Assembly: GCA_022801595.1 (NCBI GenBank)
Contig: JAAWSO010000002.1
Span: 143,663-207,662, forward strand
Source of the DNA: Clostridiales bacterium
Lineage (GTDB): Bacteria; Bacillota; Clostridia; Oscillospirales; Acutalibacteraceae
Reading direction: 5' to 3'
Length of the DNA: 64,000 nt
Shown here: in pieces, positions 1 to 64,000 of the stretch
How positions within the stretch are numbered: the stretch's first letter is position 1
How the letters are laid out: each line of letters opens with the position of its first letter
The notes under the pieces: model-generated
What the model was told of the DNA's origin: nothing
The model's database searches: none
What the model saw: only the letters and a program-made list of their open reading frames with translations
Translations under genes and position numbers: made by a program

Positions 1-2
1 AG

Positions 3-170
3 GACGCGGTGGCGGAGCTGTATCATCAGCGATATCCATGGTATCTTTCCTACGGGGATCTGCGGATTGAAAACAATTACGATGAGGATTTGACCCAGGA
101 AGAACTGGATACGCTTATGAATGAAATTTTGGAGGGATACCATGAAATTATTGGTAATCAATGGTCCTAA
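3..170 (+). CDS. C-terminal end of a CDS truncated by the window edge, possibly shikimate kinase
   Basis: Open frame 3..170 (DAVAELYHQRYPWYLSYGDLRIENNYDEDLTQEELDTLMNEIL...) ending in TAA and overlapping aroQ. The RxPxY-like tail and aro-cluster context suggest AroK. Confidence 0.45.
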   Translation, partial: DAVAELYHQRYPWYLSYGDLRIENNYDEDLTQEELDTLMNEILEGYHEIIGNQWS

Positions 171-576
171 CCTCAATATGCTGGGAATCCGGGAACCGGA
201 GATTTATGGCAGCGCCACTTACCAGGCTCTGGAGAATTTGGTTCGGGAGGCTGCTGCGGAAGCGGGCTTTGAGGTGGAGATTATCCAGAGCAACCATGAA
301 GGGGCGTTGGTAGACGCGATTCAGCAGGCTTATGGCAAGGCGGACGGCATTATCATCAACCCGGCTGCCTACACCCACACCAGCGTGGCGATTTTAGACG
401 CGCTCAAGACCGTCGCCCTCCCGGCTGTGGAGGTTCACATTTCCAATGTCAAGGAGCGGGAGGATTTTCGCCAGGTTTCCTATGCTGGAATGGCCTGTTT
501 CCATACCGTTATGGGAGAAGGCCTAGAGGGATACCGGACCGCGATTCGTGTGATGAAAGACAAATTATCCTCTTAA
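142..576 (+). CDS. aroQ: 3-dehydroquinate dehydratase, type II
   Basis: MKLLVINGPNLNMLGIREPEIYG N-terminal signature; GGAGGG RBS before the ATG at 142 (the ORF track starts at 121). Confidence 0.95.
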   Translation: MKLLVINGPNLNMLGIREPEIYGSATYQALENLVREAAAEAGFEVEIIQSNHEGALVDAIQQAYGKADGIIINPAAYTHTSVAILDALKTVALPAVEVHISNVKEREDFRQVSYAGMACFHTVMGEGLEGYRTAIRVMKDKLSS

Positions 577-639
577 ACAGAGGTTTATTTTATACATGAT
601 AGCAGAAAAGAATACCTTAAGAAAGGAATGATAACAGTT

Positions 640-1656
640 ATGATTATTACCATGAAGAAAAATGCGCCCGATTCGGAAATGCACGCCATTATTGAAAACC
701 TTGAGGGGATGGGGCTGAAAGTTACCCTAATTCAAGGTGCGGATTATAATGTGTTCGGAGTAGTTGGCGATACCACCCGGGTAGACGAAAAGCTGATTGC
801 GGCAAACCCGCATGTAGACCATGTTGCCCGTGTTGCGGCTCCCTTTAAAAAGGCCAACCGTCTGTTCCATCCCCAGGATACCATTGTGGATGTGGCCGGC
901 GTAAAGGTTGGCGGACAGGAAAATGTGGTTGTGATCGGCGGTCCCTGCTCCGTAGAAGGGGAAGAGCCTCTTCTGGAAATTGCCAAGGGTGTGAAGGAAG
1001 CAGGCGGCGCGATGCTCCGCGGCGGGGCTTACAAGCCGAGAACTTCTCCATATGCTTTCCAGGGAATGGGCAGCGAGGGTATCCTCTGCATGGTGAAGGC
1101 GCGGGAAAAATATGGTTTGCCCATTGTCAGCGAGCTAATGAGCGAAAGCAAACTGCCGGAGTTTGAGGAATATGTGGACTTGATTCAAGTCGGCGCGCGG
1201 AATATGCAGAATTTTGATTTGCTCAAAGCTTTGGGAAAATCCACCAAGCCGGTTCTGCTCAAGCGGGGTCTGTCCAATACCATTGAGGAGTGGATTATGG
1301 CGGCTGAATACATCATGGCGGGCGGAAACGAGAACGTGATTATGTGTGAGCGGGGTATCCGCACCTTTGAAAAATACACCCGGAACACACTGGATCTCAG
1401 CGTGATCCCGATCCTGAAGGAAAAGACCCACCTGCCGATTATCATTGATCCATCCCATGCGACCGGTGATTCCAAGCTGGTAGAATCCATGTCTCTGGCA
1501 GCCATTGCAGCTGGTGCAGACGGCTTGATTATTGAGGTACACAACAATCCCAAATGCGCATGGTCCGACGGCGCTCAGTCCTTGACGCCACCTGCTTTTG
1601 CTCAAGTGATTGAGAAGGGCCGCAAGATCGCTCAAGTAATCGGTCGGGATATCTAA
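640..1656 (+). CDS. aroF: 3-deoxy-7-phosphoheptulonate synthase, AroF/type I-beta with N-terminal ACT-like region
   Basis: GGPCSVEGEEPLLEIA, LRGGAYKPRTSPYAFQG and IIDPSHATGDSKLV motifs. Start may be 628 or 640. Confidence 0.93.
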   Translation: MIITMKKNAPDSEMHAIIENLEGMGLKVTLIQGADYNVFGVVGDTTRVDEKLIAANPHVDHVARVAAPFKKANRLFHPQDTIVDVAGVKVGGQENVVVIGGPCSVEGEEPLLEIAKGVKEAGGAMLRGGAYKPRTSPYAFQGMGSEGILCMVKAREKYGLPIVSELMSESKLPEFEEYVDLIQVGARNMQNFDLLKALGKSTKPVLLKRGLSNTIEEWIMAAEYIMAGGNENVIMCERGIRTFEKYTRNTLDLSVIPILKEKTHLPIIIDPSHATGDSKLVESMSLAAIAAGADGLIIEVHNNPKCAWSDGAQSLTPPAFAQVIEKGRKIAQVIGRDI

Positions 1657-1833
1657 GGAAGAAAACTTCCTTTTCTTTGGACATTTCGTTTGTATTGGCT
1701 TGTACTGGATATGCCGGTAACTTCGGAATGGAAAGAATCGGTTTGAAGTAGGAAAAGTTAAGCCGAAACAAATTTTCCAGGAAGCCGATTGGAGGCTTTC
1801 CTAATCAGAAACCATCCATGGAATATCGGATGG

Positions 1834-1858
1834 AAAAGCGGGCTTGCCCGCTTTTTTT
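1834..1858 (+). terminator. intrinsic terminator or attenuator between aroF and aroA
   Basis: AAAAGCGGGCTTGCCCGCTTTTTTTG hairpin plus T-run, immediately after a CCATCC/GGATGG hairpin. Confidence 0.75.
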
Positions 1859-1894
1859 GTCAAAAATTTTATATAAAGAAAGGGGATGTGTACC

Positions 1895-3175
1895 ATGAAA
1901 GTTCGCATCCATCCAGCATTTTGGGAGGAGGAAGCCCGGTCGATTCGCATTCCTCCTTCCAAAAGTATGGCCCATCGGGCGATCCTCTGCGCATCTCTGG
2001 CAAAGGGGAAAAGCGTGGTGCGAAACATCGCCTATTCCGACGACATTTTGGCGACCATCGCTGGCATGCGCCAGTTGGGAGCATCGATTGAAACCTTGGA
2101 AGATTCGGTGATCGTGGAAGGCATTGCCGATCATTACCAGGCAGAAAGTATGACAGTGGATTGCAACGAATCCGGCTCCACGCTCCGTTTTTTTATCCCA
2201 GTGTTTACCCTTTCCGGTAAGCCTATGACCTTTGTGGGACGGAACCGGCTGCTCAAACGGCCACAGGGTGTGTATGAATCCCTGTATCGGGAGCGGGGGC
2301 TGCGCTTCACTCAAACGTCCGATGCAATTACGGTAGAGGGTGGCTTAACGGCGGGAAGGTATGAGATTGACGGCAACATCAGTTCTCAGTTTATTTCCGG
2401 CCTGCTGTTTGCTCTGCCGCTTTTGGATGGGGATTCCACCATTGTGATCCGCCCGCCCTTTGAGTCCCGTTCCTATATTGAGCTGACCTTGGAGGCGCTG
2501 GCTCAATTTGGCGTGCATGCTTCCTTTGCGGATGACCATACCCTGTTGGTGCCGGGCAACCAGGAATACCATCCCTGCGATTACACCGTGGAAGGGGATT
2601 TTTCCCAGATGGCGTTTTTCGCCGTTTTGGGAGCGGTTCACGGCGACCTGACCTGTACCGGTATGCGTCTGGATTCTCAGCAGGGGGACAAGGCGATTCT
2701 GGATATTTTAAAGCAAGCCCAGGCCAGGATTATCCCATTACCGGATGGCTATACGATTATCAAAAGTCCGCTTCGCGGAACGGAAATTGATCTGAGCAAC
2801 TGCCCGGATTTAGGGCCGATTCTGACGGTGCTGGCTATGTACGCCCAAGGGGAAACTCGGATTATGAATGCCGGGCGACTGCGTTATAAAGAGTCTGACC
2901 GGATCGCAGCCATGGAGGAGGAACTCCGAAAATTTGGCGTGGAGATCCGCACCACAGAAGATGAGATCGTGATTTTTGGAAAGGAATCCTACCGCTGTAC
3001 CGAAGAAATTTTCGGACACAAGGATCATCGGATTGTGATGAGCATGGCAGTGGCGGCGGTATGCAGTGGCCAGCCAGCGACCATCCAGGGGGCCGAGTGT
3101 ATTCAGAAATCCTATCCCAACTTTTTTGAGGACTTACAATCCCTGGGGATTCCTGTGGAGGTGTTGGAGTCATGA
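1895..3175 (+). CDS. aroA: 3-phosphoshikimate 1-carboxyvinyltransferase (EPSP synthase)
   Basis: IPPSKSMAHRAILCASLAKG, ESGSTLRFFIP, RYKESDRIAAM and HKDHRIVMSMAVAA motifs; RBS before the ATG at 1895. Confidence 0.95.
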   Translation: MKVRIHPAFWEEEARSIRIPPSKSMAHRAILCASLAKGKSVVRNIAYSDDILATIAGMRQLGASIETLEDSVIVEGIADHYQAESMTVDCNESGSTLRFFIPVFTLSGKPMTFVGRNRLLKRPQGVYESLYRERGLRFTQTSDAITVEGGLTAGRYEIDGNISSQFISGLLFALPLLDGDSTIVIRPPFESRSYIELTLEALAQFGVHASFADDHTLLVPGNQEYHPCDYTVEGDFSQMAFFAVLGAVHGDLTCTGMRLDSQQGDKAILDILKQAQARIIPLPDGYTIIKSPLRGTEIDLSNCPDLGPILTVLAMYAQGETRIMNAGRLRYKESDRIAAMEEELRKFGVEIRTTEDEIVIFGKESYRCTEEIFGHKDHRIVMSMAVAAVCSGQPATIQGAECIQKSYPNFFEDLQSLGIPVEVLES

Positions 3176-4023
3176 TTGACCAAAGCAAACGATTTTTAAT
3201 TGTAGGGCTGGGTCTTTTGGGCGGCAGTTATGCCAAAGCGCTGAAGCAGAAGGGCTATTCCGTGTATGCCATCACCCGTAGTCAAAACACCATTGATTAT
3301 GCCCTGGCAAGGGGATGGATTGACGGCGGCTCCACAGAGGAAGACCCTGCCCTGATTGGACAAGCCGATTTTGTGGTATTCGGCTTATATCCGCACACCA
3401 TGATCGAGTGGATTGCCCGGAATCAAACGGCATTTCAGCCGGGAGCGATTTTGACGGATGTATCCGGTGTGAAATGCAATGTAGTGGACGTGATTCAGGA
3501 GGGCCTGCGGCAAGATGTGGAATTCATCGGTTCCCATCCTATGGCGGGCAAGGAGGTCAGCGGCGTACAGCACAGCGATGAAACCATGTTCCGAAGCGCC
3601 AATTTTATCATTACGCCTACGGAGAAAAATACGGAGCGAGGGATTGGATTTGCCCGGGAGCTGGCGGAACTGTTGGAATTCCAACACATCACCAGCCTGA
3701 GCATTGAGGAACACGATGAGATGATCGGTTTTGTGTCCCAACTGACCCATGCGGTGGCAGTGAGCCTGATGAATACCAACGACAACGCCCACCTGAAGGA
3801 TTATACTGGCGATTCTTTCCGGGATCTGACCCGGATCGCCAAGATTAACGAATCTCTTTGGAGCGAGCTTTTCTTTTTAAATAAGAAAAACTTAGTCCGG
3901 GAGATCGACGAGTTTATCGCTTCCCTCAATGACCTCAAGCAGAAGATTGCCGATGAAGATGACGAAGGAATTCGGAAGCTTTTTATCCAGTCCACCAAGC
4001 GAAGAAAATATTTTGATGAGTAA
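3172..4023 (+). CDS. tyrA: prephenate dehydrogenase
   Basis: GLGLLGGSYAKAL Rossmann motif; SHPMAGKEVSGV; QLTHAVAV; overlaps the aroA stop codon. Confidence 0.93.
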   Translation: MIDQSKRFLIVGLGLLGGSYAKALKQKGYSVYAITRSQNTIDYALARGWIDGGSTEEDPALIGQADFVVFGLYPHTMIEWIARNQTAFQPGAILTDVSGVKCNVVDVIQEGLRQDVEFIGSHPMAGKEVSGVQHSDETMFRSANFIITPTEKNTERGIGFARELAELLEFQHITSLSIEEHDEMIGFVSQLTHAVAVSLMNTNDNAHLKDYTGDSFRDLTRIAKINESLWSELFFLNKKNLVREIDEFIASLNDLKQKIADEDDEGIRKLFIQSTKRRKYFDE

Positions 4024-4029
4024 CCCTTT

Positions 4030-4059
4030 CCCTCAGGATTTTCCTGGGGGGATTTTTTT
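4030..4059 (+). terminator. intrinsic terminator after tyrA
   Basis: CCCTCAGG-ATTTT-CCTGGGGG stem followed by GATTTTTTTA. Confidence 0.8.
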
Positions 4060-4099
4060 ATGATTGAACACAAAAAACTGGGCAGAGATTCAGAGAATG

Positions 4100-4149
4100 T
4101 TCAACCAATCTTCACATAAGCACAGTAAACTTTTAACAGTACTTTAACA
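4100..4149 (+). promoter_or_regulatory. putative Pho-box-like (PhoP-type) direct-repeat array
   Basis: TTCACA (4111), ACAGTA (4122), TTAACA (4133), TTAACA (4144) at exact 11-nt spacing, with a weaker TTCAAC at 4100. Confidence 0.55.
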
Positions 4150-4177
4150 CATAACCGAATGAAAGGAGACTTGGATC

Positions 4178-4897
4178 ATGTTTGGTTGGAAAGCAAAAAC
4201 CGGAAGGGAAAAACAAGGGCTCTTGTTCCGCAACGAGCTTAAGCACACGATCAACCGCTCCGATTATTTGGTGCTGAAACAGAGGCTGAACGCAGTTGCA
4301 AAGCCGGATATTCACGCAGAAGACAACGGGGCGTATCATATTCGCAGTTTATATTTTGACAGTCCCGATGACAAAGCGTTGCGGGAAAAGCTGGATGGAA
4401 TCAGTCAGCGGGAAAAATTTCGCATCCGCTACTATAATTGGGATTCTTCTTATATCCGATTGGAAAAAAAGAGCAAACGGAATGGGGTGGGGAATAAGCA
4501 GTACGCACCGATGACCAAAGAACAATGCGAACAACTGATTGCCGGAGAGACCGACTGGATGCTGGATACTGGGATTCCCCTTCTGGTGGAGCTGTATGGA
4601 AAGATGAAATTCCAACAACTCCGCCCCAGGACTATCGTGGATTATACCCGAGAGGCTTATTTGTTCCCAGCTGGCAATGTACGAGTTACTATTGATTCCA
4701 ACATCAGAACCGGGCTGCAGTCTCTGGATTTTTTCAATCCAGATCTTCCGACCGTTCCCACGGGGCATCCAGACAAAATGATCCTGGAGGTCAAATTTGA
4801 TGATTTTCTGCCGGAGATTATGCAGGATGTGGTTCAGACTAAGGAGAGGCGCAGCGCGGCATTTTCGAAATATGCGGTCTGTCGTATGTATGCTTGA
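4178..4897 (+). CDS. polyphosphate polymerase (VTC) domain-containing protein
   Basis: RNELKHTINRSDYLVLKQRL, RSLYFDSPDD, REKFRIRYYN, RLEKKSKRNG, RVTIDSNIRTG and ILEVKFDDFLPE motifs of VTC/TTM-fold proteins. Confidence 0.85.
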   Translation: MFGWKAKTGREKQGLLFRNELKHTINRSDYLVLKQRLNAVAKPDIHAEDNGAYHIRSLYFDSPDDKALREKLDGISQREKFRIRYYNWDSSYIRLEKKSKRNGVGNKQYAPMTKEQCEQLIAGETDWMLDTGIPLLVELYGKMKFQQLRPRTIVDYTREAYLFPAGNVRVTIDSNIRTGLQSLDFFNPDLPTVPTGHPDKMILEVKFDDFLPEIMQDVVQTKERRSAAFSKYAVCRMYA

Positions 4898-4924
4898 TGG
4901 TTGTTTGGAAAGGAATGGAACAGT

Positions 4925-5596
4925 ATGACATTTTCGGATATTTTTAAGTCGAGTTTTTTAGAGAAGGTTACCACTTTCTCCGTTCTGGATACTGCGATTG
5001 CGCTTGCTTTGTCGTTTGTGGTTGGCCTGTTTATTTATTTTGTTTATAAAAAAACCTTCAACGGCGTTATGTACGCCTCCAGCTTTGGAATTTCCCTGAT
5101 CGGCTTGTCTTTAATTACCACGCTGGTAATTCTGGCCGTCAGTTCCAACGTAATCCTGTCCCTTGGTATGGTGGGCGCCCTGTCCATTGTCCGGTTCCGT
5201 ACTGCTATCAAAGAACCGTTGGACATTGTGTATTTGTTTTGGGCCATTGCTTCGGGTATTGTGTTCGGCGCGGGTCTCATTCCATTGGGCGTAATCGGCT
5301 CTCTGCTGATCGGAATTGTTTTGTTGGTATTCGGTAACTACCGGACCAGTGAGAACCCGTATCTTTTAGTGGTCAACTGTGACACCGAAGAAACCGAGCG
5401 TCAAGTGAAGGAAACGGTTCAGAACCAAGTGAAAAAACAAATGGTTAAATCAAAAACGGTTTCCTCAAAGGGGATTGAAATGACCATTGAAGTTCGGCTC
5501 AAAGAAATGTCTACCGACTTTATCAACCGGATCGCTTCCATGCCCGGAGTGGGAAATGCCGTTTTGGTCAGCTATCATGGAGATTATATGGGATAA
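4925..5596 (+). CDS. DUF4956-like integral membrane protein
   Basis: Several hydrophobic helices, GMVGALSIVRFRTAIKEPLDIVYLFWAIASGI motif, placed between VTC and CotH genes. Confidence 0.8.
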   Translation: MTFSDIFKSSFLEKVTTFSVLDTAIALALSFVVGLFIYFVYKKTFNGVMYASSFGISLIGLSLITTLVILAVSSNVILSLGMVGALSIVRFRTAIKEPLDIVYLFWAIASGIVFGAGLIPLGVIGSLLIGIVLLVFGNYRTSENPYLLVVNCDTEETERQVKETVQNQVKKQMVKSKTVSSKGIEMTIEVRLKEMSTDFINRIASMPGVGNAVLVSYHGDYMG

Positions 5597-5607
5597 GGGG
5601 GAGCCCC

Positions 5608-7917
5608 ATGATTACCAACCAATATCTGAATCGGATTACTGCTGTGCTGATGGCTGTAGCAGTCGTGATAACAGGAACCGTTTGGATCTGGACCCAATCC
5701 GATGGCTTTGTTTCCACCGGCACCCATTTTGATTATGAAGGCAGTTTGTTTGGTGAAAATACCGTGGCTACAATCGACATCCAGGTAGAGAAAACAGATT
5801 GGGAGGACTTGCTGGCTAACGCCACTGATAAGGAGTATATTTCGGCGGACATCACCATCAATGGAAAAACGGTTTCCAATGTTGGAATCCGTGCCAAGGG
5901 AAATACAAGCTTGAGTCAGGTGGCCATTGACGACACCACCGACCGCTATAGCTTTAAGGTGGAATTTGACCATTACATCACGGATCAAACCTACGACGGT
6001 TTGGATAAGCTGGCACTGAACAATATCATTAGTGATGCTACTTATATGAAGGAATATTTATCCTATCAAATGCTGGAGAGCATTGGGGTCGCGACCCCGC
6101 TCTATGGGTTCGCCAATATTACTGTAAACGGCGAGCCGTGGGGCCTCTATTTCAGTGTGGAAGTGTTGGAAGAATCCTTTGCCCAGCGGAACTATGGCAG
6201 CGATTACGGAAAACTATATAAGCCGGAAAGCGACATGGCCGGCGGGGGCAGAGGGCCACAGGAAGCGGAGGGATCAGGGGAGAAGCGTCAACAAGCGGAG
6301 TTAGCTTCTTTGACCGTTTCCGAAGGAGCGGGTTCCCAGGAAACCGATGTTGCAAAGCTGGAACCGGAACATTCCGCATGGGAGAACCCTGCCGATGTGC
6401 AAGCCGACGAACCGCGGCCCACATCCAGTAGTGTTGAGGGGACACAGGAAGGGACGGCTAGTCCGCCTGACGCAAATGGGTCCCCAGGAATGCAGGGAGG
6501 AGGACCCGGTCAGGGTGGAGGTTTTGGCGGTGGTTTCTCCTTATCGGGAGGCAGTGATTTGGCTTTTATCGACAGGAACCCAAGCAGCTACCCAGACATT
6601 TTTGATAACGCGGTATTTGACGTGACAGAAGCGGACAAACAGAAGGTTGTAGACGCTCTGGAGCATCTGGACGCTGGCGAGGATTTGGAACATTACTTTG
6701 ATGTCGATGAAATTCTCCGTTATTTTGCCGCCAATACCGCCATGGTCAACCTGGACAGCTATGTGGGGATGATGCAGCACAATTATTATTTATACGAGAA
6801 GGATGGAAAAATTTCCATTTTGCCTTGGGACTACAATCTATCTTTTGGCGCATTCCAATCAGGAAGTGCATCAGATGCGGTCAATTTTCCCATTGACACT
6901 CCCGTGGCTTCCAATATCGAAATGGAAGATCGGCCGCTATTGAATCAGTTGCTGGCAGTGGACGAATACAAAGAAAAGTATCACCAGTATTTGCAGGAAA
7001 TCGTGGCCAACTATTTTGACAGTGGGCTGTTTGAATTGACCATTACCAAATTAAACGCCTTGCTATCCTCTTATGTCAGGGAGGATGCCACTGCATTTTA
7101 TACCTACGAGGAATATCAGGCTGCCATCGAGGAGCTGAAAGAATATGGTGCATTGCGTGCCGAGAGCATTAGGGGGCAGTTGGACGGATCTATCCCTTCT
7201 ACCTGGGCAGGACAGCAGGAAGATTCTTCTGCTTTGGTGGACGCTTCTAGTGTCGATCTCAATGTTATGGGAACCCAGGGGGGAGGGAATATGGGCGGCT
7301 GGCCTGGAGGGCAGCGGAATGAGAATGTTCCTGCCTGGTCAGGCCAGGAAAACAATCGCAATCCATCTTCCGAATCCAGCGGACCGGGTGAAGCAGGGAA
7401 AACTTCCGAAGAAGCTCCCACTGGGACACCCCAAACCTCCGCTGAGGGAACAGACGCTCGAACTGGCGTGCCATCGGAACCCCAAGCGGGGAACGCGAGT
7501 GGCACACCAAACTCCTTGGGAGATTCTTCCCACGATACGTCTTCCAGTTCGATAGAACCCAGTGTCGGAGGTGCTCCTTCCGTTCCGCGAGGGGGCAATC
7601 GTCCAAGTCGACAAGATATGGGGTTTCATCTGGATGAAGAGACTCTCCAGCAGGTTATGACGATCCTCCAGTCGGGAGGAACCGGGCAGGAGTTGACCCA
7701 GGAACAAAACGATCAGCTTTTAGCCCTGGGAATCACGGAGGAACAAATCCAGACCATACAGGATTCCTTTGGAAACCGGCACATGCCTGGCATGGATTCC
7801 TCCAGTGGCCAAACGGCGATTTCTGCGCAAGCGTGGTGGATTCTTGGGGGATGCGTTGCCGCAATGGCAGCCGGATTACTGTTTGTGATCTTCTTCCGCC
7901 GCAGACGCTATCATTAA
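5608..7917 (+). CDS. CotH kinase family protein, C-terminal membrane anchor
   Basis: LNNIISDATYMKEYLSYQMLESIGVATPLYGFANITVNGEPWGLYFSVE and SILPWDYNLSFGAF motifs; low-complexity Gly/Ser/Pro regions; C-terminal TM segment plus FFRRRRYH. Confidence 0.88.
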   Translation: MITNQYLNRITAVLMAVAVVITGTVWIWTQSDGFVSTGTHFDYEGSLFGENTVATIDIQVEKTDWEDLLANATDKEYISADITINGKTVSNVGIRAKGNTSLSQVAIDDTTDRYSFKVEFDHYITDQTYDGLDKLALNNIISDATYMKEYLSYQMLESIGVATPLYGFANITVNGEPWGLYFSVEVLEESFAQRNYGSDYGKLYKPESDMAGGGRGPQEAEGSGEKRQQAELASLTVSEGAGSQETDVAKLEPEHSAWENPADVQADEPRPTSSSVEGTQEGTASPPDANGSPGMQGGGPGQGGGFGGGFSLSGGSDLAFIDRNPSSYPDIFDNAVFDVTEADKQKVVDALEHLDAGEDLEHYFDVDEILRYFAANTAMVNLDSYVGMMQHNYYLYEKDGKISILPWDYNLSFGAFQSGSASDAVNFPIDTPVASNIEMEDRPLLNQLLAVDEYKEKYHQYLQEIVANYFDSGLFELTITKLNALLSSYVREDATAFYTYEEYQAAIEELKEYGALRAESIRGQLDGSIPSTWAGQQEDSSALVDASSVDLNVMGTQGGGNMGGWPGGQRNENVPAWSGQENNRNPSSESSGPGEAGKTSEEAPTGTPQTSAEGTDARTGVPSEPQAGNASGTPNSLGDSSHDTSSSSIEPSVGGAPSVPRGGNRPSRQDMGFHLDEETLQQVMTILQSGGTGQELTQEQNDQLLALGITEEQIQTIQDSFGNRHMPGMDSSSGQTAISAQAWWILGGCVAAMAAGLLFVIFFRRRRYH

Positions 7918-7962
7918 ATTCGCTTACGAGATTTTTTCTTTTTCTTTTCATAACTAGGGAAT

Positions 7963-8006
7963 GGGATTCCAACGGCTCAGCCGATGGAGTCCTGTTTCCT
8001 TTTTAG
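7963..8006 (+). terminator. intrinsic terminator after the CotH gene
   Basis: GGATTCCAACGGCT/AGCCGATGGAGTCC imperfect stem followed by a T-rich tract. Confidence 0.55.
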
Positions 8007-8095
8007 GAAAGCAAACATCTGAACAGAAGATTGCGCATGGGTGAGGGCCCTAGGAGAAATGGAAGGAAAATATTCCGATAAGGGTTTCAAAAAAA

Positions 8096-8126
8096 AACAA
8101 CACAGGTTCCAAAAGCCTGTGTTGTT
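8096..8126 (-). terminator. intrinsic terminator of the metF-metH operon
   Basis: Perfect AACAACACAGG/CCTGTGTTGTT stem; T-run on the minus strand. Confidence 0.88.
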
Positions 8127-8138
8127 TAGGCGGGGAGA

Positions 8139-10517
8139 CTATCCCAGTAATTCTTGGGCGTAATAAACCGAACCCATGGCGTCTTTAGAGTAGAAATCAG
8201 CGGAAATCATATCTGCGTATTCCTGGGTCAAAACGGCGCCGCCTACCATAATTTTACACCCCGGCGCCTGTTGATGAAGCCGCTTGATTGTCTCTTCCAT
8301 GTTGACCACTGTGGTAGTCATTAGGGCGCTCAGTCCCACCAGCTTAACCTTTTGTTCCAAAACGGTGTCTACAATCAATTGAGGGTCTACGTCCTTCCCT
8401 AGGTCAATCACATCGTAGCTGTAATTTTCCAGTAATACCTTCACGATGTTTTTCCCAATGTCGTGAATGTCGCCTTTGACTGTGGCCAAAATGATTTTAT
8501 CCTTTTTCACTTGGGTTTCGCCAGTGGAATTCAGGTAGGACTTGATGGCGTCAAAGGCGGCCTTGGCTGCTTCGGCACTCATCAGAAGCTGAGGGAGAAA
8601 CAGAGTTCCGGTCTCGAATTCTTTCCCTACTTTGTCCAAAGCTGGGATCAGCTCTTGATTGATGATATCCAGCGGTGGGATGGTTTGCACCATGGCTTTG
8701 GCTGCGTCAAAGGCGCTTTCCTTCAATCCCTTGATAATCGCTTGGGTAAGCCCGATCTCCCCAGAAGAAACGGGTGCAGGGGAAGAGGACTGTCCGGCGT
8801 ATTGGGCGATGTAGTCCATGCATTGTACATCGGCTCCACTCAGGGCACAGTAGGAGTAATAAGCTGCCATCATCGGCTTGGAATTGGGGTTGATGATGGC
8901 GGCGCTCAAGCCGTTTTGCATGGCCATGGTGAAGAAAGCGGTGTTGACATTTTCCCGCTGGGGCAGGCCAAAGGAAATGTTAGACACGCCAAGGGAGGTG
9001 TATAGCCCCAGTTCGTCCCGTATCAGCTCCAAAGCCTTCAGGGTAACGGCCGCAGCTTCCTGCTCGGCGCTGACGGTCATGGCCAGCACGTCCACAATGA
9101 TATCCTTTTTTTCAATGCCGTAGGTGGCGGCGGTATCCATAATTTTTTTGGCAATGGCCAGCCGGCCTTCTGCTGTGGAGGGAATCCCATCTTCGTCAAT
9201 AGTCAAAGCAATGACGGTACCGCCGTATTTTTTCATCAGCGGAAAAATGCTGTGCATGGATTCCTGCTTGCCGTTTACCGAGTTGATCAGCGGCTTGCCG
9301 TTATAAATGCGCAAAGCCCTTTCCATGGCTTCTACGTTGGTGGTATCAATTTGTAACGGAAGATCGATGATACTTTGGATTTCCCGGATGGCGTCTTCCA
9401 TCAAAGCCACCTCGTCAATTTCCGGCAGACCCACGTTGACGTCTAGAATATGGGCGCCGTTTTGCTGCTGCGCAACCCCTTCTTTGAGAATGTAATTCAT
9501 ATCGTGTTCCCGCAGCGCTTGTTTGAACCGGGATTTTCCAGTGGGGTTGATCCGTTCTCCAATAATCACTGGCTTAGGGCCGAAGGTTACGGCTTGGGAG
9601 TAGGAGGAAACTACTGTGCGGTTTTTGGGGATAATGGGAGCGGGAAGCAGGCCCTTACAGGCTCGGATCATTTCTGCCAAATGATCTGGCGTGGTGCCGC
9701 AACATCCGCCGATGATCCAGGCGCCCTCCATGACGATATCCACCATGGAAGCAGCAAATTCTTTCGGGTCCACGTCATATACCGTTTGGCCGTTGACACT
9801 TTTGGGCAGGCCGGCGTTAGGGTTAACCACAATGGGAATGGAACAGCATTCCGTGAGTTGAGGCATCAGCTTTTTCATCTGCTCCGGTCCAAGGCCGCAG
9901 TTAAAGCCCATTCCATCCACACCCAAACTTTCCAAGAGAGCGACGGCGGCAGGGATATCTCCGCCAGTGAGCAATTTGCCATGTTCGTCAAAGATCATGG
10001 TGACGAAAACCGGCAAATCTGTGTTTTCTTTTGCCGCTAGGATAGCTGCTTTTCCCTCATACGTATCGCTCATGGTTTCGATTAAGATCACATCAGCGCC
10101 GGCCTGCGCGCCGGTGACGGCCATTTCCCGGAATAGTTCATACGCTTGGTCAAAATCCAAATCTCCCAGCGGGCGCATCAGTTTTCCAGTGGGGCCAATG
10201 TCCATAGCGACCAAGCCGCGGCCGCTTTCCTCAACGGCACGGCGGGCTAGGGCCACACCGTGCTGGATCACATCTTGGGCGGAATATTGGTGATCTTGAA
10301 ATTTGGTGGCGTTAGCACCGAAGGTATTGGTCTTGATGATATCGCAGCCGGCGGCTAAATAATCCTTGTGGATTTTCAGGATCAGCTCTGGATGGGTGAT
10401 GTTCCAAAGCTCTGGAAGTTCTCCGGCACCCAGACCATTTTGTTGTAGAAGAGAGCCCATTCCACCGTCAAAAAAAATCAGGCGCTTTCCCAATTCCTGT
10501 TTGATATTCAAAGTCAT
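8139..10517 (-). CDS. metH: methionine synthase core: homocysteine-binding, pterin-binding and B12-binding domains (no reactivation domain)
   Basis: FFDGGMGSLLQQNGL, NCGLGPEQM, GGCCGTTPDH, ERINPTGKSRFKQAL and B12-site KGDIHDIGKNIVKVLL motifs. Confidence 0.93.
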   Translation of the reverse strand: MTLNIKQELGKRLIFFDGGMGSLLQQNGLGAGELPELWNITHPELILKIHKDYLAAGCDIIKTNTFGANATKFQDHQYSAQDVIQHGVALARRAVEESGRGLVAMDIGPTGKLMRPLGDLDFDQAYELFREMAVTGAQAGADVILIETMSDTYEGKAAILAAKENTDLPVFVTMIFDEHGKLLTGGDIPAAVALLESLGVDGMGFNCGLGPEQMKKLMPQLTECCSIPIVVNPNAGLPKSVNGQTVYDVDPKEFAASMVDIVMEGAWIIGGCCGTTPDHLAEMIRACKGLLPAPIIPKNRTVVSSYSQAVTFGPKPVIIGERINPTGKSRFKQALREHDMNYILKEGVAQQQNGAHILDVNVGLPEIDEVALMEDAIREIQSIIDLPLQIDTTNVEAMERALRIYNGKPLINSVNGKQESMHSIFPLMKKYGGTVIALTIDEDGIPSTAEGRLAIAKKIMDTAATYGIEKKDIIVDVLAMTVSAEQEAAAVTLKALELIRDELGLYTSLGVSNISFGLPQRENVNTAFFTMAMQNGLSAAIINPNSKPMMAAYYSYCALSGADVQCMDYIAQYAGQSSSPAPVSSGEIGLTQAIIKGLKESAFDAAKAMVQTIPPLDIINQELIPALDKVGKEFETGTLFLPQLLMSAEAAKAAFDAIKSYLNSTGETQVKKDKIILATVKGDIHDIGKNIVKVLLENYSYDVIDLGKDVDPQLIVDTVLEQKVKLVGLSALMTTTVVNMEETIKRLHQQAPGCKIMVGGAVLTQEYADMISADFYSKDAMGSVYYAQELLG

Positions 10518-11161
10518 TCTTCCTTTCTAAATGGACAATTTTTGGCCTCGCAGGTCATGCAGCGGGCAATATGACAGCTTTTCTTTTCGTTGGTGAAGCC
10601 GATGATGGCGGTCACGGATTTGGATGGTACCAACATAAAGCTGTCTGTAGTGGTCAGCCCGATTCGTTTCTGCGCATCCAATAATCCCAGCAGGGTCTTT
10701 TGATGGGTGATGGGAAAATCCCCGTAGCCGGGACTGTATCGAGGCCGTAGGTATAAGCCTTGCTCCGCGGCTTCCGCCTGAATCTCTTCTTGCCGCTGGT
10801 CGCAGTATTCTTCAATGGCCGTGGCGGCGCAGGCCTGTAAAATCACCGCTTTGCTCATATCCAGTATATTATACCGCTGAATCAGGAAATCTACCTTGGC
10901 TCCCAAAGTCGCAGCGAAAACGCTGGCCTGTTTGCAGCCTTGGATATGTAGGGAAAGCTGCTTGCTTTGAATTTCCATACCGCCGATCTTGAGCTGATTG
11001 TCTCCAGTTACCGTCACATTATAGGTGCGGAATACTGCTTTTGGGGCCATAGCCTCCTCCAGCTCCTGCATGCAGACCTGGATTTGTTGTTGGATGATCT
11101 CATCCGCTGGCTTGCCTCGATATCCTAAATAACGGAGGATTTCTTTTTGATTGAGTTCCAT
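10514..11161 (-). CDS. vitamin B12-dependent methionine synthase activation-domain protein
   Basis: RPRYSPGYGDFPITHQ motif; 4-nt overlap with metH start. Confidence 0.85.
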   Translation of the reverse strand: MELNQKEILRYLGYRGKPADEIIQQQIQVCMQELEEAMAPKAVFRTYNVTVTGDNQLKIGGMEIQSKQLSLHIQGCKQASVFAATLGAKVDFLIQRYNILDMSKAVILQACAATAIEEYCDQRQEEIQAEAAEQGLYLRPRYSPGYGDFPITHQKTLLGLLDAQKRIGLTTTDSFMLVPSKSVTAIIGFTNEKKSCHIARCMTCEAKNCPFRKEE

Positions 11162-11182
11162 GGCGCGCTCCTTCCTGGCGAT

Positions 11183-12055
11183 CTACGATATGCGGATAAT
11201 ATCGGAAAGATTGCCCATGATTTTTTCTGCAATTTCCGGTTTGTTCATGGTATATAAATGGATGGCGTTGACGCCATTGGCGATTAAGTCAATGATTTGC
11301 TCGGTAGCATAGGCGATGCCGGCCTGTTTCATGGCGTCCGGGTGATCGGCGAACCGTTCCACAATCGCTTTGAACCGGGCAGGTAGCTCCGTGCCGGACA
11401 GCTCACAGATCCGTTTGATTTGATTGCTGTTGGTGACCGGCATAATTCCCGCTACAATGGGAACTTGGATCCCCTTGGCAAGGGCGCGGTACAGAAATTT
11501 ATATAGAATGTTATTATCAAAAAACATCTGTGTCGTTAAAAAATCGCAGCCGCTTTCTACCTTTTGTTTGAGGTGGTCGATGTCCGCTTCCTTGCTGGGA
11601 CATTCCACATGACTCTCTGGATAACAGGCGGCGCCAATGCAGAAATCGCCTTGGGCGTTGATTTCCTCAATCAACTGATAGGCATATTGGAAATCCCGGG
11701 GGGCGTTTGGGTTGCAATCCTGGGGCATGTCCCCCCGCAAGGCTAGGATATTCTCAATGTTGTGCTCTTTTAAGGACTGCAAAGTGTCGTTGATTTGGGT
11801 CCGTGAGGAGGTGATGCAGGTGAGATGGGCCAAAGCTGGAATTTGGTGCTGCTCCTGAATTTCTTCCGCGATTTCCAGGGTGCGTTTTGAGGTGCTGCCG
11901 CCTGCGCCGTAGGTAACGCTGATAAAATTGGGAGAGGTGGCGGCAATGCCTTGGATCACCCCGTGAATTTGATCGAGGCTTACGCCCGGTTTGGGCGGGA
12001 AAATTTCGCAGGAAATCGTGACGTTTCCTTGACGAAGCAAGTCAATAATTTTCAT
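11183..12055 (-). CDS. metF: methylenetetrahydrofolate reductase
   Basis: SCEIFPPKPG, FISVTYGAGGS, LALRGDMP and TQMFFDNNILY motifs; GGGAGGA RBS before the start at 12055. Confidence 0.93.
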   Translation of the reverse strand: MKIIDLLRQGNVTISCEIFPPKPGVSLDQIHGVIQGIAATSPNFISVTYGAGGSTSKRTLEIAEEIQEQHQIPALAHLTCITSSRTQINDTLQSLKEHNIENILALRGDMPQDCNPNAPRDFQYAYQLIEEINAQGDFCIGAACYPESHVECPSKEADIDHLKQKVESGCDFLTTQMFFDNNILYKFLYRALAKGIQVPIVAGIMPVTNSNQIKRICELSGTELPARFKAIVERFADHPDAMKQAGIAYATEQIIDLIANGVNAIHLYTMNKPEIAEKIMGNLSDIIRIS

Positions 12056-12266
12056 AATATAAAGTCCTCCCTTGGGGGGATAGAATGAATGGATTGTGTT
12101 TGAAAGGAACGCAAACATAAATTTAAGTTTTTTCATTCCATGTTTTCAGAAATTCTCGGATCTTGGATTTGGATAATATTTCGAGATTATTATAACAAAA
12201 AAAGAGGCGGAAGAAAACCCAATTTTACAAATCTAGGTTTTTTCTGCACTCTTTCTGAAACAATGA

Positions 12267-13556
12267 TTACGCCAAAGCCTGAGAGAGATCGGCAATCAGG
12301 TCGTCAATATGTTCGGTTCCAATCGACAGCCGAACGGTATTTGGTTTGATGCCGCTGTTCAGCAGTTCGGCTTCGGTCATCTGGGAATGGGTGGTGCTGG
12401 CTGGATGGATGACCAGAGATTTTACATCAGCGACATTGGCCAGCAGGGAGAAAATCTCCAGTTTGTCAATGAACGCCTGGGCCTCCTTGGCGCCGCCTTC
12501 CACCTCAATGGTGAAAATAGATGCGCCTCCATTGGGGAAATATTTTTGATATAGGCCATGGTAAGGGTTGCCTGGCAGGGATGGATGATTGATCTTCACT
12601 ACCTTTGGATGTCTGCTGAGGAATTCTACGATTTTAATGGTATTTTCCACATGGCGCTCTACCCGCAGAGACAAAGTCTCCAGGCCTTGCAGGAAAATAA
12701 AGGCGTGGATGGGGGAAAGGGTCGCGCCCATGTCGCGAAGCAGGATGGCGCGGATTTTGGTGACAAAAGCAGCCGGGCCAACCGCTTTGGTGAAGCTCAG
12801 GCCGTGATAGCTTGGGTTTGGTTCGGTGAGGGATGGGAATTTGCCGGAAGCCTCCCAGTCAAACTTGCCGCTGTCAACGATGACGCCGCCGATGGTGGTT
12901 CCGTGGCCGCCGATGAATTTGGTAGCGGAGTGAACCACAATGTCAGCTCCATACTCGAAAGGACGGACCAAGAAGGGGGTAGCGAACGTACTGTCCACCA
13001 CCAGCGGAATTTTGTTGGCGTGGGCGATTTCCGCCACCTTCTCAATGTCGATTAGGTTGGCATTGGGATTGCCGATTGTCTCAATGAAAATGGCCTTGGT
13101 GTTGTCCTGAATGGCCGATTGGAAGCTTCCTTCTTCATCTGGGTCCACAAAGGTGGTAGTGATGCCATATTGGGGGAGGGTGTGCTCCAGAAGGTTGTAA
13201 GTGCCGCCATAGATGGTCTTGGCGGCAACGATATGATCGCCGGCCTGAGCCAAATTTTGGATGGTGTAGGTAATGGCGGCGGCGCCAGAAGAAACCGCTA
13301 GGGCTGCCACGCCGCCTTCCAGGGCAGCGATCCGTTTTTCAAATACATCTTGGGTCGAGTTCGTCAGACGGCCGTAGATGTTGCCGGCGTCGGTTAAATT
13401 AAACCGTGCCGCGGCATGCTCCGAGTTTTTGAACACGTAGGAGGCCGTTTGATAAATCGGCACCGCACGGGCGTCGCTGGCTGGGTCGGGAGATTCCTGA
13501 CCAACGTGGAGCTGTTTGGTTTCAAATTTCCATTCTCTTTTTTCGCTCATATTCAT
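12267..13556 (-). CDS. metY: O-acetylhomoserine aminocarboxypropyltransferase/cysteine synthase family
   Basis: PLP enzyme motifs: [60 protein letters not shown]. Confidence 0.9.
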
Positions 13557-13772
13557 TACCACACTTTCTTTCTTGAAAAATTTCAGTTTTTGAAGGGGTG
13601 ATTTCTAAAAAAATAATAGTAATCATATCGATTTAGTAATCTTTAAAACGTATTTTACCTGTTGCAGCAAAAAATGTCAATAGCTTCTGAAGAAATTTTA
13701 AAAAAGTTTTTCCAAGAATTAAGAAACCGCGGAAGCTGTCTAATTTCGATGAACCTCCGTGGTTTTGTGGAA

Positions 13773-14228
13773 TTATGCAGTTTCATGTTTGGAGTTGACT
13801 TTGGCGGGTGGGTTAAGCTCCAAATCCCGTTTTACCAGGTCTGCCAAGGTCACTCGGTTGACCACTTCTTCCACCGCTTCTTTCAATTCCTGCCATAGTT
13901 CCACGGTGGCACATCGAGGAGCGCGGTGACAATCATTTTCCAGGAAGTCCAAGCACGGGACAGGGGAAAGGGTTCCTTCCATCAGGCGCAGAACCATGCC
14001 AACGGTGTAATATTCTGGAGGGTGGGAAAGCTGATATCCCCCATTTGCGCCCCGTGCGCTTTTGACATAACCGGCTTTACAAAGCTGGTTGATAATTTGT
14101 TCCAAGTACTTGTCGGATATTTCTTGGCGCACGGAAATACTTTTGATACTGATGTATTCCTCTTTTCCGTTGACTGCCAGATCCAACAGAAGCCGGAGGG
14201 CATATCGCCCTTTTGTGGAAACTCGCAT
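13773..14228 (-). CDS. Rrf2 family transcriptional regulator
   Basis: MRVSTKGRYALRLLLDLA start; KYLEQIINQLCKAGYVKSARGANGGYQL winged HTH. Confidence 0.93.
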   Translation of the reverse strand: MRVSTKGRYALRLLLDLAVNGKEEYISIKSISVRQEISDKYLEQIINQLCKAGYVKSARGANGGYQLSHPPEYYTVGMVLRLMEGTLSPVPCLDFLENDCHRAPRCATVELWQELKEAVEEVVNRVTLADLVKRDLELNPPAKVNSKHETA

Positions 14229-14470
14229 GATGACCTCCTAAAATATCTGATTTTGCGTTGTTGAGACTGATATTATGAATAAAAAATTTTTGTATGATTT
14301 CAGTAGGAGAAAAATACTTTACTCATTATACTACGTTTTTTGTTGTTTTTCAGTAACAGATCGCATATTTTATGTAGAAAAAATCATATTTGTTTTGTAG
14401 AGGTTATCCAGTTTCGCTAAAGAGATCAAAGTTGCCAAGAAACTGCTGGAATTTTTATCTATCATTTCTC

Positions 14471-14499
14471 TTGTATCCTAACACAACATATAGTAAAAT
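14471..14499 (+). promoter_or_regulatory. sigma-A-like promoter upstream of the TM1266/hydG leader
   Basis: TTGTAT - 17 nt - TAAAAT. Confidence 0.45.
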
Positions 14500-14505
14500 A
14501 AAAAT

Positions 14506-14730
14506 AATTATCCACCTCTTATGGAAAAAGGGCCGGAAAATGGCTTCCTGCACCAACCAGACTGGATAAGGATTCCAAAGCAAATCGTGCTGACTTCGCG
14601 AGGGTGCGGCGTTATCCCAACCGGCAAGGCGATTAGAATATTACATAGATCACGCATCCTTACCCCAAAGGAAATTTTGTTGTATTCTATTCCCTCTGCC
14701 CCGCGGTTTTGGACAGAGGATTTTTTGTTT
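14506..14730 (+). ncRNA. candidate structured leader or stand-alone sRNA ending in an intrinsic terminator
   Basis: Non-coding segment bounded by the promoter at 14471-14499 and a CCTCTG...CAGAGG-ATTTTTTG terminator; complementary segments TAAGGAT/ATCCTTA and GGTGCG/CGCATC. Confidence 0.3.
14689..14730 (+). terminator. intrinsic terminator upstream of the H-cluster maturation operon
   Basis: CCTCTGccccgcggttttggaCAGAGG followed by ATTTTTTGTTTTT. Confidence 0.6.
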
Positions 14731-14785
14731 TTGGAAAACCTTTTCAAGCAACTTCAAAATTTTTATGGAAAAAGGAGTTTTTGTT

Positions 14786-15049
14786 ATGAGTAATACAACC
14801 GATCACCGTATCGCCCTCATCGGGATTATCGCGGAAAGTCGAGATCAAACGGATGCCATCAACACCTTGTTATCGGAATATGGAGACTACATTGTGGGCA
14901 GAATGGGTATCCCTTATCGGGATCGGAAGCTGAATATTATCAGCATTGTGATGGACGCCCCCAACGATCAAATCAGCGCTTTGTCCGGTAAGCTTGGTAT
15001 GCTGGACGGGATTAGCGTCAAGACCGTGTATTCAAAAGTCGAGGGATAA
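14786..15049 (+). CDS. TM1266-like iron-only hydrogenase system regulator
   Basis: RIALIGIIAESRDQTDAINTLLSEYGDYIVGRMGIPYRDRKLNIISIVMDA; AAAGGAG RBS; adjacent to hydG. Confidence 0.85.
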   Translation: MSNTTDHRIALIGIIAESRDQTDAINTLLSEYGDYIVGRMGIPYRDRKLNIISIVMDAPNDQISALSGKLGMLDGISVKTVYSKVEG

Positions 15050-15095
15050 GCTAGTCTGATTTTTACAACAAAATAAGGAAGAGGGATGTGTGTCT

Positions 15096-16514
15096 ATGTA
15101 TAATGTCAAGTCAAAAGTAGCTGCCGAATTTATTGATGACAATGAAATTTTAGAAACCTTGGAATATGCCAAACAAAATAAAAGCAACCGGGAATTGATT
15201 TCTGGGCTGTTGGAACGGGCCAAGGACTGCAAAGGGCTAACGCACCGGGAAGCTGCTGTTCTTCTGGAATGCGACCAGGAAGACTTGAATCGTCAGATGG
15301 AGGCCCTGGCTAAAGAGATCAAGCAAAAATTTTACGGAAACCGGATTGTTATGTTCGCCCCTTTGTATCTCTCGAACTATTGCATCAATGGCTGTACTTA
15401 TTGCCCGTACCATTTTAAAAATAAAAACATTTGCCGCAAGAAGCTGACTCAGGAGGAAATCCGCCAGGAGGTGATTGCCCTCCAGGATATGGGCCATAAG
15501 CGTCTGGCCTTGGAAGCGGGAGAAGATCCAGTTCATAACCCGATTGAATACATTTTGGAGAGCATTGAAACCATTTATAGTATCAAACATAAAAATGGAG
15601 CGATCCGCCGGGTAAACGTAAATATTGCCGCCACCACCGTGGAGAATTATCGGAAACTGCACGACGCTGGGATCGGCACCTATATCTTGTTCCAGGAAAC
15701 CTATCATAAGGAAACCTATGAAAAACTGCATCCTACCGGCCCAAAACACAATTATGCCTACCATACGGAGGCTATGGACCGGGCTATGGAAGCGGGCATC
15801 GACGATGTGGGGATCGGCGTACTGTTCGGCCTCAATCTTTACCGCTACGATTTCGTCGGCCTGCTCATGCACGCGGAGCATTTGGAAGCCGCAATGGGAG
15901 TGGGCCCTCACACCATCAGCGTACCTCGGATCCGTCCTGCGGATGACATCAATCCTGAGGACTTTCCCGATGCGATCAGTGATGATTTGTTTGCGAAAAT
16001 TGTTGCTGTCCTGCGCATTGCTGTGCCATATACCGGCATGATTATTTCTACTCGGGAATCCCAAAAGTCCCGGGAGCGGGTGTTGGATTTAGGCGTTTCC
16101 CAGATCAGCGGTGGTTCCCGAACCAGCGTCGGCGGCTATGTGGACGAGGAGCCGGAGGAGGAGAATTCCGCCCAGTTTGATTTGAGCGATACCAGGACTT
16201 TGGACGAGATTGTCAATTGGCTGCTGACTTTGGGGTATATCCCTAGCTTCTGTACCGCCTGTTATCGGGAAGGGCGTACCGGCGACCGGTTTATGCAATT
16301 GGTGAAATCCGGGCAGATTGCCAACTGCTGCCAACCCAATGCCTTGATGACCCTCAAGGAATATTTAGAGGACTATGCCTCCGAGGATACCCGAAGCAAG
16401 GGGGAGGCGGTGATCGCGGAGGAGATGGAGCGTGTGCCGAATCCGAAAGTTAAGGAAATCGCCACCAGGTATTTGCAGGAAATGAAGGAAGGGAAACGGG
16501 ATTTCCGTTTCTAA
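15096..16514 (+). CDS. hydG: [FeFe] hydrogenase H-cluster radical SAM maturase HydG
   Basis: Radical SAM CxxxCxYC: APLYLSNYCINGCTYCPYHFKNK; C-terminal FCTACYREGRTGDRFM. GTG at 15090 is an alternative start. Confidence 0.95.
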   Translation: MYNVKSKVAAEFIDDNEILETLEYAKQNKSNRELISGLLERAKDCKGLTHREAAVLLECDQEDLNRQMEALAKEIKQKFYGNRIVMFAPLYLSNYCINGCTYCPYHFKNKNICRKKLTQEEIRQEVIALQDMGHKRLALEAGEDPVHNPIEYILESIETIYSIKHKNGAIRRVNVNIAATTVENYRKLHDAGIGTYILFQETYHKETYEKLHPTGPKHNYAYHTEAMDRAMEAGIDDVGIGVLFGLNLYRYDFVGLLMHAEHLEAAMGVGPHTISVPRIRPADDINPEDFPDAISDDLFAKIVAVLRIAVPYTGMIISTRESQKSRERVLDLGVSQISGGSRTSVGGYVDEEPEEENSAQFDLSDTRTLDEIVNWLLTLGYIPSFCTACYREGRTGDRFMQLVKSGQIANCCQPNALMTLKEYLEDYASEDTRSKGEAVIAEEMERVPNPKVKEIATRYLQEMKEGKRDFRF

Positions 16515-16545
16515 CAGGAGTCTGGCAAGGAAGGGAGGAACCAAG

Positions 16546-17745
16546 ATGGAATTGCAACAGACCCCTGGCGCCAATCGGCTGCATATTGGAATTTTTGGCC
16601 GGCGAAACAGCGGGAAATCCTCGCTGATCAATGCCATCACCCAACAGGAGATCGCATTGGTCAGCCAGGTGGCTGGCACCACAACGGATCCAGTTTATAA
16701 GGCTATGGAAATTCCAGGCATTGGTCCTTGTATGCTGATTGATACCGCGGGATTTGACGACGAGGGGGATTTGGGCGCCATGCGGGTGGAGAAAACCCGG
16801 GCGGCTCTGGCTAAAACAGATGTGGCGATTCTGGTGTTTTCTCAGCTCGACCTGAGCCGGGAAGCGGAGTGGGTTGCCGCCCTGCGCCAAAAGAAAACCC
16901 CGATTTTGGCTGTGATCAGTCAACGGGACGTGCGGACGGAAGCAGAGATTGTAGCTTTGCAGCAGGCGGTGCGGGAACACTTTTCCCTGGAGCCTCTGTT
17001 GGTAAGCGCCAAAGAAGGCGCTGGGATTTCCCAAATCAAAGATGAAATTCTAAGGGCGATGCCGGAAGATTTTGAAATGGCCAGTATCACCGGCCATTTG
17101 GTGTCGCCGCACGATGTGGTTTTGCTGGTAATGCCCCAAGATATCCAAGCCCCCAAAGGCCGTCTGATCTTGCCGCAAGTCCAGACCATCCGGGATTTGC
17201 TGGATCATCAATGCGTGGTGATGAGCGCCACAGCGGATCAGTTGGAAACGGCTTTGGCTGCCCTGGAAAAGCCGCCCAGCTTGATTATTACCGATTCCCA
17301 GGTATTTCCTTTTGTGTTTGAGCGCAAACCAGAGGAAAGCCGGCTGACGTCCTTTTCCATTCTGCTGGCTGCTTATAAAGGGGACTTATCCGCTTTTGTG
17401 ACAGGGGCCAAGGCGATTGACACCCTAACCGAACAGTCCCGGGTATTGATTGCGGAAGCCTGTACCCATGCGCCGCTGAGTGAAGATATTGGGCGGGTAA
17501 AAATTCCTGCCATGCTGCGCAAACGGTTTGGTTCAGGCTTACAGGTGGATTTGGTTAGTGGAGCGGATTTTCCGCAAGATGTTTCCTCCTACGACCTGAT
17601 TATCCATTGCGGAGCCTGTATGTTCAACCGTAAACATGTGCTGTCCCGCGTGGAGCAAGCCAAACAGCAAGGGACGCCAATTTGCAATTACGGCGTTGTC
17701 ATTGCTAAGTTGACTGGGATTTTAGATCATGTTTTCTTAGGTTAG
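16546..17745 (+). CDS. hydF: [FeFe] hydrogenase H-cluster maturation GTPase HydF
   Basis: GRRNSGKSSLINAI P-loop; AGTTTDPVYKAMEI; DTAGFDD; C-terminal HCGACMFNRKHV Fe-S ligands. Confidence 0.95.
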   Translation: MELQQTPGANRLHIGIFGRRNSGKSSLINAITQQEIALVSQVAGTTTDPVYKAMEIPGIGPCMLIDTAGFDDEGDLGAMRVEKTRAALAKTDVAILVFSQLDLSREAEWVAALRQKKTPILAVISQRDVRTEAEIVALQQAVREHFSLEPLLVSAKEGAGISQIKDEILRAMPEDFEMASITGHLVSPHDVVLLVMPQDIQAPKGRLILPQVQTIRDLLDHQCVVMSATADQLETALAALEKPPSLIITDSQVFPFVFERKPEESRLTSFSILLAAYKGDLSAFVTGAKAIDTLTEQSRVLIAEACTHAPLSEDIGRVKIPAMLRKRFGSGLQVDLVSGADFPQDVSSYDLIIHCGACMFNRKHVLSRVEQAKQQGTPICNYGVVIAKLTGILDHVFLG

Positions 17746-17796
17746 GAAACGGGTCATTCTTTTCACCTGTGAGAAAGAGAACTAGTCAAAGAAACT

Positions 17797-17834
17797 GAAA
17801 AGCGCACAGAGAAACTTCTCTCTGTGCGCTTTTT
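17797..17834. terminator. bidirectional terminator between hydF and the PadR gene
   Basis: AAAAGCGCACAGAG...CTCTGTGCGCTTTT stem. Confidence 0.85.
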
Positions 17835-18162
17835 AATTCTCTAAGGTACGGAAAAACGCAAGAAGGCCGTCATGAATGGAGAGGTACTGTTGTTTCAGTT
17901 CCTGAAAGTTGGCGAAGCCTTTTGGTTCGATGTGGTAATACACGCCGGTTTTCCGCTTACCGATCAGTTCCTCGTGGTCAGACACCAAACCCTGTTTTTT
18001 CATACGATATAGGATGGGATACATGGAGCAAGGGGAGAATTTTAGCGTTCCATTGGTGGACTTGGAAATTTCCTGACAAAGCTGAGAAGCATACATGTCC
18101 TGCTTGGTTAACAGTCCTAGCAACAGCATGGTGGAAGTCACCCGCTTCATTTCATTCAGCAT
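17833..18162 (-). CDS. PadR family transcriptional regulator
   Basis: MYASQLCQEISKSTNGTLKFSPCSMYPILYRMKKQGLVSDHEE...RKTGVYYHIEPKG; RBS AAGGAG upstream of the ATG at 18162. Confidence 0.85.
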   Translation of the reverse strand: MLNEMKRVTSTMLLLGLLTKQDMYASQLCQEISKSTNGTLKFSPCSMYPILYRMKKQGLVSDHEELIGKRKTGVYYHIEPKGFANFQELKQQYLSIHDGLLAFFRTLEN

Positions 18163-18532
18163 CTTGAGCACGCTCCTTTTTATTCTGTTGGGCTAAAAAT
18201 TCGGCAAATTCTAAAAGTTCGCTCTGTTTGGTCTGAGGCAAGGTGCGGTAATAGCAAATGATTTGCTGTTCCTTTTTTTGGAGATCTGTGCTGCAATTTT
18301 TTTTTTCGGTATTTTCGTTTGCATCAAACTGAAAAAATTCCTCCAATGTCACGTGGAATATTTTCACTAAAATCAGTAGAGTCGGAATATCCGGTGAGGT
18401 AAATCCGGTTTCATAGTAGGAATAGGTGGAGCGATTTATGCCGAGAACATTTGCGATTTGCTGCTGGGTGAAACCACGTTCCTTACGCAGTTGGCGGAGT
18501 CGATGACAGATTTTAGGATTTAGATTTTCCAA
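18152..18532 (-). CDS. XRE-family helix-turn-helix regulator
   Basis: LRQLRKERGFTQQQIANVLGINRSTYSYYETGFTSPDIPTLLILVKIFHV. Confidence 0.88.
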   Translation of the reverse strand: MENLNPKICHRLRQLRKERGFTQQQIANVLGINRSTYSYYETGFTSPDIPTLLILVKIFHVTLEEFFQFDANENTEKKNCSTDLQKKEQQIICYYRTLPQTKQSELLEFAEFLAQQNKKERAQDAE

Positions 18533-18717
18533 ATTTTATCCTACCTTTTCATTCATTTATCATATTTTGAGAGCTTTTTTTGGTCAATTTGATATTTTAA
18601 AAATACATTTTTTAAATAAAGTATAATTTAACAAGGTAAAAAAGTCAAAATAAATTCCTTGATAATGCATAATTTAGAAAAAACGATGCTAAAATTATAC
18701 AAGGAGTGATTTTGATT

Positions 18718-19026
18718 ATGTTTGAAGATTTATTCTATAAAAGACTCACACAGCTTCGGATGGAAAAAGGTGTATCCGCAAGAGATATGAGTTTATCCAT
18801 TGGACAAAGTCCAAGTTATATTAATGGATTAGAAAATCGACATAGTCTTCCAGCAATGGATAGTTTCTTTAATATTTGTGATTATTTCCACATTACTCCA
18901 AAAGAATTTTTTAATGATGGAGTAGAAGCTCCCACAAAACTGCAAGAAGCGTTAAAAGCATTGGAACCCTTGAGCGCAGAGCAGCTTTCTCATATTATTG
19001 CTATTGCAAAAGATATGAAGAGGTAA
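18718..19026 (+). CDS. XRE-family helix-turn-helix protein
   Basis: RLTQLRMEKGVSARDMSLSIGQSPSYINGLENRHSLPAMDSFFNICDYFHI. Confidence 0.8.
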   Translation: MFEDLFYKRLTQLRMEKGVSARDMSLSIGQSPSYINGLENRHSLPAMDSFFNICDYFHITPKEFFNDGVEAPTKLQEALKALEPLSAEQLSHIIAIAKDMKR

Positions 19027-19076
19027 TACACCTCGGTAAAGTTACTAAAAATATGGTAACTTTACCGAGGTGTATT
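19025..19076. repeat. perfect 21-bp inverted repeat, 10-nt loop
   Basis: AATACACCTCGGTAAAGTTAC taaaaatatg GTAACTTTACCGAGGTGTATT; begins inside the stop codon of the XRE gene. Confidence 0.95.
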
Positions 19077-19330
19077 GTCGATTAGTTACATTTTATATAG
19101 TGTTTCAGGAAAAAATTAACCAATTATATGAAAGTTCCCGTAGAAAATGGATATTAATATTTCAATTCGCTTAAGGATTTGTTTCCAGTGTAGGGTGGAA
19201 GATATTGATAGAAAATCAGAAGCTATGATTCGATGATTAAGATTTTGGGTTTGTTTCCTACCATATAATTTATCATAATTTTATCAAAAAGTCTATATAT
19301 CGTCTTATTAATTGGCTGAAAAAATTTACA

Positions 19331-19612
19331 ATGAAAAGAAACGATAATAATGGAACTGAGATGAAACATGTGGATGTCTGTCAAGCAATCGCGGAACGAT
19401 TTTTGCAATTGTGTAAAGAAAAAAATACAAATCCCAATAAGCTGGCGCAATGGTCTGGGGTTCCACCCTCTACATTGAAAAGTATTTTATACGGAACAAG
19501 TAAAAATCCTGGCGCTGTTACCATAAAAAAACTTTGCGATGGTTTGGGAATTTCGATGGCGGAGTTTTTTGATTGCGAGCTTTTTTATCAATTGGAACAA
19601 GAAATTCGATAA
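19331..19612 (+). CDS. HTH (Cro/C1-type) protein
   Basis: LCKEKNTNPNKLAQWSGVPPSTLKSILYGTSKNPGAVTIKKLCDGLGISMAEFFD. Start may be internal (ATG at 19361). Confidence 0.8.
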   Translation: MKRNDNNGTEMKHVDVCQAIAERFLQLCKEKNTNPNKLAQWSGVPPSTLKSILYGTSKNPGAVTIKKLCDGLGISMAEFFDCELFYQLEQEIR

Positions 19613-19677
19613 GGATTTAAGAGAGTTAATTTCCCTAAAAAATATTAGATATTTCGTGAAAATTTTCGACAAGCAGC

Positions 19678-19839
19678 ATGGGAGTATTAGTAGATATGGG
19701 CGCGCTGTCTTTTTACTTTGCCTGCTTTTACTATATTAAGAATGACCAATTTGCTTCAAACCGGATTTCTCTCTGGACGAAACTTTTATGTTTCCTTGTT
19801 GGAAGCATTGGGAGTGGGACGAAGCTTTTGAATGCCTAA
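19678..19839 (+). CDS. putative small hydrophobic peptide (53 aa)
   Basis: ATG...TAA frame MGVLVDMGALSFYFACFYYIKNDQFASNRISLWTKLLCFLVGSIGSGTKLLNA; no strong RBS; absent from the ORF track because of length. Confidence 0.25.
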   Translation: MGVLVDMGALSFYFACFYYIKNDQFASNRISLWTKLLCFLVGSIGSGTKLLNA

Positions 19840-19923
19840 GCATAAGAAAATTTTTCTGTTCCGCGAAACGAGGTACGAGCACATGGGGGAACGCAATGGT
19901 GGTTCACCGCCTAAAAATTTCTC

Positions 19924-19952
19924 TTGACAAACACGGGAGAAAGGAATATTCT
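19924..19952 (+). promoter_or_regulatory. promoter of the T-box/ilv transcript
   Basis: TTGACA - 17 nt - TATTCT; alternative -10 TATAAT at 19954 with a long spacer. Confidence 0.5.
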
Positions 19953-19974
19953 ATATAATAACATAAGAAACACA

Positions 19975-20254
19975 CAAAATGCGTCGATAGGGAACACACA
20001 CAGGGATTCCTGATTGCAGAGAGCCGTCGGTAGGTGCGAGGCGGTGCAGCCCCGGTGTTACATCCCCCTGGAGCAGGCAGCAGAACCGCCCTTTTTCTAA
20101 ATGGTTAGTAAGCGTCGCCCGGTTTCCCTCCGTTATCGGGGAATGCATTGCTAGATGCAGCGAAGTGGCCGCTTTTGAGCGGCAAGTAGAGTGGTACCGC
20201 GGAGATTCCGGTCTTCGTCTCTGGAAATTGGAGACGAAGACCGTTTTATTTTTT
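19975..20254 (+). ncRNA. T-box leader upstream of ilvB, probable Ile specifier (AUC at 20062-20064)
   Basis: T-box sequence AAGTAGAGTGGTACCGCGG at 20184-20202, followed by terminator GGTCTTCGTCTC...GAGACGAAGACC-GTTTTATTTTTT; Stem I elements CAGAGAGCC and AUC-CCCCU-GGAG. Confidence 0.9.
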
Positions 20255-20295
20255 CGCAAGCCAGAAAAATCAAATTTTATAAAGGAGAATCCATT

Positions 20296-22017
20296 ATGCT
20301 GTTAACAGGTGCTCAAATCATTATGGAATGCTTGTTGGAACAACAGGTCGATACGGTCTTTGGCTATCCCGGCGGAGCCGTGCTGAATATTTATGACGCT
20401 CTTTACGAGTATAGCGATCAGATCAACCACATTTGTACTGCCCACGAACAGGGCGCCGCCCATGCTGCTGACGGTTACGCTCGTTCCAGTGGGAAAACCG
20501 GCGTGTGTATCGCTACCTCTGGTCCTGGAGCGACCAATTTAGTCACCGGGATTGCTACCGCTTACATGGACTCTGTTCCAATGGTGGCCATTACTGGCAA
20601 CGTAAATTTGAATCTTTTGGGCCTAGATAGTTTCCAGGAGGTAGACATCACCGGCATCACGATGCCGATTACCAAGCATAACTTTCTGGTCAAGAAGGTG
20701 GAGTATTTAGCCGATACCCTGCGCCATGCTTTCCGCATTGCAAACGAAGGGCGGAAAGGCCCGGTTCTGGTGGATATCCCCAAGGACATCACCGCCCAGA
20801 AATGTGAGTTTACGCCGGTAAAGGATGTAGTGCATCAGAAATTTGACGAGGCCGCAGAGCATGCTATGCATCTTCCTGTAGCAAAACCCGCGGAGGCTCC
20901 CAAAGAATGCCGTCTGAAAAAAGCCTTAGAGCTGCTGCAAAATAGCAAACGCCCGTTCCTTTATACCGGTGGTGGCTTGTTGGCCGCGGAAGCTTCTTCG
21001 GAATTGGCGGAACTGGCGGAAAAATTGGACGCTCCAGTTTCCTCCTCCCTCATGTGTCAGGGCGGTTTTGACCAGTCCAGCCCTCGTTATCTGGGTATGC
21101 TTGGCATGCATGGAACCATGAGCTCTGCCCAAGCCTTGAAGAACTGCGATTTGTTTGTCGCAGTCGGCACCCGTTTTTCCGACCGTGTGATCTGCAATTC
21201 CGGTTTATTCGCCAAACATTGCCCGATCATTCAGGTTGATATCGACCCGGCGGAATTTGATAAGAATATTGGAGTCAATGTAAAACTGTGCGGCGACGCA
21301 AAAGAAATTTTGACCATCCTCAATGCCCGCCTACCACAACAGTCCCATCCAGAATGGATGGCGGAAATTTCCAGTTGGAAAAAGGAGTATCCTCTGCGCC
21401 AGGTAACCAAAAATGAAAATGGCGTCACCCCACAGATGGTTCTGGAAGCCCTCCACGACCTGACCGGCAGGGAGTCGATTCTTACCACGGAAGTTGGCCA
21501 GCATCAGATGTGGGCGGCTCAATTCTATGAATTCCAGCGGCCCCGCCAGTTTATCACCTCCGGCGGCTTGGGCACCATGGGTTTTGGCCTAGGCGCCGCT
21601 CTGGGCGCTCAAATGGCGAATCCAGATCGCAAAGTGATCAATATCGCTGGCGACGGCAGTTTTCACATGAACTGTAATGAGTTGTCTACCGCCGTGAAAT
21701 ATAACATTCCAATTGTAGAATTGATTTTGGACAATACGGTGCTGGGTATGGTGCGCCAATGGCAAAAGCTGTTTTATGACCACCGTTTTTCTCAGACTAC
21801 CCTGGATAAGGCGACCAATTATGAAAAGCTGGCGGAGGCGTTTGGTTTGAAGGCCTACACCATTGCGAAGAAGGAAGAGATTGCGCCGGTTCTGAAAGAA
21901 GCTTTGTCTCAGAAAGGGCCGGTTTTGGTTCACTGTTACATTGATAAGGATATCAACGTATTGCCAATGGTGCCTGCAGGAGCTTCGGCGGAGGAACCAA
22001 TTTTGGAAATGGAATAA
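20296..22017 (+). CDS. ilvB: acetolactate synthase large subunit
   Basis: TPP enzyme motifs: VFGYPGGAVLNIYDAL, AAHAADGYARSSGKTGVCIATSGPGATNLVTG, NIAGDGSFHMNCNEL. Confidence 0.96.
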   Translation: MLLTGAQIIMECLLEQQVDTVFGYPGGAVLNIYDALYEYSDQINHICTAHEQGAAHAADGYARSSGKTGVCIATSGPGATNLVTGIATAYMDSVPMVAITGNVNLNLLGLDSFQEVDITGITMPITKHNFLVKKVEYLADTLRHAFRIANEGRKGPVLVDIPKDITAQKCEFTPVKDVVHQKFDEAAEHAMHLPVAKPAEAPKECRLKKALELLQNSKRPFLYTGGGLLAAEASSELAELAEKLDAPVSSSLMCQGGFDQSSPRYLGMLGMHGTMSSAQALKNCDLFVAVGTRFSDRVICNSGLFAKHCPIIQVDIDPAEFDKNIGVNVKLCGDAKEILTILNARLPQQSHPEWMAEISSWKKEYPLRQVTKNENGVTPQMVLEALHDLTGRESILTTEVGQHQMWAAQFYEFQRPRQFITSGGLGTMGFGLGAALGAQMANPDRKVINIAGDGSFHMNCNELSTAVKYNIPIVELILDNTVLGMVRQWQKLFYDHRFSQTTLDKATNYEKLAEAFGLKAYTIAKKEEIAPVLKEALSQKGPVLVHCYIDKDINVLPMVPAGASAEEPILEME

Positions 22018-22030
22018 GGAGGAACACACC

Positions 22031-22525
22031 ATGAGTTACCACGATAATACGGAACGCGACTATGTATTGTCTGTTTTGGCGCAGAATAATTCCGGGGTTT
22101 TGCTGCGGATTGCCGGCCTGTTCAGCCGCCGCTGCTACAACATCAAAAGCATTGTGGCCGCCCAGACCGAAGACGCCGCTCATTCTCAAATGATCATTGT
22201 GGTTCAGGGGGATGACCGGATTGTTCGCCAGGTGGATAAGCAGCTGAGTAAACTGGTGGAGGTGGAGCAGGTTACTGTGCTCAATGACGACAGCGCCGTG
22301 GTACGGGAGCACCTGTTGATGAAGGTGGAGCGTACCGCCGCCACCACAGATCATTTGATGGCGATTGCCAACGTGTTCCATGCTAATGTGCTGAACGTAA
22401 CCGAGAACAACATGATTGTGGAGTTGACTGGCAGCGCTCAGACTTTGAATTCCTTTGTGGAGTGCTATAAGCCATACAAGATCCAAAAGATTCTGCGCAC
22501 TGGTTCCATGGCCATGGAGAAATAA
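22031..22525 (+). CDS. ilvN: acetolactate synthase small subunit
   Basis: ACT-domain protein: LSVLAQNNSGVLLRIAGLFSRRCYNIKSI; directly after ilvB. Confidence 0.93.
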   Translation: MSYHDNTERDYVLSVLAQNNSGVLLRIAGLFSRRCYNIKSIVAAQTEDAAHSQMIIVVQGDDRIVRQVDKQLSKLVEVEQVTVLNDDSAVVREHLLMKVERTAATTDHLMAIANVFHANVLNVTENNMIVELTGSAQTLNSFVECYKPYKIQKILRTGSMAMEK

Positions 22526-22552
22526 ACAACAAGCGATAGGGAGATTGACAAG

Positions 22553-23782
22553 ATGCTGACATTAGATAAAGTTTATCACGCGGCGTTTGTGCTGCGGGAC
22601 GTTATCCGTAAAACCGACCTGATCCATGCGCCGAACATCAACCCGGAAAGCGAGATTTATCTGAAAACCGAAAATTTACAGGTAACTGGTTCTTTTAAGG
22701 TGCGGGGAGCGTATTACAAAATATCCCAGCTTTCGGAAGAAGAAAAAGCAAAGGGGGTTATCGCTTGTTCCGCAGGGAACCACGCCCAGGGCGTAGCTTT
22801 GGCCGCCACAAAAAACGGCATCCAATCTCTGATTTGTATCCCGGATGGCGCCCCGATTTCCAAGGTGGAGGCCACGAAAAAATATGGCGCCGACGTTCTC
22901 CTGGTGAATGGGGTTTATGACGACGCGTACAACAAAGCCCGGGAAATCCAGGAGCAGGAGGGCAGCACCTTTATCCATCCCTTTGACGATGAGGATGTGA
23001 TTGCCGGGCAGGGGAGCATCGGACTGGAGCTGCTGGATCAATTGCCGGATTTGGACGCAGTCATTGTACCCATTGGCGGCGGCGGCTTGATCGGCGGAGT
23101 TGCTTTCGCCATCAAATCTTTGAATCCCAACTGCAAGGTGTATGGGGTGCAGGCAAGCGGCGCACCGTCTATGTACAATTCCATCGCCCGCCACGAGCGG
23201 GAAACATTGTCCAATGTATCCACTATTGCAGACGGCATTGCCGTCAAGCAGCCGGGTCAGTTGACCTATGAGCTGTGTGAAAAATACGTGGATGAAATTG
23301 TCACGGTGACCGACGACGAGGTTTCCACTGCGATCCTGGCTTTGATTGAGCAGCAGAAGCTGATTGCCGAAGGAGCCGGCGCGGTAGCGGTAGCGGCCGC
23401 CTTGTTTAATAAGGTGGATGTGAAGGGCAAGAAAGTCGTTTGTTTGGTGTCTGGAGGCAACATCGACGTAACCATTTTGTCCCGTGTCATTACCCGCGGC
23501 TTGCTTAAGGCTGGGCGTTCCGCAGATATCACAGTAGAATTGATGGATAAGCCAGGACAGCTCCGGGATGTTTCCGCAATTATTGCAGAGTTGGGAGGCA
23601 ATGTGGTTTCGGTGCATCATGACCGTTCGGGAGAAAACACCCATATCGACGCCTGCTATCTGCACTTGGTGATGGAGACCAAGGATCACGCCCATATCGC
23701 ACAAATCCGCAAGGCGCTGACCGATCATGGATATAAAATCATTAGCCAATCCTGCACATATTTACCGGAACAGACAGAATAA
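22553..23782 (+). CDS. ilvA: threonine ammonia-lyase with C-terminal ACT domain
   Basis: ENLQVTGSFKVRGAYYKI PLP-lysine motif, CSAGNHAQGVAL, PIGGGGLIGG, C-terminal ACT-like region. Confidence 0.93.
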   Translation: MLTLDKVYHAAFVLRDVIRKTDLIHAPNINPESEIYLKTENLQVTGSFKVRGAYYKISQLSEEEKAKGVIACSAGNHAQGVALAATKNGIQSLICIPDGAPISKVEATKKYGADVLLVNGVYDDAYNKAREIQEQEGSTFIHPFDDEDVIAGQGSIGLELLDQLPDLDAVIVPIGGGGLIGGVAFAIKSLNPNCKVYGVQASGAPSMYNSIARHERETLSNVSTIADGIAVKQPGQLTYELCEKYVDEIVTVTDDEVSTAILALIEQQKLIAEGAGAVAVAAALFNKVDVKGKKVVCLVSGGNIDVTILSRVITRGLLKAGRSADITVELMDKPGQLRDVSAIIAELGGNVVSVHHDRSGENTHIDACYLHLVMETKDHAHIAQIRKALTDHGYKIISQSCTYLPEQTE

Positions 23783-23813
23783 GTTTGGAGATTAGAAAAA
23801 GGGGAAATGCATC

Positions 23814-24188
23814 ATGATGAAAAAAGTTTCAACAGAGAAAGCTCCGGCAGCCATTGGCCCATACTCCCAGGCGATCCTTGCTGGAAATCTGCTGTATTCC
23901 AGCGGCCAGATTCCGATTGATCCGGCTACCGGAAATTTGGTGGACGGGGATGTGACCGCACAAGCCGAGCAGGTGATGAAGAATTTGCAAGCTGTGTTGG
24001 AGGCAGGCGGAACCTCCTTTGAGCGGGTGGTCAAAGCGACCTGTTTCTTGGCTGATATGGAGGATTTCGCGGCTTTTAACGAGGTCTATGAGAAGTATTT
24101 TGTCAGTAAGCCGGCCCGTTCCTGCGTGGCTGTGAAACGGCTGCCCAAAAACGCGCTGGTAGAAGTAGAAGTTACCGCTTTGCTCTAA
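23814..24188 (+). CDS. ridA: RidA family reactive intermediate/imine deaminase
   Basis: [31 protein letters not shown] and [22 protein letters not shown]. Confidence 0.95.
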
Positions 24189-24191
24189 AGG

Positions 24192-24250
24192 AAAAAATTC
24201 ACGGTATGTTGTGACCAAAAATTGGAACAATAATGCCGTGAATTTTTTGT
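24192..24250 (+). terminator. intrinsic terminator after ridA
   Basis: AAAAAATTCACGG...CCGTGAATTTTTTG stem, T-run. Confidence 0.75.
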
Positions 24251-24431
24251 TTGGGTTACAATTTATTTGCAAATCCGAATGCGCAGGTGTGGTACAATAA
24301 ACACACAGAGGCAGCAATGCGTGCGACGGTACTTTTTAAAAAGGAACGGTACTGCGCAATGTGCCTACCACAGCTGTAAACTACAAAACAAAAGCAAAAA
24401 TTTTTTCCAAAAATAAGGAGGCAGATTTCGG

Positions 24432-26117
24432 ATGAAATTTTCTCAAATGGAATATCAACGGCCCGACATGGAACGGTTGGTGCAGGGGTATCAAGTTATC
24501 ACCGAGGAGTTTCCAAAGTGTTCATCATCCGAGGAACAAATGCAGTGTATTCTGCGTCATGAAAAGATGTTTGCAGAATACCAGACCATGAGTACCCTAG
24601 CTTTTATTCGCCACAGCATTGACACTACCGACGAGTTTTACGATAAAGAGCATGGCTTTTTCAACGAAAATTCCCCGGAGCTTCAGGAATATATTCAAGC
24701 CTTTAAAAAGGCAGTGGTACAGTCTCGATTCCGCCGTGAGCTGGAGGAGAAATTAGGAAAGCTGTTTTTCCGCAACATTGAGATTTCGCTCAAGACCTTT
24801 TCCCCGGAGATTATCGACTTGCTCAAGGAAGAAAACCAGTTGACCACAGAATATGAAAAGCTGCTGGCTTCCGCAAAAATTCCATTTGATGGCGAGGAGC
24901 TGAATTTATCCAGTATCATCAAATATCAGCAGTCAGAAGATCGGGAAATCCGCAAGCAAGCTTGGAAAAAGACCGCGGAATTCTTTTCTGCCAATCAGCA
25001 AAAACTGGATGAACTGTATGATAAGCTGGTGAAAAACCGGGATCAGCAAGCCAAGAAATTGGGCTATGACAATTTTATTCAGCTTGGTTACGACCGTTTG
25101 GGACGCAATTGTTATCAAGCGGATGAGGTGAAAATTTTCCGGGAGCAGATTGTTAAGGATTTGGTGCCAGTCACACAGAAAATCCGGGAAAACCAAAAGA
25201 AACGGGTTGGGCTGCCTCACATTGGATTTGTGGATGTCAACGCTTATTTCCCAGACGGCAATCCCAAACCTCAGGGTGGCGCTCAAGAACTGGTGCAGGC
25301 GGCGCAAAAAATGTACGATGAAATGAGCCCGGTGACCGGGGAGTTTTTCCGGTTTATGCGGGAAAATGAGCTGTTTGATCTGGAAAGCAAACATGGCAAG
25401 CAGGGAGGCGGCTATTGCACAGAACTGACCAGCTATCGTTCTCCTTTTATTTTTTCTAACTTCAATGGAACCTCCGGGGATGTGGATGTTTTGACCCATG
25501 AGGCCGGCCATGCGTTGGAAACGTATTTGCTGCGCGACGTGGAAATCCGGGAAAATGCGGAGTATACCATGGAAACTGCCGAGGTACATTCGATGTCTAT
25601 GGAACTGTTTGCCCGGCCTTGGTGCGAATTGTTTTTCGGCAAGGATACAGAAAAATTCCTGGTGTATCAGTTGGAATCGGCCTTAAATTTTATTCCTTAT
25701 GGCTGTATGGTGGATGAATTCCAGCACCTTGTTTATGAAAAGCCAGATTTATCCCCGGAGGAGCGGAAAGAAGTTTGGCTGAAGCTGGAGAACAAGTATC
25801 GGCCTTGGATGGATTTTGAAGGGTTGGAATTTTTCCAGGATGGAGGCGGCTATCAGCGTCAGCACCATATCTATTCTTTTCCGTTCTATTATATTGATTA
25901 CTGTTTGGCCCAAACGGTGGCCTTGGAATTCTGGTCCGCTTCCAATCAAGATTGGCAAGAAGCCTTTGACCGATATTTGGAATTCCTCAAACAGAGCGGC
26001 GACCATACTTTTGTCCAGGTGGTGGAGCAGGCTGGTTTGAAACTGCCGTTCCGGCCAAACTGCTTGGAGGCTTTGAGCCAAGAAATTCTAAAGTGGGTGG
26101 AAAAAGCGGCCCTCTAG
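24432..26117 (+). CDS. M3 family oligoendopeptidase
   Basis: DVLTHEAGHALETYLL (HExxH-type zinc site), YDNFIQLGYDRLGR; overall PepF-like. Confidence 0.92.
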   Translation: MKFSQMEYQRPDMERLVQGYQVITEEFPKCSSSEEQMQCILRHEKMFAEYQTMSTLAFIRHSIDTTDEFYDKEHGFFNENSPELQEYIQAFKKAVVQSRFRRELEEKLGKLFFRNIEISLKTFSPEIIDLLKEENQLTTEYEKLLASAKIPFDGEELNLSSIIKYQQSEDREIRKQAWKKTAEFFSANQQKLDELYDKLVKNRDQQAKKLGYDNFIQLGYDRLGRNCYQADEVKIFREQIVKDLVPVTQKIRENQKKRVGLPHIGFVDVNAYFPDGNPKPQGGAQELVQAAQKMYDEMSPVTGEFFRFMRENELFDLESKHGKQGGGYCTELTSYRSPFIFSNFNGTSGDVDVLTHEAGHALETYLLRDVEIRENAEYTMETAEVHSMSMELFARPWCELFFGKDTEKFLVYQLESALNFIPYGCMVDEFQHLVYEKPDLSPEERKEVWLKLENKYRPWMDFEGLEFFQDGGGYQRQHHIYSFPFYYIDYCLAQTVALEFWSASNQDWQEAFDRYLEFLKQSGDHTFVQVVEQAGLKLPFRPNCLEALSQEILKWVEKAAL

Positions 26118-26423
26118 CCGGGCTGCGAGCTGTCTTTTTCGTTCGAGGTCAACGAGTTGACGTTTGGTTCGTGGGTACGTTGGTCTCTCGCTTGGCTGAC
26201 AGAGAAATTGCTTCCTGCTGCGGGCGCGCCAATTTTTTTTCTCACTCTAACACAAACGGATTTCTTCTGCCTTTTCCTCTCAAAGGCAGCGAGGCGTTGA
26301 GGGGGCAATCCCAGCTTTTCGACGTAACAATAGACTTTATCCTCCTATCCAACGACCAGGAGGGGAGGATTGAATATGAAACCGTGAGCAACCCGATCAA
26401 GGAGGGCATTTCTCATGGATCGG

Positions 26424-26469
26424 AAAAAACCAGCACGCAGATAAAAGCCTTCTGTGTGCTGGTCTTTTT
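26424..26469. terminator. bidirectional terminator downstream of the SpoVB-like gene
   Basis: ACCAGCACGCAG...CTGTGTGCTGGT with A- and T-runs on either side. Confidence 0.75.
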
Positions 26470-26527
26470 GTATGTGGATCCAAATTTCCGGTATCGGCCG
26501 GATGAACAGCGGACGAATATGAGGAAA

Positions 26528-28111
26528 TTAAGGCTTACTATGGGAAGGGCAGGGGCGGTTTTTCTCCCTCTTTTTTGTCAGAAAAATGCTGCGCACCCAC
26601 TCCTGGTCATATTTTCGAAAGCTTCCCGAAATCCGCAGCAGCGCATAGTAAAAAATACCGGAAGCCAGGATTTCCACTACGCAGCGCAGCCAATCTGCGA
26701 TACCGTCAACAGGCAATATTTTCGCTAAAAAAGTAACCGTCAGAGTGGAAATTCCCCCGCATAAAGCAGGCTTGAGAATCCAATCCATAAACTTGATCTG
26801 GACTTCCGCTACTTTGATGAGGCGGTGGATGCTCAAGGTAGCGTTAAAGATCGTGCTGAAAAACAGGACGCAAAGATATCCTTTGCTGCCGGTGTATGGG
26901 ATGAGGAAAAAGATCAGCACCACCCGGATGGCGGAGTCGGAAAAGTTGTATTTTAAGGAATGGAGCTGTTGATCCAACCCTTTCAAAATGCCGTCCACCA
27001 CGCTGTCCAAATAGAATAATGGGACCAAAGGGGCAAGCAAGCGCAGCAGAGCGCCGGCTTGTTCTTTTTGGTAAAAGGCCATGCCCAGCTCATGGGAAAA
27101 GGCTAGGAAAACAGAGGTTACGAAAATGGAAAACAGCAAAGTTAATTGAAAGGAACGGCTGGTTGCCCGGTTGATAAAACGTTTGTGCCCGCAGGCATTG
27201 GCTTCCGACATTTCCGGGATCAGCAGGGAGGAAAAGGCGATCAAAAAGGAGGAAGGAAAATATAAAATCGGCATCACCATACCGTGGATCATGCCGTATT
27301 CACTCAGAGAATTTTGGGAGGAAGCGCCGTATTTTCGAAAGCCTATAGGGATTAAAATGTTTTCCAGTGCGCTCAGCCCACTGCGAAGGGTGGAACTGAA
27401 GGTAATCGGCAAAGCAATGTGGCAGATCTTGTGGAGAATCCCGGTGCTTTTTTGGGGCCGTTGGCCGTTTTGGATCCGTTTTACATGGAACCAATACATT
27501 ATATAGATAAAAAGGAAAGAGGCTACCTCTCCCACTGTAGAACCGATCATAATGGCACGGCATCCATGCTCCAGACCGGACGGCGCGAAAAAGCTGAAAA
27601 TTACCACGGTCACGCCGATGGTCACCACTTGCTCCAAAACCTCTCCCACAGCGGATTTTACCACACCGCGCACCGCGAGAAAATATCCTTTTAAACAGGA
27701 ACAGAGCGCCATAAACGGGAGCCCAAAGGCTAAGATCTTAAGGGAGGAAATTATCCGTCCGTCACCGAGGATGGAATGGCCAATCCAGTCTGCGGAGAAA
27801 TACATAGCGGTCATGGCGGCCAGGCTAAGGCAGGCGCTGAACAGTAGGCATTTCCGCACGCCGCTGCGGACTGTTTGGGGCTGATGATCGGCAATGGCTT
27901 CGGAAACCAGTCGGGTGACCGCCAAACTGATTCCTGATGTGGACAGGGTAATGGCCAGGACAAACACGGAAAAAACCAACTGATACAGGCCCATTCCCTC
28001 CGCGCCGATTTTGGAGGTGAGATATACCCGGTAGCTGATGTTCATGGTGCGGAGTAAGAGGGAGGAGGCTGTGAGCAGGACAGCGTTCAAAAAGAAAACA
28101 CGTTTTTTCAT
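26528..28111 (-). CDS. polysaccharide biosynthesis/SpoVB-family (MVF) membrane protein
   Basis: Polytopic; N-terminal NISYRVYLTSKIGAEGMGLYQLVFSV typical of SpoVB-like flippases. Confidence 0.85.
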   Translation of the reverse strand: MKKRVFFLNAVLLTASSLLLRTMNISYRVYLTSKIGAEGMGLYQLVFSVFVLAITLSTSGISLAVTRLVSEAIADHQPQTVRSGVRKCLLFSACLSLAAMTAMYFSADWIGHSILGDGRIISSLKILAFGLPFMALCSCLKGYFLAVRGVVKSAVGEVLEQVVTIGVTVVIFSFFAPSGLEHGCRAIMIGSTVGEVASFLFIYIMYWFHVKRIQNGQRPQKSTGILHKICHIALPITFSSTLRSGLSALENILIPIGFRKYGASSQNSLSEYGMIHGMVMPILYFPSSFLIAFSSLLIPEMSEANACGHKRFINRATSRSFQLTLLFSIFVTSVFLAFSHELGMAFYQKEQAGALLRLLAPLVPLFYLDSVVDGILKGLDQQLHSLKYNFSDSAIRVVLIFFLIPYTGSKGYLCVLFFSTIFNATLSIHRLIKVAEVQIKFMDWILKPALCGGISTLTVTFLAKILPVDGIADWLRCVVEILASGIFYYALLRISGSFRKYDQEWVRSIFLTKKREKNRPCPSHSKP

Positions 28112-28328
28112 AACATCGGTGACCTCATCTGTGATTTTTCAAAAGAAATTTTTGATTTCCTTCTATCATGGTATGTCTGCGATTGGGCAGAAATGAGACG
28201 ATTTCAAAAAACGCTCAAGCTCATTTTTTATTTGCAGAAAGGGACGTTGTATGGTATGATAACAACAAAAAAGTGATTTTATTTCCATAAAAATAGAGCT
28301 TGCAAGGATAAATGAGGAGGAATCTGGC

Positions 28329-29294
28329 ATGGATTGGACAGAAGTGGCGATTACGGTAGACGCCAAGGATGTGGACAAGGCTGGGGACATCGCCCAGATG
28401 GTAGTGCCGTATGGGATTTATATTGAAGATTATTCCAACTTGGAGCAGGAAGCATGGGAAATTGCCCACATTGATTTGATTGACGAGGAACTGCTCAAAA
28501 AAGACCGGACCAAGGGGATTATCCATGTCTATATCAGTCCCGAGGAAAGCCCAGCAGAAGCCATTGCATTCCTCAGCGAACGGTATACGGCGGAACAAAT
28601 TCCCCACACCATTACCACTGCCGACTGTGTGATGGAGGACTGGATCAATAATTGGAAAAAATATTTTAAGCCAATTGAGGTGGGACACAGTATTCTCATC
28701 CGCCCAACCTGGGAGGAGGATTACGACGCAAAAGGCCGACGGGTACTGCATTTGGAGCCCGGCTTGGCGTTTGGCACTGGAACCCATGAGACTACCCGTC
28801 TCTGTATTGAGCTGATTGAGGATTACCTTCGCCCCCAAATGGACATTTTGGATGTGGGCTGTGGCAGCGGGATTTTGTCTGTGGCGGCTCTTTTAATGGG
28901 GGGACAAAGCGCCGTTGGGGTGGATATTGACGAGCTGGCTGTGAAAACCGCTGTGGAAAATGCCAAGATCAACCAGGTGGACAGCCGTTTCACGGCCATT
29001 GCGGGCAATCTGACGGAAAAAGTACAGGGCAAATTCCACATGATTGTGGCTAATATTGTGGCGGACATCATCATCGAACTGACCCAGGATATTGAGCAGT
29101 TTATGTATGACGATACGGTGTACATCATGAGCGGGATCATCGACACCCGGGAACAGGACGTGCTTCAGGCTTTAGAGAAAGACTTTGAGATCATCGACCG
29201 CCGTTGGGAAAAGGGCTGGGTCGCTTTGGCTGCCCAGAAAAAACGCCGGCAGGTTGGAGACATTGATTGGTCCAGCTTTAAAATTTTTGGATAA
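28329..29294 (+). CDS. prmA: ribosomal protein L11 methyltransferase
   Basis: PGLAFGTGTHETTRLCIELIEDY, DVGCGSGILSVAALLMG, VANIVADIIIEL. Confidence 0.94.
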   Translation: MDWTEVAITVDAKDVDKAGDIAQMVVPYGIYIEDYSNLEQEAWEIAHIDLIDEELLKKDRTKGIIHVYISPEESPAEAIAFLSERYTAEQIPHTITTADCVMEDWINNWKKYFKPIEVGHSILIRPTWEEDYDAKGRRVLHLEPGLAFGTGTHETTRLCIELIEDYLRPQMDILDVGCGSGILSVAALLMGGQSAVGVDIDELAVKTAVENAKINQVDSRFTAIAGNLTEKVQGKFHMIVANIVADIIIELTQDIEQFMYDDTVYIMSGIIDTREQDVLQALEKDFEIIDRRWEKGWVALAAQKKRRQVGDIDWSSFKIFG

Positions 29295-29308
29295 GGGGGA
29301 GAGCCAGC

Positions 29309-29836
29309 GTGATATTATCAGGACGAGAAATTGCACAGCAGGTGGAGCAAGGGAACATTACGATTCAGCCGTTTGACCGGAAGAAAGTGAATCCCAATAG
29401 CTATAATCTATCCCTGCACAATGAGTTGTTGGTATATGAAAATGAGGTGTTGGACATGAAAAAGCCCAACCCCACTCAATTGCTGACCATTCCAAAAGAG
29501 GGCCTTTTGTTGGAACCAGGCAAGCTGTATCTAGGCCGCACCAAGGAGTTTACCACCACCAGCAAGTTTGTGCCTATGCTGGAAGGCCGTTCTTCCACTG
29601 GGCGGCTTGGGCTTTGCATCCATGTGACCGCTGGTTTTGGAGACATTGGTTTCGCCGGATACTGGACTTTGGAAATCCATTGCATTCATCCTTTAATCAT
29701 TTATCCTGATATTGACGTATGCCAGATTTATTACCATACCATCCAGGGGGATTTTGACCTGTACGACAGCGGCAAATATCAGAATAATACCGGAATCCAG
29801 CCCAGCCTCATGTACAAAGATTTCGAATCAGATTAA
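29309..29836 (+). CDS. dcd: dCTP deaminase
   Basis: VNPNSYNLSLHNELLVY, EGRSSTGRLGLCIHVTAGFGDIGFAGYWTLEI; GTG start. Confidence 0.93.
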   Translation: MILSGREIAQQVEQGNITIQPFDRKKVNPNSYNLSLHNELLVYENEVLDMKKPNPTQLLTIPKEGLLLEPGKLYLGRTKEFTTTSKFVPMLEGRSSTGRLGLCIHVTAGFGDIGFAGYWTLEIHCIHPLIIYPDIDVCQIYYHTIQGDFDLYDSGKYQNNTGIQPSLMYKDFESD

Positions 29837-30188
29837 GGTCGGCTCGGCTAATGAGCTGGCCATTCGCTTGCGTGTACCCTCATACCTCGTTTGGCAGAAT
29901 TTTTTTATGCTGCGGCGCTCCAGTTCGGTTATATGTTCCCGATGCTCTCAGAGAGCAAACGCAATAGTATCGTCGGCCTTGATAAAGGCGGCAGGGTAGA
30001 GGAATGGAGTCCTCTCGTTCACTTTGACGAGCGAGAACTAAAATATTCGCATCGTGCTTGTATGGAATCAAAATTCCCGATAGGTCTCGGAAGCAAGCGT
30101 AAAAGTTACTTCTCGGAAATTGATTTCGGCCTCGAAAGAGCAAAGTGATGAGGCAACCGAATTAAATGGATGAAATAGACGAAAAAAT

Positions 30189-30220
30189 GCGCGGAGGAAA
30201 TTTCTCCGCGCTTTTCTTTT
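30189..30220. terminator. intrinsic terminator
   Basis: GCGCGGAGGAAATTTCTCCGCGC followed by TTTTCTTTTT. Confidence 0.75.
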
Positions 30221-30249
30221 TGGAATGCTGTGTGCAAACTTGTTTTAGG

Positions 30250-30642
30250 TTAAAGAAGCAGAAGCTCCGTGCCATAAGAATTATCGATGGCGCAGAGCCA
30301 ATCACCGTCTTTGTTTTTGCGAAATACATAGGTAGCCTTTCGTTCCGCTGGGTATGGGGAATCGGTCATCAGCGGGGTTTCCACCATCGTGTGGGCCAGC
30401 ACCAAAGCGGTGTCTCCCGCTTCCAAAATCACCATTTCTTTTTGACTGGGCCGCATTTCTCCGCGGTAATACTCCAAAATCCGATGAAATGCCGGTTCTA
30501 TCTGTTCTTTGCCCCGGGCGACTACGCCAGGCTTAACTACCAGAATTGCGTCATCGGCGTAAAAGTCCATCAGTTTTTTCAAGTCCTGCAGGGCAATGGC
30601 CTCGTCTGCCTGCTTGATCAATGTTTTGATTGGATGTCCCAT
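30250..30642 (-). CDS. SnoaL/NTF2-like (DUF4440-type) protein
   Basis: AIALQDLKKLMDFYADDAILVVKPGVVARGKEQIEPAFHRIL... cone-fold pattern. Confidence 0.75.
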   Translation of the reverse strand: MGHPIKTLIKQADEAIALQDLKKLMDFYADDAILVVKPGVVARGKEQIEPAFHRILEYYRGEMRPSQKEMVILEAGDTALVLAHTMVETPLMTDSPYPAERKATYVFRKNKDGDWLCAIDNSYGTELLLL

Positions 30643-30643
30643 T

Positions 30644-31816
30644 TTATACGCTCCTTTCGGTTAATTCCACATAGTTTCCAAGGAAAGAAAAGTTTGGCAT
30701 CTCACTGGAAAGTTCACAAATTAAATCCAGGGTTTTGGGATTGGATACGTTTCCGGTGAAGTCTAAGTAAAAATCATATTCAAACCGGTCTCCTTCGCTG
30801 ACGCTGTCACTGGAAATGGGGCGGGATTCGATTTTCGTCAAGTTCAGCCCGTTCATGGCGAACCGGACCAATACGCTGTACAGGGAGCCGGTGGTGTGGG
30901 GGAGGGAGAAACACAGGCTGATCTTATTAGCGTCCTCTGGGAGAAGCAAATCCCGGTGGATGGCGATGAATCGGGTGCGGTTCCGGTCGTTGTTCTGTAC
31001 GTTTTCGGCTAGGATTTTCAGGCCGTATTCCTCAGCGGCGATCCGGGAGCAGATGACCCCATAAGAGGGGTTCTGTTTTTCCCCAGCCATTTTGGCGGCA
31101 GTGGCGGTATTGGAATATTCTATGCTCTCCCAGTGATGCTTGGCGATCAGTTCTGAGCATTGGGCGAGAGCCTGGGGATGGGAATAGATGGTGCGAATGG
31201 TTTCTAAGCTGCCGTTTTGGGGAACCGCCAGGCAGTGGTTGATTTTCAAAGTAGTGGCTCCAACGATGCGGAAGCGGTACTTTAAAATCAGGTCATATAC
31301 CTCTGTCACAGAGCCAGCGGAGGAATTTTCAACAGGGACCAGTCCGAAAGCGGCATCGCCCCGTTCTACAGACTGGAACACCTCCTGAAAGCATTCGTAA
31401 AAGGCGATGTTCCGGCTGGGGAACAGCAGGCGGGCGGCTTCATGGGAATGGGAACCGTCTACGCCCGGACAGGCAATGGTCTGGCCCAGGGAGCTTTCGT
31501 CTAGGGTGGGGCGGCGTTCCAGAGCTTGTTCTACCTCCTTGCGGGTTTCACTGCCGCTGAGCATCATTTTGTGCTGGCGGGCACGGCTGAGGGCCATCAT
31601 GGTGGTATAGAGCATTTTCGCTTCACAGTCGTATTCCTCGGCGCGGGATGCGACTTTATTCAAAATCTGCTCTTCCCGTTCGGCGTTAAAAATCGGGAGA
31701 TTGGTTTCCATTTTGGTTTTGGCTACCACTTCGGCGCACTTCATCCGCTCCACAAACAACGGGAGAAGCTGGGCGTCAATTTCATCAATTTTTTGTCGGA
31801 TTTTGTTGAGAGACAT
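30644..31816 (-). CDS. pheA: bifunctional chorismate mutase/prephenate dehydratase
   Basis: N-terminal IRQKIDEIDAQLLPLFVERMKCAEVVAKTK; C-terminal FGLVPVENSSAGSV, NRTRFIAI and ACT region LTKIESRP. Confidence 0.94.
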   Translation of the reverse strand: MSLNKIRQKIDEIDAQLLPLFVERMKCAEVVAKTKMETNLPIFNAEREEQILNKVASRAEEYDCEAKMLYTTMMALSRARQHKMMLSGSETRKEVEQALERRPTLDESSLGQTIACPGVDGSHSHEAARLLFPSRNIAFYECFQEVFQSVERGDAAFGLVPVENSSAGSVTEVYDLILKYRFRIVGATTLKINHCLAVPQNGSLETIRTIYSHPQALAQCSELIAKHHWESIEYSNTATAAKMAGEKQNPSYGVICSRIAAEEYGLKILAENVQNNDRNRTRFIAIHRDLLLPEDANKISLCFSLPHTTGSLYSVLVRFAMNGLNLTKIESRPISSDSVSEGDRFEYDFYLDFTGNVSNPKTLDLICELSSEMPNFSFLGNYVELTERSV

Positions 31817-31900
31817 GATGCTTCCTACCTTTTCTGTGATTATTTTGGAAATTCTTTTTGCAGATTTTTGAAAAGAATTTAAAAAAACTTAAAAATAATA

Positions 31901-31929
31901 TTGACAAATACCTCGTTTGCTAATAAGAT
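31901..31929 (+). promoter_or_regulatory. acpP promoter
   Basis: TTGACA - 17 nt - TAAGAT. Confidence 0.6.
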
Positions 31930-32068
31930 ATGGCTAGGGAAATCAAGGCATGGAACATTCCATCTGATTTCAACTGTGGAAAATTGTAACACATTTGGCG
32001 TTCGTTTGTCCACATTTGGCGATTAGCTTGGTTATTTTTATTTCACAAAATTTTAGGAGGATTTCGCA

Positions 32069-32296
32069 ATGGTATTCGAAAAGGTAAAGGCTATTCTGAG
32101 CGAGCAGTTTGACGTTGAGGAGGATTCCATCACCATGGAAACCATCGTGGCGGAAGATTTGGGCGCCGATTCGTTGGACGTGGTTGATTTGCTCATGTCC
32201 ATCGAGGATGAGTTTGAGATTGAAATTCCAGATGGGGAAATCGAGAACATCAAAACTGTTGGTGACTTGGTGAAGTACATCGAGGCAAATTCCTAA
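32069..32296 (+). CDS. acpP: acyl carrier protein
   Basis: [27 protein letters not shown] (DSL phosphopantetheine site). Confidence 0.97.
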
Positions 32297-32402
32297 TTTT
32301 GAAAAACAAAAGGTTCTCTTATGGAATCTGCGTAGTTCGTTGTGCGGAAGCTTCTGCATGACGAATTTTTTTTCTCGGTTTCGCTGAATTTGCGGTTTTT
32401 AG

Positions 32403-32431
32403 TTGAAATGTTGTCCATCCCGCTTTATAAT
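32403..32431 (+). promoter_or_regulatory. proS promoter
   Basis: TTGAAA - 17 nt - TATAAT. Confidence 0.65.
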
Positions 32432-32515
32432 AAGAATGGAACAAAAAACATCGAAACTGAAATCCGTTCAGATTCCAAATATAGATCCATTATTTTGAGA
32501 AGGAGAATCGGCAAG

Positions 32516-33961
32516 ATGTCAGATCAATTTGGACAGAAGAAAATGGTGGAGGCGATCACTCCTATGGAGGAGGATTTCGCCAAGTGGTACACCGATATCG
32601 TGAAGAAGGCGGAGTTAATGGACTATACCAGCGTACGGGGCTGCATGGTCATCCAGCCTTATGGCTTTGCGATTTGGGAAAATATCCAGAGCGTTTTGGA
32701 CGCCCGTTTTAAGGAGTTGGGCCATGAGAATGTTTCCATGCCGCTGTTTATTCCCGAAAGCCTGCTGCAAAAAGAGAAGGATCATGTGGAAGGCTTCGCC
32801 CCTGAAGTGGCCTGGGTGACTCACGGCGGCGAGGAAAAGCTCCAGGAACGCCTTTGCGTCCGTCCCACTTCTGAAACCTTGTTCTGCGACTACTATTCCC
32901 GGGTGATCCATTCCTACCGGGATCTGCCCAAACTATACAATCAATGGTGTTCGGTGGTTCGCTGGGAAAAAACCACCCGTCCTTTTCTGCGTTCGGTGGA
33001 ATTCCACTGGCAGGAAGGTCACACCATGCACGAAACCGCTCAGGAGGCCATGGAGGAAACCGAGCAAATGCTCAAGGTATATGCCGAATTCTGCGAGAAC
33101 CAGTTGGCCATCCCAGTGGTGAAAGGCCGCAAGACCGACAAGGAGAAGTTTGCCGGTGCGGAGGCCACCTACACCATTGAGGCCATGATGCACGACGGCA
33201 AGGCTTTACAGTCCGGCACCAGCCACTATTTTGGCGATGGTTTCGCGAAAGCCTTTGACATCACCTTCCAGGGCCGGGACAACAATTCCTATTACCCCCA
33301 TCAAACCTCTTGGGGCATGTCTACCCGCATCATCGGCGGCATCATCATGACCCACGGCGATAACAACGGTTTGGTTCTGCCTCCAGCCATCGCGCCGATT
33401 CAGGTGATCATTCTGCCTATCGCCCAGCATAAAGCGGGCGTGTTGGAAAAGGCCCGGGAGCTGCAAGAGCGTTTGAAGAAATCATTCCGGGTACGGCTTG
33501 ACGATTCCGACCAAAGCCCCGGCTGGAAATTTGCCCAGTATGAGATGAAGGGTGTGCCTTTGCGGCTGGAAATCGGCCCCAAGGATATGGAGAAGGGTCA
33601 ATGCGTGCTGGTGCGCCGTCATGACCGGGAAAAAGTTTTCGTTTCCCTGGATCGTTTGGAAGAAGCCATCGCGGAACAACTGGAAGCGGTTCGCCAGGGC
33701 ATTTACGACAAGGCTCTGGCCCGTCGCCAGGAAATGACATACACCGCCGCCAATATGGATGAGCTGAAGGATATCGCGGAGAACAAGCCGGGTTTGATAA
33801 AAGCTATGTGGTGCGGCGATCTTGCCTGTGAAGAGAAGATCAAGGAGGAGGCTGGGCTTTCCTCCCGCTGCATTCCTTTCGAGCAGGAAACCATTGGGGA
33901 AAGCTGCGTTTGTTGTGGCAAGCCAGCGAAATCCATGGTGTTCTGGGGCAAGTCTTATTAA
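32516..33961 (+). CDS. proS: prolyl-tRNA synthetase, short archaeal/eukaryal-like type
   Basis: [62 protein letters not shown]-terminal Cys-rich tail; start refined to 32516. Confidence 0.93.
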
Positions 33962-34117
33962 TTTGTTTTCGGAAAGCTGGTTCCGGCAATCGCCTCAATC
34001 CTAGGGAATCAGCTTACAACGGAAAAACCATTTTTTGCAAAGAGTTAGGATAGTGTTTTTACAGATCGAACATACTAAGGAAAAATTCTTTCTGTATCAA
34101 TGAGGTGAATCATAACC

Positions 34118-34990
34118 ATGAAAAAAGTAACAATCCTGGTTTGCGGCTTGGCTATTGCGGTGGTATTGGGGTTGGCGGCCTGTGAGTCAGTCGTTAACCC
34201 ACCTATTGACCCAGCCGTATCCAGCCAGGTTTCTTCGTTGGAATCTCAGACGTCGTCGACGGCATCTTCGGTAATTTCGGAGCCGGGAGAAGCGACTTCC
34301 TCCACCGTCAGTGAGATCACGAGCACTCCGAACGATGTTCCAGATGGCTACCCATATAGCATCAAACGGACTCCGTATACTTGGGAAAAGGGCGCGAAAA
34401 AATATGAGGTGAATTATCTCAGGATCACAGGAGACAAGGACAACAGTTATTCTAAGGTTAATATGTTGCTCAAGGAGCGGGCCATGCGGACTGCCAACTC
34501 CTTTGGCTATCAGCCCCAATACAACCCCGAAACCAAGGAAGAAGTTCCGGTGACTGTGACCACCAGCAGCACGTTGATGTATCGGAACCAGCAGTTTATC
34601 AGCGTGGTGATTGAGAGCAAATATACGGTGGGGGATGGGGAGCCGGTTTCCGTGTTTGATACGGTGAACTGCTACTTGGATGAAAGCAGCGCCCTGACTC
34701 CAGAGGAAACGGAAGTCACGATGCAAAATTCCTTGGAAGTCAAAGAAGAAATGGCGGACGTTTTGCTTGAGGCGATATGGGATCAAGGGACTCCAGAGTT
34801 ACAGGAATATTTGACTAAGGAGCGGATTTTTGCGTCTTTGGGCCAAAACCCTATGTTCTTTACGGAAAAATATATGGCCATCAGCCTTCAGGTGCCTCAT
34901 GAACTGGGCGATCATGTAGAGTTGAAGCTGAACTACCCGGAATTGGCTCCGTTCATGAAAATGAATACCATTTGGCGCACCTTTATTTAG
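34118..34990 (+). CDS. putative lipoprotein, possibly DUF3298/DUF4163-like
   Basis: Signal peptide with lipobox GLAAC, Ser/Thr-rich linker, soluble C-terminal domain. Confidence 0.65.
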   Translation: MKKVTILVCGLAIAVVLGLAACESVVNPPIDPAVSSQVSSLESQTSSTASSVISEPGEATSSTVSEITSTPNDVPDGYPYSIKRTPYTWEKGAKKYEVNYLRITGDKDNSYSKVNMLLKERAMRTANSFGYQPQYNPETKEEVPVTVTTSSTLMYRNQQFISVVIESKYTVGDGEPVSVFDTVNCYLDESSALTPEETEVTMQNSLEVKEEMADVLLEAIWDQGTPELQEYLTKERIFASLGQNPMFFTEKYMAISLQVPHELGDHVELKLNYPELAPFMKMNTIWRTFI

Positions 34991-35042
34991 GACGACCAGA
35001 CGATCAAGGGATTCCCTATACGGGAAATTGGAGAATAAGCAT

Positions 35043-35088
35043 AAAACCCCCACTGGCAAAGGATGTGTTCCTTGCCAGTGGGGGTTTT
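35043..35088. terminator. bidirectional intrinsic terminator
   Basis: AAAACCCCCACTGGCAAG.../CTTGCCAGTGGGGGTTTT near-perfect stem. Confidence 0.85.
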
Positions 35089-35098
35089 GCGTGGAGGG

Positions 35099-35338
35099 TC
35101 AGCGGTTGATTTCAGGGTTGTCGGTGCGTCCCAATAAGTAGTCAATCGACACATTGAAGTAGTCGGCAAGAGCGGTGAGCGTTTGATTGTCAGCCTCACG
35201 TACCCCATTTTTATATTGACTAATACTATTTTGGCTCATATTTAATTCCATAGCTAGATTGATCTGAGATAAATGCCGCTTTTTGCGCAACTTTTTTAGC
35301 CTAAAAATGTCCATCACCTCTTGACAGGATAATACCAA
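35099..35338 (-). CDS. XRE-family HTH regulator (start possibly 35314)
   Basis: LKKLRKKRHLSQINLAMELNMSQNSISQYKNGVREADNQTLTALADYFNVSIDYLLGRTD. Confidence 0.85.
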   Translation of the reverse strand: MVLSCQEVMDIFRLKKLRKKRHLSQINLAMELNMSQNSISQYKNGVREADNQTLTALADYFNVSIDYLLGRTDNPEINR

Positions 35339-35350
35339 GATTGTTATAAT

Positions 35351-35376
35351 ATTTTATCTCAAATTCGAGATAAAAT
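35351..35376. promoter_or_regulatory. putative operator, perfect 10-bp inverted repeat
   Basis: ATTTTATCTC-AAATTC-GAGATAAAAT adjacent to the XRE gene; extra half-site GAGATA at 35395. Confidence 0.65.
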
Positions 35377-35385
35377 AGGCTATAA

Positions 35386-35595
35386 TTAATTTTAGAGATA
35401 ATCACAGGGAAAAAGTCCAAATTAATAAAAGAAGATATCGTCGAGAAAATACAGATAATTGATAGGGAACAAGATCGTGTATTTTCTCATCAGCTTGTCT
35501 TTTGGATAAAAGGAGCAATCAAACGGTACGAGGAGGAGAACGGGAGCGTTGAGGTGTTCAGGCCAAAATGCAAATATTCAGTTAAGAAAATGTGA
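35386..35595 (+). pseudogene. protein-like open frame without a canonical start codon, possible gene remnant
   Basis: LILEIITGKKSKLIKEDIVEKIQIIDREQDRVFSHQLVFWIKGAIKRYEEENGSVEVFRPKCKYSVKKM*; no in-frame ATG/GTG/TTG near the 5' end. Confidence 0.25.
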
Positions 35596-35718
35596 GATGT
35601 GTGGCCTTCTTTTTTTAAACATATGAGACATTGCGATTCCTCTCTGAGATTAGTGGGAGTTATTTCCAGCACGAGTCCATACCGAGAGAGCGGAAAATAA
35701 ATCATTGGTAAAAAAGAC

Positions 35719-35747
35719 TTGCATTTTGTTATGGGGTGTGATATAAT
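35719..35747 (+). promoter_or_regulatory. S10 superoperon promoter
   Basis: TTGCAT - 17 nt (ending TG-A) - TATAAT, about 320 nt upstream of rpsJ. Confidence 0.7.
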
Positions 35748-35956
35748 AACCAAGCAAGACTGCAATAGATATGCGTTGAAGCGGGAGGTTGCGGCCATTT
35801 TGGCTGGTTTTTCCGTGGAGTATGTCCGATTTTAAACCGGGCGAAAGAATATTTGAGTGTATGGCGAAAACATGCGCAATTGCGTGTGTTGACGTATTTT
35901 GAGCAAAAATGCGTTGCTGCTGCCATGCCTTAGACGTCTTTTCGAGACCTGCCCGG

Positions 35957-35990
35957 ATCTGCTTTTTAGCAAGTCCGGTTTTTTCATGCC
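35957..35990 (+). terminator. attenuator-like hairpin in the S10 leader
   Basis: CCGGATCTGCTTTTTAGCAAGTCCGG followed by TTTTTTC, within the untranslated leader of rpsJ. Confidence 0.5.
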
Positions 35991-36065
35991 GAGGGAAGAA
36001 ACACCCGGCACAGTGTAGCGATCAAAAAGGCGCCGCCCGCCAACTACAATAAGGAGGCGATTACA

Positions 36066-36377
36066 ATGGCAGTCAAAGAAAAAATCCGGATAAGAATCAA
36101 AGGGTACGATCATCAGCTGGTGGATCAATCCGCCGAGAAGATTGTTCAGACTGCACAGCGCACAGGCGCTCGTGTATCCGGCCCTGTACCGTTGCCAACC
36201 GAGAAGCAGGTTATCACCATCCTGCGCGCGGTTCACAAGTACAAGGACAGCCGTGAACAATTCGAGATGAGAACACACAAAAGACTTATCGACATTCTGA
36301 GACCATCCAACAAGACCGTTGAGGCGTTGATGAGCTTGGAGCTCCCCGCTGGCGTTGACATCGAGATTAAACTCTAA
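36066..36377 (+). CDS. rpsJ: 30S ribosomal protein S10
   Basis: [21 protein letters not shown]...[11 protein letters not shown]. Confidence 0.98.
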
Positions 36378-36452
36378 TCTCCGCCAACCAACAAGCGGAT
36401 GGGGTCATGTTGGCTCCGGCCAACCAATAACCTACACAGGAGGTAAACTATA

Positions 36453-37085
36453 ATGCAAAAAGGTATTATCGGCAAGAAGATTGGCATGACACAAATCTTC
36501 GATGAAAAAGGTAAAGTCATCCCGGTAACCGTTGTAGAAGCAGGTCCTTGCGTGGTATCACAAAAGAAGACTGTGGAAAACGACGGCTATGCAGCGATCC
36601 AAATCGGCTATGGCGATATGAAGGCACATAAAGTCAACAAGCCAATGAAGGGTCACTTCGCAAAGGGTGACGTTGCTCCCAAGAGAACGCTCCGCGAGTT
36701 CCGCGTGGAAAACATTGACGCTTACAACGTGGGCGATCTCATTAAGGCAGACACCTTCGCGGCTGGCGACAAGATTGATGTAACCGGTACCAGCAAGGGT
36801 AAGGGTTACGCTGGCGTGGTAAAGCGCTGGAACTTCGGCCGTCTCAAAGAGAGCCACGGTTCCGGTCCGGTTGCCCGTCACGGTGGCTCCATCGGTATGT
36901 GTTCCGATCCATCCAAAGTCTTTAAGGGCAGAAAGATGGCTGGCCACATGGGCGCGGAGCGCGTTACCGTACAAAATCTGACGGTTGTTAAAGTGGACGC
37001 AGAGAATAACCTGATCGCAATCAAGGGCGCTATTCCAGGCCCCAACGGCGGCACCGTTATCATCCACGACAGCGTGAAGGCGTAA
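36453..37085 (+). CDS. rplC: 50S ribosomal protein L3
   Basis: [32 protein letters not shown]. Confidence 0.98.
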
Positions 37086-37102
37086 GGGAAGGAGGAATTG
37101 AC

Positions 37103-37726
37103 ATGCCTACAGTAGCAGTACTTGATATGGCTGGTAAGGAAGTTTCCAAGGTTGAGCTTTCTGAGGCTGTATTTGGAATTGAGCCAAATGTTCCAGTTAT
37201 GCATGACATGGTAAAGAATTACCTGGCGAACCAGCGTCAAGGCACACAATCGGCACTGACCCGCGCCGAGGTTTCTGGCGGTGGCAGAAAGCCGTGGAGA
37301 CAAAAGGGTACCGGTCACGCAAGACAGGGTTCCACCCGTGCTCCGCAATGGACACACGGCGGTATTGTATTCGCTCCAAAGCCGAGAGACTACCGCTATT
37401 CTTTGAATAAAAAAGTAAAGAGACTGGCAATGAAGTCCGCGCTCTCCAGCAAGGTGGCTGACAGCGAGATGATCGTTCTCGACGGCATCCAACTGGACGA
37501 GTACAAGACCAAGACCATTGCCGCTATGCTCAAAGCGATTGGATCTGAGAAAAAAGCCCTGATCGTTCTTCCTGAGCGCAACGAGAAGGTAATCGCTTCC
37601 GCAGCGAATATCCCAGGCGTGAAGACAGCTATGGTTAACACCTTGAATGTATATGACATTCTCAATGCAGATAAATTTATCGTGCTGAAGGATGCCGTAG
37701 CTCAGATTGAGGAGGTGTACGCATAA
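37103..37726 (+). CDS. rplD: 50S ribosomal protein L4
   Basis: [31 protein letters not shown]. Confidence 0.98.
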
Positions 37727-38016
37727 TGACAGCACAAGACATCATCATCCGTCCGATTATTACGGAGAGAAGCATGGCCGGTATCGGCATGAAGAAGTAC
37801 ACCTTTGAGGTTGCCAAAGACGCGAACAAAGTAGAAATTGCAAAGGCAGTGGAAGAGCTTTTCGACGTTAAGGTTTCCAAAGTGAACACCATGAACGTGA
37901 GAGGCCACCTGCGCCGCCAAGGCAGAACCGAAGGCTACACTCCGTCTTGGAAGAAAGCCATCGTTTCCCTGACCGAGGGCAGCAAGGCAATCGAATTCTT
38001 TGAAGGCATGATGTAA
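37726..38016 (+). CDS. rplW: 50S ribosomal protein L23
   Basis: [13 protein letters not shown]...[20 protein letters not shown]. Confidence 0.98.
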
Positions 38017-38099
38017 TCTCTGCCCCAATCATAAGCACAGAGGCAACGTATGGGGAGCGCCATCTCCCCGCAAAGCCATCATGAGGAGTGTGAAACCGA

Positions 38100-38933
38100 A
38101 TGGCAATTATTAACTTTAAACCTACCACGGCTTCCAGACGGAACATGTCGGTAACTGACTATTCCGTTCTCTCTAAGGTTGAGCCGGAGAAGAGCCTGTT
38201 GGCTCCTTTGAATAAAAAGGCTGGCCGCAACAGCTACGGTAGAATTACCGTTCGCCACAGAGGCGGCGGCAACCGCAGAAAGTATCGTATCATTGACTTT
38301 AAGCGTCAAAAGCACGATATGCCTGCAACGGTACTCACCCTGGAGTACGATCCAAACCGTTCCGCTTTCATTGCGCTGGTGCAATATGAGGACGGCGAGA
38401 AAAGATACATCCTCGCTCCAAACGGCCTAAAGGTCGGCGATGTGGTTGTATCCGGTCCAAATGCGGATATTAAGCCAGGCAACGCACTGCCGCTGGCAAA
38501 CATCCCAACTGGTACCTTCATTCACAATGTTGAGCTTTACCCAGGCAAGGGAGGCCAATTGGCACGTTCCGCCGGCAACATGGCTCAGCTTATGGCGAAG
38601 GAAAACGGCATGGCTCTGCTCCGGCTTCCATCGGGCGAGTTGCGCAACGTGTCTGCAACCTGCATGGCTACCGTTGGTCAAGTGAGCAACACCGACCATG
38701 AAAACGTAAAAATCGGTAAGGCTGGCCGCAAGCGTCACCTTGGCTGGCGTCCAACCGTACGCGGTTCCGTTATGAACCCATGCGATCACCCACACGGTGG
38801 TGGTGAGGGTAAAGCACCAATCGGCCGTCCTGGTCCTGTTACCCCTTGGGGCAAGCCTGCTCTGGGTTACAAGACCCGTGCTACCAAGCACCGTTCCGAT
38901 AAGTTTATCGTAAAACGTAGAAACGGCAAATAA
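38100..38933 (+). CDS. rplB: 50S ribosomal protein L2
   Basis: [41 protein letters not shown]. Confidence 0.98.
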
Positions 38934-38959
38934 GGCATACAGAAAGGAGCTTAAGTAAC

Positions 38960-39235
38960 ATGGGCAGAAGCGTAAAAAAAGGTCCTTATGTACAGCCTGT
39001 GCTGTTGAAAAGGATTGAACAAATGAATGCAGCCGGCGAAAAGAATATCGTGAAAACCTGGAGCAGAGCTTCCACGATTTTTCCGGATTTCGTTGGCCAT
39101 ACCATTGCGGTTCATGACGGCCGCAAGCATGTTCCGGTGTATGTAACCGAAGATATGGTTGGACACAGACTCGGTGAGTTTGCGCCAACAAGAACTTATA
39201 AAGGTCACGCTGGTTCTAAGACTGGCGGCAAATAA
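38960..39235 (+). CDS. rpsS: 30S ribosomal protein S19
   Basis: [32 protein letters not shown]. Confidence 0.98.
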
Positions 39236-39256
39236 CGGCCGAAAGGAGTGTACAGA

Positions 39257-39592
39257 ATGGAAGCAAGGGCTTATCTGAAATACGCCCGCATTTCTCCACG
39301 TAAAGTTGAAATCGTGCTGGACTTGATCCGCAAGCAGCCGGTTGACAAGGCTATGGCTATCCTGAAGAATACCCCAAAGGCCGCATGTGAAGATTTGCAA
39401 AAACTGCTGAAGTCCGCAATGGCTAACGCAGAAAACAATCATAATATGGATGTTTCCAGACTTTACGTAGCAGAGTGCTTCGTATGTCCGGGCCCGATCC
39501 TCAAGCGCATTCGTCCAAGAGCGCAGGGTCGCGCGTTTCGAGTATTAAAGAGAACTTCGCACGTCACCCTCGTGCTCAAGGAACAAGAATAA
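39257..39592 (+). CDS. rplV: 50S ribosomal protein L22
   Basis: [47 protein letters not shown]. Confidence 0.97.
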
Positions 39593-39613
39593 GTGCAGAA
39601 CAGGAGGTAAACT

Positions 39614-40279
39614 ATGGGCCAGAAAGTAAACCCACATGGTCTTCGTGTGGGCGTAATTAAAGACTGGGATTCCCGCTGGTTCGCGAAGAAGAATGTTTTC
39701 GGAGACACCTTGGTTGAGGATTATAACCTCCGCAAGACTCTGAAAAAGCAGCTCGCAGCGGCTGGTGTTCCAAAAATTGAAATTGAGCGTGACGCATCCA
39801 AAGTCCGCATTCATATCCACTGCGCAAAGCCAGGCATGGTGATCGGCAAGGGCGGCGCAGAGATCGAGAAGCTCCGTGTACAATGCGAGAAGTTCCTCGG
39901 AAAAACCGTTTTGATCAATATCGTTGAGGTAAAATCCCCGGATTTGAACGCTCAACTGGTGGCAGAAAACATTGCCGAACAATTGGAGAGAAGAATTTCT
40001 TTTCGCCGTGCCATGAAGCAATGCATCGGCCGCGCCATGAAGCTGGGCGCCAAGGGCATCAAAACCCAGGTTTCCGGTCGTTTGGGCGGCGCGGAAATCG
40101 CCCGTACCGAGCAGTATCATGACGGTACCATTCCGCTACAAACTCTGAGAGCAGACATCGACTACGGCTTTGCAGAAGCAGCAACCACCTACGGCCGTCT
40201 CGGCGTCAAAGTCTGGATTTACAGAGGCGAGGTTTTGCAAGACAACAACCGTCCTCGTAAGGAAGGAGGAAGCAAGTAA
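39614..40279 (+). CDS. rpsC: 30S ribosomal protein S3
   Basis: [37 protein letters not shown] motif. Confidence 0.98.
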
Positions 40280-40704
40280 TGCTGTTGCCAAAGCGCGTAA
40301 AATACCGCAGAGTTCACCGTGGTCGTTTGACCGGTAAGAGCTACCGCGGAAACAAAGTAACCAACGGCGATTTCGGCATTCAAGCCCTGGAGCCAGCATG
40401 GATTACTTCCAACCAAATCGAATCCGCTCGTATTGCAATGACACGTTACTGCAAGAGATTCGGTAAGGTTTGGATCAAGATTTTCCCAGATAAACCAATC
40501 ACAGAGAAGCCAGCAGAAACTCGAATGGGTTCCGGTAAAGGTTCTCCAGAGTATTGGGTAGCAGTTGTTAAGCCAGGCAGAGTGATGTTTGAAATCGGCG
40601 GCGTTCCAGAGGAAACCGCAAGAGAAGCGCTCCGCCTTGCAGCGCACAAGCTTCCGGTAAAATGTAAGTTTGTGAAAAAGGAAGAAACGGGGGGTGAGCA
40701 GTAA
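40279..40704 (+). CDS. rplP: 50S ribosomal protein L16
   Basis: [41 protein letters not shown]. Confidence 0.98.
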
Positions 40705-40910
40705 TGAAGGCCTCAGAGATCAGAAATTTATCCACAGAAGAATTGGAAGCGAAGCTGAAGGACCTCAAGGCCGAGCTTTTTAACCTGCGTTTCCAGCTTG
40801 CCATTAACCAGCTCGAAAACCCGATGCGTGTTTCCGCTGTTAAAAAGGATATCGCTCGCGTAAAGACCGTTTTGCGCGAAAACGAGATCAAAAACAGCCA
40901 AAATGCGTAA
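40704..40910 (+). CDS. rpmC: 50S ribosomal protein L29
   Basis: [33 protein letters not shown]. Confidence 0.97.
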
Positions 40911-40928
40911 GGAAGGGAGGATTCAGCT

Positions 40929-41186
40929 GTGAGCGATAGAAACATGAGAAAAACCGACGTCGGTAAGGTTGTAAGCAACAAAATGGATAAAACCGTGGTT
41001 GTTGCAATCGAAGACAGCGTAAAGCACCCGCTTTACAAAAAGATCATCAAGCGCACAATCAGACTCAAGGCACACGATGAAAACAACGAGTGCAACATCG
41101 GCGATAAGGTGCGTATCATGGAGACTCGTCCTCTTTCCAAGGATAAGAGATGGAGACTCGTAGAAATTATTGAGAAGGCCAAATAA
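40929..41186 (+). CDS. rpsQ: 30S ribosomal protein S17
   Basis: GTG start; [39 protein letters not shown]. Confidence 0.97.
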
Positions 41187-41222
41187 TTTGGCCCAGCAGA
41201 GTAGATAAAGGAGGAACGCACT

Positions 41223-41591
41223 GTGATACAACAACAGACCTACCTTAAGGTTGCCGACAACACCGGCGCAAAAGAGCTTATGTGCATTCGCGTTCTAGGT
41301 GGTACCGGCAGAAGGTATGCCAATATTGGTGACGTTGTGGTTGCTTCCGTTAAAAAAGCAGCACCCGGCGGCGTTGTTAAAAAGGGCGACGTTGTAAAAG
41401 CGGTTATTGTTCGCACTGCTTTTGGCGTTCGCCGCGATGACGGCACATATATCCGTTTCGATGAGAATGCAGCCGTTATCATCAAAGAAGATAAAAACCC
41501 AAGGGGCACTCGTATCTTTGGACCTGTTGCCAGAGAGCTGAGAGACAAGGACTACTTGAAGATCCTCAGTCTTGCCCCGGAAGTATTGTGA
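41223..41591 (+). CDS. rplN: 50S ribosomal protein L14
   Basis: [30 protein letters not shown] start. Confidence 0.98.
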
Positions 41592-41607
41592 TGGGAGGTG
41601 CTCACTA

Positions 41608-41925
41608 ATGAATCAAAAAGTTCATGTAAAAACTGGTGACACCGTCATCATTTTGAGTGGTAAAGATCGCGGCAAAGAAGGCAAAGTCCTGGCTGTGAGC
41701 CCGAAGGAAGGCAAGCTGATCGTGGAAGGCTGCAACCTGGTGACCAAGCACGTTCGTCCTCGCAGAATGGGCGAGCAAGGCGGCATCGTAAAGGCGGAAG
41801 GCGCCATGTACGCCTGCAAGGTTCAGCTGGTTTGCCCTCATTGCAGCAAAGCAACCAGAATTGCACATGATGTGGACGGCGACAAGAAAGTCCGCGTCTG
41901 CAAGAAGTGCGGCAAATCGCTGTAA
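41608..41925 (+). CDS. rplX: 50S ribosomal protein L24 with C-terminal CxxC...CxxC ribbon
   Basis: [25 protein letters not shown]-terminus [31 protein letters not shown]; start refined to 41608. Confidence 0.96.
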
Positions 41926-41936
41926 GGAGGATGGAA

Positions 41937-42476
41937 ATGGCTAGACTGAAGGATTATTATAAAAAAGACGTCGCTCCAGCAATGATGAAAAAATTCTCTT
42001 ACGACAGCGTGATGCAGATCCCGAAGCTGGATAAGGTTGTCATCAACGTGGGCGCCGGCGAAGCAAAGGACAACTCCAAAGTGATCGACGCGATCATGAC
42101 CGACATTGCAGCCATCACCGGCCAAAAGCCAATGACCTGCAAGGCAAAGAAGTCCGTTGCTAACTTTAAGCTCCGCGAGGGCATGAACATTGGCGTTAAA
42201 GTAACCCTGCGCGGCGAAAGAATGTATGAGTTTGTGGATCGTCTCTTCAACATCGCGCTCCCAAGAGTGCGCGATTTTCGAGGCATCAATCCAAACTCCT
42301 TTGATGGCCGCGGCAATTACAACATGGGCATCAAAGAGCAATTGATCTTCCCAGAGATCGATTACGATAAGATTGACAAGGTTCGCGGAATGGACATTTG
42401 TTTCGTAACAACCGCAAAAACCGACGAGGAGTCCCGGGAGCTGCTGTCTCTGATGGGCGCCCCGTTTGCGAAATAA
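41937..42476 (+). CDS. rplE: 50S ribosomal protein L5
   Basis: [49 protein letters not shown]; start refined to 41937. Confidence 0.97.
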
Positions 42477-42488
42477 GGAGGGAATATT

Positions 42489-42674
42489 GTGGCCAAGACT
42501 TCAATGAAAGTAAAACAGCAGAGAGGGTCCAAGTACTCCACTCGCCAATATAACAGATGCAAAATCTGTGGCAGGCCGCATGCCTACCTGCGCAAGTTCG
42601 GTATTTGCCGTATCTGCTTCAGGGAGCTTGCTTATAAGGGCGAGATCCCAGGCGTAAAAAAGGCCAGCTGGTAA
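42489..42674 (+). CDS. rpsN: 30S ribosomal protein S14, zinc-binding type
   Basis: [43 protein letters not shown] start. Confidence 0.97.
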
Positions 42675-42698
42675 AGCTTAGCAAAGGAGGTAAACGGT

Positions 42699-43097
42699 AT
42701 GCAGATTACAGATCCAATCGCCGATTTGCTCACACGTATCCGCAACGCGAGTTCTGCAAAGCATGATTCCGTGGAAATTCCTGCTTCCAACATGAAGAAG
42801 GCAATTGTCCAAATTCTGGTGGATGAGGGTTACGTGAAGAATTTCACCATAGTGGAAGATGGCAAACAAGGCATCATTAAAGTAAATCTTAAATATGGCG
42901 AGGGCAAGGTTTCCGCCATTAAGGGCCTGCGCAGAGTTTCTAAACCAGGCCTGAGAATTTATTCCAATGCGGAAGAACTGCCAAAGGTTATCAAAGGCCT
43001 TGGCGTTGCTGTCATTTCGACTTCCAAAGGCGTGATGACCGATCGTCAGGCTCGGAAAGAGAATGTAGGCGGCGAGGTTCTCGCATTTATTTGGTAA
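42699..43097 (+). CDS. rpsH: 30S ribosomal protein S8
   Basis: [56 protein letters not shown]. Confidence 0.98.
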
Positions 43098-43116
43098 GGA
43101 AAGGGGTGCTACTACT

Positions 43117-43665
43117 ATGTCGCGAATTGGAAGAAAACCCATAAATATTCCCGCTGGCGTGGATGTAAAGCTCAACGCCAACGTTATGACGGTCAAGGGT
43201 CCGAAGGGCACGCTGACACAGGAGCTCCATCCTGCTATGGCCATTGCCATCGAAGGCAATGAGATCCTCGTTACCCGTCCCAACGACGCAAAGGAAAACC
43301 GCTCCCTGCACGGCTTGACTCGGACGCTCATCCACAATATGGTGGTTGGCGTGACCGAGGGCTTCAAGAAGGAGCTGGACGTGAACGGCGTTGGTTATCG
43401 TGTGCAAAAGACTGGCAAAGATTTGGTGATGAACCTTGGCTTCTCCCATCAGGTAATCATGCCAGAAATTGAGGGCATTACCATTGAGTGCCCAAATCCA
43501 AACAAAATCATCGTTTCCGGTCCAGACAAGCAAAAGGTTGGTCAGTTTGCTGCTGAGATCCGCGAGAAACGTCTCCCAGAGCCATACAAGGGCAAGGGTA
43601 TTAAGTATGTTGACGAAGTGATCCGCCGCAAGGAAGGCAAAGCCGGTAAGGGTTCTAAGAAGTAA
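43117..43665 (+). CDS. rplF: 50S ribosomal protein L6
   Basis: [42 protein letters not shown]. Confidence 0.98.
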
Positions 43666-43683
43666 TTAAAGGAGTGAATCATC

Positions 43684-44043
43684 ATGGTGAATAAGGCTGA
43701 TAGAAACACAGCCCGTCTGAAGCGCCACCTGAGAGTGCGCAGCAAAATCTCCGGCACAAGCGAGTGCCCACGCCTGAACGTATTCCGCTCCAGCAAGAAC
43801 ATCTATGCCCAGATTATCGACGATGTTAAGGGTGTTACTCTGGTAGCAGCTTCTACTCTGGACAAAGAGTTCACTGGAAATGGCGGAAACAAAGAGGCGG
43901 CACGCAAAGTCGGCGCAATGATCGCCAAGCGTGCAGCAGAGAAAGGCATCACCGAGGTTGTGTTTGACCGCGGTGGCTATATTTTCCACGGCCGTGTCAA
44001 AGAGCTGGCCGAAGGCGCCCGCGAGGGTGGCCTCAACTTCTAA
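43684..44043 (+). CDS. rplR: 50S ribosomal protein L18
   Basis: [37 protein letters not shown]. Confidence 0.98.
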
Positions 44044-44061
44044 TTATAAGGAGGGATACTT

Positions 44062-44559
44062 TTGGCTAGAATTGACGCATCAACAATTGATCTGAAAGAA
44101 CACGTGGTTGCGATTAACCGCGTATCCAAGACCGTAAAGGGCGGCCGTATCTTTAAGTTCGCCGCTTTGGTAGTGGTGGGCGACGGCAACGGCACCGTAG
44201 GCTTTGGTATTGGCAAAGCAGGCGAGGTTCCGGATTCCATCCGTAAGGGCATCGAGGACGCAAAGAAAAACCTGATGAAGGTTTCCCTGCGCGGATCCAC
44301 CATTCCTCACGAGGTTCTGGGCGCGTTCGGCGCAGGCCGTGTTTTGCTGAAGCCAGCCGCTCCTGGTACCGGTGTTATCGCTGGCGGCCCGGTTCGTGCG
44401 GTGGTTGAGGCTGCTGGTATCAAGGATATCAGAACCAAGGCTTTGCGCTCCAATAATCCATGCAACGTAGTACGCGCAACCCTGGAGGGCCTCTCCAATC
44501 TGCGTACCGCTGAGCAAGTTGCTGCTACTCGCGGCAAGTCCGTAAAAGAAATTCTGTAA
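44062..44559 (+). CDS. rpsE: 30S ribosomal protein S5
   Basis: [42 protein letters not shown] start. Confidence 0.98.
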
Positions 44560-44574
44560 TAGGGGGTGGCAGTT

Positions 44575-44754
44575 ATGGCACAGCTCAAAATAAAGCTCGT
44601 AAAAAGTCTTATCGGAAGCAAGAAGGACCAAATTGCAACTGCCCAAGCGCTTGGTCTCAAGAAAATCGGCGATGAAGTTGTTCAGCCGGACAATCCGCAG
44701 ACCAACGGCAAGGTGGCCAAGATTATCCACCTCATCGACGTTTGCAAAGCGTAA
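44575..44754 (+). CDS. rpmD: 50S ribosomal protein L30
   Basis: [28 protein letters not shown]; start refined to 44575. Confidence 0.97.
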
Positions 44755-44771
44755 GAAGGAGGTGCGACGAA

Positions 44772-45212
44772 ATGAAATTGCATGATCTGACTGCGGTTCC
44801 TGGCTCCACCCAAGTCTCCAAGAGAGTGGGCAGAGGGCACGGTTCCGGACATGGTAAGACTGCCGGCAAAGGCCACAAAGGCCAAAAAGCCAGAGCAGGT
44901 AAAGGTTTCCGCCCAGGTTTTGAGGGTGGTCAGATGCCTCTCCAAAGAAGAATCCCGAAGAGAGGTTTCGTAAACATTTTTGCAAAGGAGATCCTTTCCA
45001 TCAATGTTGGCTCTTTGGAAGCTTTTGAGAATGGGTCTGTGGTAGACACCCAGGCTTTGATTGACGCTGGTTTGATTAAGAAGTGCTGCGACGGGGTGAA
45101 AATCTTGGGCAACGGCTCTTTGACGAAAAACCTGACCGTTCAAGTAAGCGCTTTCTCCGAAGCTGCAAAGCAAAAGATTGAAGCTGCCGGTGGGAAGGCC
45201 GAGGTGATCTGA
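44772..45212 (+). CDS. rplO: 50S ribosomal protein L15
   Basis: [41 protein letters not shown]. Confidence 0.98.
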
Positions 45213-45213
45213 A

Positions 45214-46548
45214 TTGTTTAAAACAATACGGAACGCCTGGAAAGTGCCTGAGCTTCGCTGGAAGCTATTGTTCACCCTGTTTATCATCGTGGTATTTCGG
45301 ATCGGTTCAGTTATCACCGTGCCGTTCCTCAATACTGACGCATTGGCAGGCTTGATGGACGAAGTGAGTAACAATGGTTCCGCTCTGGGTTACCTGAATA
45401 TGCTTTCTGGTAATGCGTTTGCCAGCGCGTCGCTGTTCGCTATGTCCATTACGCCATATATTAATGCATCCATTATTATGCAGCTCCTGACGATTGCCAT
45501 AAGGCCGCTGGAGCGTTTGGCCAAGGAAGGGCTGGAGGGCCAGAAGAAAGTGACGGCCATCACCCGGTTCCTGACGGTAGGCCTTGGATTGGTGCAAGGC
45601 ACTGCGTTCTATCTCTATCTGAGAAGCAGTACTTGGCAGGGCACGCCGGTCACCCTCTACAACGAGGGCGGCGCACAGGTATTTTCCGCAATCGTGATCA
45701 TACTCACCTTTACGGCCGGCACAGCCCTGCTGATGTGGCTGGGTGAGCAGGTCAACAAAAAAGGTGTGGGCAACGGTATCTCGATCATCCTATTCGCGGG
45801 TATCGTGGCTCAAATGCCAACCATCATCATGCACCTGGTGGACTACATCAAACTGGCAATTGCGGCTCCAAGCGTAGCTGGCAAATTCTTCGGTTTGGTT
45901 CCAGGCTTTGTGCTGATCTTCTTCCTGTTGGTTTGGGTCATTGTCTTTATGAATGACGCCGAACGCAGAATCCCGGTTCAGTATGCAAAACGTGTGGTTG
46001 GCAGAAAGATGTATGGCGGGCAGAGCACCCATATCCCGATTAAGATCGGCGCTACCGGTGTCATGCCAGTCATTTTCGCAAGCTCCATCCTTGCGATCCC
46101 AAGCACCATTCAAATGTTCTTGGGCGATAGTGTCAAAGACGGCTTCTGGAAAGGCTTCTTTGACGCGTTCGCTTCCGGCGGATGGATCTATTGCATTGTG
46201 TATTTCATTTTGATTTTACTGTTTGCGTTCTTCTATATTACCATCCAGTATAATCCAATGGAAATGGCCAATAATCTTCGTCAGAATCACGGCACCATTC
46301 CAGGCATCCGCCCTGGCAAGCCTACCTCTGACTACATTGCGAAGATCTTGTCCAAGATTACCCTGATCGGAGCTTTGTTCCTCGCATTTATCGCCTTGCT
46401 CCCCATTGTTTATGGTTCCGTAACCGGAATGCAGAACTTGGGCTTGGGCGGTACCTCCATTATCATTATGGTAGGCGTTGCCTTAGAGACCGTGAAACAA
46501 ATGGAATCGCAAATGATGATGCGCACTTATAAGGGCTTCTTGGATTAA
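45214..46548 (+). CDS. secY: preprotein translocase subunit SecY
   Basis: Polytopic; GYLNMLSGNAFASASLFAMSITPYINASIIMQLL; RRIPVQYAKRVVGRKMYGGQSTHIPIKI; TTG start. Confidence 0.98.
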   Translation: MFKTIRNAWKVPELRWKLLFTLFIIVVFRIGSVITVPFLNTDALAGLMDEVSNNGSALGYLNMLSGNAFASASLFAMSITPYINASIIMQLLTIAIRPLERLAKEGLEGQKKVTAITRFLTVGLGLVQGTAFYLYLRSSTWQGTPVTLYNEGGAQVFSAIVIILTFTAGTALLMWLGEQVNKKGVGNGISIILFAGIVAQMPTIIMHLVDYIKLAIAAPSVAGKFFGLVPGFVLIFFLLVWVIVFMNDAERRIPVQYAKRVVGRKMYGGQSTHIPIKIGATGVMPVIFASSILAIPSTIQMFLGDSVKDGFWKGFFDAFASGGWIYCIVYFILILLFAFFYITIQYNPMEMANNLRQNHGTIPGIRPGKPTSDYIAKILSKITLIGALFLAFIALLPIVYGSVTGMQNLGLGGTSIIIMVGVALETVKQMESQMMMRTYKGFLD

Positions 46549-46577
46549 ATTTCGGCGAAAGAAGGAGTAAAGAGAAT

Positions 46578-47210
46578 ATGAATATCATACTTCTCGGCGC
46601 ACCGGGCGCCGGCAAAGGCACACAAGCCGCAATTATTTGCGATCATTTAAAAATCCCAACCATTTCTACGGGTAATATTATCCGTGCGGCGCTGAAAAGC
46701 GGCACTGAAATGGGTCTGCGCGCCAAGTCCTACATGGATGAAGGCAAGCTGGTTCCCGATGAAGTTGTGATCGGCATCATCAAAGAGCGTCTCGCGGAAG
46801 ATGACTGCAAAAACGGCTTCATTTTGGATGGCTTCCCGCGCACCATTCCACAGGCCGAGGCTCTGGATAAGATGGGCGTAGTCATCGATAGAGTTGTCGA
46901 TATCGAGGTTTCCGATGAGGAAATCGTTCATCGCTTGTCCGGACGCCGTGTTTGCGAGAGTTGCAGTGCCAGCTACCATGTGACTTTCAACAAGCCACAG
47001 GAAGAAGGCAAATGCGACCTCTGCGCAGGCACCCTGATTCAGCGTATGGATGATCATCCGAATACAGTCAACGAACGCTTGAACGTATATCATGAGCAAA
47101 CCGAGCCTTTGCGGGATTATTACGCAAAGCAGGGGAAGCTGAGCGTGGTATCCGGCGAAGGGGACATCAGCGAGATCACTCGCTTGACTCTCGCCGCTCT
47201 TGAGGCGTGA
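46578..47210 (+). CDS. adk: adenylate kinase (Cys4 zinc-lid type)
   Basis: GAPGAGKGTQAAII P-loop; DGFPRTIPQAEAL; lid CESCSASYHVTF...CDLCAG. Confidence 0.97.
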   Translation: MNIILLGAPGAGKGTQAAIICDHLKIPTISTGNIIRAALKSGTEMGLRAKSYMDEGKLVPDEVVIGIIKERLAEDDCKNGFILDGFPRTIPQAEALDKMGVVIDRVVDIEVSDEEIVHRLSGRRVCESCSASYHVTFNKPQEEGKCDLCAGTLIQRMDDHPNTVNERLNVYHEQTEPLRDYYAKQGKLSVVSGEGDISEITRLTLAALEA

Positions 47211-47212
47211 TT

Positions 47213-47965
47213 ATGGTCGTGCTTAAAACAAGCCGGGAGCTTGCAGCAATGAAAGCGGCCGGCAAGATTTCAGCACGGGCCTTAAAGCTGGCTGGCGAGG
47301 CGGTGGAACCGGGTGTTTCCACCATGGAAATCGACCGCCTTGTCCGCCGCTATATTGAGGAGCAGGGAGCGACTCCTTCCTTCCTCGGTTACGGCGGGTT
47401 TCCAGCAAGCGCCTGTATTTCGGTGAACAATGTGGTCATCCACGGCATACCCCAGAAGGGTCACCTTCTCAAAGAGGGCGACATTGTCAGCATTGACATT
47501 GGCGCCTACTATGAGGGCTTCCACGGCGACAACGCGTGGACCTTTGCCTGCGGCGACGTGAGCAAAGAAGCCCAGGCCCTGATGGATGCAACACGCGAGA
47601 GCCTATTCGAAGGGATTCAGGCGGCGCAGCCTGGAAATCGAATCGGCGATATAGGAAGCGCGGTCCAACGGTATGTTGAAGCGCGCGGCTACTCGGTGGT
47701 ACGGGATTTCGTCGGCCACGGAGTAGGTGCGAAGCTGCATGAAGATCCAAGCGTACCAAATTATGGCACACCCGGCCGGGGTGTGCGCCTGTTACCAGGA
47801 ATGACAATCGCCATCGAACCCATGGTCAACGCCGGTGGTTACACCGTGGAGACCTTGGCGGACGGGTGGACCACCGTGACAACCGATGGAAAACTGTCCG
47901 CGCATTTTGAGCATTCCATTGCCCTCACCCCAGACGGGCCGGTTATTTTAACTCTGCCGGATTAA
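47213..47965 (+). CDS. map: methionine aminopeptidase type I
   Basis: SACISVNNVVIHGIP; VRDFVGHGVGAKLHEDPSVPNYG; TIAIEPM. Confidence 0.97.
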   Translation: MVVLKTSRELAAMKAAGKISARALKLAGEAVEPGVSTMEIDRLVRRYIEEQGATPSFLGYGGFPASACISVNNVVIHGIPQKGHLLKEGDIVSIDIGAYYEGFHGDNAWTFACGDVSKEAQALMDATRESLFEGIQAAQPGNRIGDIGSAVQRYVEARGYSVVRDFVGHGVGAKLHEDPSVPNYGTPGRGVRLLPGMTIAIEPMVNAGGYTVETLADGWTTVTTDGKLSAHFEHSIALTPDGPVILTLPD

Positions 47966-47974
47966 GAGGTGCCT

Positions 47975-48220
47975 ATGGAATTTGTGAGAGGGCTTGTTGT
48001 CCGGTCCTTGGCCGGCCACGACAAGGGAGGATTCTTCACCATCTTGGAGGTCAACGGCAAGTTTGCCCTGATTTGCGACGGCAAGTGCCGGAGCCTGGAA
48101 AAGCCCAAGAAAAAGAAGATGATCCACCTGTCGGCCACCAGTACAGTGTTACCGGACAGTTCGATGAAAACCAATCGTGAAATTCGCAAAGCGCTGCAGC
48201 CCTTTGGGACGGCAGGCTGA
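47975..48220 (+). CDS. KOW-domain RNA-binding protein (L14e-like)
   Basis: [53 protein letters not shown]; position between map and infA. Confidence 0.85.
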
Positions 48221-48245
48221 TTTCCGCAAAAGGGGAGGTTATTCT

Positions 48246-48464
48246 ATGTCTAAGCAGGACGTAATTGAAATTGAGGGTACGGTAAAAGAAGCGCTGCCAA
48301 ACGCAATGTTTACGGTGGAGCTTCCCAATGGCCATGAGATTCTAGCCCATATTTCCGGCAAGCTGCGGATGAATTTCATCCGCATTTTGCCGGGAGACAA
48401 GGTTACAGTGGAGATGTCTCCCTATGACCTGACCCGCGGGCGGATCACATGGCGGTCCAAGTAA
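48246..48464 (+). CDS. infA: translation initiation factor IF-1
   Basis: [53 protein letters not shown]. Confidence 0.97.
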
Positions 48465-48498
48465 TCAACCACTTCACTAACTAAGGGAGGGCGCACAA

Positions 48499-48612
48499 AT
48501 GAAAGTCAGACCTTCTGTCAAGAAAATTTGTGAAAAATGCAAAGTTATTAAGCGCAAGGGTAAGATCATGGTGATCTGCGAAAACCCGAAGCACAAGCAG
48601 CGCCAGGGCTAA
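48499..48612 (+). CDS. rpmJ: 50S ribosomal protein L36
   Basis: Manual translation [37 protein letters not shown] (37 aa); below the ORF-track length cutoff. Confidence 0.97.
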
Positions 48613-48649
48613 TGGCGCAAACCCTATTTAACACGGAGGTGCAACCATT

Positions 48650-49018
48650 ATGGCGCGTATAGCAGGTATCGATTTACCAAGAGATAAGCGTATCGAAATT
48701 GGTCTTACCTATATTTACGGCATCGGCCGCAAAACTGCGACAGACATCCTGGCAGCAACCGGCATTGATCCCGATATCAGAGTAAGAGATCTCACAGAGG
48801 ACGATGCTTCCAAACTGAGAGAATATATTGAGCGTAACTACCGCGTAGAGGGCGACCTGAGAAGAGACATCGCTTTCGACATTAAGAGACTGATCGAAAT
48901 TCAGTGCTACCGCGGAATCCGTCATCGCAAAGGCTTGCCAGTAAGAGGCCAGCGTTCCAAGACCAACGCTCGTACCCGCAAAGGTCCGAAGAAGACCATG
49001 GCGAACAAGAAGAAGTAA
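48650..49018 (+). CDS. rpsM: 30S ribosomal protein S13
   Basis: [31 protein letters not shown]-like [23 protein letters not shown]. Confidence 0.98.
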
Positions 49019-49042
49019 GCAAGTTAGGAGGGATTTATTAAG

Positions 49043-49450
49043 ATGGCAGCACAAAAGGGCGGTAAGAAAGCTACCGCAGTTCGCAGACGCCGCGAGAGAA
49101 AAAATATTGAACGCGGAGCTGCTCATATTCAGTCCACCTTTAATAACACAATTGTTACCATCACAGACGTTCAGGGCAACGCGATTTCCTGGGCAAGCTC
49201 TGGTGAATTGGGTTTCAGAGGTTCCAGAAAATCGACCCCTTATGCCGCTCAAACCGCAGCAGAAACTGCAGCGAAGGTTGCAATGGAGCACGGCATGAAA
49301 ACGGTTGAGGTTTATGTGAAGGGACCGGGCGCAGGCCGTGAGGCAGCGATTCGCGCGCTGCAAACCGCTGGCCTGGAAGTCAGCATGATTAAAGACGTTA
49401 CACCGATTCCACACAACGGATGCCGTCCTCCAAAGAGAAGACGTGTCTAG
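49043..49450 (+). CDS. rpsK: 30S ribosomal protein S11
   Basis: [46 protein letters not shown]. Confidence 0.98.
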
Positions 49451-49489
49451 TTTTTGAGAAATAGAAACCAAAAGGAGGAAGGTTAGGAA

Positions 49490-50083
49490 ATGGCAAAAAA
49501 CAGTCAGCCAATTCTGAAAAGATGCAAAACTTTGGGCATCGATCCAGCCGTTCTGGGCGTAAGCAAGAGCACAAAAAGAAACCCAAAGCAAGGCAGAAGA
49601 AAGCAAAGTGAGTATGGCATGCAGCTCAACGAGAAGCAAAAGGCCAAATTCATTTATGGTGTTCTTGAGAAGCCATTTAGAAAATACTACGCAATGGCAA
49701 GCAAAGCCAGCGGCGTGACTGGTGAAAACCTGCTGCAAATCCTGGAGAGCAGACTGGACAACGTGGTCTATCGCTTGGGCTTTGCCAACACCAGAAGAGA
49801 AGCCAGACAAATGGTGAGCCACGGCCACATCACCGTAGATGGCAGCCGGATCAACATTCCATCTTATCTGGTGAAACCAGGCCAAGTGATCTCCATCCGT
49901 GAGAAGAGCCGCAGCTCGGTACGCATTAAGGAAGTTCTGGAGCAAAATGCGCAGACTCCTGTTCCAACATGGCTTGAGCTGGACAGAAATACCCTGCAAG
50001 GCAAGGTTGTGACCCTGTCCACGAGAGATGATATTGATTTCGATATCAACGAGACACTCATCGTTGAGTTGTACTCCAAGTAA
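49490..50083 (+). CDS. rpsD: 30S ribosomal protein S4
   Basis: LRYGVLEKQ-like FIYGVLEKPFRKYYAMASK; RLDNVVYRLGFANTRREARQMVSHGHI. Confidence 0.97.
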   Translation: MAKNSQPILKRCKTLGIDPAVLGVSKSTKRNPKQGRRKQSEYGMQLNEKQKAKFIYGVLEKPFRKYYAMASKASGVTGENLLQILESRLDNVVYRLGFANTRREARQMVSHGHITVDGSRINIPSYLVKPGQVISIREKSRSSVRIKEVLEQNAQTPVPTWLELDRNTLQGKVVTLSTRDDIDFDINETLIVELYSK

Positions 50084-50185
50084 TGCCCGCTTCTTCGGCC
50101 GCGCAGCCCGTTTGCTGCTTGGCCTCGTAAGGCAGAAGGTACATGGTGGCGGCTTTGGCTGCCGATGTGTGAAGGAGGTTCGCGA

Positions 50186-51148
50186 ATGATTGAGATTGAG
50201 AAGCCAAAAATTGAAACAGAAGTTTTGTCGGATGATGGAACCTATGGTAAGTTTGTTGTGGAACCCCTGGAGCGAGGATTCGGCATTACCTTGGGCAACA
50301 GCCTGAGACGGGTACTGCTTTCTTCTCTGCCGGGCATTGCAGCGACATCCATTAAGATTGATGGTGTGGTACATGAATTTTCCACCATTCCCGGCGTCAA
50401 AGAAGATGTGACGGAAATCGTCCTGAATATTAAGGGACTGATTGCAAACCTTCTCTGTGACGGCCCAAAAACAGTGGAAATCTCTGCGGAGGGTCCATGT
50501 ACGGTAACCGCCAGCGCAATCAAATGCGACAGCGAGGTTGAAATCTTAAATCCTGAAATGCACATTGCCACTTTGAGTGACGGAGCAAAATTGTCTATGG
50601 AAATCACCCTGGATCGCGGCCGTGGATACATTCCCGCGGAGCGAAACAAGGCGAATATGGCCGCTAGTGCCCCAAGCGTTATTGGGGAGCTTCCAATTGA
50701 TTCCATTTACACTCCTGTTCTAAAAGTAAATTATAACGTTGAGCCTACCCGTGTGGGGCAAAGCATTGACTACGATAAGCTGAGCCTGGATGTGTGGACC
50801 AATGGGATTATCAGCGCGCAAGAGGCGGTTTCTCTTGCTGCTAAGATCCTGACCGAACACCTGAACCTCTTTGTGGATCTGTCTGACAAGGGCAGCAGCA
50901 CGGAGATTATGGTGGAAAAGGACGACAAGGGCAAGGAGAAGGTTTTGGAAATGACAATTGAGGAACTTGATCTTTCCGTTCGTTCCTTCAACTGCCTGAA
51001 GCGTGCAGGAATTAATACGGTTGAAGACCTGATCAACAAATCCGAAGAGGAAATGATGAAGGTCCGCAACCTCGGACGTAAATCTCTCGAGGAAGTTATT
51101 TGGAAAATGGCTTCCCTCGGCTTTAATCTTCACAAGGAAGACGAATAA
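50186..51148 (+). CDS. rpoA: DNA-directed RNA polymerase subunit alpha
   Basis: [29 protein letters not shown]-terminal domain [39 protein letters not shown]. Confidence 0.98.
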
Positions 51149-51187
51149 TCCTTGTTTTTCAAACCCAAGGTAAAGGAGTGATATTCG

Positions 51188-51529
51188 ATGCCCGGAACCA
51201 GAAAGCTCGGAAGAGCGACCAGCCATAGAACTGCTATGCTGAGAGCGATGGTTACTTTTCTCTTGGAGAATGGTAAAATCGAAACCACAGTAACACGCGC
51301 CAAGGAGGTTCGTTCTCTGGCGGAAAAAATGATTACCATTGCAAAGGAAGATACTCTGCACAACAAGCGTATGGTGCTGTCTTTCATCACGAAGGAAGAT
51401 GTTGCCCACAAGCTGTTCTCAGAGATCGCGCCGAAGTATGCTGACCGTAACGGCGGTTACACTAGAATCAGCAAGCTTGGCCCAAGACGTGGCGACGCCG
51501 CTGAGATGGCAATTATTGAATTGATCTAA
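51188..51529 (+). CDS. rplQ: 50S ribosomal protein L17
   Basis: [42 protein letters not shown]. Confidence 0.98.
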
Positions 51530-51551
51530 AAAAATTATTATTCTTGATCAT

Positions 51552-51598
51552 AAAAAGCGCCTGTTTAACACATACTCTGTGTTGACAGGCGTTTTTTC
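51552..51598 (+). terminator. terminator of the ribosomal superoperon
   Basis: AAAAAGCGCCTGTTTAACAC...GTGTTGACAGGCGTTTTTTC. Confidence 0.85.
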
Positions 51599-51759
51599 CT
51601 ATATATTTTTAATGTTCTATTTCCTAAAAATATAAAATTTACTCTATAAATCAGATAGAATTCTGGAAGAAGCAACCATATTTCCCCGAGCTCAAGAAGA
51701 TCAGCGTAAGGACAAAGGGAAATCGGACAGCGATTTTACAAATTGTACACAAAATTCAC

Positions 51760-51788
51760 TTGAAATAGACATTTCCATATAGTATTAT
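51760..51788 (+). promoter_or_regulatory. promoter of the transglutaminase-like gene
   Basis: TTGAAA - 17 nt - TATTAT. Confidence 0.55.
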
Positions 51789-51830
51789 TAAAATAAACAG
51801 AGCTAGTATTAAAAACAAGGAGGGAGAGGA

Positions 51831-52595
51831 ATGAGAAAAAACAAAGCTGCTTTCCGTACAGGGAAACCAAAGTCCTGGTTGGTGAAACTTAAAATCGGCT
51901 TAGAATGGGCTTTTCTCCTATCCGCCTTGTTGGCTGTGATCATGCCCTTCACTGGGATGAACACATTTGCCCGCGGCAACGACTTCAACCGAGTATTTGC
52001 TGGAACGATTCACGTCTCAATTCTTCAGAATATTGGGAAGAGCCCAGAGGAACAGTTGCAGCTCCAAAATAAAGTGGAAGAAATTGCTGATTTGGTTTCT
52101 CCTGAGGATTCGGATGTAAAAAAAGTCAAAACAGTTCATGACTATTTGGTTCGCAACACGGAATACGATTATACCAATTATCTCAATGATACGGTGCCCA
52201 TGGTATCTTACACGGCTTATGGCGCATTGATCCGAAAGGTTGCTGTTTGCCAGGGATATTCCACCGCTTTTCAGATGATTATGGAAGAGCTGGGGATTCC
52301 TTGTGAGACGGTGGTAAGCGACGAGATGAGACACGCTTGGAACATGGTACAGGTAGACGAGGAATGGTACCATGTAGACACGACCTGGGACGATCCCGTG
52401 CCAGATCTCAAGAATCATGTTTCTTACGATAACTTCTTAATTAGTGACTCCCGCATCCAGGATGAGGAACATCAGTATACCAATTGGTTCATCCGTAATG
52501 AGGATAATACGATCCAAGCTGCTCCGAAGGCCACCAGCACAAAATATGATTCCTTGAGTCAGCGGGACTGGATGTATAGCAAAGAGCACCCATAA
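51831..52595 (+). CDS. transglutaminase-like domain protein, membrane-anchored or exported
   Basis: N-terminal hydrophobic segment; catalytic-like AVCQGYSTAFQMIMEELGIPC, RHAWNMVQVDEEWYHVDTTWDDP. Confidence 0.85.
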   Translation: MRKNKAAFRTGKPKSWLVKLKIGLEWAFLLSALLAVIMPFTGMNTFARGNDFNRVFAGTIHVSILQNIGKSPEEQLQLQNKVEEIADLVSPEDSDVKKVKTVHDYLVRNTEYDYTNYLNDTVPMVSYTAYGALIRKVAVCQGYSTAFQMIMEELGIPCETVVSDEMRHAWNMVQVDEEWYHVDTTWDDPVPDLKNHVSYDNFLISDSRIQDEEHQYTNWFIRNEDNTIQAAPKATSTKYDSLSQRDWMYSKEHP

Positions 52596-52607
52596 TGATG
52601 TGAAACC

Positions 52608-52634
52608 AGAGCAGGTCAGAAACGACCTGCTCTT
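52608..52634 (+). terminator. intrinsic terminator
   Basis: AGAGCAGGTC-AGAAAC-GACCTGCTCT followed by TTCTTTG. Confidence 0.8.
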
Positions 52635-52661
52635 TCTTTGTGCAGAGATTTCAGAAACAAG

Positions 52662-52700
52662 AAAAAGGCGAGAACCATTTCCTATGGTTCTCGCCTTTTT
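52662..52700 (-). terminator. intrinsic terminator of serA
   Basis: AAAAAGGCGAGAACCA...TGGTTCTCGCCTTTTT. Confidence 0.85.
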
Positions 52701-52713
52701 GTAATATCGTTGC

Positions 52714-53874
52714 TTAGATTACCCGAACGGAAATCACACTGTCCAGGGCCTTAATTGCGGAAACTGCGGCGTCGCTCACATTGCCGCTAACATCTAGAAG
52801 GGTGTAAGCGTAATCTTTCTTGGATTTGCTCTGCATATTCTCAATGTTTACCCCGACTTCAGCCAAAGCGCCAGTCAGTTGGCTTAAGGTGTTTGGAATA
52901 TTGCGGTGGAAGATGCAAACTCTCGGGCAACCGTCGCGAGCCATGGAAATATTGGGCAGGTTAACGGAATTCTTGATGTTGCCGTTCTCCAGGAAATCCA
53001 TTACTTGATCCACAGCCATACATGCGCAGTTGTCCTCGGACTCTGGGGTGGACGCGCCCAAGTGAGGAATGGGCAGAACGCCTTCCACATCCAGCAGATC
53101 GTCCGACGGGAAATCCGTGGCATAAGCGGCAACCTTGCCCTCGTCCAGCGCGGTGATCACATCGGCGGAAACCACCAGATCGCCTCGGGCAAAGTTGAGC
53201 AGGCGGACTTGGTCTTTCATCTTGGCAATGGCCTCTTTGTTGATCATTCCCTTGGTGTCTGGGGTTAAGGGAACGTGGATGGAAATATAATCGCAGTTAG
53301 CGTAGATTTCGTCCAGAGACAGCGCGTGTTTGATGGAACGGTCCAGGCTCCAGGCTGCTTCTACAGACAAATAAGGGTCATAGCCCAATACGTTCATGCC
53401 CAGCTCTTTCGCGGCGTTGGCAACAAGAATACCAATTGCGCCCAAGCCGATGACGCCGAGCGTTTTTCCAGCGATTTCTGGACCAACAAAGGAGGACTTT
53501 CCTTTTTCTACCAGTTTTCCGACCTCAGCGCCTTGGCCCTTTAAGGTTTTGGCCCACGCAATGCCGGCCGTGATTTTTCGCGATGTCATGAACAAAGAGG
53601 CGATGACCAGCTCTTTTACTGCATTAGCATTGGCGCCAGGGGTGTTGAATACCACGATGCCCTGCTCGCTGCATTTGTCGATCGGGATGTTGTTGGTGCC
53701 GGCGCCGGCTCTGGCAATCGCCAGAAGGCTTTCCGGCAATTCCATATCGTGCATGGCTGCGGAGCGGACCAAAATTGCGTTTGGATTTTCCACATTATCG
53801 CCACAGGTATATTGATCGGTCAGGCGGCTTGTGCCGACCGGGGAGATTTTATTCAGGCATTTTACTTGATACAT
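52714..53874 (-). CDS. serA: phosphoglycerate dehydrogenase
   Basis: GAGTNNIPIDKC, GKTLGVIGLGAIGILVANAA, VPLTPDTKGMINKEA, C-terminal ACT domain. Confidence 0.93.
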   Translation of the reverse strand: MYQVKCLNKISPVGTSRLTDQYTCGDNVENPNAILVRSAAMHDMELPESLLAIARAGAGTNNIPIDKCSEQGIVVFNTPGANANAVKELVIASLFMTSRKITAGIAWAKTLKGQGAEVGKLVEKGKSSFVGPEIAGKTLGVIGLGAIGILVANAAKELGMNVLGYDPYLSVEAAWSLDRSIKHALSLDEIYANCDYISIHVPLTPDTKGMINKEAIAKMKDQVRLLNFARGDLVVSADVITALDEGKVAAYATDFPSDDLLDVEGVLPIPHLGASTPESEDNCACMAVDQVMDFLENGNIKNSVNLPNISMARDGCPRVCIFHRNIPNTLSQLTGALAEVGVNIENMQSKSKKDYAYTLLDVSGNVSDAAVSAIKALDSVISVRVI

Positions 53875-53908
53875 GTTGATCACCTATCTCAAATTGTTAT
53901 ATTGGGGA

Positions 53909-54994
53909 TTATTGATTGTTTTTTTCAAACTCAGCCATGAAAGCAACCAGCTTTTCTACGCCTTCGATTGGCATTGCGTTGTAAATGGAAGCGCGCATAC
54001 CGCCAACGGAACGGTGGCCTTTCAGGTTTACCAAGTCACGAGCTGTTGCTTCTTTGACAAACTTGGCGTCCAGCTCCTCGTTACCAGTTACAAATGGTAC
54101 GTTCATCAGGGAGCGATCCTTGGCCACAACAGTGCCCTGAAACAGCTTGGAATTATCCAAGAAGTCATAGAGGATGCCAGCTTTCTTCTCGTTGAGTTCT
54201 TTCATCTTCTCCAGGCCGCCGATGTCATTTTTGATCCACTCCAGCACTAGTTTGCAGATGTAGATGGCATAGCAGGGAGGCGTGTTGTAGAGGGAAGCGT
54301 TTTCCGCGTGAATCCGGTAGTCGAACATGGTTGGGGTTTTCTCCATTGGCTCACCCAGCAAATCTTCGCGGACGATGACGACGGTCAAGCCGGCAGGCCC
54401 TATGTTCTTTTGCGCGCCGGCATACAGTAGGCCGAATTTACTGACGTCGATGGGTTCACTGAGGATGCAGGAGGAAATATCCGCTACCAATGGAACACTA
54501 CCAGTTTCCGGCAGGGTATGGTACTTGGTGCCATAGATGGTATTGTTCATGCAGATATGGAAGTAATCAGCGTCCTTGCTGAAGGTAGCCGGATCCAGCT
54601 CTGGAATGTAAGAAAATGTTTTATCCTTGGAGGAAGCTACCACATTGGCTTCCCCGTAGCGAGCAGCCTCTTTGTGCGCTTTGGTAGCCCATTGGCCAGT
54701 GATGACAAAATCAGCCTTGCCATTTTTGGTCATCAGGTTCATAGGGATCATGGAGAATTGGGAGGATGCGCCGCCTTGCAGGAATAGAACCTTGTAATTG
54801 TCCGGGATATTCATGACTTCACGGAGTAAGCTTTCGGCAGATTTGATAATGGCGTCAAACTCCTTGGAACGGTGGGACATCTCCATTACAGATTGGCCGC
54901 TGCCTTGATAGTCCAGCATTTCAGCAGCAGCTTTTTCCAGAACTGCCTGAGGCAGGATAGATGGACCTGCAGAAAAGTTATACACGCGTTTCAT
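53909..54994 (-). CDS. serC: phosphoserine aminotransferase
   Basis: YNFSAGPSILPQAVLEKAAAEML; LYAGAQKNIGPAGLTVVIVRED; GGMRASIYNAMP. Confidence 0.95.
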   Translation of the reverse strand: MKRVYNFSAGPSILPQAVLEKAAAEMLDYQGSGQSVMEMSHRSKEFDAIIKSAESLLREVMNIPDNYKVLFLQGGASSQFSMIPMNLMTKNGKADFVITGQWATKAHKEAARYGEANVVASSKDKTFSYIPELDPATFSKDADYFHICMNNTIYGTKYHTLPETGSVPLVADISSCILSEPIDVSKFGLLYAGAQKNIGPAGLTVVIVREDLLGEPMEKTPTMFDYRIHAENASLYNTPPCYAIYICKLVLEWIKNDIGGLEKMKELNEKKAGILYDFLDNSKLFQGTVVAKDRSLMNVPFVTGNEELDAKFVKEATARDLVNLKGHRSVGGMRASIYNAMPIEGVEKLVAFMAEFEKNNQ

Positions 54995-55092
54995 TGATAA
55001 CAACCTCCAAAATGATAATTATGTTTGTTCGTACACCAGCCCGCAGGGGATTTTGATGGATGTTAGCAACTCCCCCACAGAGATACAATTAC

Positions 55093-55121
55093 ATTATATT
55101 ACGTTGTGAAAATGAAGTCAA
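55093..55121 (-). promoter_or_regulatory. serC-serA promoter
   Basis: On the minus strand TTGACT - 17 nt - TATAAT. Confidence 0.65.
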
Positions 55122-55245
55122 TCATTTTTCCCTTCCCTAACATTCCCTAGATCCTGCGCTGGTTTGACAGAATTCCTACTTCGTTGCAGGAAATGAAAAA
55201 TAACCGGGTGTTTGTATAAATTTTTTGAAATTTCTGCGGAAAAAT

Positions 55246-55287
55246 TTGTTGAAAATTCTAGGAATTTGAAAAGAGTTGTGCTATAAT
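55246..55287 (+). promoter_or_regulatory. promoter of the hydrogenase sensory module
   Basis: Extended -10 GTGCTATAAT (TATAAT 55282-55287) with TTGTTGA 36 nt upstream. Confidence 0.5.
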
Positions 55288-55501
55288 AAAAATGAAATTG
55301 AGTCGATTTTTGCGTTTCCTGTTTTTTCACTGGAACACAGAAGCGATCTCATGTTCCAATCAAAAGAAACCGCTTTGCTTTAACAAGAGTTTTCTTTCTA
55401 TGCAGGGAGCTGTTTTTTTCATGGAAAGCGGCTTTGGGGACTATAAATAGGACAAAGGAAAAATCCAATCAAACAGGGAGTTTTGAGAAGGGGGATCTGA
55501 T

Positions 55502-55855
55502 ATGAAATTACAGGAAATTGTAGACGTTTTAAAGGCGGAGGTGGTTAGTTCAGCCGATAACATGGATGCGGAGATTCAGACTGCCTGCGGCAGCGATATG
55601 ATGAGCGATGTGTTAGCGTTCGCCAAGACTCAATCGGTATTTCTCACCGGACTGATGAATCCCCAAGTGGTGCGCACTGCGGAGATGATGGACATGTGCG
55701 CCATTATTTTTGTGCGGGGAAAACCAGTGGATGACATGGTAGTCGCCCTGGCAGAGCAAAAAGGGATTAGCATCCTCAAGACGGGTTTTACCATGTTTAC
55801 CGCCTGTGGCATGCTGTACGAGCGGGGAATCAGAGGAGCGTGTGAACGGAAATGA
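55502..55855 (+). CDS. DRTGG-domain-like protein
   Basis: MKLQEIVDVLKAEVVS...DVLAFAKTQSVFLTGLMNPQVVRTAEMMDMCAIIFVRGKPVDDMVVALAEQKGISILKT. Confidence 0.75.
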   Translation: MKLQEIVDVLKAEVVSSADNMDAEIQTACGSDMMSDVLAFAKTQSVFLTGLMNPQVVRTAEMMDMCAIIFVRGKPVDDMVVALAEQKGISILKTGFTMFTACGMLYERGIRGACERK

Positions 55856-56280
55856 AGGCTTTAACACTAGAATATCATGTGCCGGGCGATGATTTTACCC
55901 GGGCGGGAGAAGCGTCCAGCAAAGTGAAAAATATGCTCAAACGGATGGGCTTCGATTCCGATACCATCCGCCGTGTGGCAATTGCTATGTATGAAGGAGA
56001 AATCAACATGGTGATTCATGGCGGTGGAGGCAACGCGTTTGTCAACATCTACGCCGACCGAGTAGAAATCTCCTTGGTGGACCATGGGCCCGGCATTGCT
56101 GACGTGGACAAAGCCATGCAGGAAGGCTACTCCACCGCGCCGGATAACGTCCGTGCTTTGGGCTTCGGCGCGGGTATGGGCCTGCCAAACATGAAAAAGT
56201 ATACCGATGCGCTTCAGGTGGAATCGGTGGTCGGAGAGGGGACGACCTTAAAAATGACCATTTTTGCCGGTGGCAAATAA
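55852..56280 (+). CDS. GHKL-type ATP-binding protein (RsbW/anti-sigma-like)
   Basis: AIAMYEGEINMVIHGGGGNAFVNIYADRVEISLVDHGPGIADVDKAMQEG...GAGMGLPNMKKYTD. Confidence 0.85.
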   Translation: MKALTLEYHVPGDDFTRAGEASSKVKNMLKRMGFDSDTIRRVAIAMYEGEINMVIHGGGGNAFVNIYADRVEISLVDHGPGIADVDKAMQEGYSTAPDNVRALGFGAGMGLPNMKKYTDALQVESVVGEGTTLKMTIFAGGK

Positions 56281-56313
56281 ATTTTGTATTTTAGAGAAAA
56301 AGAGGGGGTTTGT

Positions 56314-57654
56314 ATGGATCGTTTTTTTCATTCCGTAACCTTAGACGTGGAGAAATGCGTCGGCTGTACAAACTGTATCAAGCGGTGCCCCACCGAGGCG
56401 ATTCGAGTGCGCGATGGCAAGGCGATTATCACTCCCGAACGCTGCATTGACTGCGGCGAATGTATCCGGGTTTGTCCACACCACGCAAAAAAAGCCAACT
56501 ACGACAGCATCAGCATGATCCAGAATTTTACCTATAAAATTGCATTGCCTGCGCCGTCTCTCTACGGCCAGTTTCAGCATTTAGATGATATTGATATTGT
56601 TCTCACCGGCTTAAAGGCTTTGGGGTTTGATGAGGTATATGAGGTATCCCGGGCGGCGGAGCTGGTCTCCGAGGCGACCCGGAAGATCATCCAGAAGGGA
56701 CATTTGTCCAAACCTCTGATCAGTTCTGCCTGCCCGGTGGTGGTACGTCTGATACGGGTTCGTTTCCCGGATCTGTGTTCCCATGTGTTGTCCCTCAACG
56801 CTCCCATGGAAACTGCCGCCTGCTTGGCAAAAGAAGAAGCTTCCCAGCGTCTGGGAATTCCGGTGGAAGAGATTGGCGCCTTTTTTATCACCCCATGCCC
56901 GGCTAAAGTCACCGATATTAAAGTCCCGATTGGGATTCCCAAATCCCAGGTGGACGGCGCCATTGCGGTCAGTGAGATTTTTGCAAAATTGAGCTATGCG
57001 ATGGATCATTTGGAAAAAATTGAGCCGATTTCCAAATCCGGCGTGATTGGGGTAGGCTGGGCGTCTAGCGGCGGAGAGGCCGCCGGTTTGCTCAACGATA
57101 AATACTTAGCCGCTGACGGCATTGAAAACGTAATCCGGGTGCTGGAAGAGTTGGAGGACGAGCGGATTCGCGGGCTGGATTTCATCGAACTGAACGCCTG
57201 CTCCGGCGGGTGTGTGGGCGGTGTATTCTGTGTGGAAAATGCTTATGTGGCGAAAGCCCGTCTCCAAGGATTGCGCCGTTACTTACCGGTTTCCCAAAAC
57301 CATTTGAAAGAGAATATTCCGGCTTGCATGGAATGGCAGGAGGACTTGGAATTTGCGCCGGTACTCAAGCTATCTGACGATGTGGGCGAGGCGGTACGGA
57401 TGATGATGGAAATCGACGAGATGTGCCGTCAATTCCCTGGGATGGACTGCGGCTCCTGTGGAGCGCCTTCTTGCCATGCTTTTGCGGAGGATGTAATCCG
57501 TGGGCTTGCCAAAAAAAGCGATTGTATTTTTATTCTGCGGGATGAAATTAAACAAGTGGCCAGCACGTTGTCGTCGATGGGAAACATGACCGCCATGGGA
57601 CAGGTTACGCCAAAACACCACGAGGAAAAGGAGGGAGAACATGACGGTTCATGA
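56314..57654 (+). CDS. [FeFe]-hydrogenase-like Fe-S protein (putative sensory type) with 4Fe-4S ferredoxin and C-terminal Fe-S domain
   Basis: CVGCTNCIKRCPTEAI...CIDCGECIRVCPHHAK; divergent H-cluster-region motifs SSACPVVVRLI, FITPCPAKV, NACSGGCVGG; C-terminal GMDCGSCGAPSCHAFAEDV. Confidence 0.85.
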   Translation: MDRFFHSVTLDVEKCVGCTNCIKRCPTEAIRVRDGKAIITPERCIDCGECIRVCPHHAKKANYDSISMIQNFTYKIALPAPSLYGQFQHLDDIDIVLTGLKALGFDEVYEVSRAAELVSEATRKIIQKGHLSKPLISSACPVVVRLIRVRFPDLCSHVLSLNAPMETAACLAKEEASQRLGIPVEEIGAFFITPCPAKVTDIKVPIGIPKSQVDGAIAVSEIFAKLSYAMDHLEKIEPISKSGVIGVGWASSGGEAAGLLNDKYLAADGIENVIRVLEELEDERIRGLDFIELNACSGGCVGGVFCVENAYVAKARLQGLRRYLPVSQNHLKENIPACMEWQEDLEFAPVLKLSDDVGEAVRMMMEIDEMCRQFPGMDCGSCGAPSCHAFAEDVIRGLAKKSDCIFILRDEIKQVASTLSSMGNMTAMGQVTPKHHEEKEGEHDGS

Positions 57655-57979
57655 GTTACAGGAAGCGTGCGGCCTTTCGATCCTGATTTGTGAGGAGCCA
57701 GAGAGGTTGCAGCAGGAAATTACGGGATGCTATATCGGGGACTTTTTAAGCTGGGCCATGGGCAAGATTGCCGCCGGGAATGTTTGGATCACGGTGATGG
57801 GAAACGTCAACGCCCTGGCTGTGGCAGCTTTGACCGATGCAGCCTGCATCATTTTGGCGGAAGGGGCCTCCTTGGATGAGGAAGCAGTGCAGAAGGCCAA
57901 ACAGCAGGGGATTCTTGTGCTTGCAGCGGAACAAAGCAGCTACCAATTGGCTGTGCGGATTGGGGAGCGGTTGAACTAG
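57641..57979 (+). CDS. DRTGG-domain-like protein
   Basis: GNVWITVMGNVNALAVAALTDAACIILAEGASLDEEAVQKAKQQGILVLAAEQSS; overlaps the preceding stop. Confidence 0.75.
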   Translation: MTVHELQEACGLSILICEEPERLQQEITGCYIGDFLSWAMGKIAAGNVWITVMGNVNALAVAALTDAACIILAEGASLDEEAVQKAKQQGILVLAAEQSSYQLAVRIGERLN

Positions 57980-57981
57980 TT

Positions 57982-58716
57982 ATGCCAAGGGTTTATTATG
58001 ATTTTCACTTACATTCCTGTTTATCCCCCTGCGGAGACAGCGATATGACACCCTATAACCTGGTGAATATGGCCAAATTTCTGGGTTTTGATATGATTGC
58101 CCTCACCGACCACAATTCCTGCCTGAATTGCAAAGCGGCGGTGGAGGCGGGCGAGCAGGTTGGGCTGACAGTGGTGCCAGGGATGGAACTTTGTACGGTG
58201 GAGGAAGCTCATGTGGTGTGCCTGTTTCCCACCGTGGAGGACGCCATGGGCTTTCATCATTATGTACAGGAAAATACGGTATCCATTCCCAATGATCCAG
58301 AAATTTTCGGGAAACAGGTGATAATGGACGCCATCGATCAGATGCTGGGGGAGGAACCTTGTTTGCTGATCAATGCCAGCAATATCAGCGTCAGCCATGT
58401 GGCAGAACTAGTGAGGCAATTTCATGGAGCGGCTTTTCCCGCTCATATCGACAAATCTGCGTACAGCGTCATTGCCAGTTTGGGCGTGGTGCCGGAGGAC
58501 GCTGGGTTTTCCGCGGTAGAAATCAGCCATAGCGGCGATATATCCCTGTTGAAAAAGACTAACCCGGAAATTAACGATAAAATTTTACTGCGCAATTCCG
58601 ATGCTCATTATCTGGAGCACATGGAAGATCCACTGGCATGGCTGGAGTTGCCGGAGGCGACGGCGGAGGCTTTGATTGAGGCTTTGAACGGCGAGGTTTT
58701 TGTCGAGTGGGGATGA
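57982..58716 (+). CDS. PHP domain-containing putative metal-dependent phosphoesterase
   Basis: YYDFHLHSCLSPCGDSDMTPYNLVNMAKFLGFDMIALTDHNSCLNC; C-terminal LRNSDAHYLEHM. Confidence 0.88.
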   Translation: MPRVYYDFHLHSCLSPCGDSDMTPYNLVNMAKFLGFDMIALTDHNSCLNCKAAVEAGEQVGLTVVPGMELCTVEEAHVVCLFPTVEDAMGFHHYVQENTVSIPNDPEIFGKQVIMDAIDQMLGEEPCLLINASNISVSHVAELVRQFHGAAFPAHIDKSAYSVIASLGVVPEDAGFSAVEISHSGDISLLKKTNPEINDKILLRNSDAHYLEHMEDPLAWLELPEATAEALIEALNGEVFVEWG

Positions 58717-58844
58717 AAGTAACAGTAGAATGTTTAGGATTTTCTACAGAGAAATGCGACATTTTTGAGGAAGTGTAGCCGGTTGTTTGTGGAATTCGGA
58801 TAGAAAAAGGAAACATGAATTAGCGTGATTCACCAAATCATAGT

Positions 58845-58890
58845 TTGTTAAGAAAATATCATAGCTTTTAGGAAGCAATAGTGCTATAAT
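58845..58890 (+). promoter_or_regulatory. internal promoter for hydC-hydB-hydA with possible Rex half-site
   Basis: GTGCTATAAT extended -10 (TATAAT 58885-58890), TTGTTAA at 58845-58851. Confidence 0.5.
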
Positions 58891-58905
58891 TGTCTGTGGC
58901 TAAAT

Positions 58906-58925
58906 GAACCAAAATGGTTCTTTTT
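58906..58925 (+). terminator. promoter-proximal terminator-like hairpin upstream of hydC
   Basis: GAACCA-AAA-TGGTTC followed by TTTTT. Confidence 0.4.
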
Positions 58926-58979
58926 AGGATTGATTATTGTGTAATTTTTTGTGTCATTTACACAAGGGAGGAAATTTAC

Positions 58980-59474
58980 ATGCAAAAGCGGATTAGTAAT
59001 CTGGCCTTTCAAGGGACAGAAGAACAGCAAAAAAAATTATTTGAAGTAATCGACCGGCGTAAAAATGAGCAGGGCGCAGTGATGCCGATTCTGCAGGAGG
59101 CGCAGGAGATCTACGGCTATTTGCCCATTGAGGTTCAGATGATGGTGGCAGAACGCCTGGGCGTTTCCCTGGAGGAAGTGTTTGGCGTTTCCACCTTCTA
59201 TTCCCAATTCTCCCTGACCCCAAAGGGGAAATATGACATTTCCGTCTGTTTGGGAACCGCTTGTTACGTCAAAGGAGCCGCCGAGATCCTGGACAAAATT
59301 TCGGAAATCGTCGGGATCCAGCCAGAGGAGTGTTCCGAGGATGGAAAGTTCTCCCTGACCGCTTGCCGCTGCATCGGCGCTTGCGGATTGGCTCCGGTTT
59401 TGACCATTAACGAAGAAGTATACGGCCGGGTGACAGTGGATGATGTGCCTGGCATTTTAGAAAAATATCATTAA
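58980..59474 (+). CDS. hydC: NuoE-like [2Fe-2S] subunit of bifurcating hydrogenase
   Basis: GVSTFYSQFSLTPKGKYDISVCLGTACYVKGAAEIL...CRCIGACGLAPVLTI; start refined to 58980. Confidence 0.9.
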   Translation: MQKRISNLAFQGTEEQQKKLFEVIDRRKNEQGAVMPILQEAQEIYGYLPIEVQMMVAERLGVSLEEVFGVSTFYSQFSLTPKGKYDISVCLGTACYVKGAAEILDKISEIVGIQPEECSEDGKFSLTACRCIGACGLAPVLTINEEVYGRVTVDDVPGILEKYH

Positions 59475-59479
59475 GGCCT

Positions 59480-60022
59480 ATGCGGGAATTATCGCTGAAT
59501 GTTATGGATGTGGCGCAGAATTCGGTGGCAGCCGACGCGTCCCTGATTACCGTCCGGGTGATGGAGCGGGGAAACCGTCTGACCATTGAGATTCAAGACA
59601 ATGGAAAGGGGATGACCGAGGATCAGGTGTCCCATGTCGCCGACCCGTTTTTTACCACCCGTACCACCCGAAAAGTGGGGCTGGGGGTGCCGCTATTTAA
59701 GATGCAGGCGGAAATGACCGGGGGAAGCTTTTCCATTGCTTCCCATCCTGGCGAGGGGACTGCTGTGAAAGCGGAGTTTGTGACCTCCCATGTGGATATG
59801 ATCCCCTTGGGAGATATGGATGCCACCATGCTGTTGCTGATTACCTGCAATCCCCAGCGGGATTTTATCTATATCCGGGGGAAGGATGGCCGTGAATTTA
59901 CCCTGGACACCCGGCAGCTTCGGGATGTGCTGGGGGAGGAAGTGCCCCTCAATACCCCGGATGTGGCCGCGTGGATCAAAGAGTTTTTACAGGAACAAAC
60001 CAGTTACATCGAGAAAGGATGA
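59480..60022 (+). CDS. GHKL/histidine kinase-like ATPase domain protein
   Basis: MRELSLNVMDVAQNSVAADASLITVRVME...IEIQDNGKGMTEDQVSHVADPFFTTRTTRKVGLGVPLFK; no phosphoacceptor His domain. Confidence 0.88.
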   Translation: MRELSLNVMDVAQNSVAADASLITVRVMERGNRLTIEIQDNGKGMTEDQVSHVADPFFTTRTTRKVGLGVPLFKMQAEMTGGSFSIASHPGEGTAVKAEFVTSHVDMIPLGDMDATMLLLITCNPQRDFIYIRGKDGREFTLDTRQLRDVLGEEVPLNTPDVAAWIKEFLQEQTSYIEKG

Positions 60023-60029
60023 TGCTTTT

Positions 60030-60401
60030 ATGAAGTCATTAGCAGAGCTTCAGGCGATCCGAGAGAAAGCTCGGAGTCAGATCAGTGTGCGGGAAGGCAG
60101 CAACGATGCTGTCCGCGTGTTGGTGGGAATGGCCACCTGCGGGATTGCGGCTGGCGCTCGCCCGGTTTTGACCGCCATCTTGGATGAAATTTCTAAGCGG
60201 GGTCTCAACAAAATTACGGTGACCCAAACCGGCTGTATCGGGATTTGCCAATTTGAGCCAGTGGTGGAAGTCATTGCTCCTGGACAGGAAAAAGTAACTT
60301 ATGTTAAAATGACTCCAGAAAAAGCTGTGCGTATGGTCAACGATCATTTGGTAAACGGCAATGTGGTGACCGAATTTACCATTGGCTCAAATACGAAATA
60401 A
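60030..60401 (+). CDS. [2Fe-2S] thioredoxin-like ferredoxin
   Basis: VGMATCGIAAGARPVLTAILDEISKRGLNKITVTQTGCIGICQFEPVVEV; start refined to 60030. Confidence 0.85.
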   Translation: MKSLAELQAIREKARSQISVREGSNDAVRVLVGMATCGIAAGARPVLTAILDEISKRGLNKITVTQTGCIGICQFEPVVEVIAPGQEKVTYVKMTPEKAVRMVNDHLVNGNVVTEFTIGSNTK

Positions 60402-60416
60402 AGAGGAGGAAATCAA

Positions 60417-62207
60417 ATGTATCGTTCCAATATCCTTGTTTGCGGCGGCACAGGTTGTTCTTCTTCCAACAGTGAATTGATCATTGCCACACTGAAAGAG
60501 GAACTGGCGGCCCAGGGACTGGAGAAGGAAGTCAATGTGGTGCGTACTGGCTGCTTTGGCCTGTGCGCCTTAGGTCCGATTATGATCGTGTATCCCGAAG
60601 GTGCGTTCTATAGTATGGTGACCCCGGAGGACATTCCCGAGATCGTGGAGGAACATTTGCTCAAAGGCAGAATCGTCAAGCGGCTGCTTTATCAGGAGAC
60701 CGTAGCCGAGGACGAATCCGTTCATTCCTTGACGGAAACGCAGTTCTATAAAAAACAAGTGCGCATTGCCTTGCGAAACTGCGGTGTCATTAACCCAGAG
60801 GTGATCGAGGAATACATTGCCATGGACGGCTATTCGGCGCTGGGCAAGGCGCTTACCGAAATGACCCCGGAGGAAGTCATTCAGGTCATCAAGGACTCCG
60901 GCCTGCGAGGCAGAGGAGGCGGCGGCTTTCCAACTGGTGTGAAATGGGGGTTGGCCGCACAGAATCATGCGGATCAGAAATACGTTTGCTGTAACGCGGA
61001 CGAAGGAGACCCAGGCGCGTTTATGGACCGTTCCGTTTTGGAAGGCGACCCTCACGCGGTGCTGGAAGCCATGGCCATTGCCGGTTATGCCATTGGCGCG
61101 TCCCAAGGTTACATATACATCCGGGCAGAGTATCCCATCGCGGTCAATCGTTTAGAAATTGCCATCCAGCAGGCCAGAGAGCTGGGATTGCTGGGCAAGG
61201 ATATTTTCGGCACCGGTTTTGATTTTGATATTGAGCTGCGCCTTGGCGCCGGCGCGTTTGTGTGCGGTGAGGAAACTTCCCTGATCGCTTCCATCGAAGG
61301 CCGCCGCGGCGAGCCGAAGCCCCGTCCACCTTATCCGGCTGTCAAAGGTTTGTTCGGCAAGCCTACCATTTTGAATAATGTAGAAACCTACGCCAACATT
61401 GCGCAGATCATCCTCAACGGCGCGGACTGGTTTAAGTCCATTGGCACCGAGCGTTCCAAGGGAACCAAGGTGTTTGCGCTGGGCGGCAAGATCAAGCATA
61501 CTGGTCTGGTGGAAGTTCCTATGGGCACTACCCTGCGGGAAATTGTGGAGGAGATTGGCGGCGGCGTATCCGACGGCGGTAAGTTCAAGGCCGCGCAAAC
61601 CGGCGGCCCGTCCGGCGGCTGTATCCCGGCCCAATTCCTGGATGTAGAGATCGACTATGATAACCTGATTGAGATCGGTTCTATGATGGGTTCCGGCGGC
61701 CTTATTGTTATGGACGAGAGCACCTGTATGGTGGATATTGCGGAATTCTTTCTCCGGTTTACCGTGGATGAATCCTGCGGCAAATGTACCGCCTGCCGGG
61801 TAGGCACCAAACGCTTGCTGGAAATCCTGGAAAAGATTACGTCCGGCAGAGGTGAGCGTGGCGACATTGAACGCTTGGAGAAGCTTTCTTACTATATCAA
61901 GGAAAATTCCCTGTGCGCCTTGGGGCAAACCGCTCCCAATCCGATCCTCTCTACCCTGAAATATTTCCGCGACGAATACGTAGCCCACGTAGAAGAGCAT
62001 CGCTGTCCAGCCGGCGCCTGCAAGGCGTTGACCAGCTATACCATTGTTGCGGTGGATTGCCGTGGGTGTACGCTTTGTGCCAGGAATTGTCCGGTGGGCG
62101 CGATCAGCGGCGCGGTCAAGGAAGCCCATGTGATCGATCAGTCCAAGTGTATCAAATGCGGCGTTTGCATGGAGAAATGTAAGTTTGACGCGATTGTTAA
62201 GGGTTAA
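60417..62207 (+). CDS. hydB: NuoF-like flavin/Fe-S subunit of bifurcating hydrogenase
   Basis: GLRGRGGGGFPTGVKWG, CNADEGDPGAFMDRSVLEGDPHAVLEAM, ESCGKCTACRVGTKRLLEIL, C-terminal 2x[4Fe-4S]. Confidence 0.94.
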   Translation: MYRSNILVCGGTGCSSSNSELIIATLKEELAAQGLEKEVNVVRTGCFGLCALGPIMIVYPEGAFYSMVTPEDIPEIVEEHLLKGRIVKRLLYQETVAEDESVHSLTETQFYKKQVRIALRNCGVINPEVIEEYIAMDGYSALGKALTEMTPEEVIQVIKDSGLRGRGGGGFPTGVKWGLAAQNHADQKYVCCNADEGDPGAFMDRSVLEGDPHAVLEAMAIAGYAIGASQGYIYIRAEYPIAVNRLEIAIQQARELGLLGKDIFGTGFDFDIELRLGAGAFVCGEETSLIASIEGRRGEPKPRPPYPAVKGLFGKPTILNNVETYANIAQIILNGADWFKSIGTERSKGTKVFALGGKIKHTGLVEVPMGTTLREIVEEIGGGVSDGGKFKAAQTGGPSGGCIPAQFLDVEIDYDNLIEIGSMMGSGGLIVMDESTCMVDIAEFFLRFTVDESCGKCTACRVGTKRLLEILEKITSGRGERGDIERLEKLSYYIKENSLCALGQTAPNPILSTLKYFRDEYVAHVEEHRCPAGACKALTSYTIVAVDCRGCTLCARNCPVGAISGAVKEAHVIDQSKCIKCGVCMEKCKFDAIVKG

Positions 62208-62225
62208 GAGAGGAGTGCTTTCCCA

Positions 62226-63929
62226 GTGTTTCAGATAAAAATTAATGATATGCCCTTCTCGGTACCGAAGGGTTCTACCATTCTTGAGGCGGCTCGATTT
62301 GCCGGGCTCCACATTCCAACCCTATGTTTCCTCAAGGATCTCAATGAAATCGGCGCCTGTCGGGTTTGTGTGGTAGAAGTGAAAGGCGCTCGTTCCTTGG
62401 TTGCGGCTTGTGTGCATCCGGTGAGCGAGGGTATGGAGATTTATACCAATACGCCAAAGGTGATCGAGGCGAGAAAAACCACCTTGCAGTTACTGCTGTC
62501 CGTCCATAACCGGAGCTGTCTGTCTTGTGTGCGCAGCGGAAGCTGTGAACTGCAAGCTTTGTGCCATGATCTGGGTGTGGATATTGAGGATGCATATGAC
62601 GGCGATATGCCGGATACGATTTACGACGACAGCACTGCCCACATGATCCGGGATAACAGCAAATGTATCCTATGCCGCCGTTGTGTCGCTGCCTGTCAGG
62701 AGCAGCATACGGCTGTAATCGGGCCAAACGGACGGGGATTCGATACTCATATTGCCTGTGCCTTTGAGCTGCCGCTGGATCGTGTGGCCTGTATTTCCTG
62801 CGGTCAGTGCATCGTCAATTGCCCGACGGGCGCTTTGGTGGAGAAGGATCAGATTCAGGAGGCTATGGAGCTGCTGCATAACCCAGAGAAACATGTGGTG
62901 GTGCAGGTAGCGCCTTCCATCCGGGCGACCTTGGGCGAATGTTTTGACATGCCTATTGGCACCAACGTCAAAGGCAAAATGGTTTCTGCGTTGCGCCGAC
63001 TAGGCTTTACTCAAGTATTTGATGCAGATTTCGGCGCGGATATGACCATTTTGGAGGAGGCCAACGAACTCGTGGAGCGGATTCAAAATGGCGGTACACT
63101 GCCGATGATCACCTCCTGTAGCCCAGGCTGGATCAAGTTTTGTGAATATTATTTCTCCGATCTGATTCCAAACCTGTCTAGCTGCAAATCCCCCCAACAA
63201 ATGCAAGGGGCTTTGACCAAGACTTGGTATGCGGAAAAGAATGGCCTGGATCCACGGAAGGTAGCGGTGGTCAGCATTATGCCATGTACCGCGAAAAAAT
63301 TTGAAATCGGCCGGGACGATCAGGACGCTGCAGGCCCTGGTATTCCAGATATTGACGTGGTTTTGACCACCCGCGAGCTGGGACGGATGATTAAACGAGC
63401 TGGTTTGGATTTTGTCAACTTGCCAGAGGAAGATTTTGATCCAGCGATGGGCATCACCACTGGCGCGGGCGCGATTTTTGGAGCTACCGGCGGTGTGATG
63501 GAAGCAGCTTTGCGGACGGCGGCCGACACGTTGACCGGCCAATCCTTGGATCAGATTGAATATCAGGAAGTACGCGGTACCGCGGGGATCAAAGAAGCGG
63601 TTTACCAGGTAGCAGGTATGGAGGTCAAGGTTGCCGTGGCCAGCGGCATGAAAAATGCCAATGAACTGATGGAAAAGGTGCGCAAGGGTGAGGCAGATTA
63701 TCACTTTATTGAGATCATGGGATGCCCAGGCGGCTGCGTCAACGGCGGCGGCCAACCAACCCAGCCGGCGATTGTCCGAAGTTTTACCGATCTGAAGGCT
63801 ATCCGTGCCAAGGCTTTATATGACGAGGATGCGAACTTGCCGTTGCGCAAGAGCCATGACAGCCCCATTGTCAAGCAGGTTTATGAGGAGTTCCTCGGGA
63901 ACCGAAACAGATTTGCCCATACGTCATAA
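62226..63929 (+). CDS. hydA: [FeFe] hydrogenase catalytic subunit, group A
   Basis: N-terminal [2Fe-2S] and HxxxC...Fe-S relay; H-cluster motifs [40 protein letters not shown] start. Confidence 0.96.
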
Positions 63930-64000
63930 AAAGAATACGTAATATCCGGAAACAAAATCGGTTTTCCGGAATTGAAGCAAGTCAAAAACGCCATCGCCAG

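Follow-up and report, generated by a model that had tools for sequence, protein, structure and literature searches.

A putative H2- or redox-sensing module of RsbW-like ATPase, DRTGG and PHP proteins encoded beside an [FeFe]-hydrogenase in a Clostridiales bacterium

Organization of the locus

Five forward-strand genes precede a set of hydrogenase genes in the window, the 64,000-nucleotide stretch of DNA that was analysed. The first (55502–55855) encodes DRTGG1, a small DRTGG-domain protein of 117 aa (Pfam PF07085, 2.2e-7) with the D32/S35 motif SDMMSDV. It is followed by GHKL1 (55852–56280), a 142-aa ATPase/kinase of the SpoIIAB/RsbW type (Pfam HATPase_c_2; PDB match to SpoIIAB; NCBIfam anti-sigma F, 4.3e-17, below cut-off), and by HydS (56314–57654), a 446-aa putative sensory [FeFe]-hydrogenase of the group D (M2e) type (PF02906, 4.8e-30; PF04060; two Fer4 domains). 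A second DRTGG protein of 112 aa, DRTGG2 (57641–57979; PF07085, 5.2e-6; motif GDFLSWAM), and a 244-aa PHP phosphoesterase with intact metal ligands (57982–58716; PF02811, 1e-9) complete the series. All five open reading frames described in an earlier, sequence-only reading were present, and all of their Pfam domains scored above cut-off. That reading had also called the genes translationally coupled, which is fair for three of the four junctions because of their spacing: DRTGG1 and GHKL1 overlap by 4 nt (ATGA), HydS and DRTGG2 overlap by 14 nt, and DRTGG2 and PHP are separated by 2 nt. The remaining junction, GHKL1–HydS, measures 33 nt to the likely HydS start (ATG at 56314) or 3 nt to an alternative upstream TTG at 56284.

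The hydrogenase genes, also on the forward strand, begin with a HydC/NuoE-like 2Fe-2S subunit (58980–59474; PF01257, 1.6e-50). The second GHKL ATPase reported among them was confirmed by Pfam at 59480–60022 (GHKL2, 180 aa, with its own C-terminal domain; PF02518, 2.9e-15), and is followed by a small thioredoxin-like 2Fe-2S ferredoxin (60030–60401; NCBIfam fdxn_Clost, 4.2e-10, below cut-off), a HydB/NuoF-like flavin subunit (60417–62207; PF01512, PF10589, Fer4) and HydA, the catalytic group A [FeFe]-hydrogenase subunit (62226–63929). HydA scored 838 bits against the cut-off of 765 for the NCBIfam A6 "NADH-dependent" family. Electron-bifurcating HydABC enzymes are recognized by a HydB with extra Fe-S domains and an Ala/Glu-232, Met-234 pattern (PMC7311640). 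HydB of this locus has both, with N-terminal 2Fe-2S and C-terminal Fer4 domains found by Pfam and an NADH motif, GDPGAFMDR, that is the bifurcating pattern as defined there. The hydrogenase 3′ of the module, the main hydrogen-making enzyme of a Clostridia genome of the gut type, is therefore predicted to be NAD-linked and electron-bifurcating. Maturation is supplied by two forward-strand genes of the same window, HydG for H-cluster synthesis (15099–16511; TIGR03955, 940 bits) and HydF (16558–17733; TIGR03918, 546 bits), both above cut-off.

A promoter and terminator scan of the window gave results near shuffle level, and singled out only a terminator-like hairpin 5′ of nuoE (58906–58920, forward strand), identified by consensus scan only. 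The sole Rex-like site in the window, TTGTTAAGAAAATATCAT in the PHP–nuoE interval (58845–58862), is weak, with three mismatches; it was rejected as a Rex operator, being not above chance for the whole window. Relatives carry better Rex sites at this position, and the Rex of the studied genome is encoded on another contig.

Properties of HydS, the ATPases and their partners

The H-cluster motifs of HydS (SSACP, TPCPAK and NACSGGC) retain the four cysteines. C299 of the proton path is replaced by Ala, and M353 is replaced by Thr; among the 90 family sequences scored for this motif, 88 have Thr or Ser at the position. The C-terminal Cx2Cx4Cx16C cluster motif is present as CGSCGAPSC-16-C, and a Pfam scan found an FeS domain but no PAS domain. 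Loss of C299, substitution of M353 by Ser or Thr, and the C-terminal cluster motif without PAS are the criteria for group D (M2e) (PMC8163306). By these motifs HydS is a group D putative sensory [FeFe]-hydrogenase, its response to H2 being itself putative; the sequence-only reading, which named it a hydrogenase-like sensor and also an Fe-S sensor, was too narrow in the latter term.

The closest parallel is TamHydS of Thermoanaerobacter mathranii, a group D (M2e) putative sensory [FeFe]-hydrogenase (PMC8163306, PMC13104023). Like HydS, it has an H-domain with four H-cluster cysteines, two N-terminal 4Fe-4S motifs, the C-terminal Cx2Cx4Cx16C motif, no PAS, loss of C299 and Thr/Ser for M353, and its gene likewise lies 5′ of those for a bifurcating group A hydrogenase, with an HK-like ATPase gene close by. 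It differs in that an AraC regulator is reported as its other neighbour and DRTGG/PHP partners are not described. TamHydS can turn over H2 at low catalytic rates and was proposed to be sensory (PMC8163306). Group C HydS proteins (T. maritima, R. albus) and hfsB, whose deletion has a genetic effect (PMC11837493), also place an [FeFe] H-domain as a putative H2 sensor beside a catalytic hydrogenase. The group C proteins contain PAS and are linked to the serine-phosphatase-like HfsC or to a histidine kinase, whereas the group D protein has no PAS and is accompanied by GHKL1, DRTGG and PHP proteins. No group D enzyme is, to our knowledge, connected to a demonstrated signalling route, and hydrogenases of both groups are named putative sensory for want of an identified output pathway.

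GHKL1 matched PDB profiles of SpoIIAB (1.6e-11 to 1.5e-10), the RsbW–RsbV complex (1.4e-6) and RsbW (1.7e-4), and the catalytic residues were conserved across the family (Glu 99%, Asn 100%). GHKL1 is thus assigned the SpoIIAB/RsbW kinase fold with catalytic N-box Glu/Asn, and kinase activity is predicted; it is not SpoIIAB itself, because it falls below the NCBIfam equivalog cut-off. GHKL2 matched MutL and histidine kinase models of NCBIfam and has a MutL/HSP90-style N-box, so that the proposed likeness of the ATPases to RsbW stands for GHKL1 but not for GHKL2. Neither ATPase carries HisKA or REC, in agreement with the view that they are not classical sensor kinases, and a classical two-component system was ruled out since Pfam found neither domain in the operon.

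Partner switching of the RsbW kind had been suggested. The fold of GHKL1 supports it, but Pfam scans of the ten operon proteins found no STAS anti-anti-sigma partner, no sigma factor and no PP2C phosphatase of the SpoIIE/RsbP/RsbX type, a PHP protein being present instead, and the module is therefore not a literal RsbW system. Shared with RsbW/SpoIIAB systems are the GHKL fold, the N-box Glu/Asn and a free-standing kinase without HisKA; as in those systems, the operon offers candidates for both acceptor (the Ser of DRTGG) and phosphatase (PHP). The module differs in having DRTGG for STAS, PHP for PP2C, a hydrogenase or CBS sensor and no operon sigma factor; in some relatives the associated DNA-binding protein is Rex.

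Both DRTGG proteins share an Asp-x-x-Ser motif whose Ser35 was invariant among module members (215 of 215, none lacking it) and was missing from that column in all alignable DRTGG domains from outside the module. Ser35 is a candidate phospho-acceptor, or may instead have a role in structure or ligand binding. Family II CBS-pyrophosphatases likewise associate a DRTGG fold with a CBS pair, in their CBS-DRTGG regulatory insert, but the DRTGG there lacks the Asp-x-x-Ser signature, which in the module is combined with a kinase-like ATPase partner. In PHP, H9, H11, C17, H44, E69, H77, H155, D207 and H209 were invariant, with metal ligands conserved at about 100% across the family; its nearest solved relatives, the 5′-3′ exoribonuclease 7ug9 and EndoQ among them, have nucleic acids or nucleotides as substrates.

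Conservation, gene fusions and sensor replacement

Among 300 genomes of the phylum, GHKL1 was found in 126, HydS in 120 and both in 119, counts that ignore phylogeny. Indeed, 119 of the 120 HydS genomes had GHKL1, and 118 GHKL1–HydS pairs were adjacent with a median gap of 34 nt. The order DRTGG-GHKL1-HydS-DRTGG-PHP was kept in 71 of the 87 HydS loci whose flanks were long enough; GHKL2 was also present in 66 of these 71, and the module therefore comprises six to seven genes. The same module in the same order was found in Deltaproteobacteria. The genes are thus not scattered independently, and the recurrence in Clostridia noted earlier was conserved beyond chance and extends outside that group. 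GHKL2 and GHKL1 were shared in 118 genomes, and in one locus (L158) GHKL2 is accompanied solely by Rex and a single DRTGG gene, which weakens the idea that GHKL2 is an obligate hydrogenase subunit; although it sits among the hydrogenase genes as first described, GHKL2 is part of the module, as is the small ferredoxin.

The picture of a hydrogenase-linked module outside two-component signalling was borne out as conserved and co-inherited across the survey. The link to hydrogenase is common but not universal: HydA was absent nearby in 29 of 88 module loci (some of them cut by contig ends), copies also lie beside formate dehydrogenase (as in L151), and some are without any oxidoreductase nearby. 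In three loci (L108, L110, L117) HydS-DRTGG occurs without GHKL1 or PHP alongside.

Natural fusions joined DRTGG1 to GHKL1 (6 loci), PHP to GHKL2 (4), HydS to DRTGG2 (2), GHKL1 to HydS (1) and GHKL2 to the ferredoxin (1, L099), and so include both the GHKL–DRTGG and the sensor–DRTGG pairs singled out in the sequence-only reading. In AF2 models of the fusions the individual domains were confident, this confidence applying at domain level only. In L144–L147, a CBS pair (E ~1e-30) is fused to GHKL1 in the HydS position and HydS is absent. The replacement maps to two positions in the tree of GHKL1, and the intermediates L130 and L074 hold both HydS and a CBS pair. The fusions and the CBS replacement identify the likely sensor slot. 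In one family the module is split, with DRTGG-DRTGG-PHP-GHKL2 at one locus (L152/L153) and a histidine kinase and response regulator-GHKL1-HydS elsewhere in the same genomes; only in family f83 (L078, L092) do a histidine kinase and a response regulator of their own adjoin GHKL1-HydS.

The redox repressor Rex is encoded next to the module in relatives. Five loci show a 4-nt overlap between its gene and that of DRTGG1-GHKL1, and in four of these exact Rex operators lie 75–96 nt upstream of Rex. Rex reads NADH/NAD+, to which the module adds a separate sensor. The fusions, the sensor exchange, the split module and the operon coupling to Rex are new evidence, at the level of gene organization, for a signalling function.

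A proposed switch and its alternatives

We consider it reasonably probable that the module is an H2- or redox-sensing switch in which HydS (or CBS) gates the GHKL1 kinase, with DRTGG partners and an opposing PHP enzyme, and which adjusts an NAD-linked hydrogenase or formate dehydrogenase. The signal would be H2 or the cluster redox state at HydS, with output through its C-terminal Fe-S domain; in other lineages, a nucleotide bound to the CBS pair would serve instead. This signal would alter the activity of GHKL1, which, bound to DRTGG1, would phosphorylate Ser/Thr of a DRTGG protein or of some other partner. The PHP enzyme would take the phosphate off, a part played by PP2C enzymes in the partner switching of RsbW and SpoIIAB, and DRTGG2 and GHKL2 would relay the signal onward. 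The most likely target is the expression of the hydrogenase, in concert with Rex, or else the activity of the enzyme, by activation or repression.

An unlikely alternative is a nucleotide-messenger module, in which PHP cleaves a small nucleotide in the manner of RNase AM or nucleoside-bisphosphate phosphatases, adenine nucleotides are the ligands of DRTGG and CBS, and the GHKL proteins react to DRTGG in its ligand-bound form without phosphorylating it. The solved relatives of PHP fit this reading, as do the replacement of HydS by CBS, the company DRTGG keeps with CBS in the nucleotide-regulated CBS-pyrophosphatase (PMC11172384) and the position of Ser35 near a helix start, where it could hold phosphate. 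Against it, the closest match of GHKL1 is a protein-serine kinase and its catalytic Glu is retained, the module is without a nucleotide synthase, and CBS-pyrophosphatase ligands bind CBS, DRTGG being said to be hardly relevant to regulation (PMC11172384).

That chaperone-like ATPases with DRTGG, HydS and PHP assemble, repair or protect HydABC rather than signal seems improbable. Tight operon linkage, the position of GHKL2 and the ferredoxin among the hydrogenase subunits and the MutL-like features of GHKL2 would suit such a role; however, HydS can be exchanged for a CBS sensor, modules occur with formate dehydrogenase or with neither HydA nor NuoEF nearby, maturation is supplied by HydF and HydG, and many genomes with [FeFe]-hydrogenase-like matches lack GHKL1 and GHKL2. 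Slightly less probable again is a catalytic HydS, transferring electrons in the NuoEF complex or acting as its hydrogenase where HydA is missing, with the other genes merely accompanying it. Three Christensenellaceae-type loci (L023, L031, L033) do have NuoE-[module]-NuoF with no HydA alongside, and TamHydS is able to turn over H2, but TamHydS is slow and proposed to be sensory (PMC8163306), the substitutions of proton-path Cys299 and of Met353 match those of sensory types, and the CBS exchange drops HydS while keeping the rest of the module. Mere co-inheritance of operon neighbours without joint function is highly improbable: related genomes inflate the uncorrected counts, but fusions of several different pairs, retention of the split module in the same genomes, in-place sensor replacement and the presence of this set in both Bacillota and Deltaproteobacteria all argue against it.

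More tentatively, the signalling switch may represent a new class of protein-phosphorylation switch with RsbW-like kinases, an Asp-x-x-Ser DRTGG phospho-acceptor in place of STAS, a PHP phosphatase in place of PP2C and an exchangeable sensor slot (an H2-reading hydrogenase or nucleotide-reading CBS), controlling NAD-linked H2 and formate enzymes across strict anaerobes; we regard this broader proposal as doubtful.

The earlier statement that no mechanism is established still holds, although earlier reports had noted HydS paired with an HK-like ATPase 5′ of bifurcating hydrogenases (PMC3608648, PMC8163306). No description of the DRTGG/PHP set, the fusions or the sensor exchange was found in the searchable literature; earlier partial descriptions may exist outside it. 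The way in which fermenting anaerobes perceive H2 and tune their hydrogenases is of central importance for syntrophy, for the balance of gases in the gut and for biofuel yield. The present analysis names conserved partners of the group D sensor, namely GHKL1, two DRTGG proteins, PHP and GHKL2, and offers DRTGG Ser35 and defined protein pairs as concrete targets.

Gene set and hydrogenase operon

The five genes reported by the sequence-only reading were present at window 55502-58716, and a second ATPase gene (GHKL2, 59480-60022) lay between nuoE and the gene for a small 2Fe-2S ferredoxin. Above the Pfam cut-offs and in gene order, the products contained DRTGG (DRTGG1), HATPase_c_2 (the first ATPase, GHKL1), Fe_hyd_lg_C plus FeS (HydS), DRTGG (DRTGG2) and PHP domains. 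At the first and third junctions the genes overlapped, by 4 and 14 nt respectively; the second had a gap of 33 nt (3 nt if an upstream TTG start is used) and the fourth one of 2 nt. In the adjoining NAD-linked [FeFe]-hydrogenase, HydA scored above the NCBIfam A6 cut-off, and HydB carried additional Fe-S domains (Pfam) and a GDPGAFMDR pattern of the type described for bifurcating enzymes (PMC7311640). The H-cluster maturases HydG (15099-16511) and HydF (16558-17733) were also encoded in the window.

HydS and its partner proteins

HydS (446 aa) retained the four H-cluster cysteines, with the proton-path residue Cys299 replaced by Ala and Met353 by Thr. It carried two N-terminal 4Fe-4S motifs and a C-terminal Cx2Cx4Cx16C motif, and no PAS domain was detected by Pfam scan. 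These are the features described for group D/M2e HydS (PMC8163306), placing the protein, by sequence definition, in group D. The neighbours of TamHydS include a histidine kinase-like ATPase and an AraC regulator (PMC8163306), and in all Thermoanaerobacter the bifurcating hydrogenase is preceded by genes for a histidine kinase and a group D-like hydrogenase (PMC3608648); the ATPase-HydS pairing is therefore not new. A literature search on DRTGG together with hydrogenase found a single paper, on an unrelated subject.

Two more [FeFe]-hydrogenase-like ORFs occur in the same genome (G000:C65:90535-91221, L005, and G000:C50:55207-55911, L004; frames of 644 and 505 aa). Both scored far below the group A copies and matched the HydS profile weakly. 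One of them is possibly a sensor of the group C type, in which case the genome would encode putative sensory hydrogenases of two kinds.

GHKL1 resembled SpoIIAB and RsbW by profile match and, in a model of a fusion protein, by fold, and its catalytic Glu and Asn were conserved in 99% and 100% of sequences; GHKL2 matched histidine kinase and MutL models. The PHP protein kept the full set of histidine and acidic metal ligands, and its closest solved relatives act on nucleic acids. Cys17 of this protein (57982-58716) was invariant (99% of 102) at a position usually taken by a metal-binding Asp in related PHP enzymes, and the metal site may be unusual.

DRTGG1 and DRTGG2 shared only about 20-30% identity. 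Ser35 was nevertheless identical in 215 of 215 module sequences and Asp32 was present in 99%. Alignable non-module DRTGG domains had neither residue at those columns, in an alignment that may be two positions off; however it is read, the position of Ser35 had no conserved Ser. The model puts Ser35 at a helix start just after a strand; this residue is a candidate phospho-acceptor and could equally be a ligand-binding residue.

Distribution, fusions and rearrangements

A related-locus search returned 31 relatives from Clostridia, Deltaproteobacteria and Coatesbacteria, bearing out and extending the earlier statement that such clusters recur in Clostridia. Gene order was common to nearly all; the Coatesbacteria locus (L035) was without DRTGG1 and GHKL1. 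Among 300 genomes of the phylum, partly related to each other, group D HydS was found in 120, GHKL1 in 126 and both in 119 (Fisher p 6e-74, kinship ignored), with 118 adjacent GHKL1-HydS pairs at a median gap of 34 nt; the genes were not independently scattered. GHKL2 was present in 125 of the genomes surveyed, 118 of which also had GHKL1. At HydS loci with enough flank, DRTGG, GHKL1, DRTGG and PHP were all in place in 71 of 87, and GHKL2 too in 66 of these 71. By a stricter gene-call count, the exact five genes stood in order at 59 of 88 HydS loci, some of which end at contig ends, and HydA lay within the fetched stretch at 59 of 88.

Single-frame fusions joined DRTGG1 to GHKL1 (loci L072, L076, L082, L083, L084, L128), HydS to DRTGG2 (L073, L080), GHKL1 to HydS (L137), PHP to GHKL2 (L123, L124, L127, L129) and GHKL2 to ferredoxin (L099), the domains being confirmed by Pfam on one example for most fusion types. 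At four loci having GHKL1 without HydS, a CBS-domain pair was joined to the GHKL1 N-terminus. The order at L145, L146 and L147 was DRTGG1-[CBS-CBS-GHKL1]-DRTGG2-PHP-GHKL2, and at L146 NuoE-Fdx-NuoF-HydA continued after the module, with Rex, the redox repressor reading NADH/NAD+, upstream. L130 and L074 had HydS and, as judged by reading the sequence, also CBS on GHKL1. CBS-GHKL1 occupied two separate places in the GHKL1 tree, whose deep support was weak. In two genomes examined the module was split between one locus (L152/L153) holding Rex/DRTGG/DRTGG/PHP/GHKL2 or DRTGG/DRTGG/PHP/GHKL2 and another with histidine kinase-response regulator-GHKL1-HydS. In family f83 (L078, L087, L092, L093), a membrane-type sensor histidine kinase and an OmpR-type regulator were conserved beside GHKL1-HydS; in this lineage they may act as the output partner.

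Some module copies adjoined NuoEF without HydA beside them, one (L151) adjoined an NAD-linked formate dehydrogenase, and others adjoined neither. In Christensenellaceae-type loci (L023, L031, L033) the order was NuoE-[module]-GHKL2-ferredoxin-NuoF, and HydA did not follow. At L151:13690-16368 and L155:11846-13471, a formate dehydrogenase alpha subunit (TIGR01591) and NuoEF lay 3′ of the module or a DRTGG/GHKL2 remnant; the subunit was split over two frames, perhaps by a selenocysteine TGA. At the deltaproteobacterial loci L028, L029 and L032, two NAD-linked hydrogenase-type gene sets came after the module, and the opposite strand bore a further, divergent operon that included a HydS-like gene, with Rex there in L028 and L032.

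Rex linkage and proposed working

A Rex gene was found at 16 of 88 HydS loci. At five loci the fused DRTGG1-GHKL1 gene overlapped it by 4 nt, and four of these had exact TTGTTAAnnnnTTAACAA operators 75-96 nt upstream of Rex. Wide intergenic gaps preceding nuoE had operator-like sequences (three mismatches at most) at about five times the density of the remaining intergenic DNA, on small numbers. The sole candidate in the window (58845-58862) was not above chance. L158 (~1-2150) had a minimal set, made up of Rex, a single DRTGG and GHKL2, with no hydrogenase gene in the fetched stretch, which suggests that DRTGG-GHKL2 may act with Rex.

The suggested likeness to RsbW partner switching was seen in GHKL1, which matches SpoIIAB/RsbW, but not in its setting. 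Since STAS, PP2C and sigma factor are part of that definition and none is encoded in the operon, the module falls outside it; it may work like partner switching all the same. It also lies outside the definition of a two-component system.

The fusions, the CBS sensor swap, the split module and the Rex linkage argue for a joint signalling function. Rival readings make the set a nucleotide-messenger device or an assembly factor, or give HydS a catalytic role. For a signalling function, we infer the steps that go past gene content, fusion and conservation: HydS, or CBS in other lineages, would provide the input, GHKL1 and DRTGG1 would form the processing unit and DRTGG2/GHKL2 the output side, with PHP as the opposing enzyme. 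Hydrogenase expression or activity would be the target, and Rex would supply a parallel NADH input.
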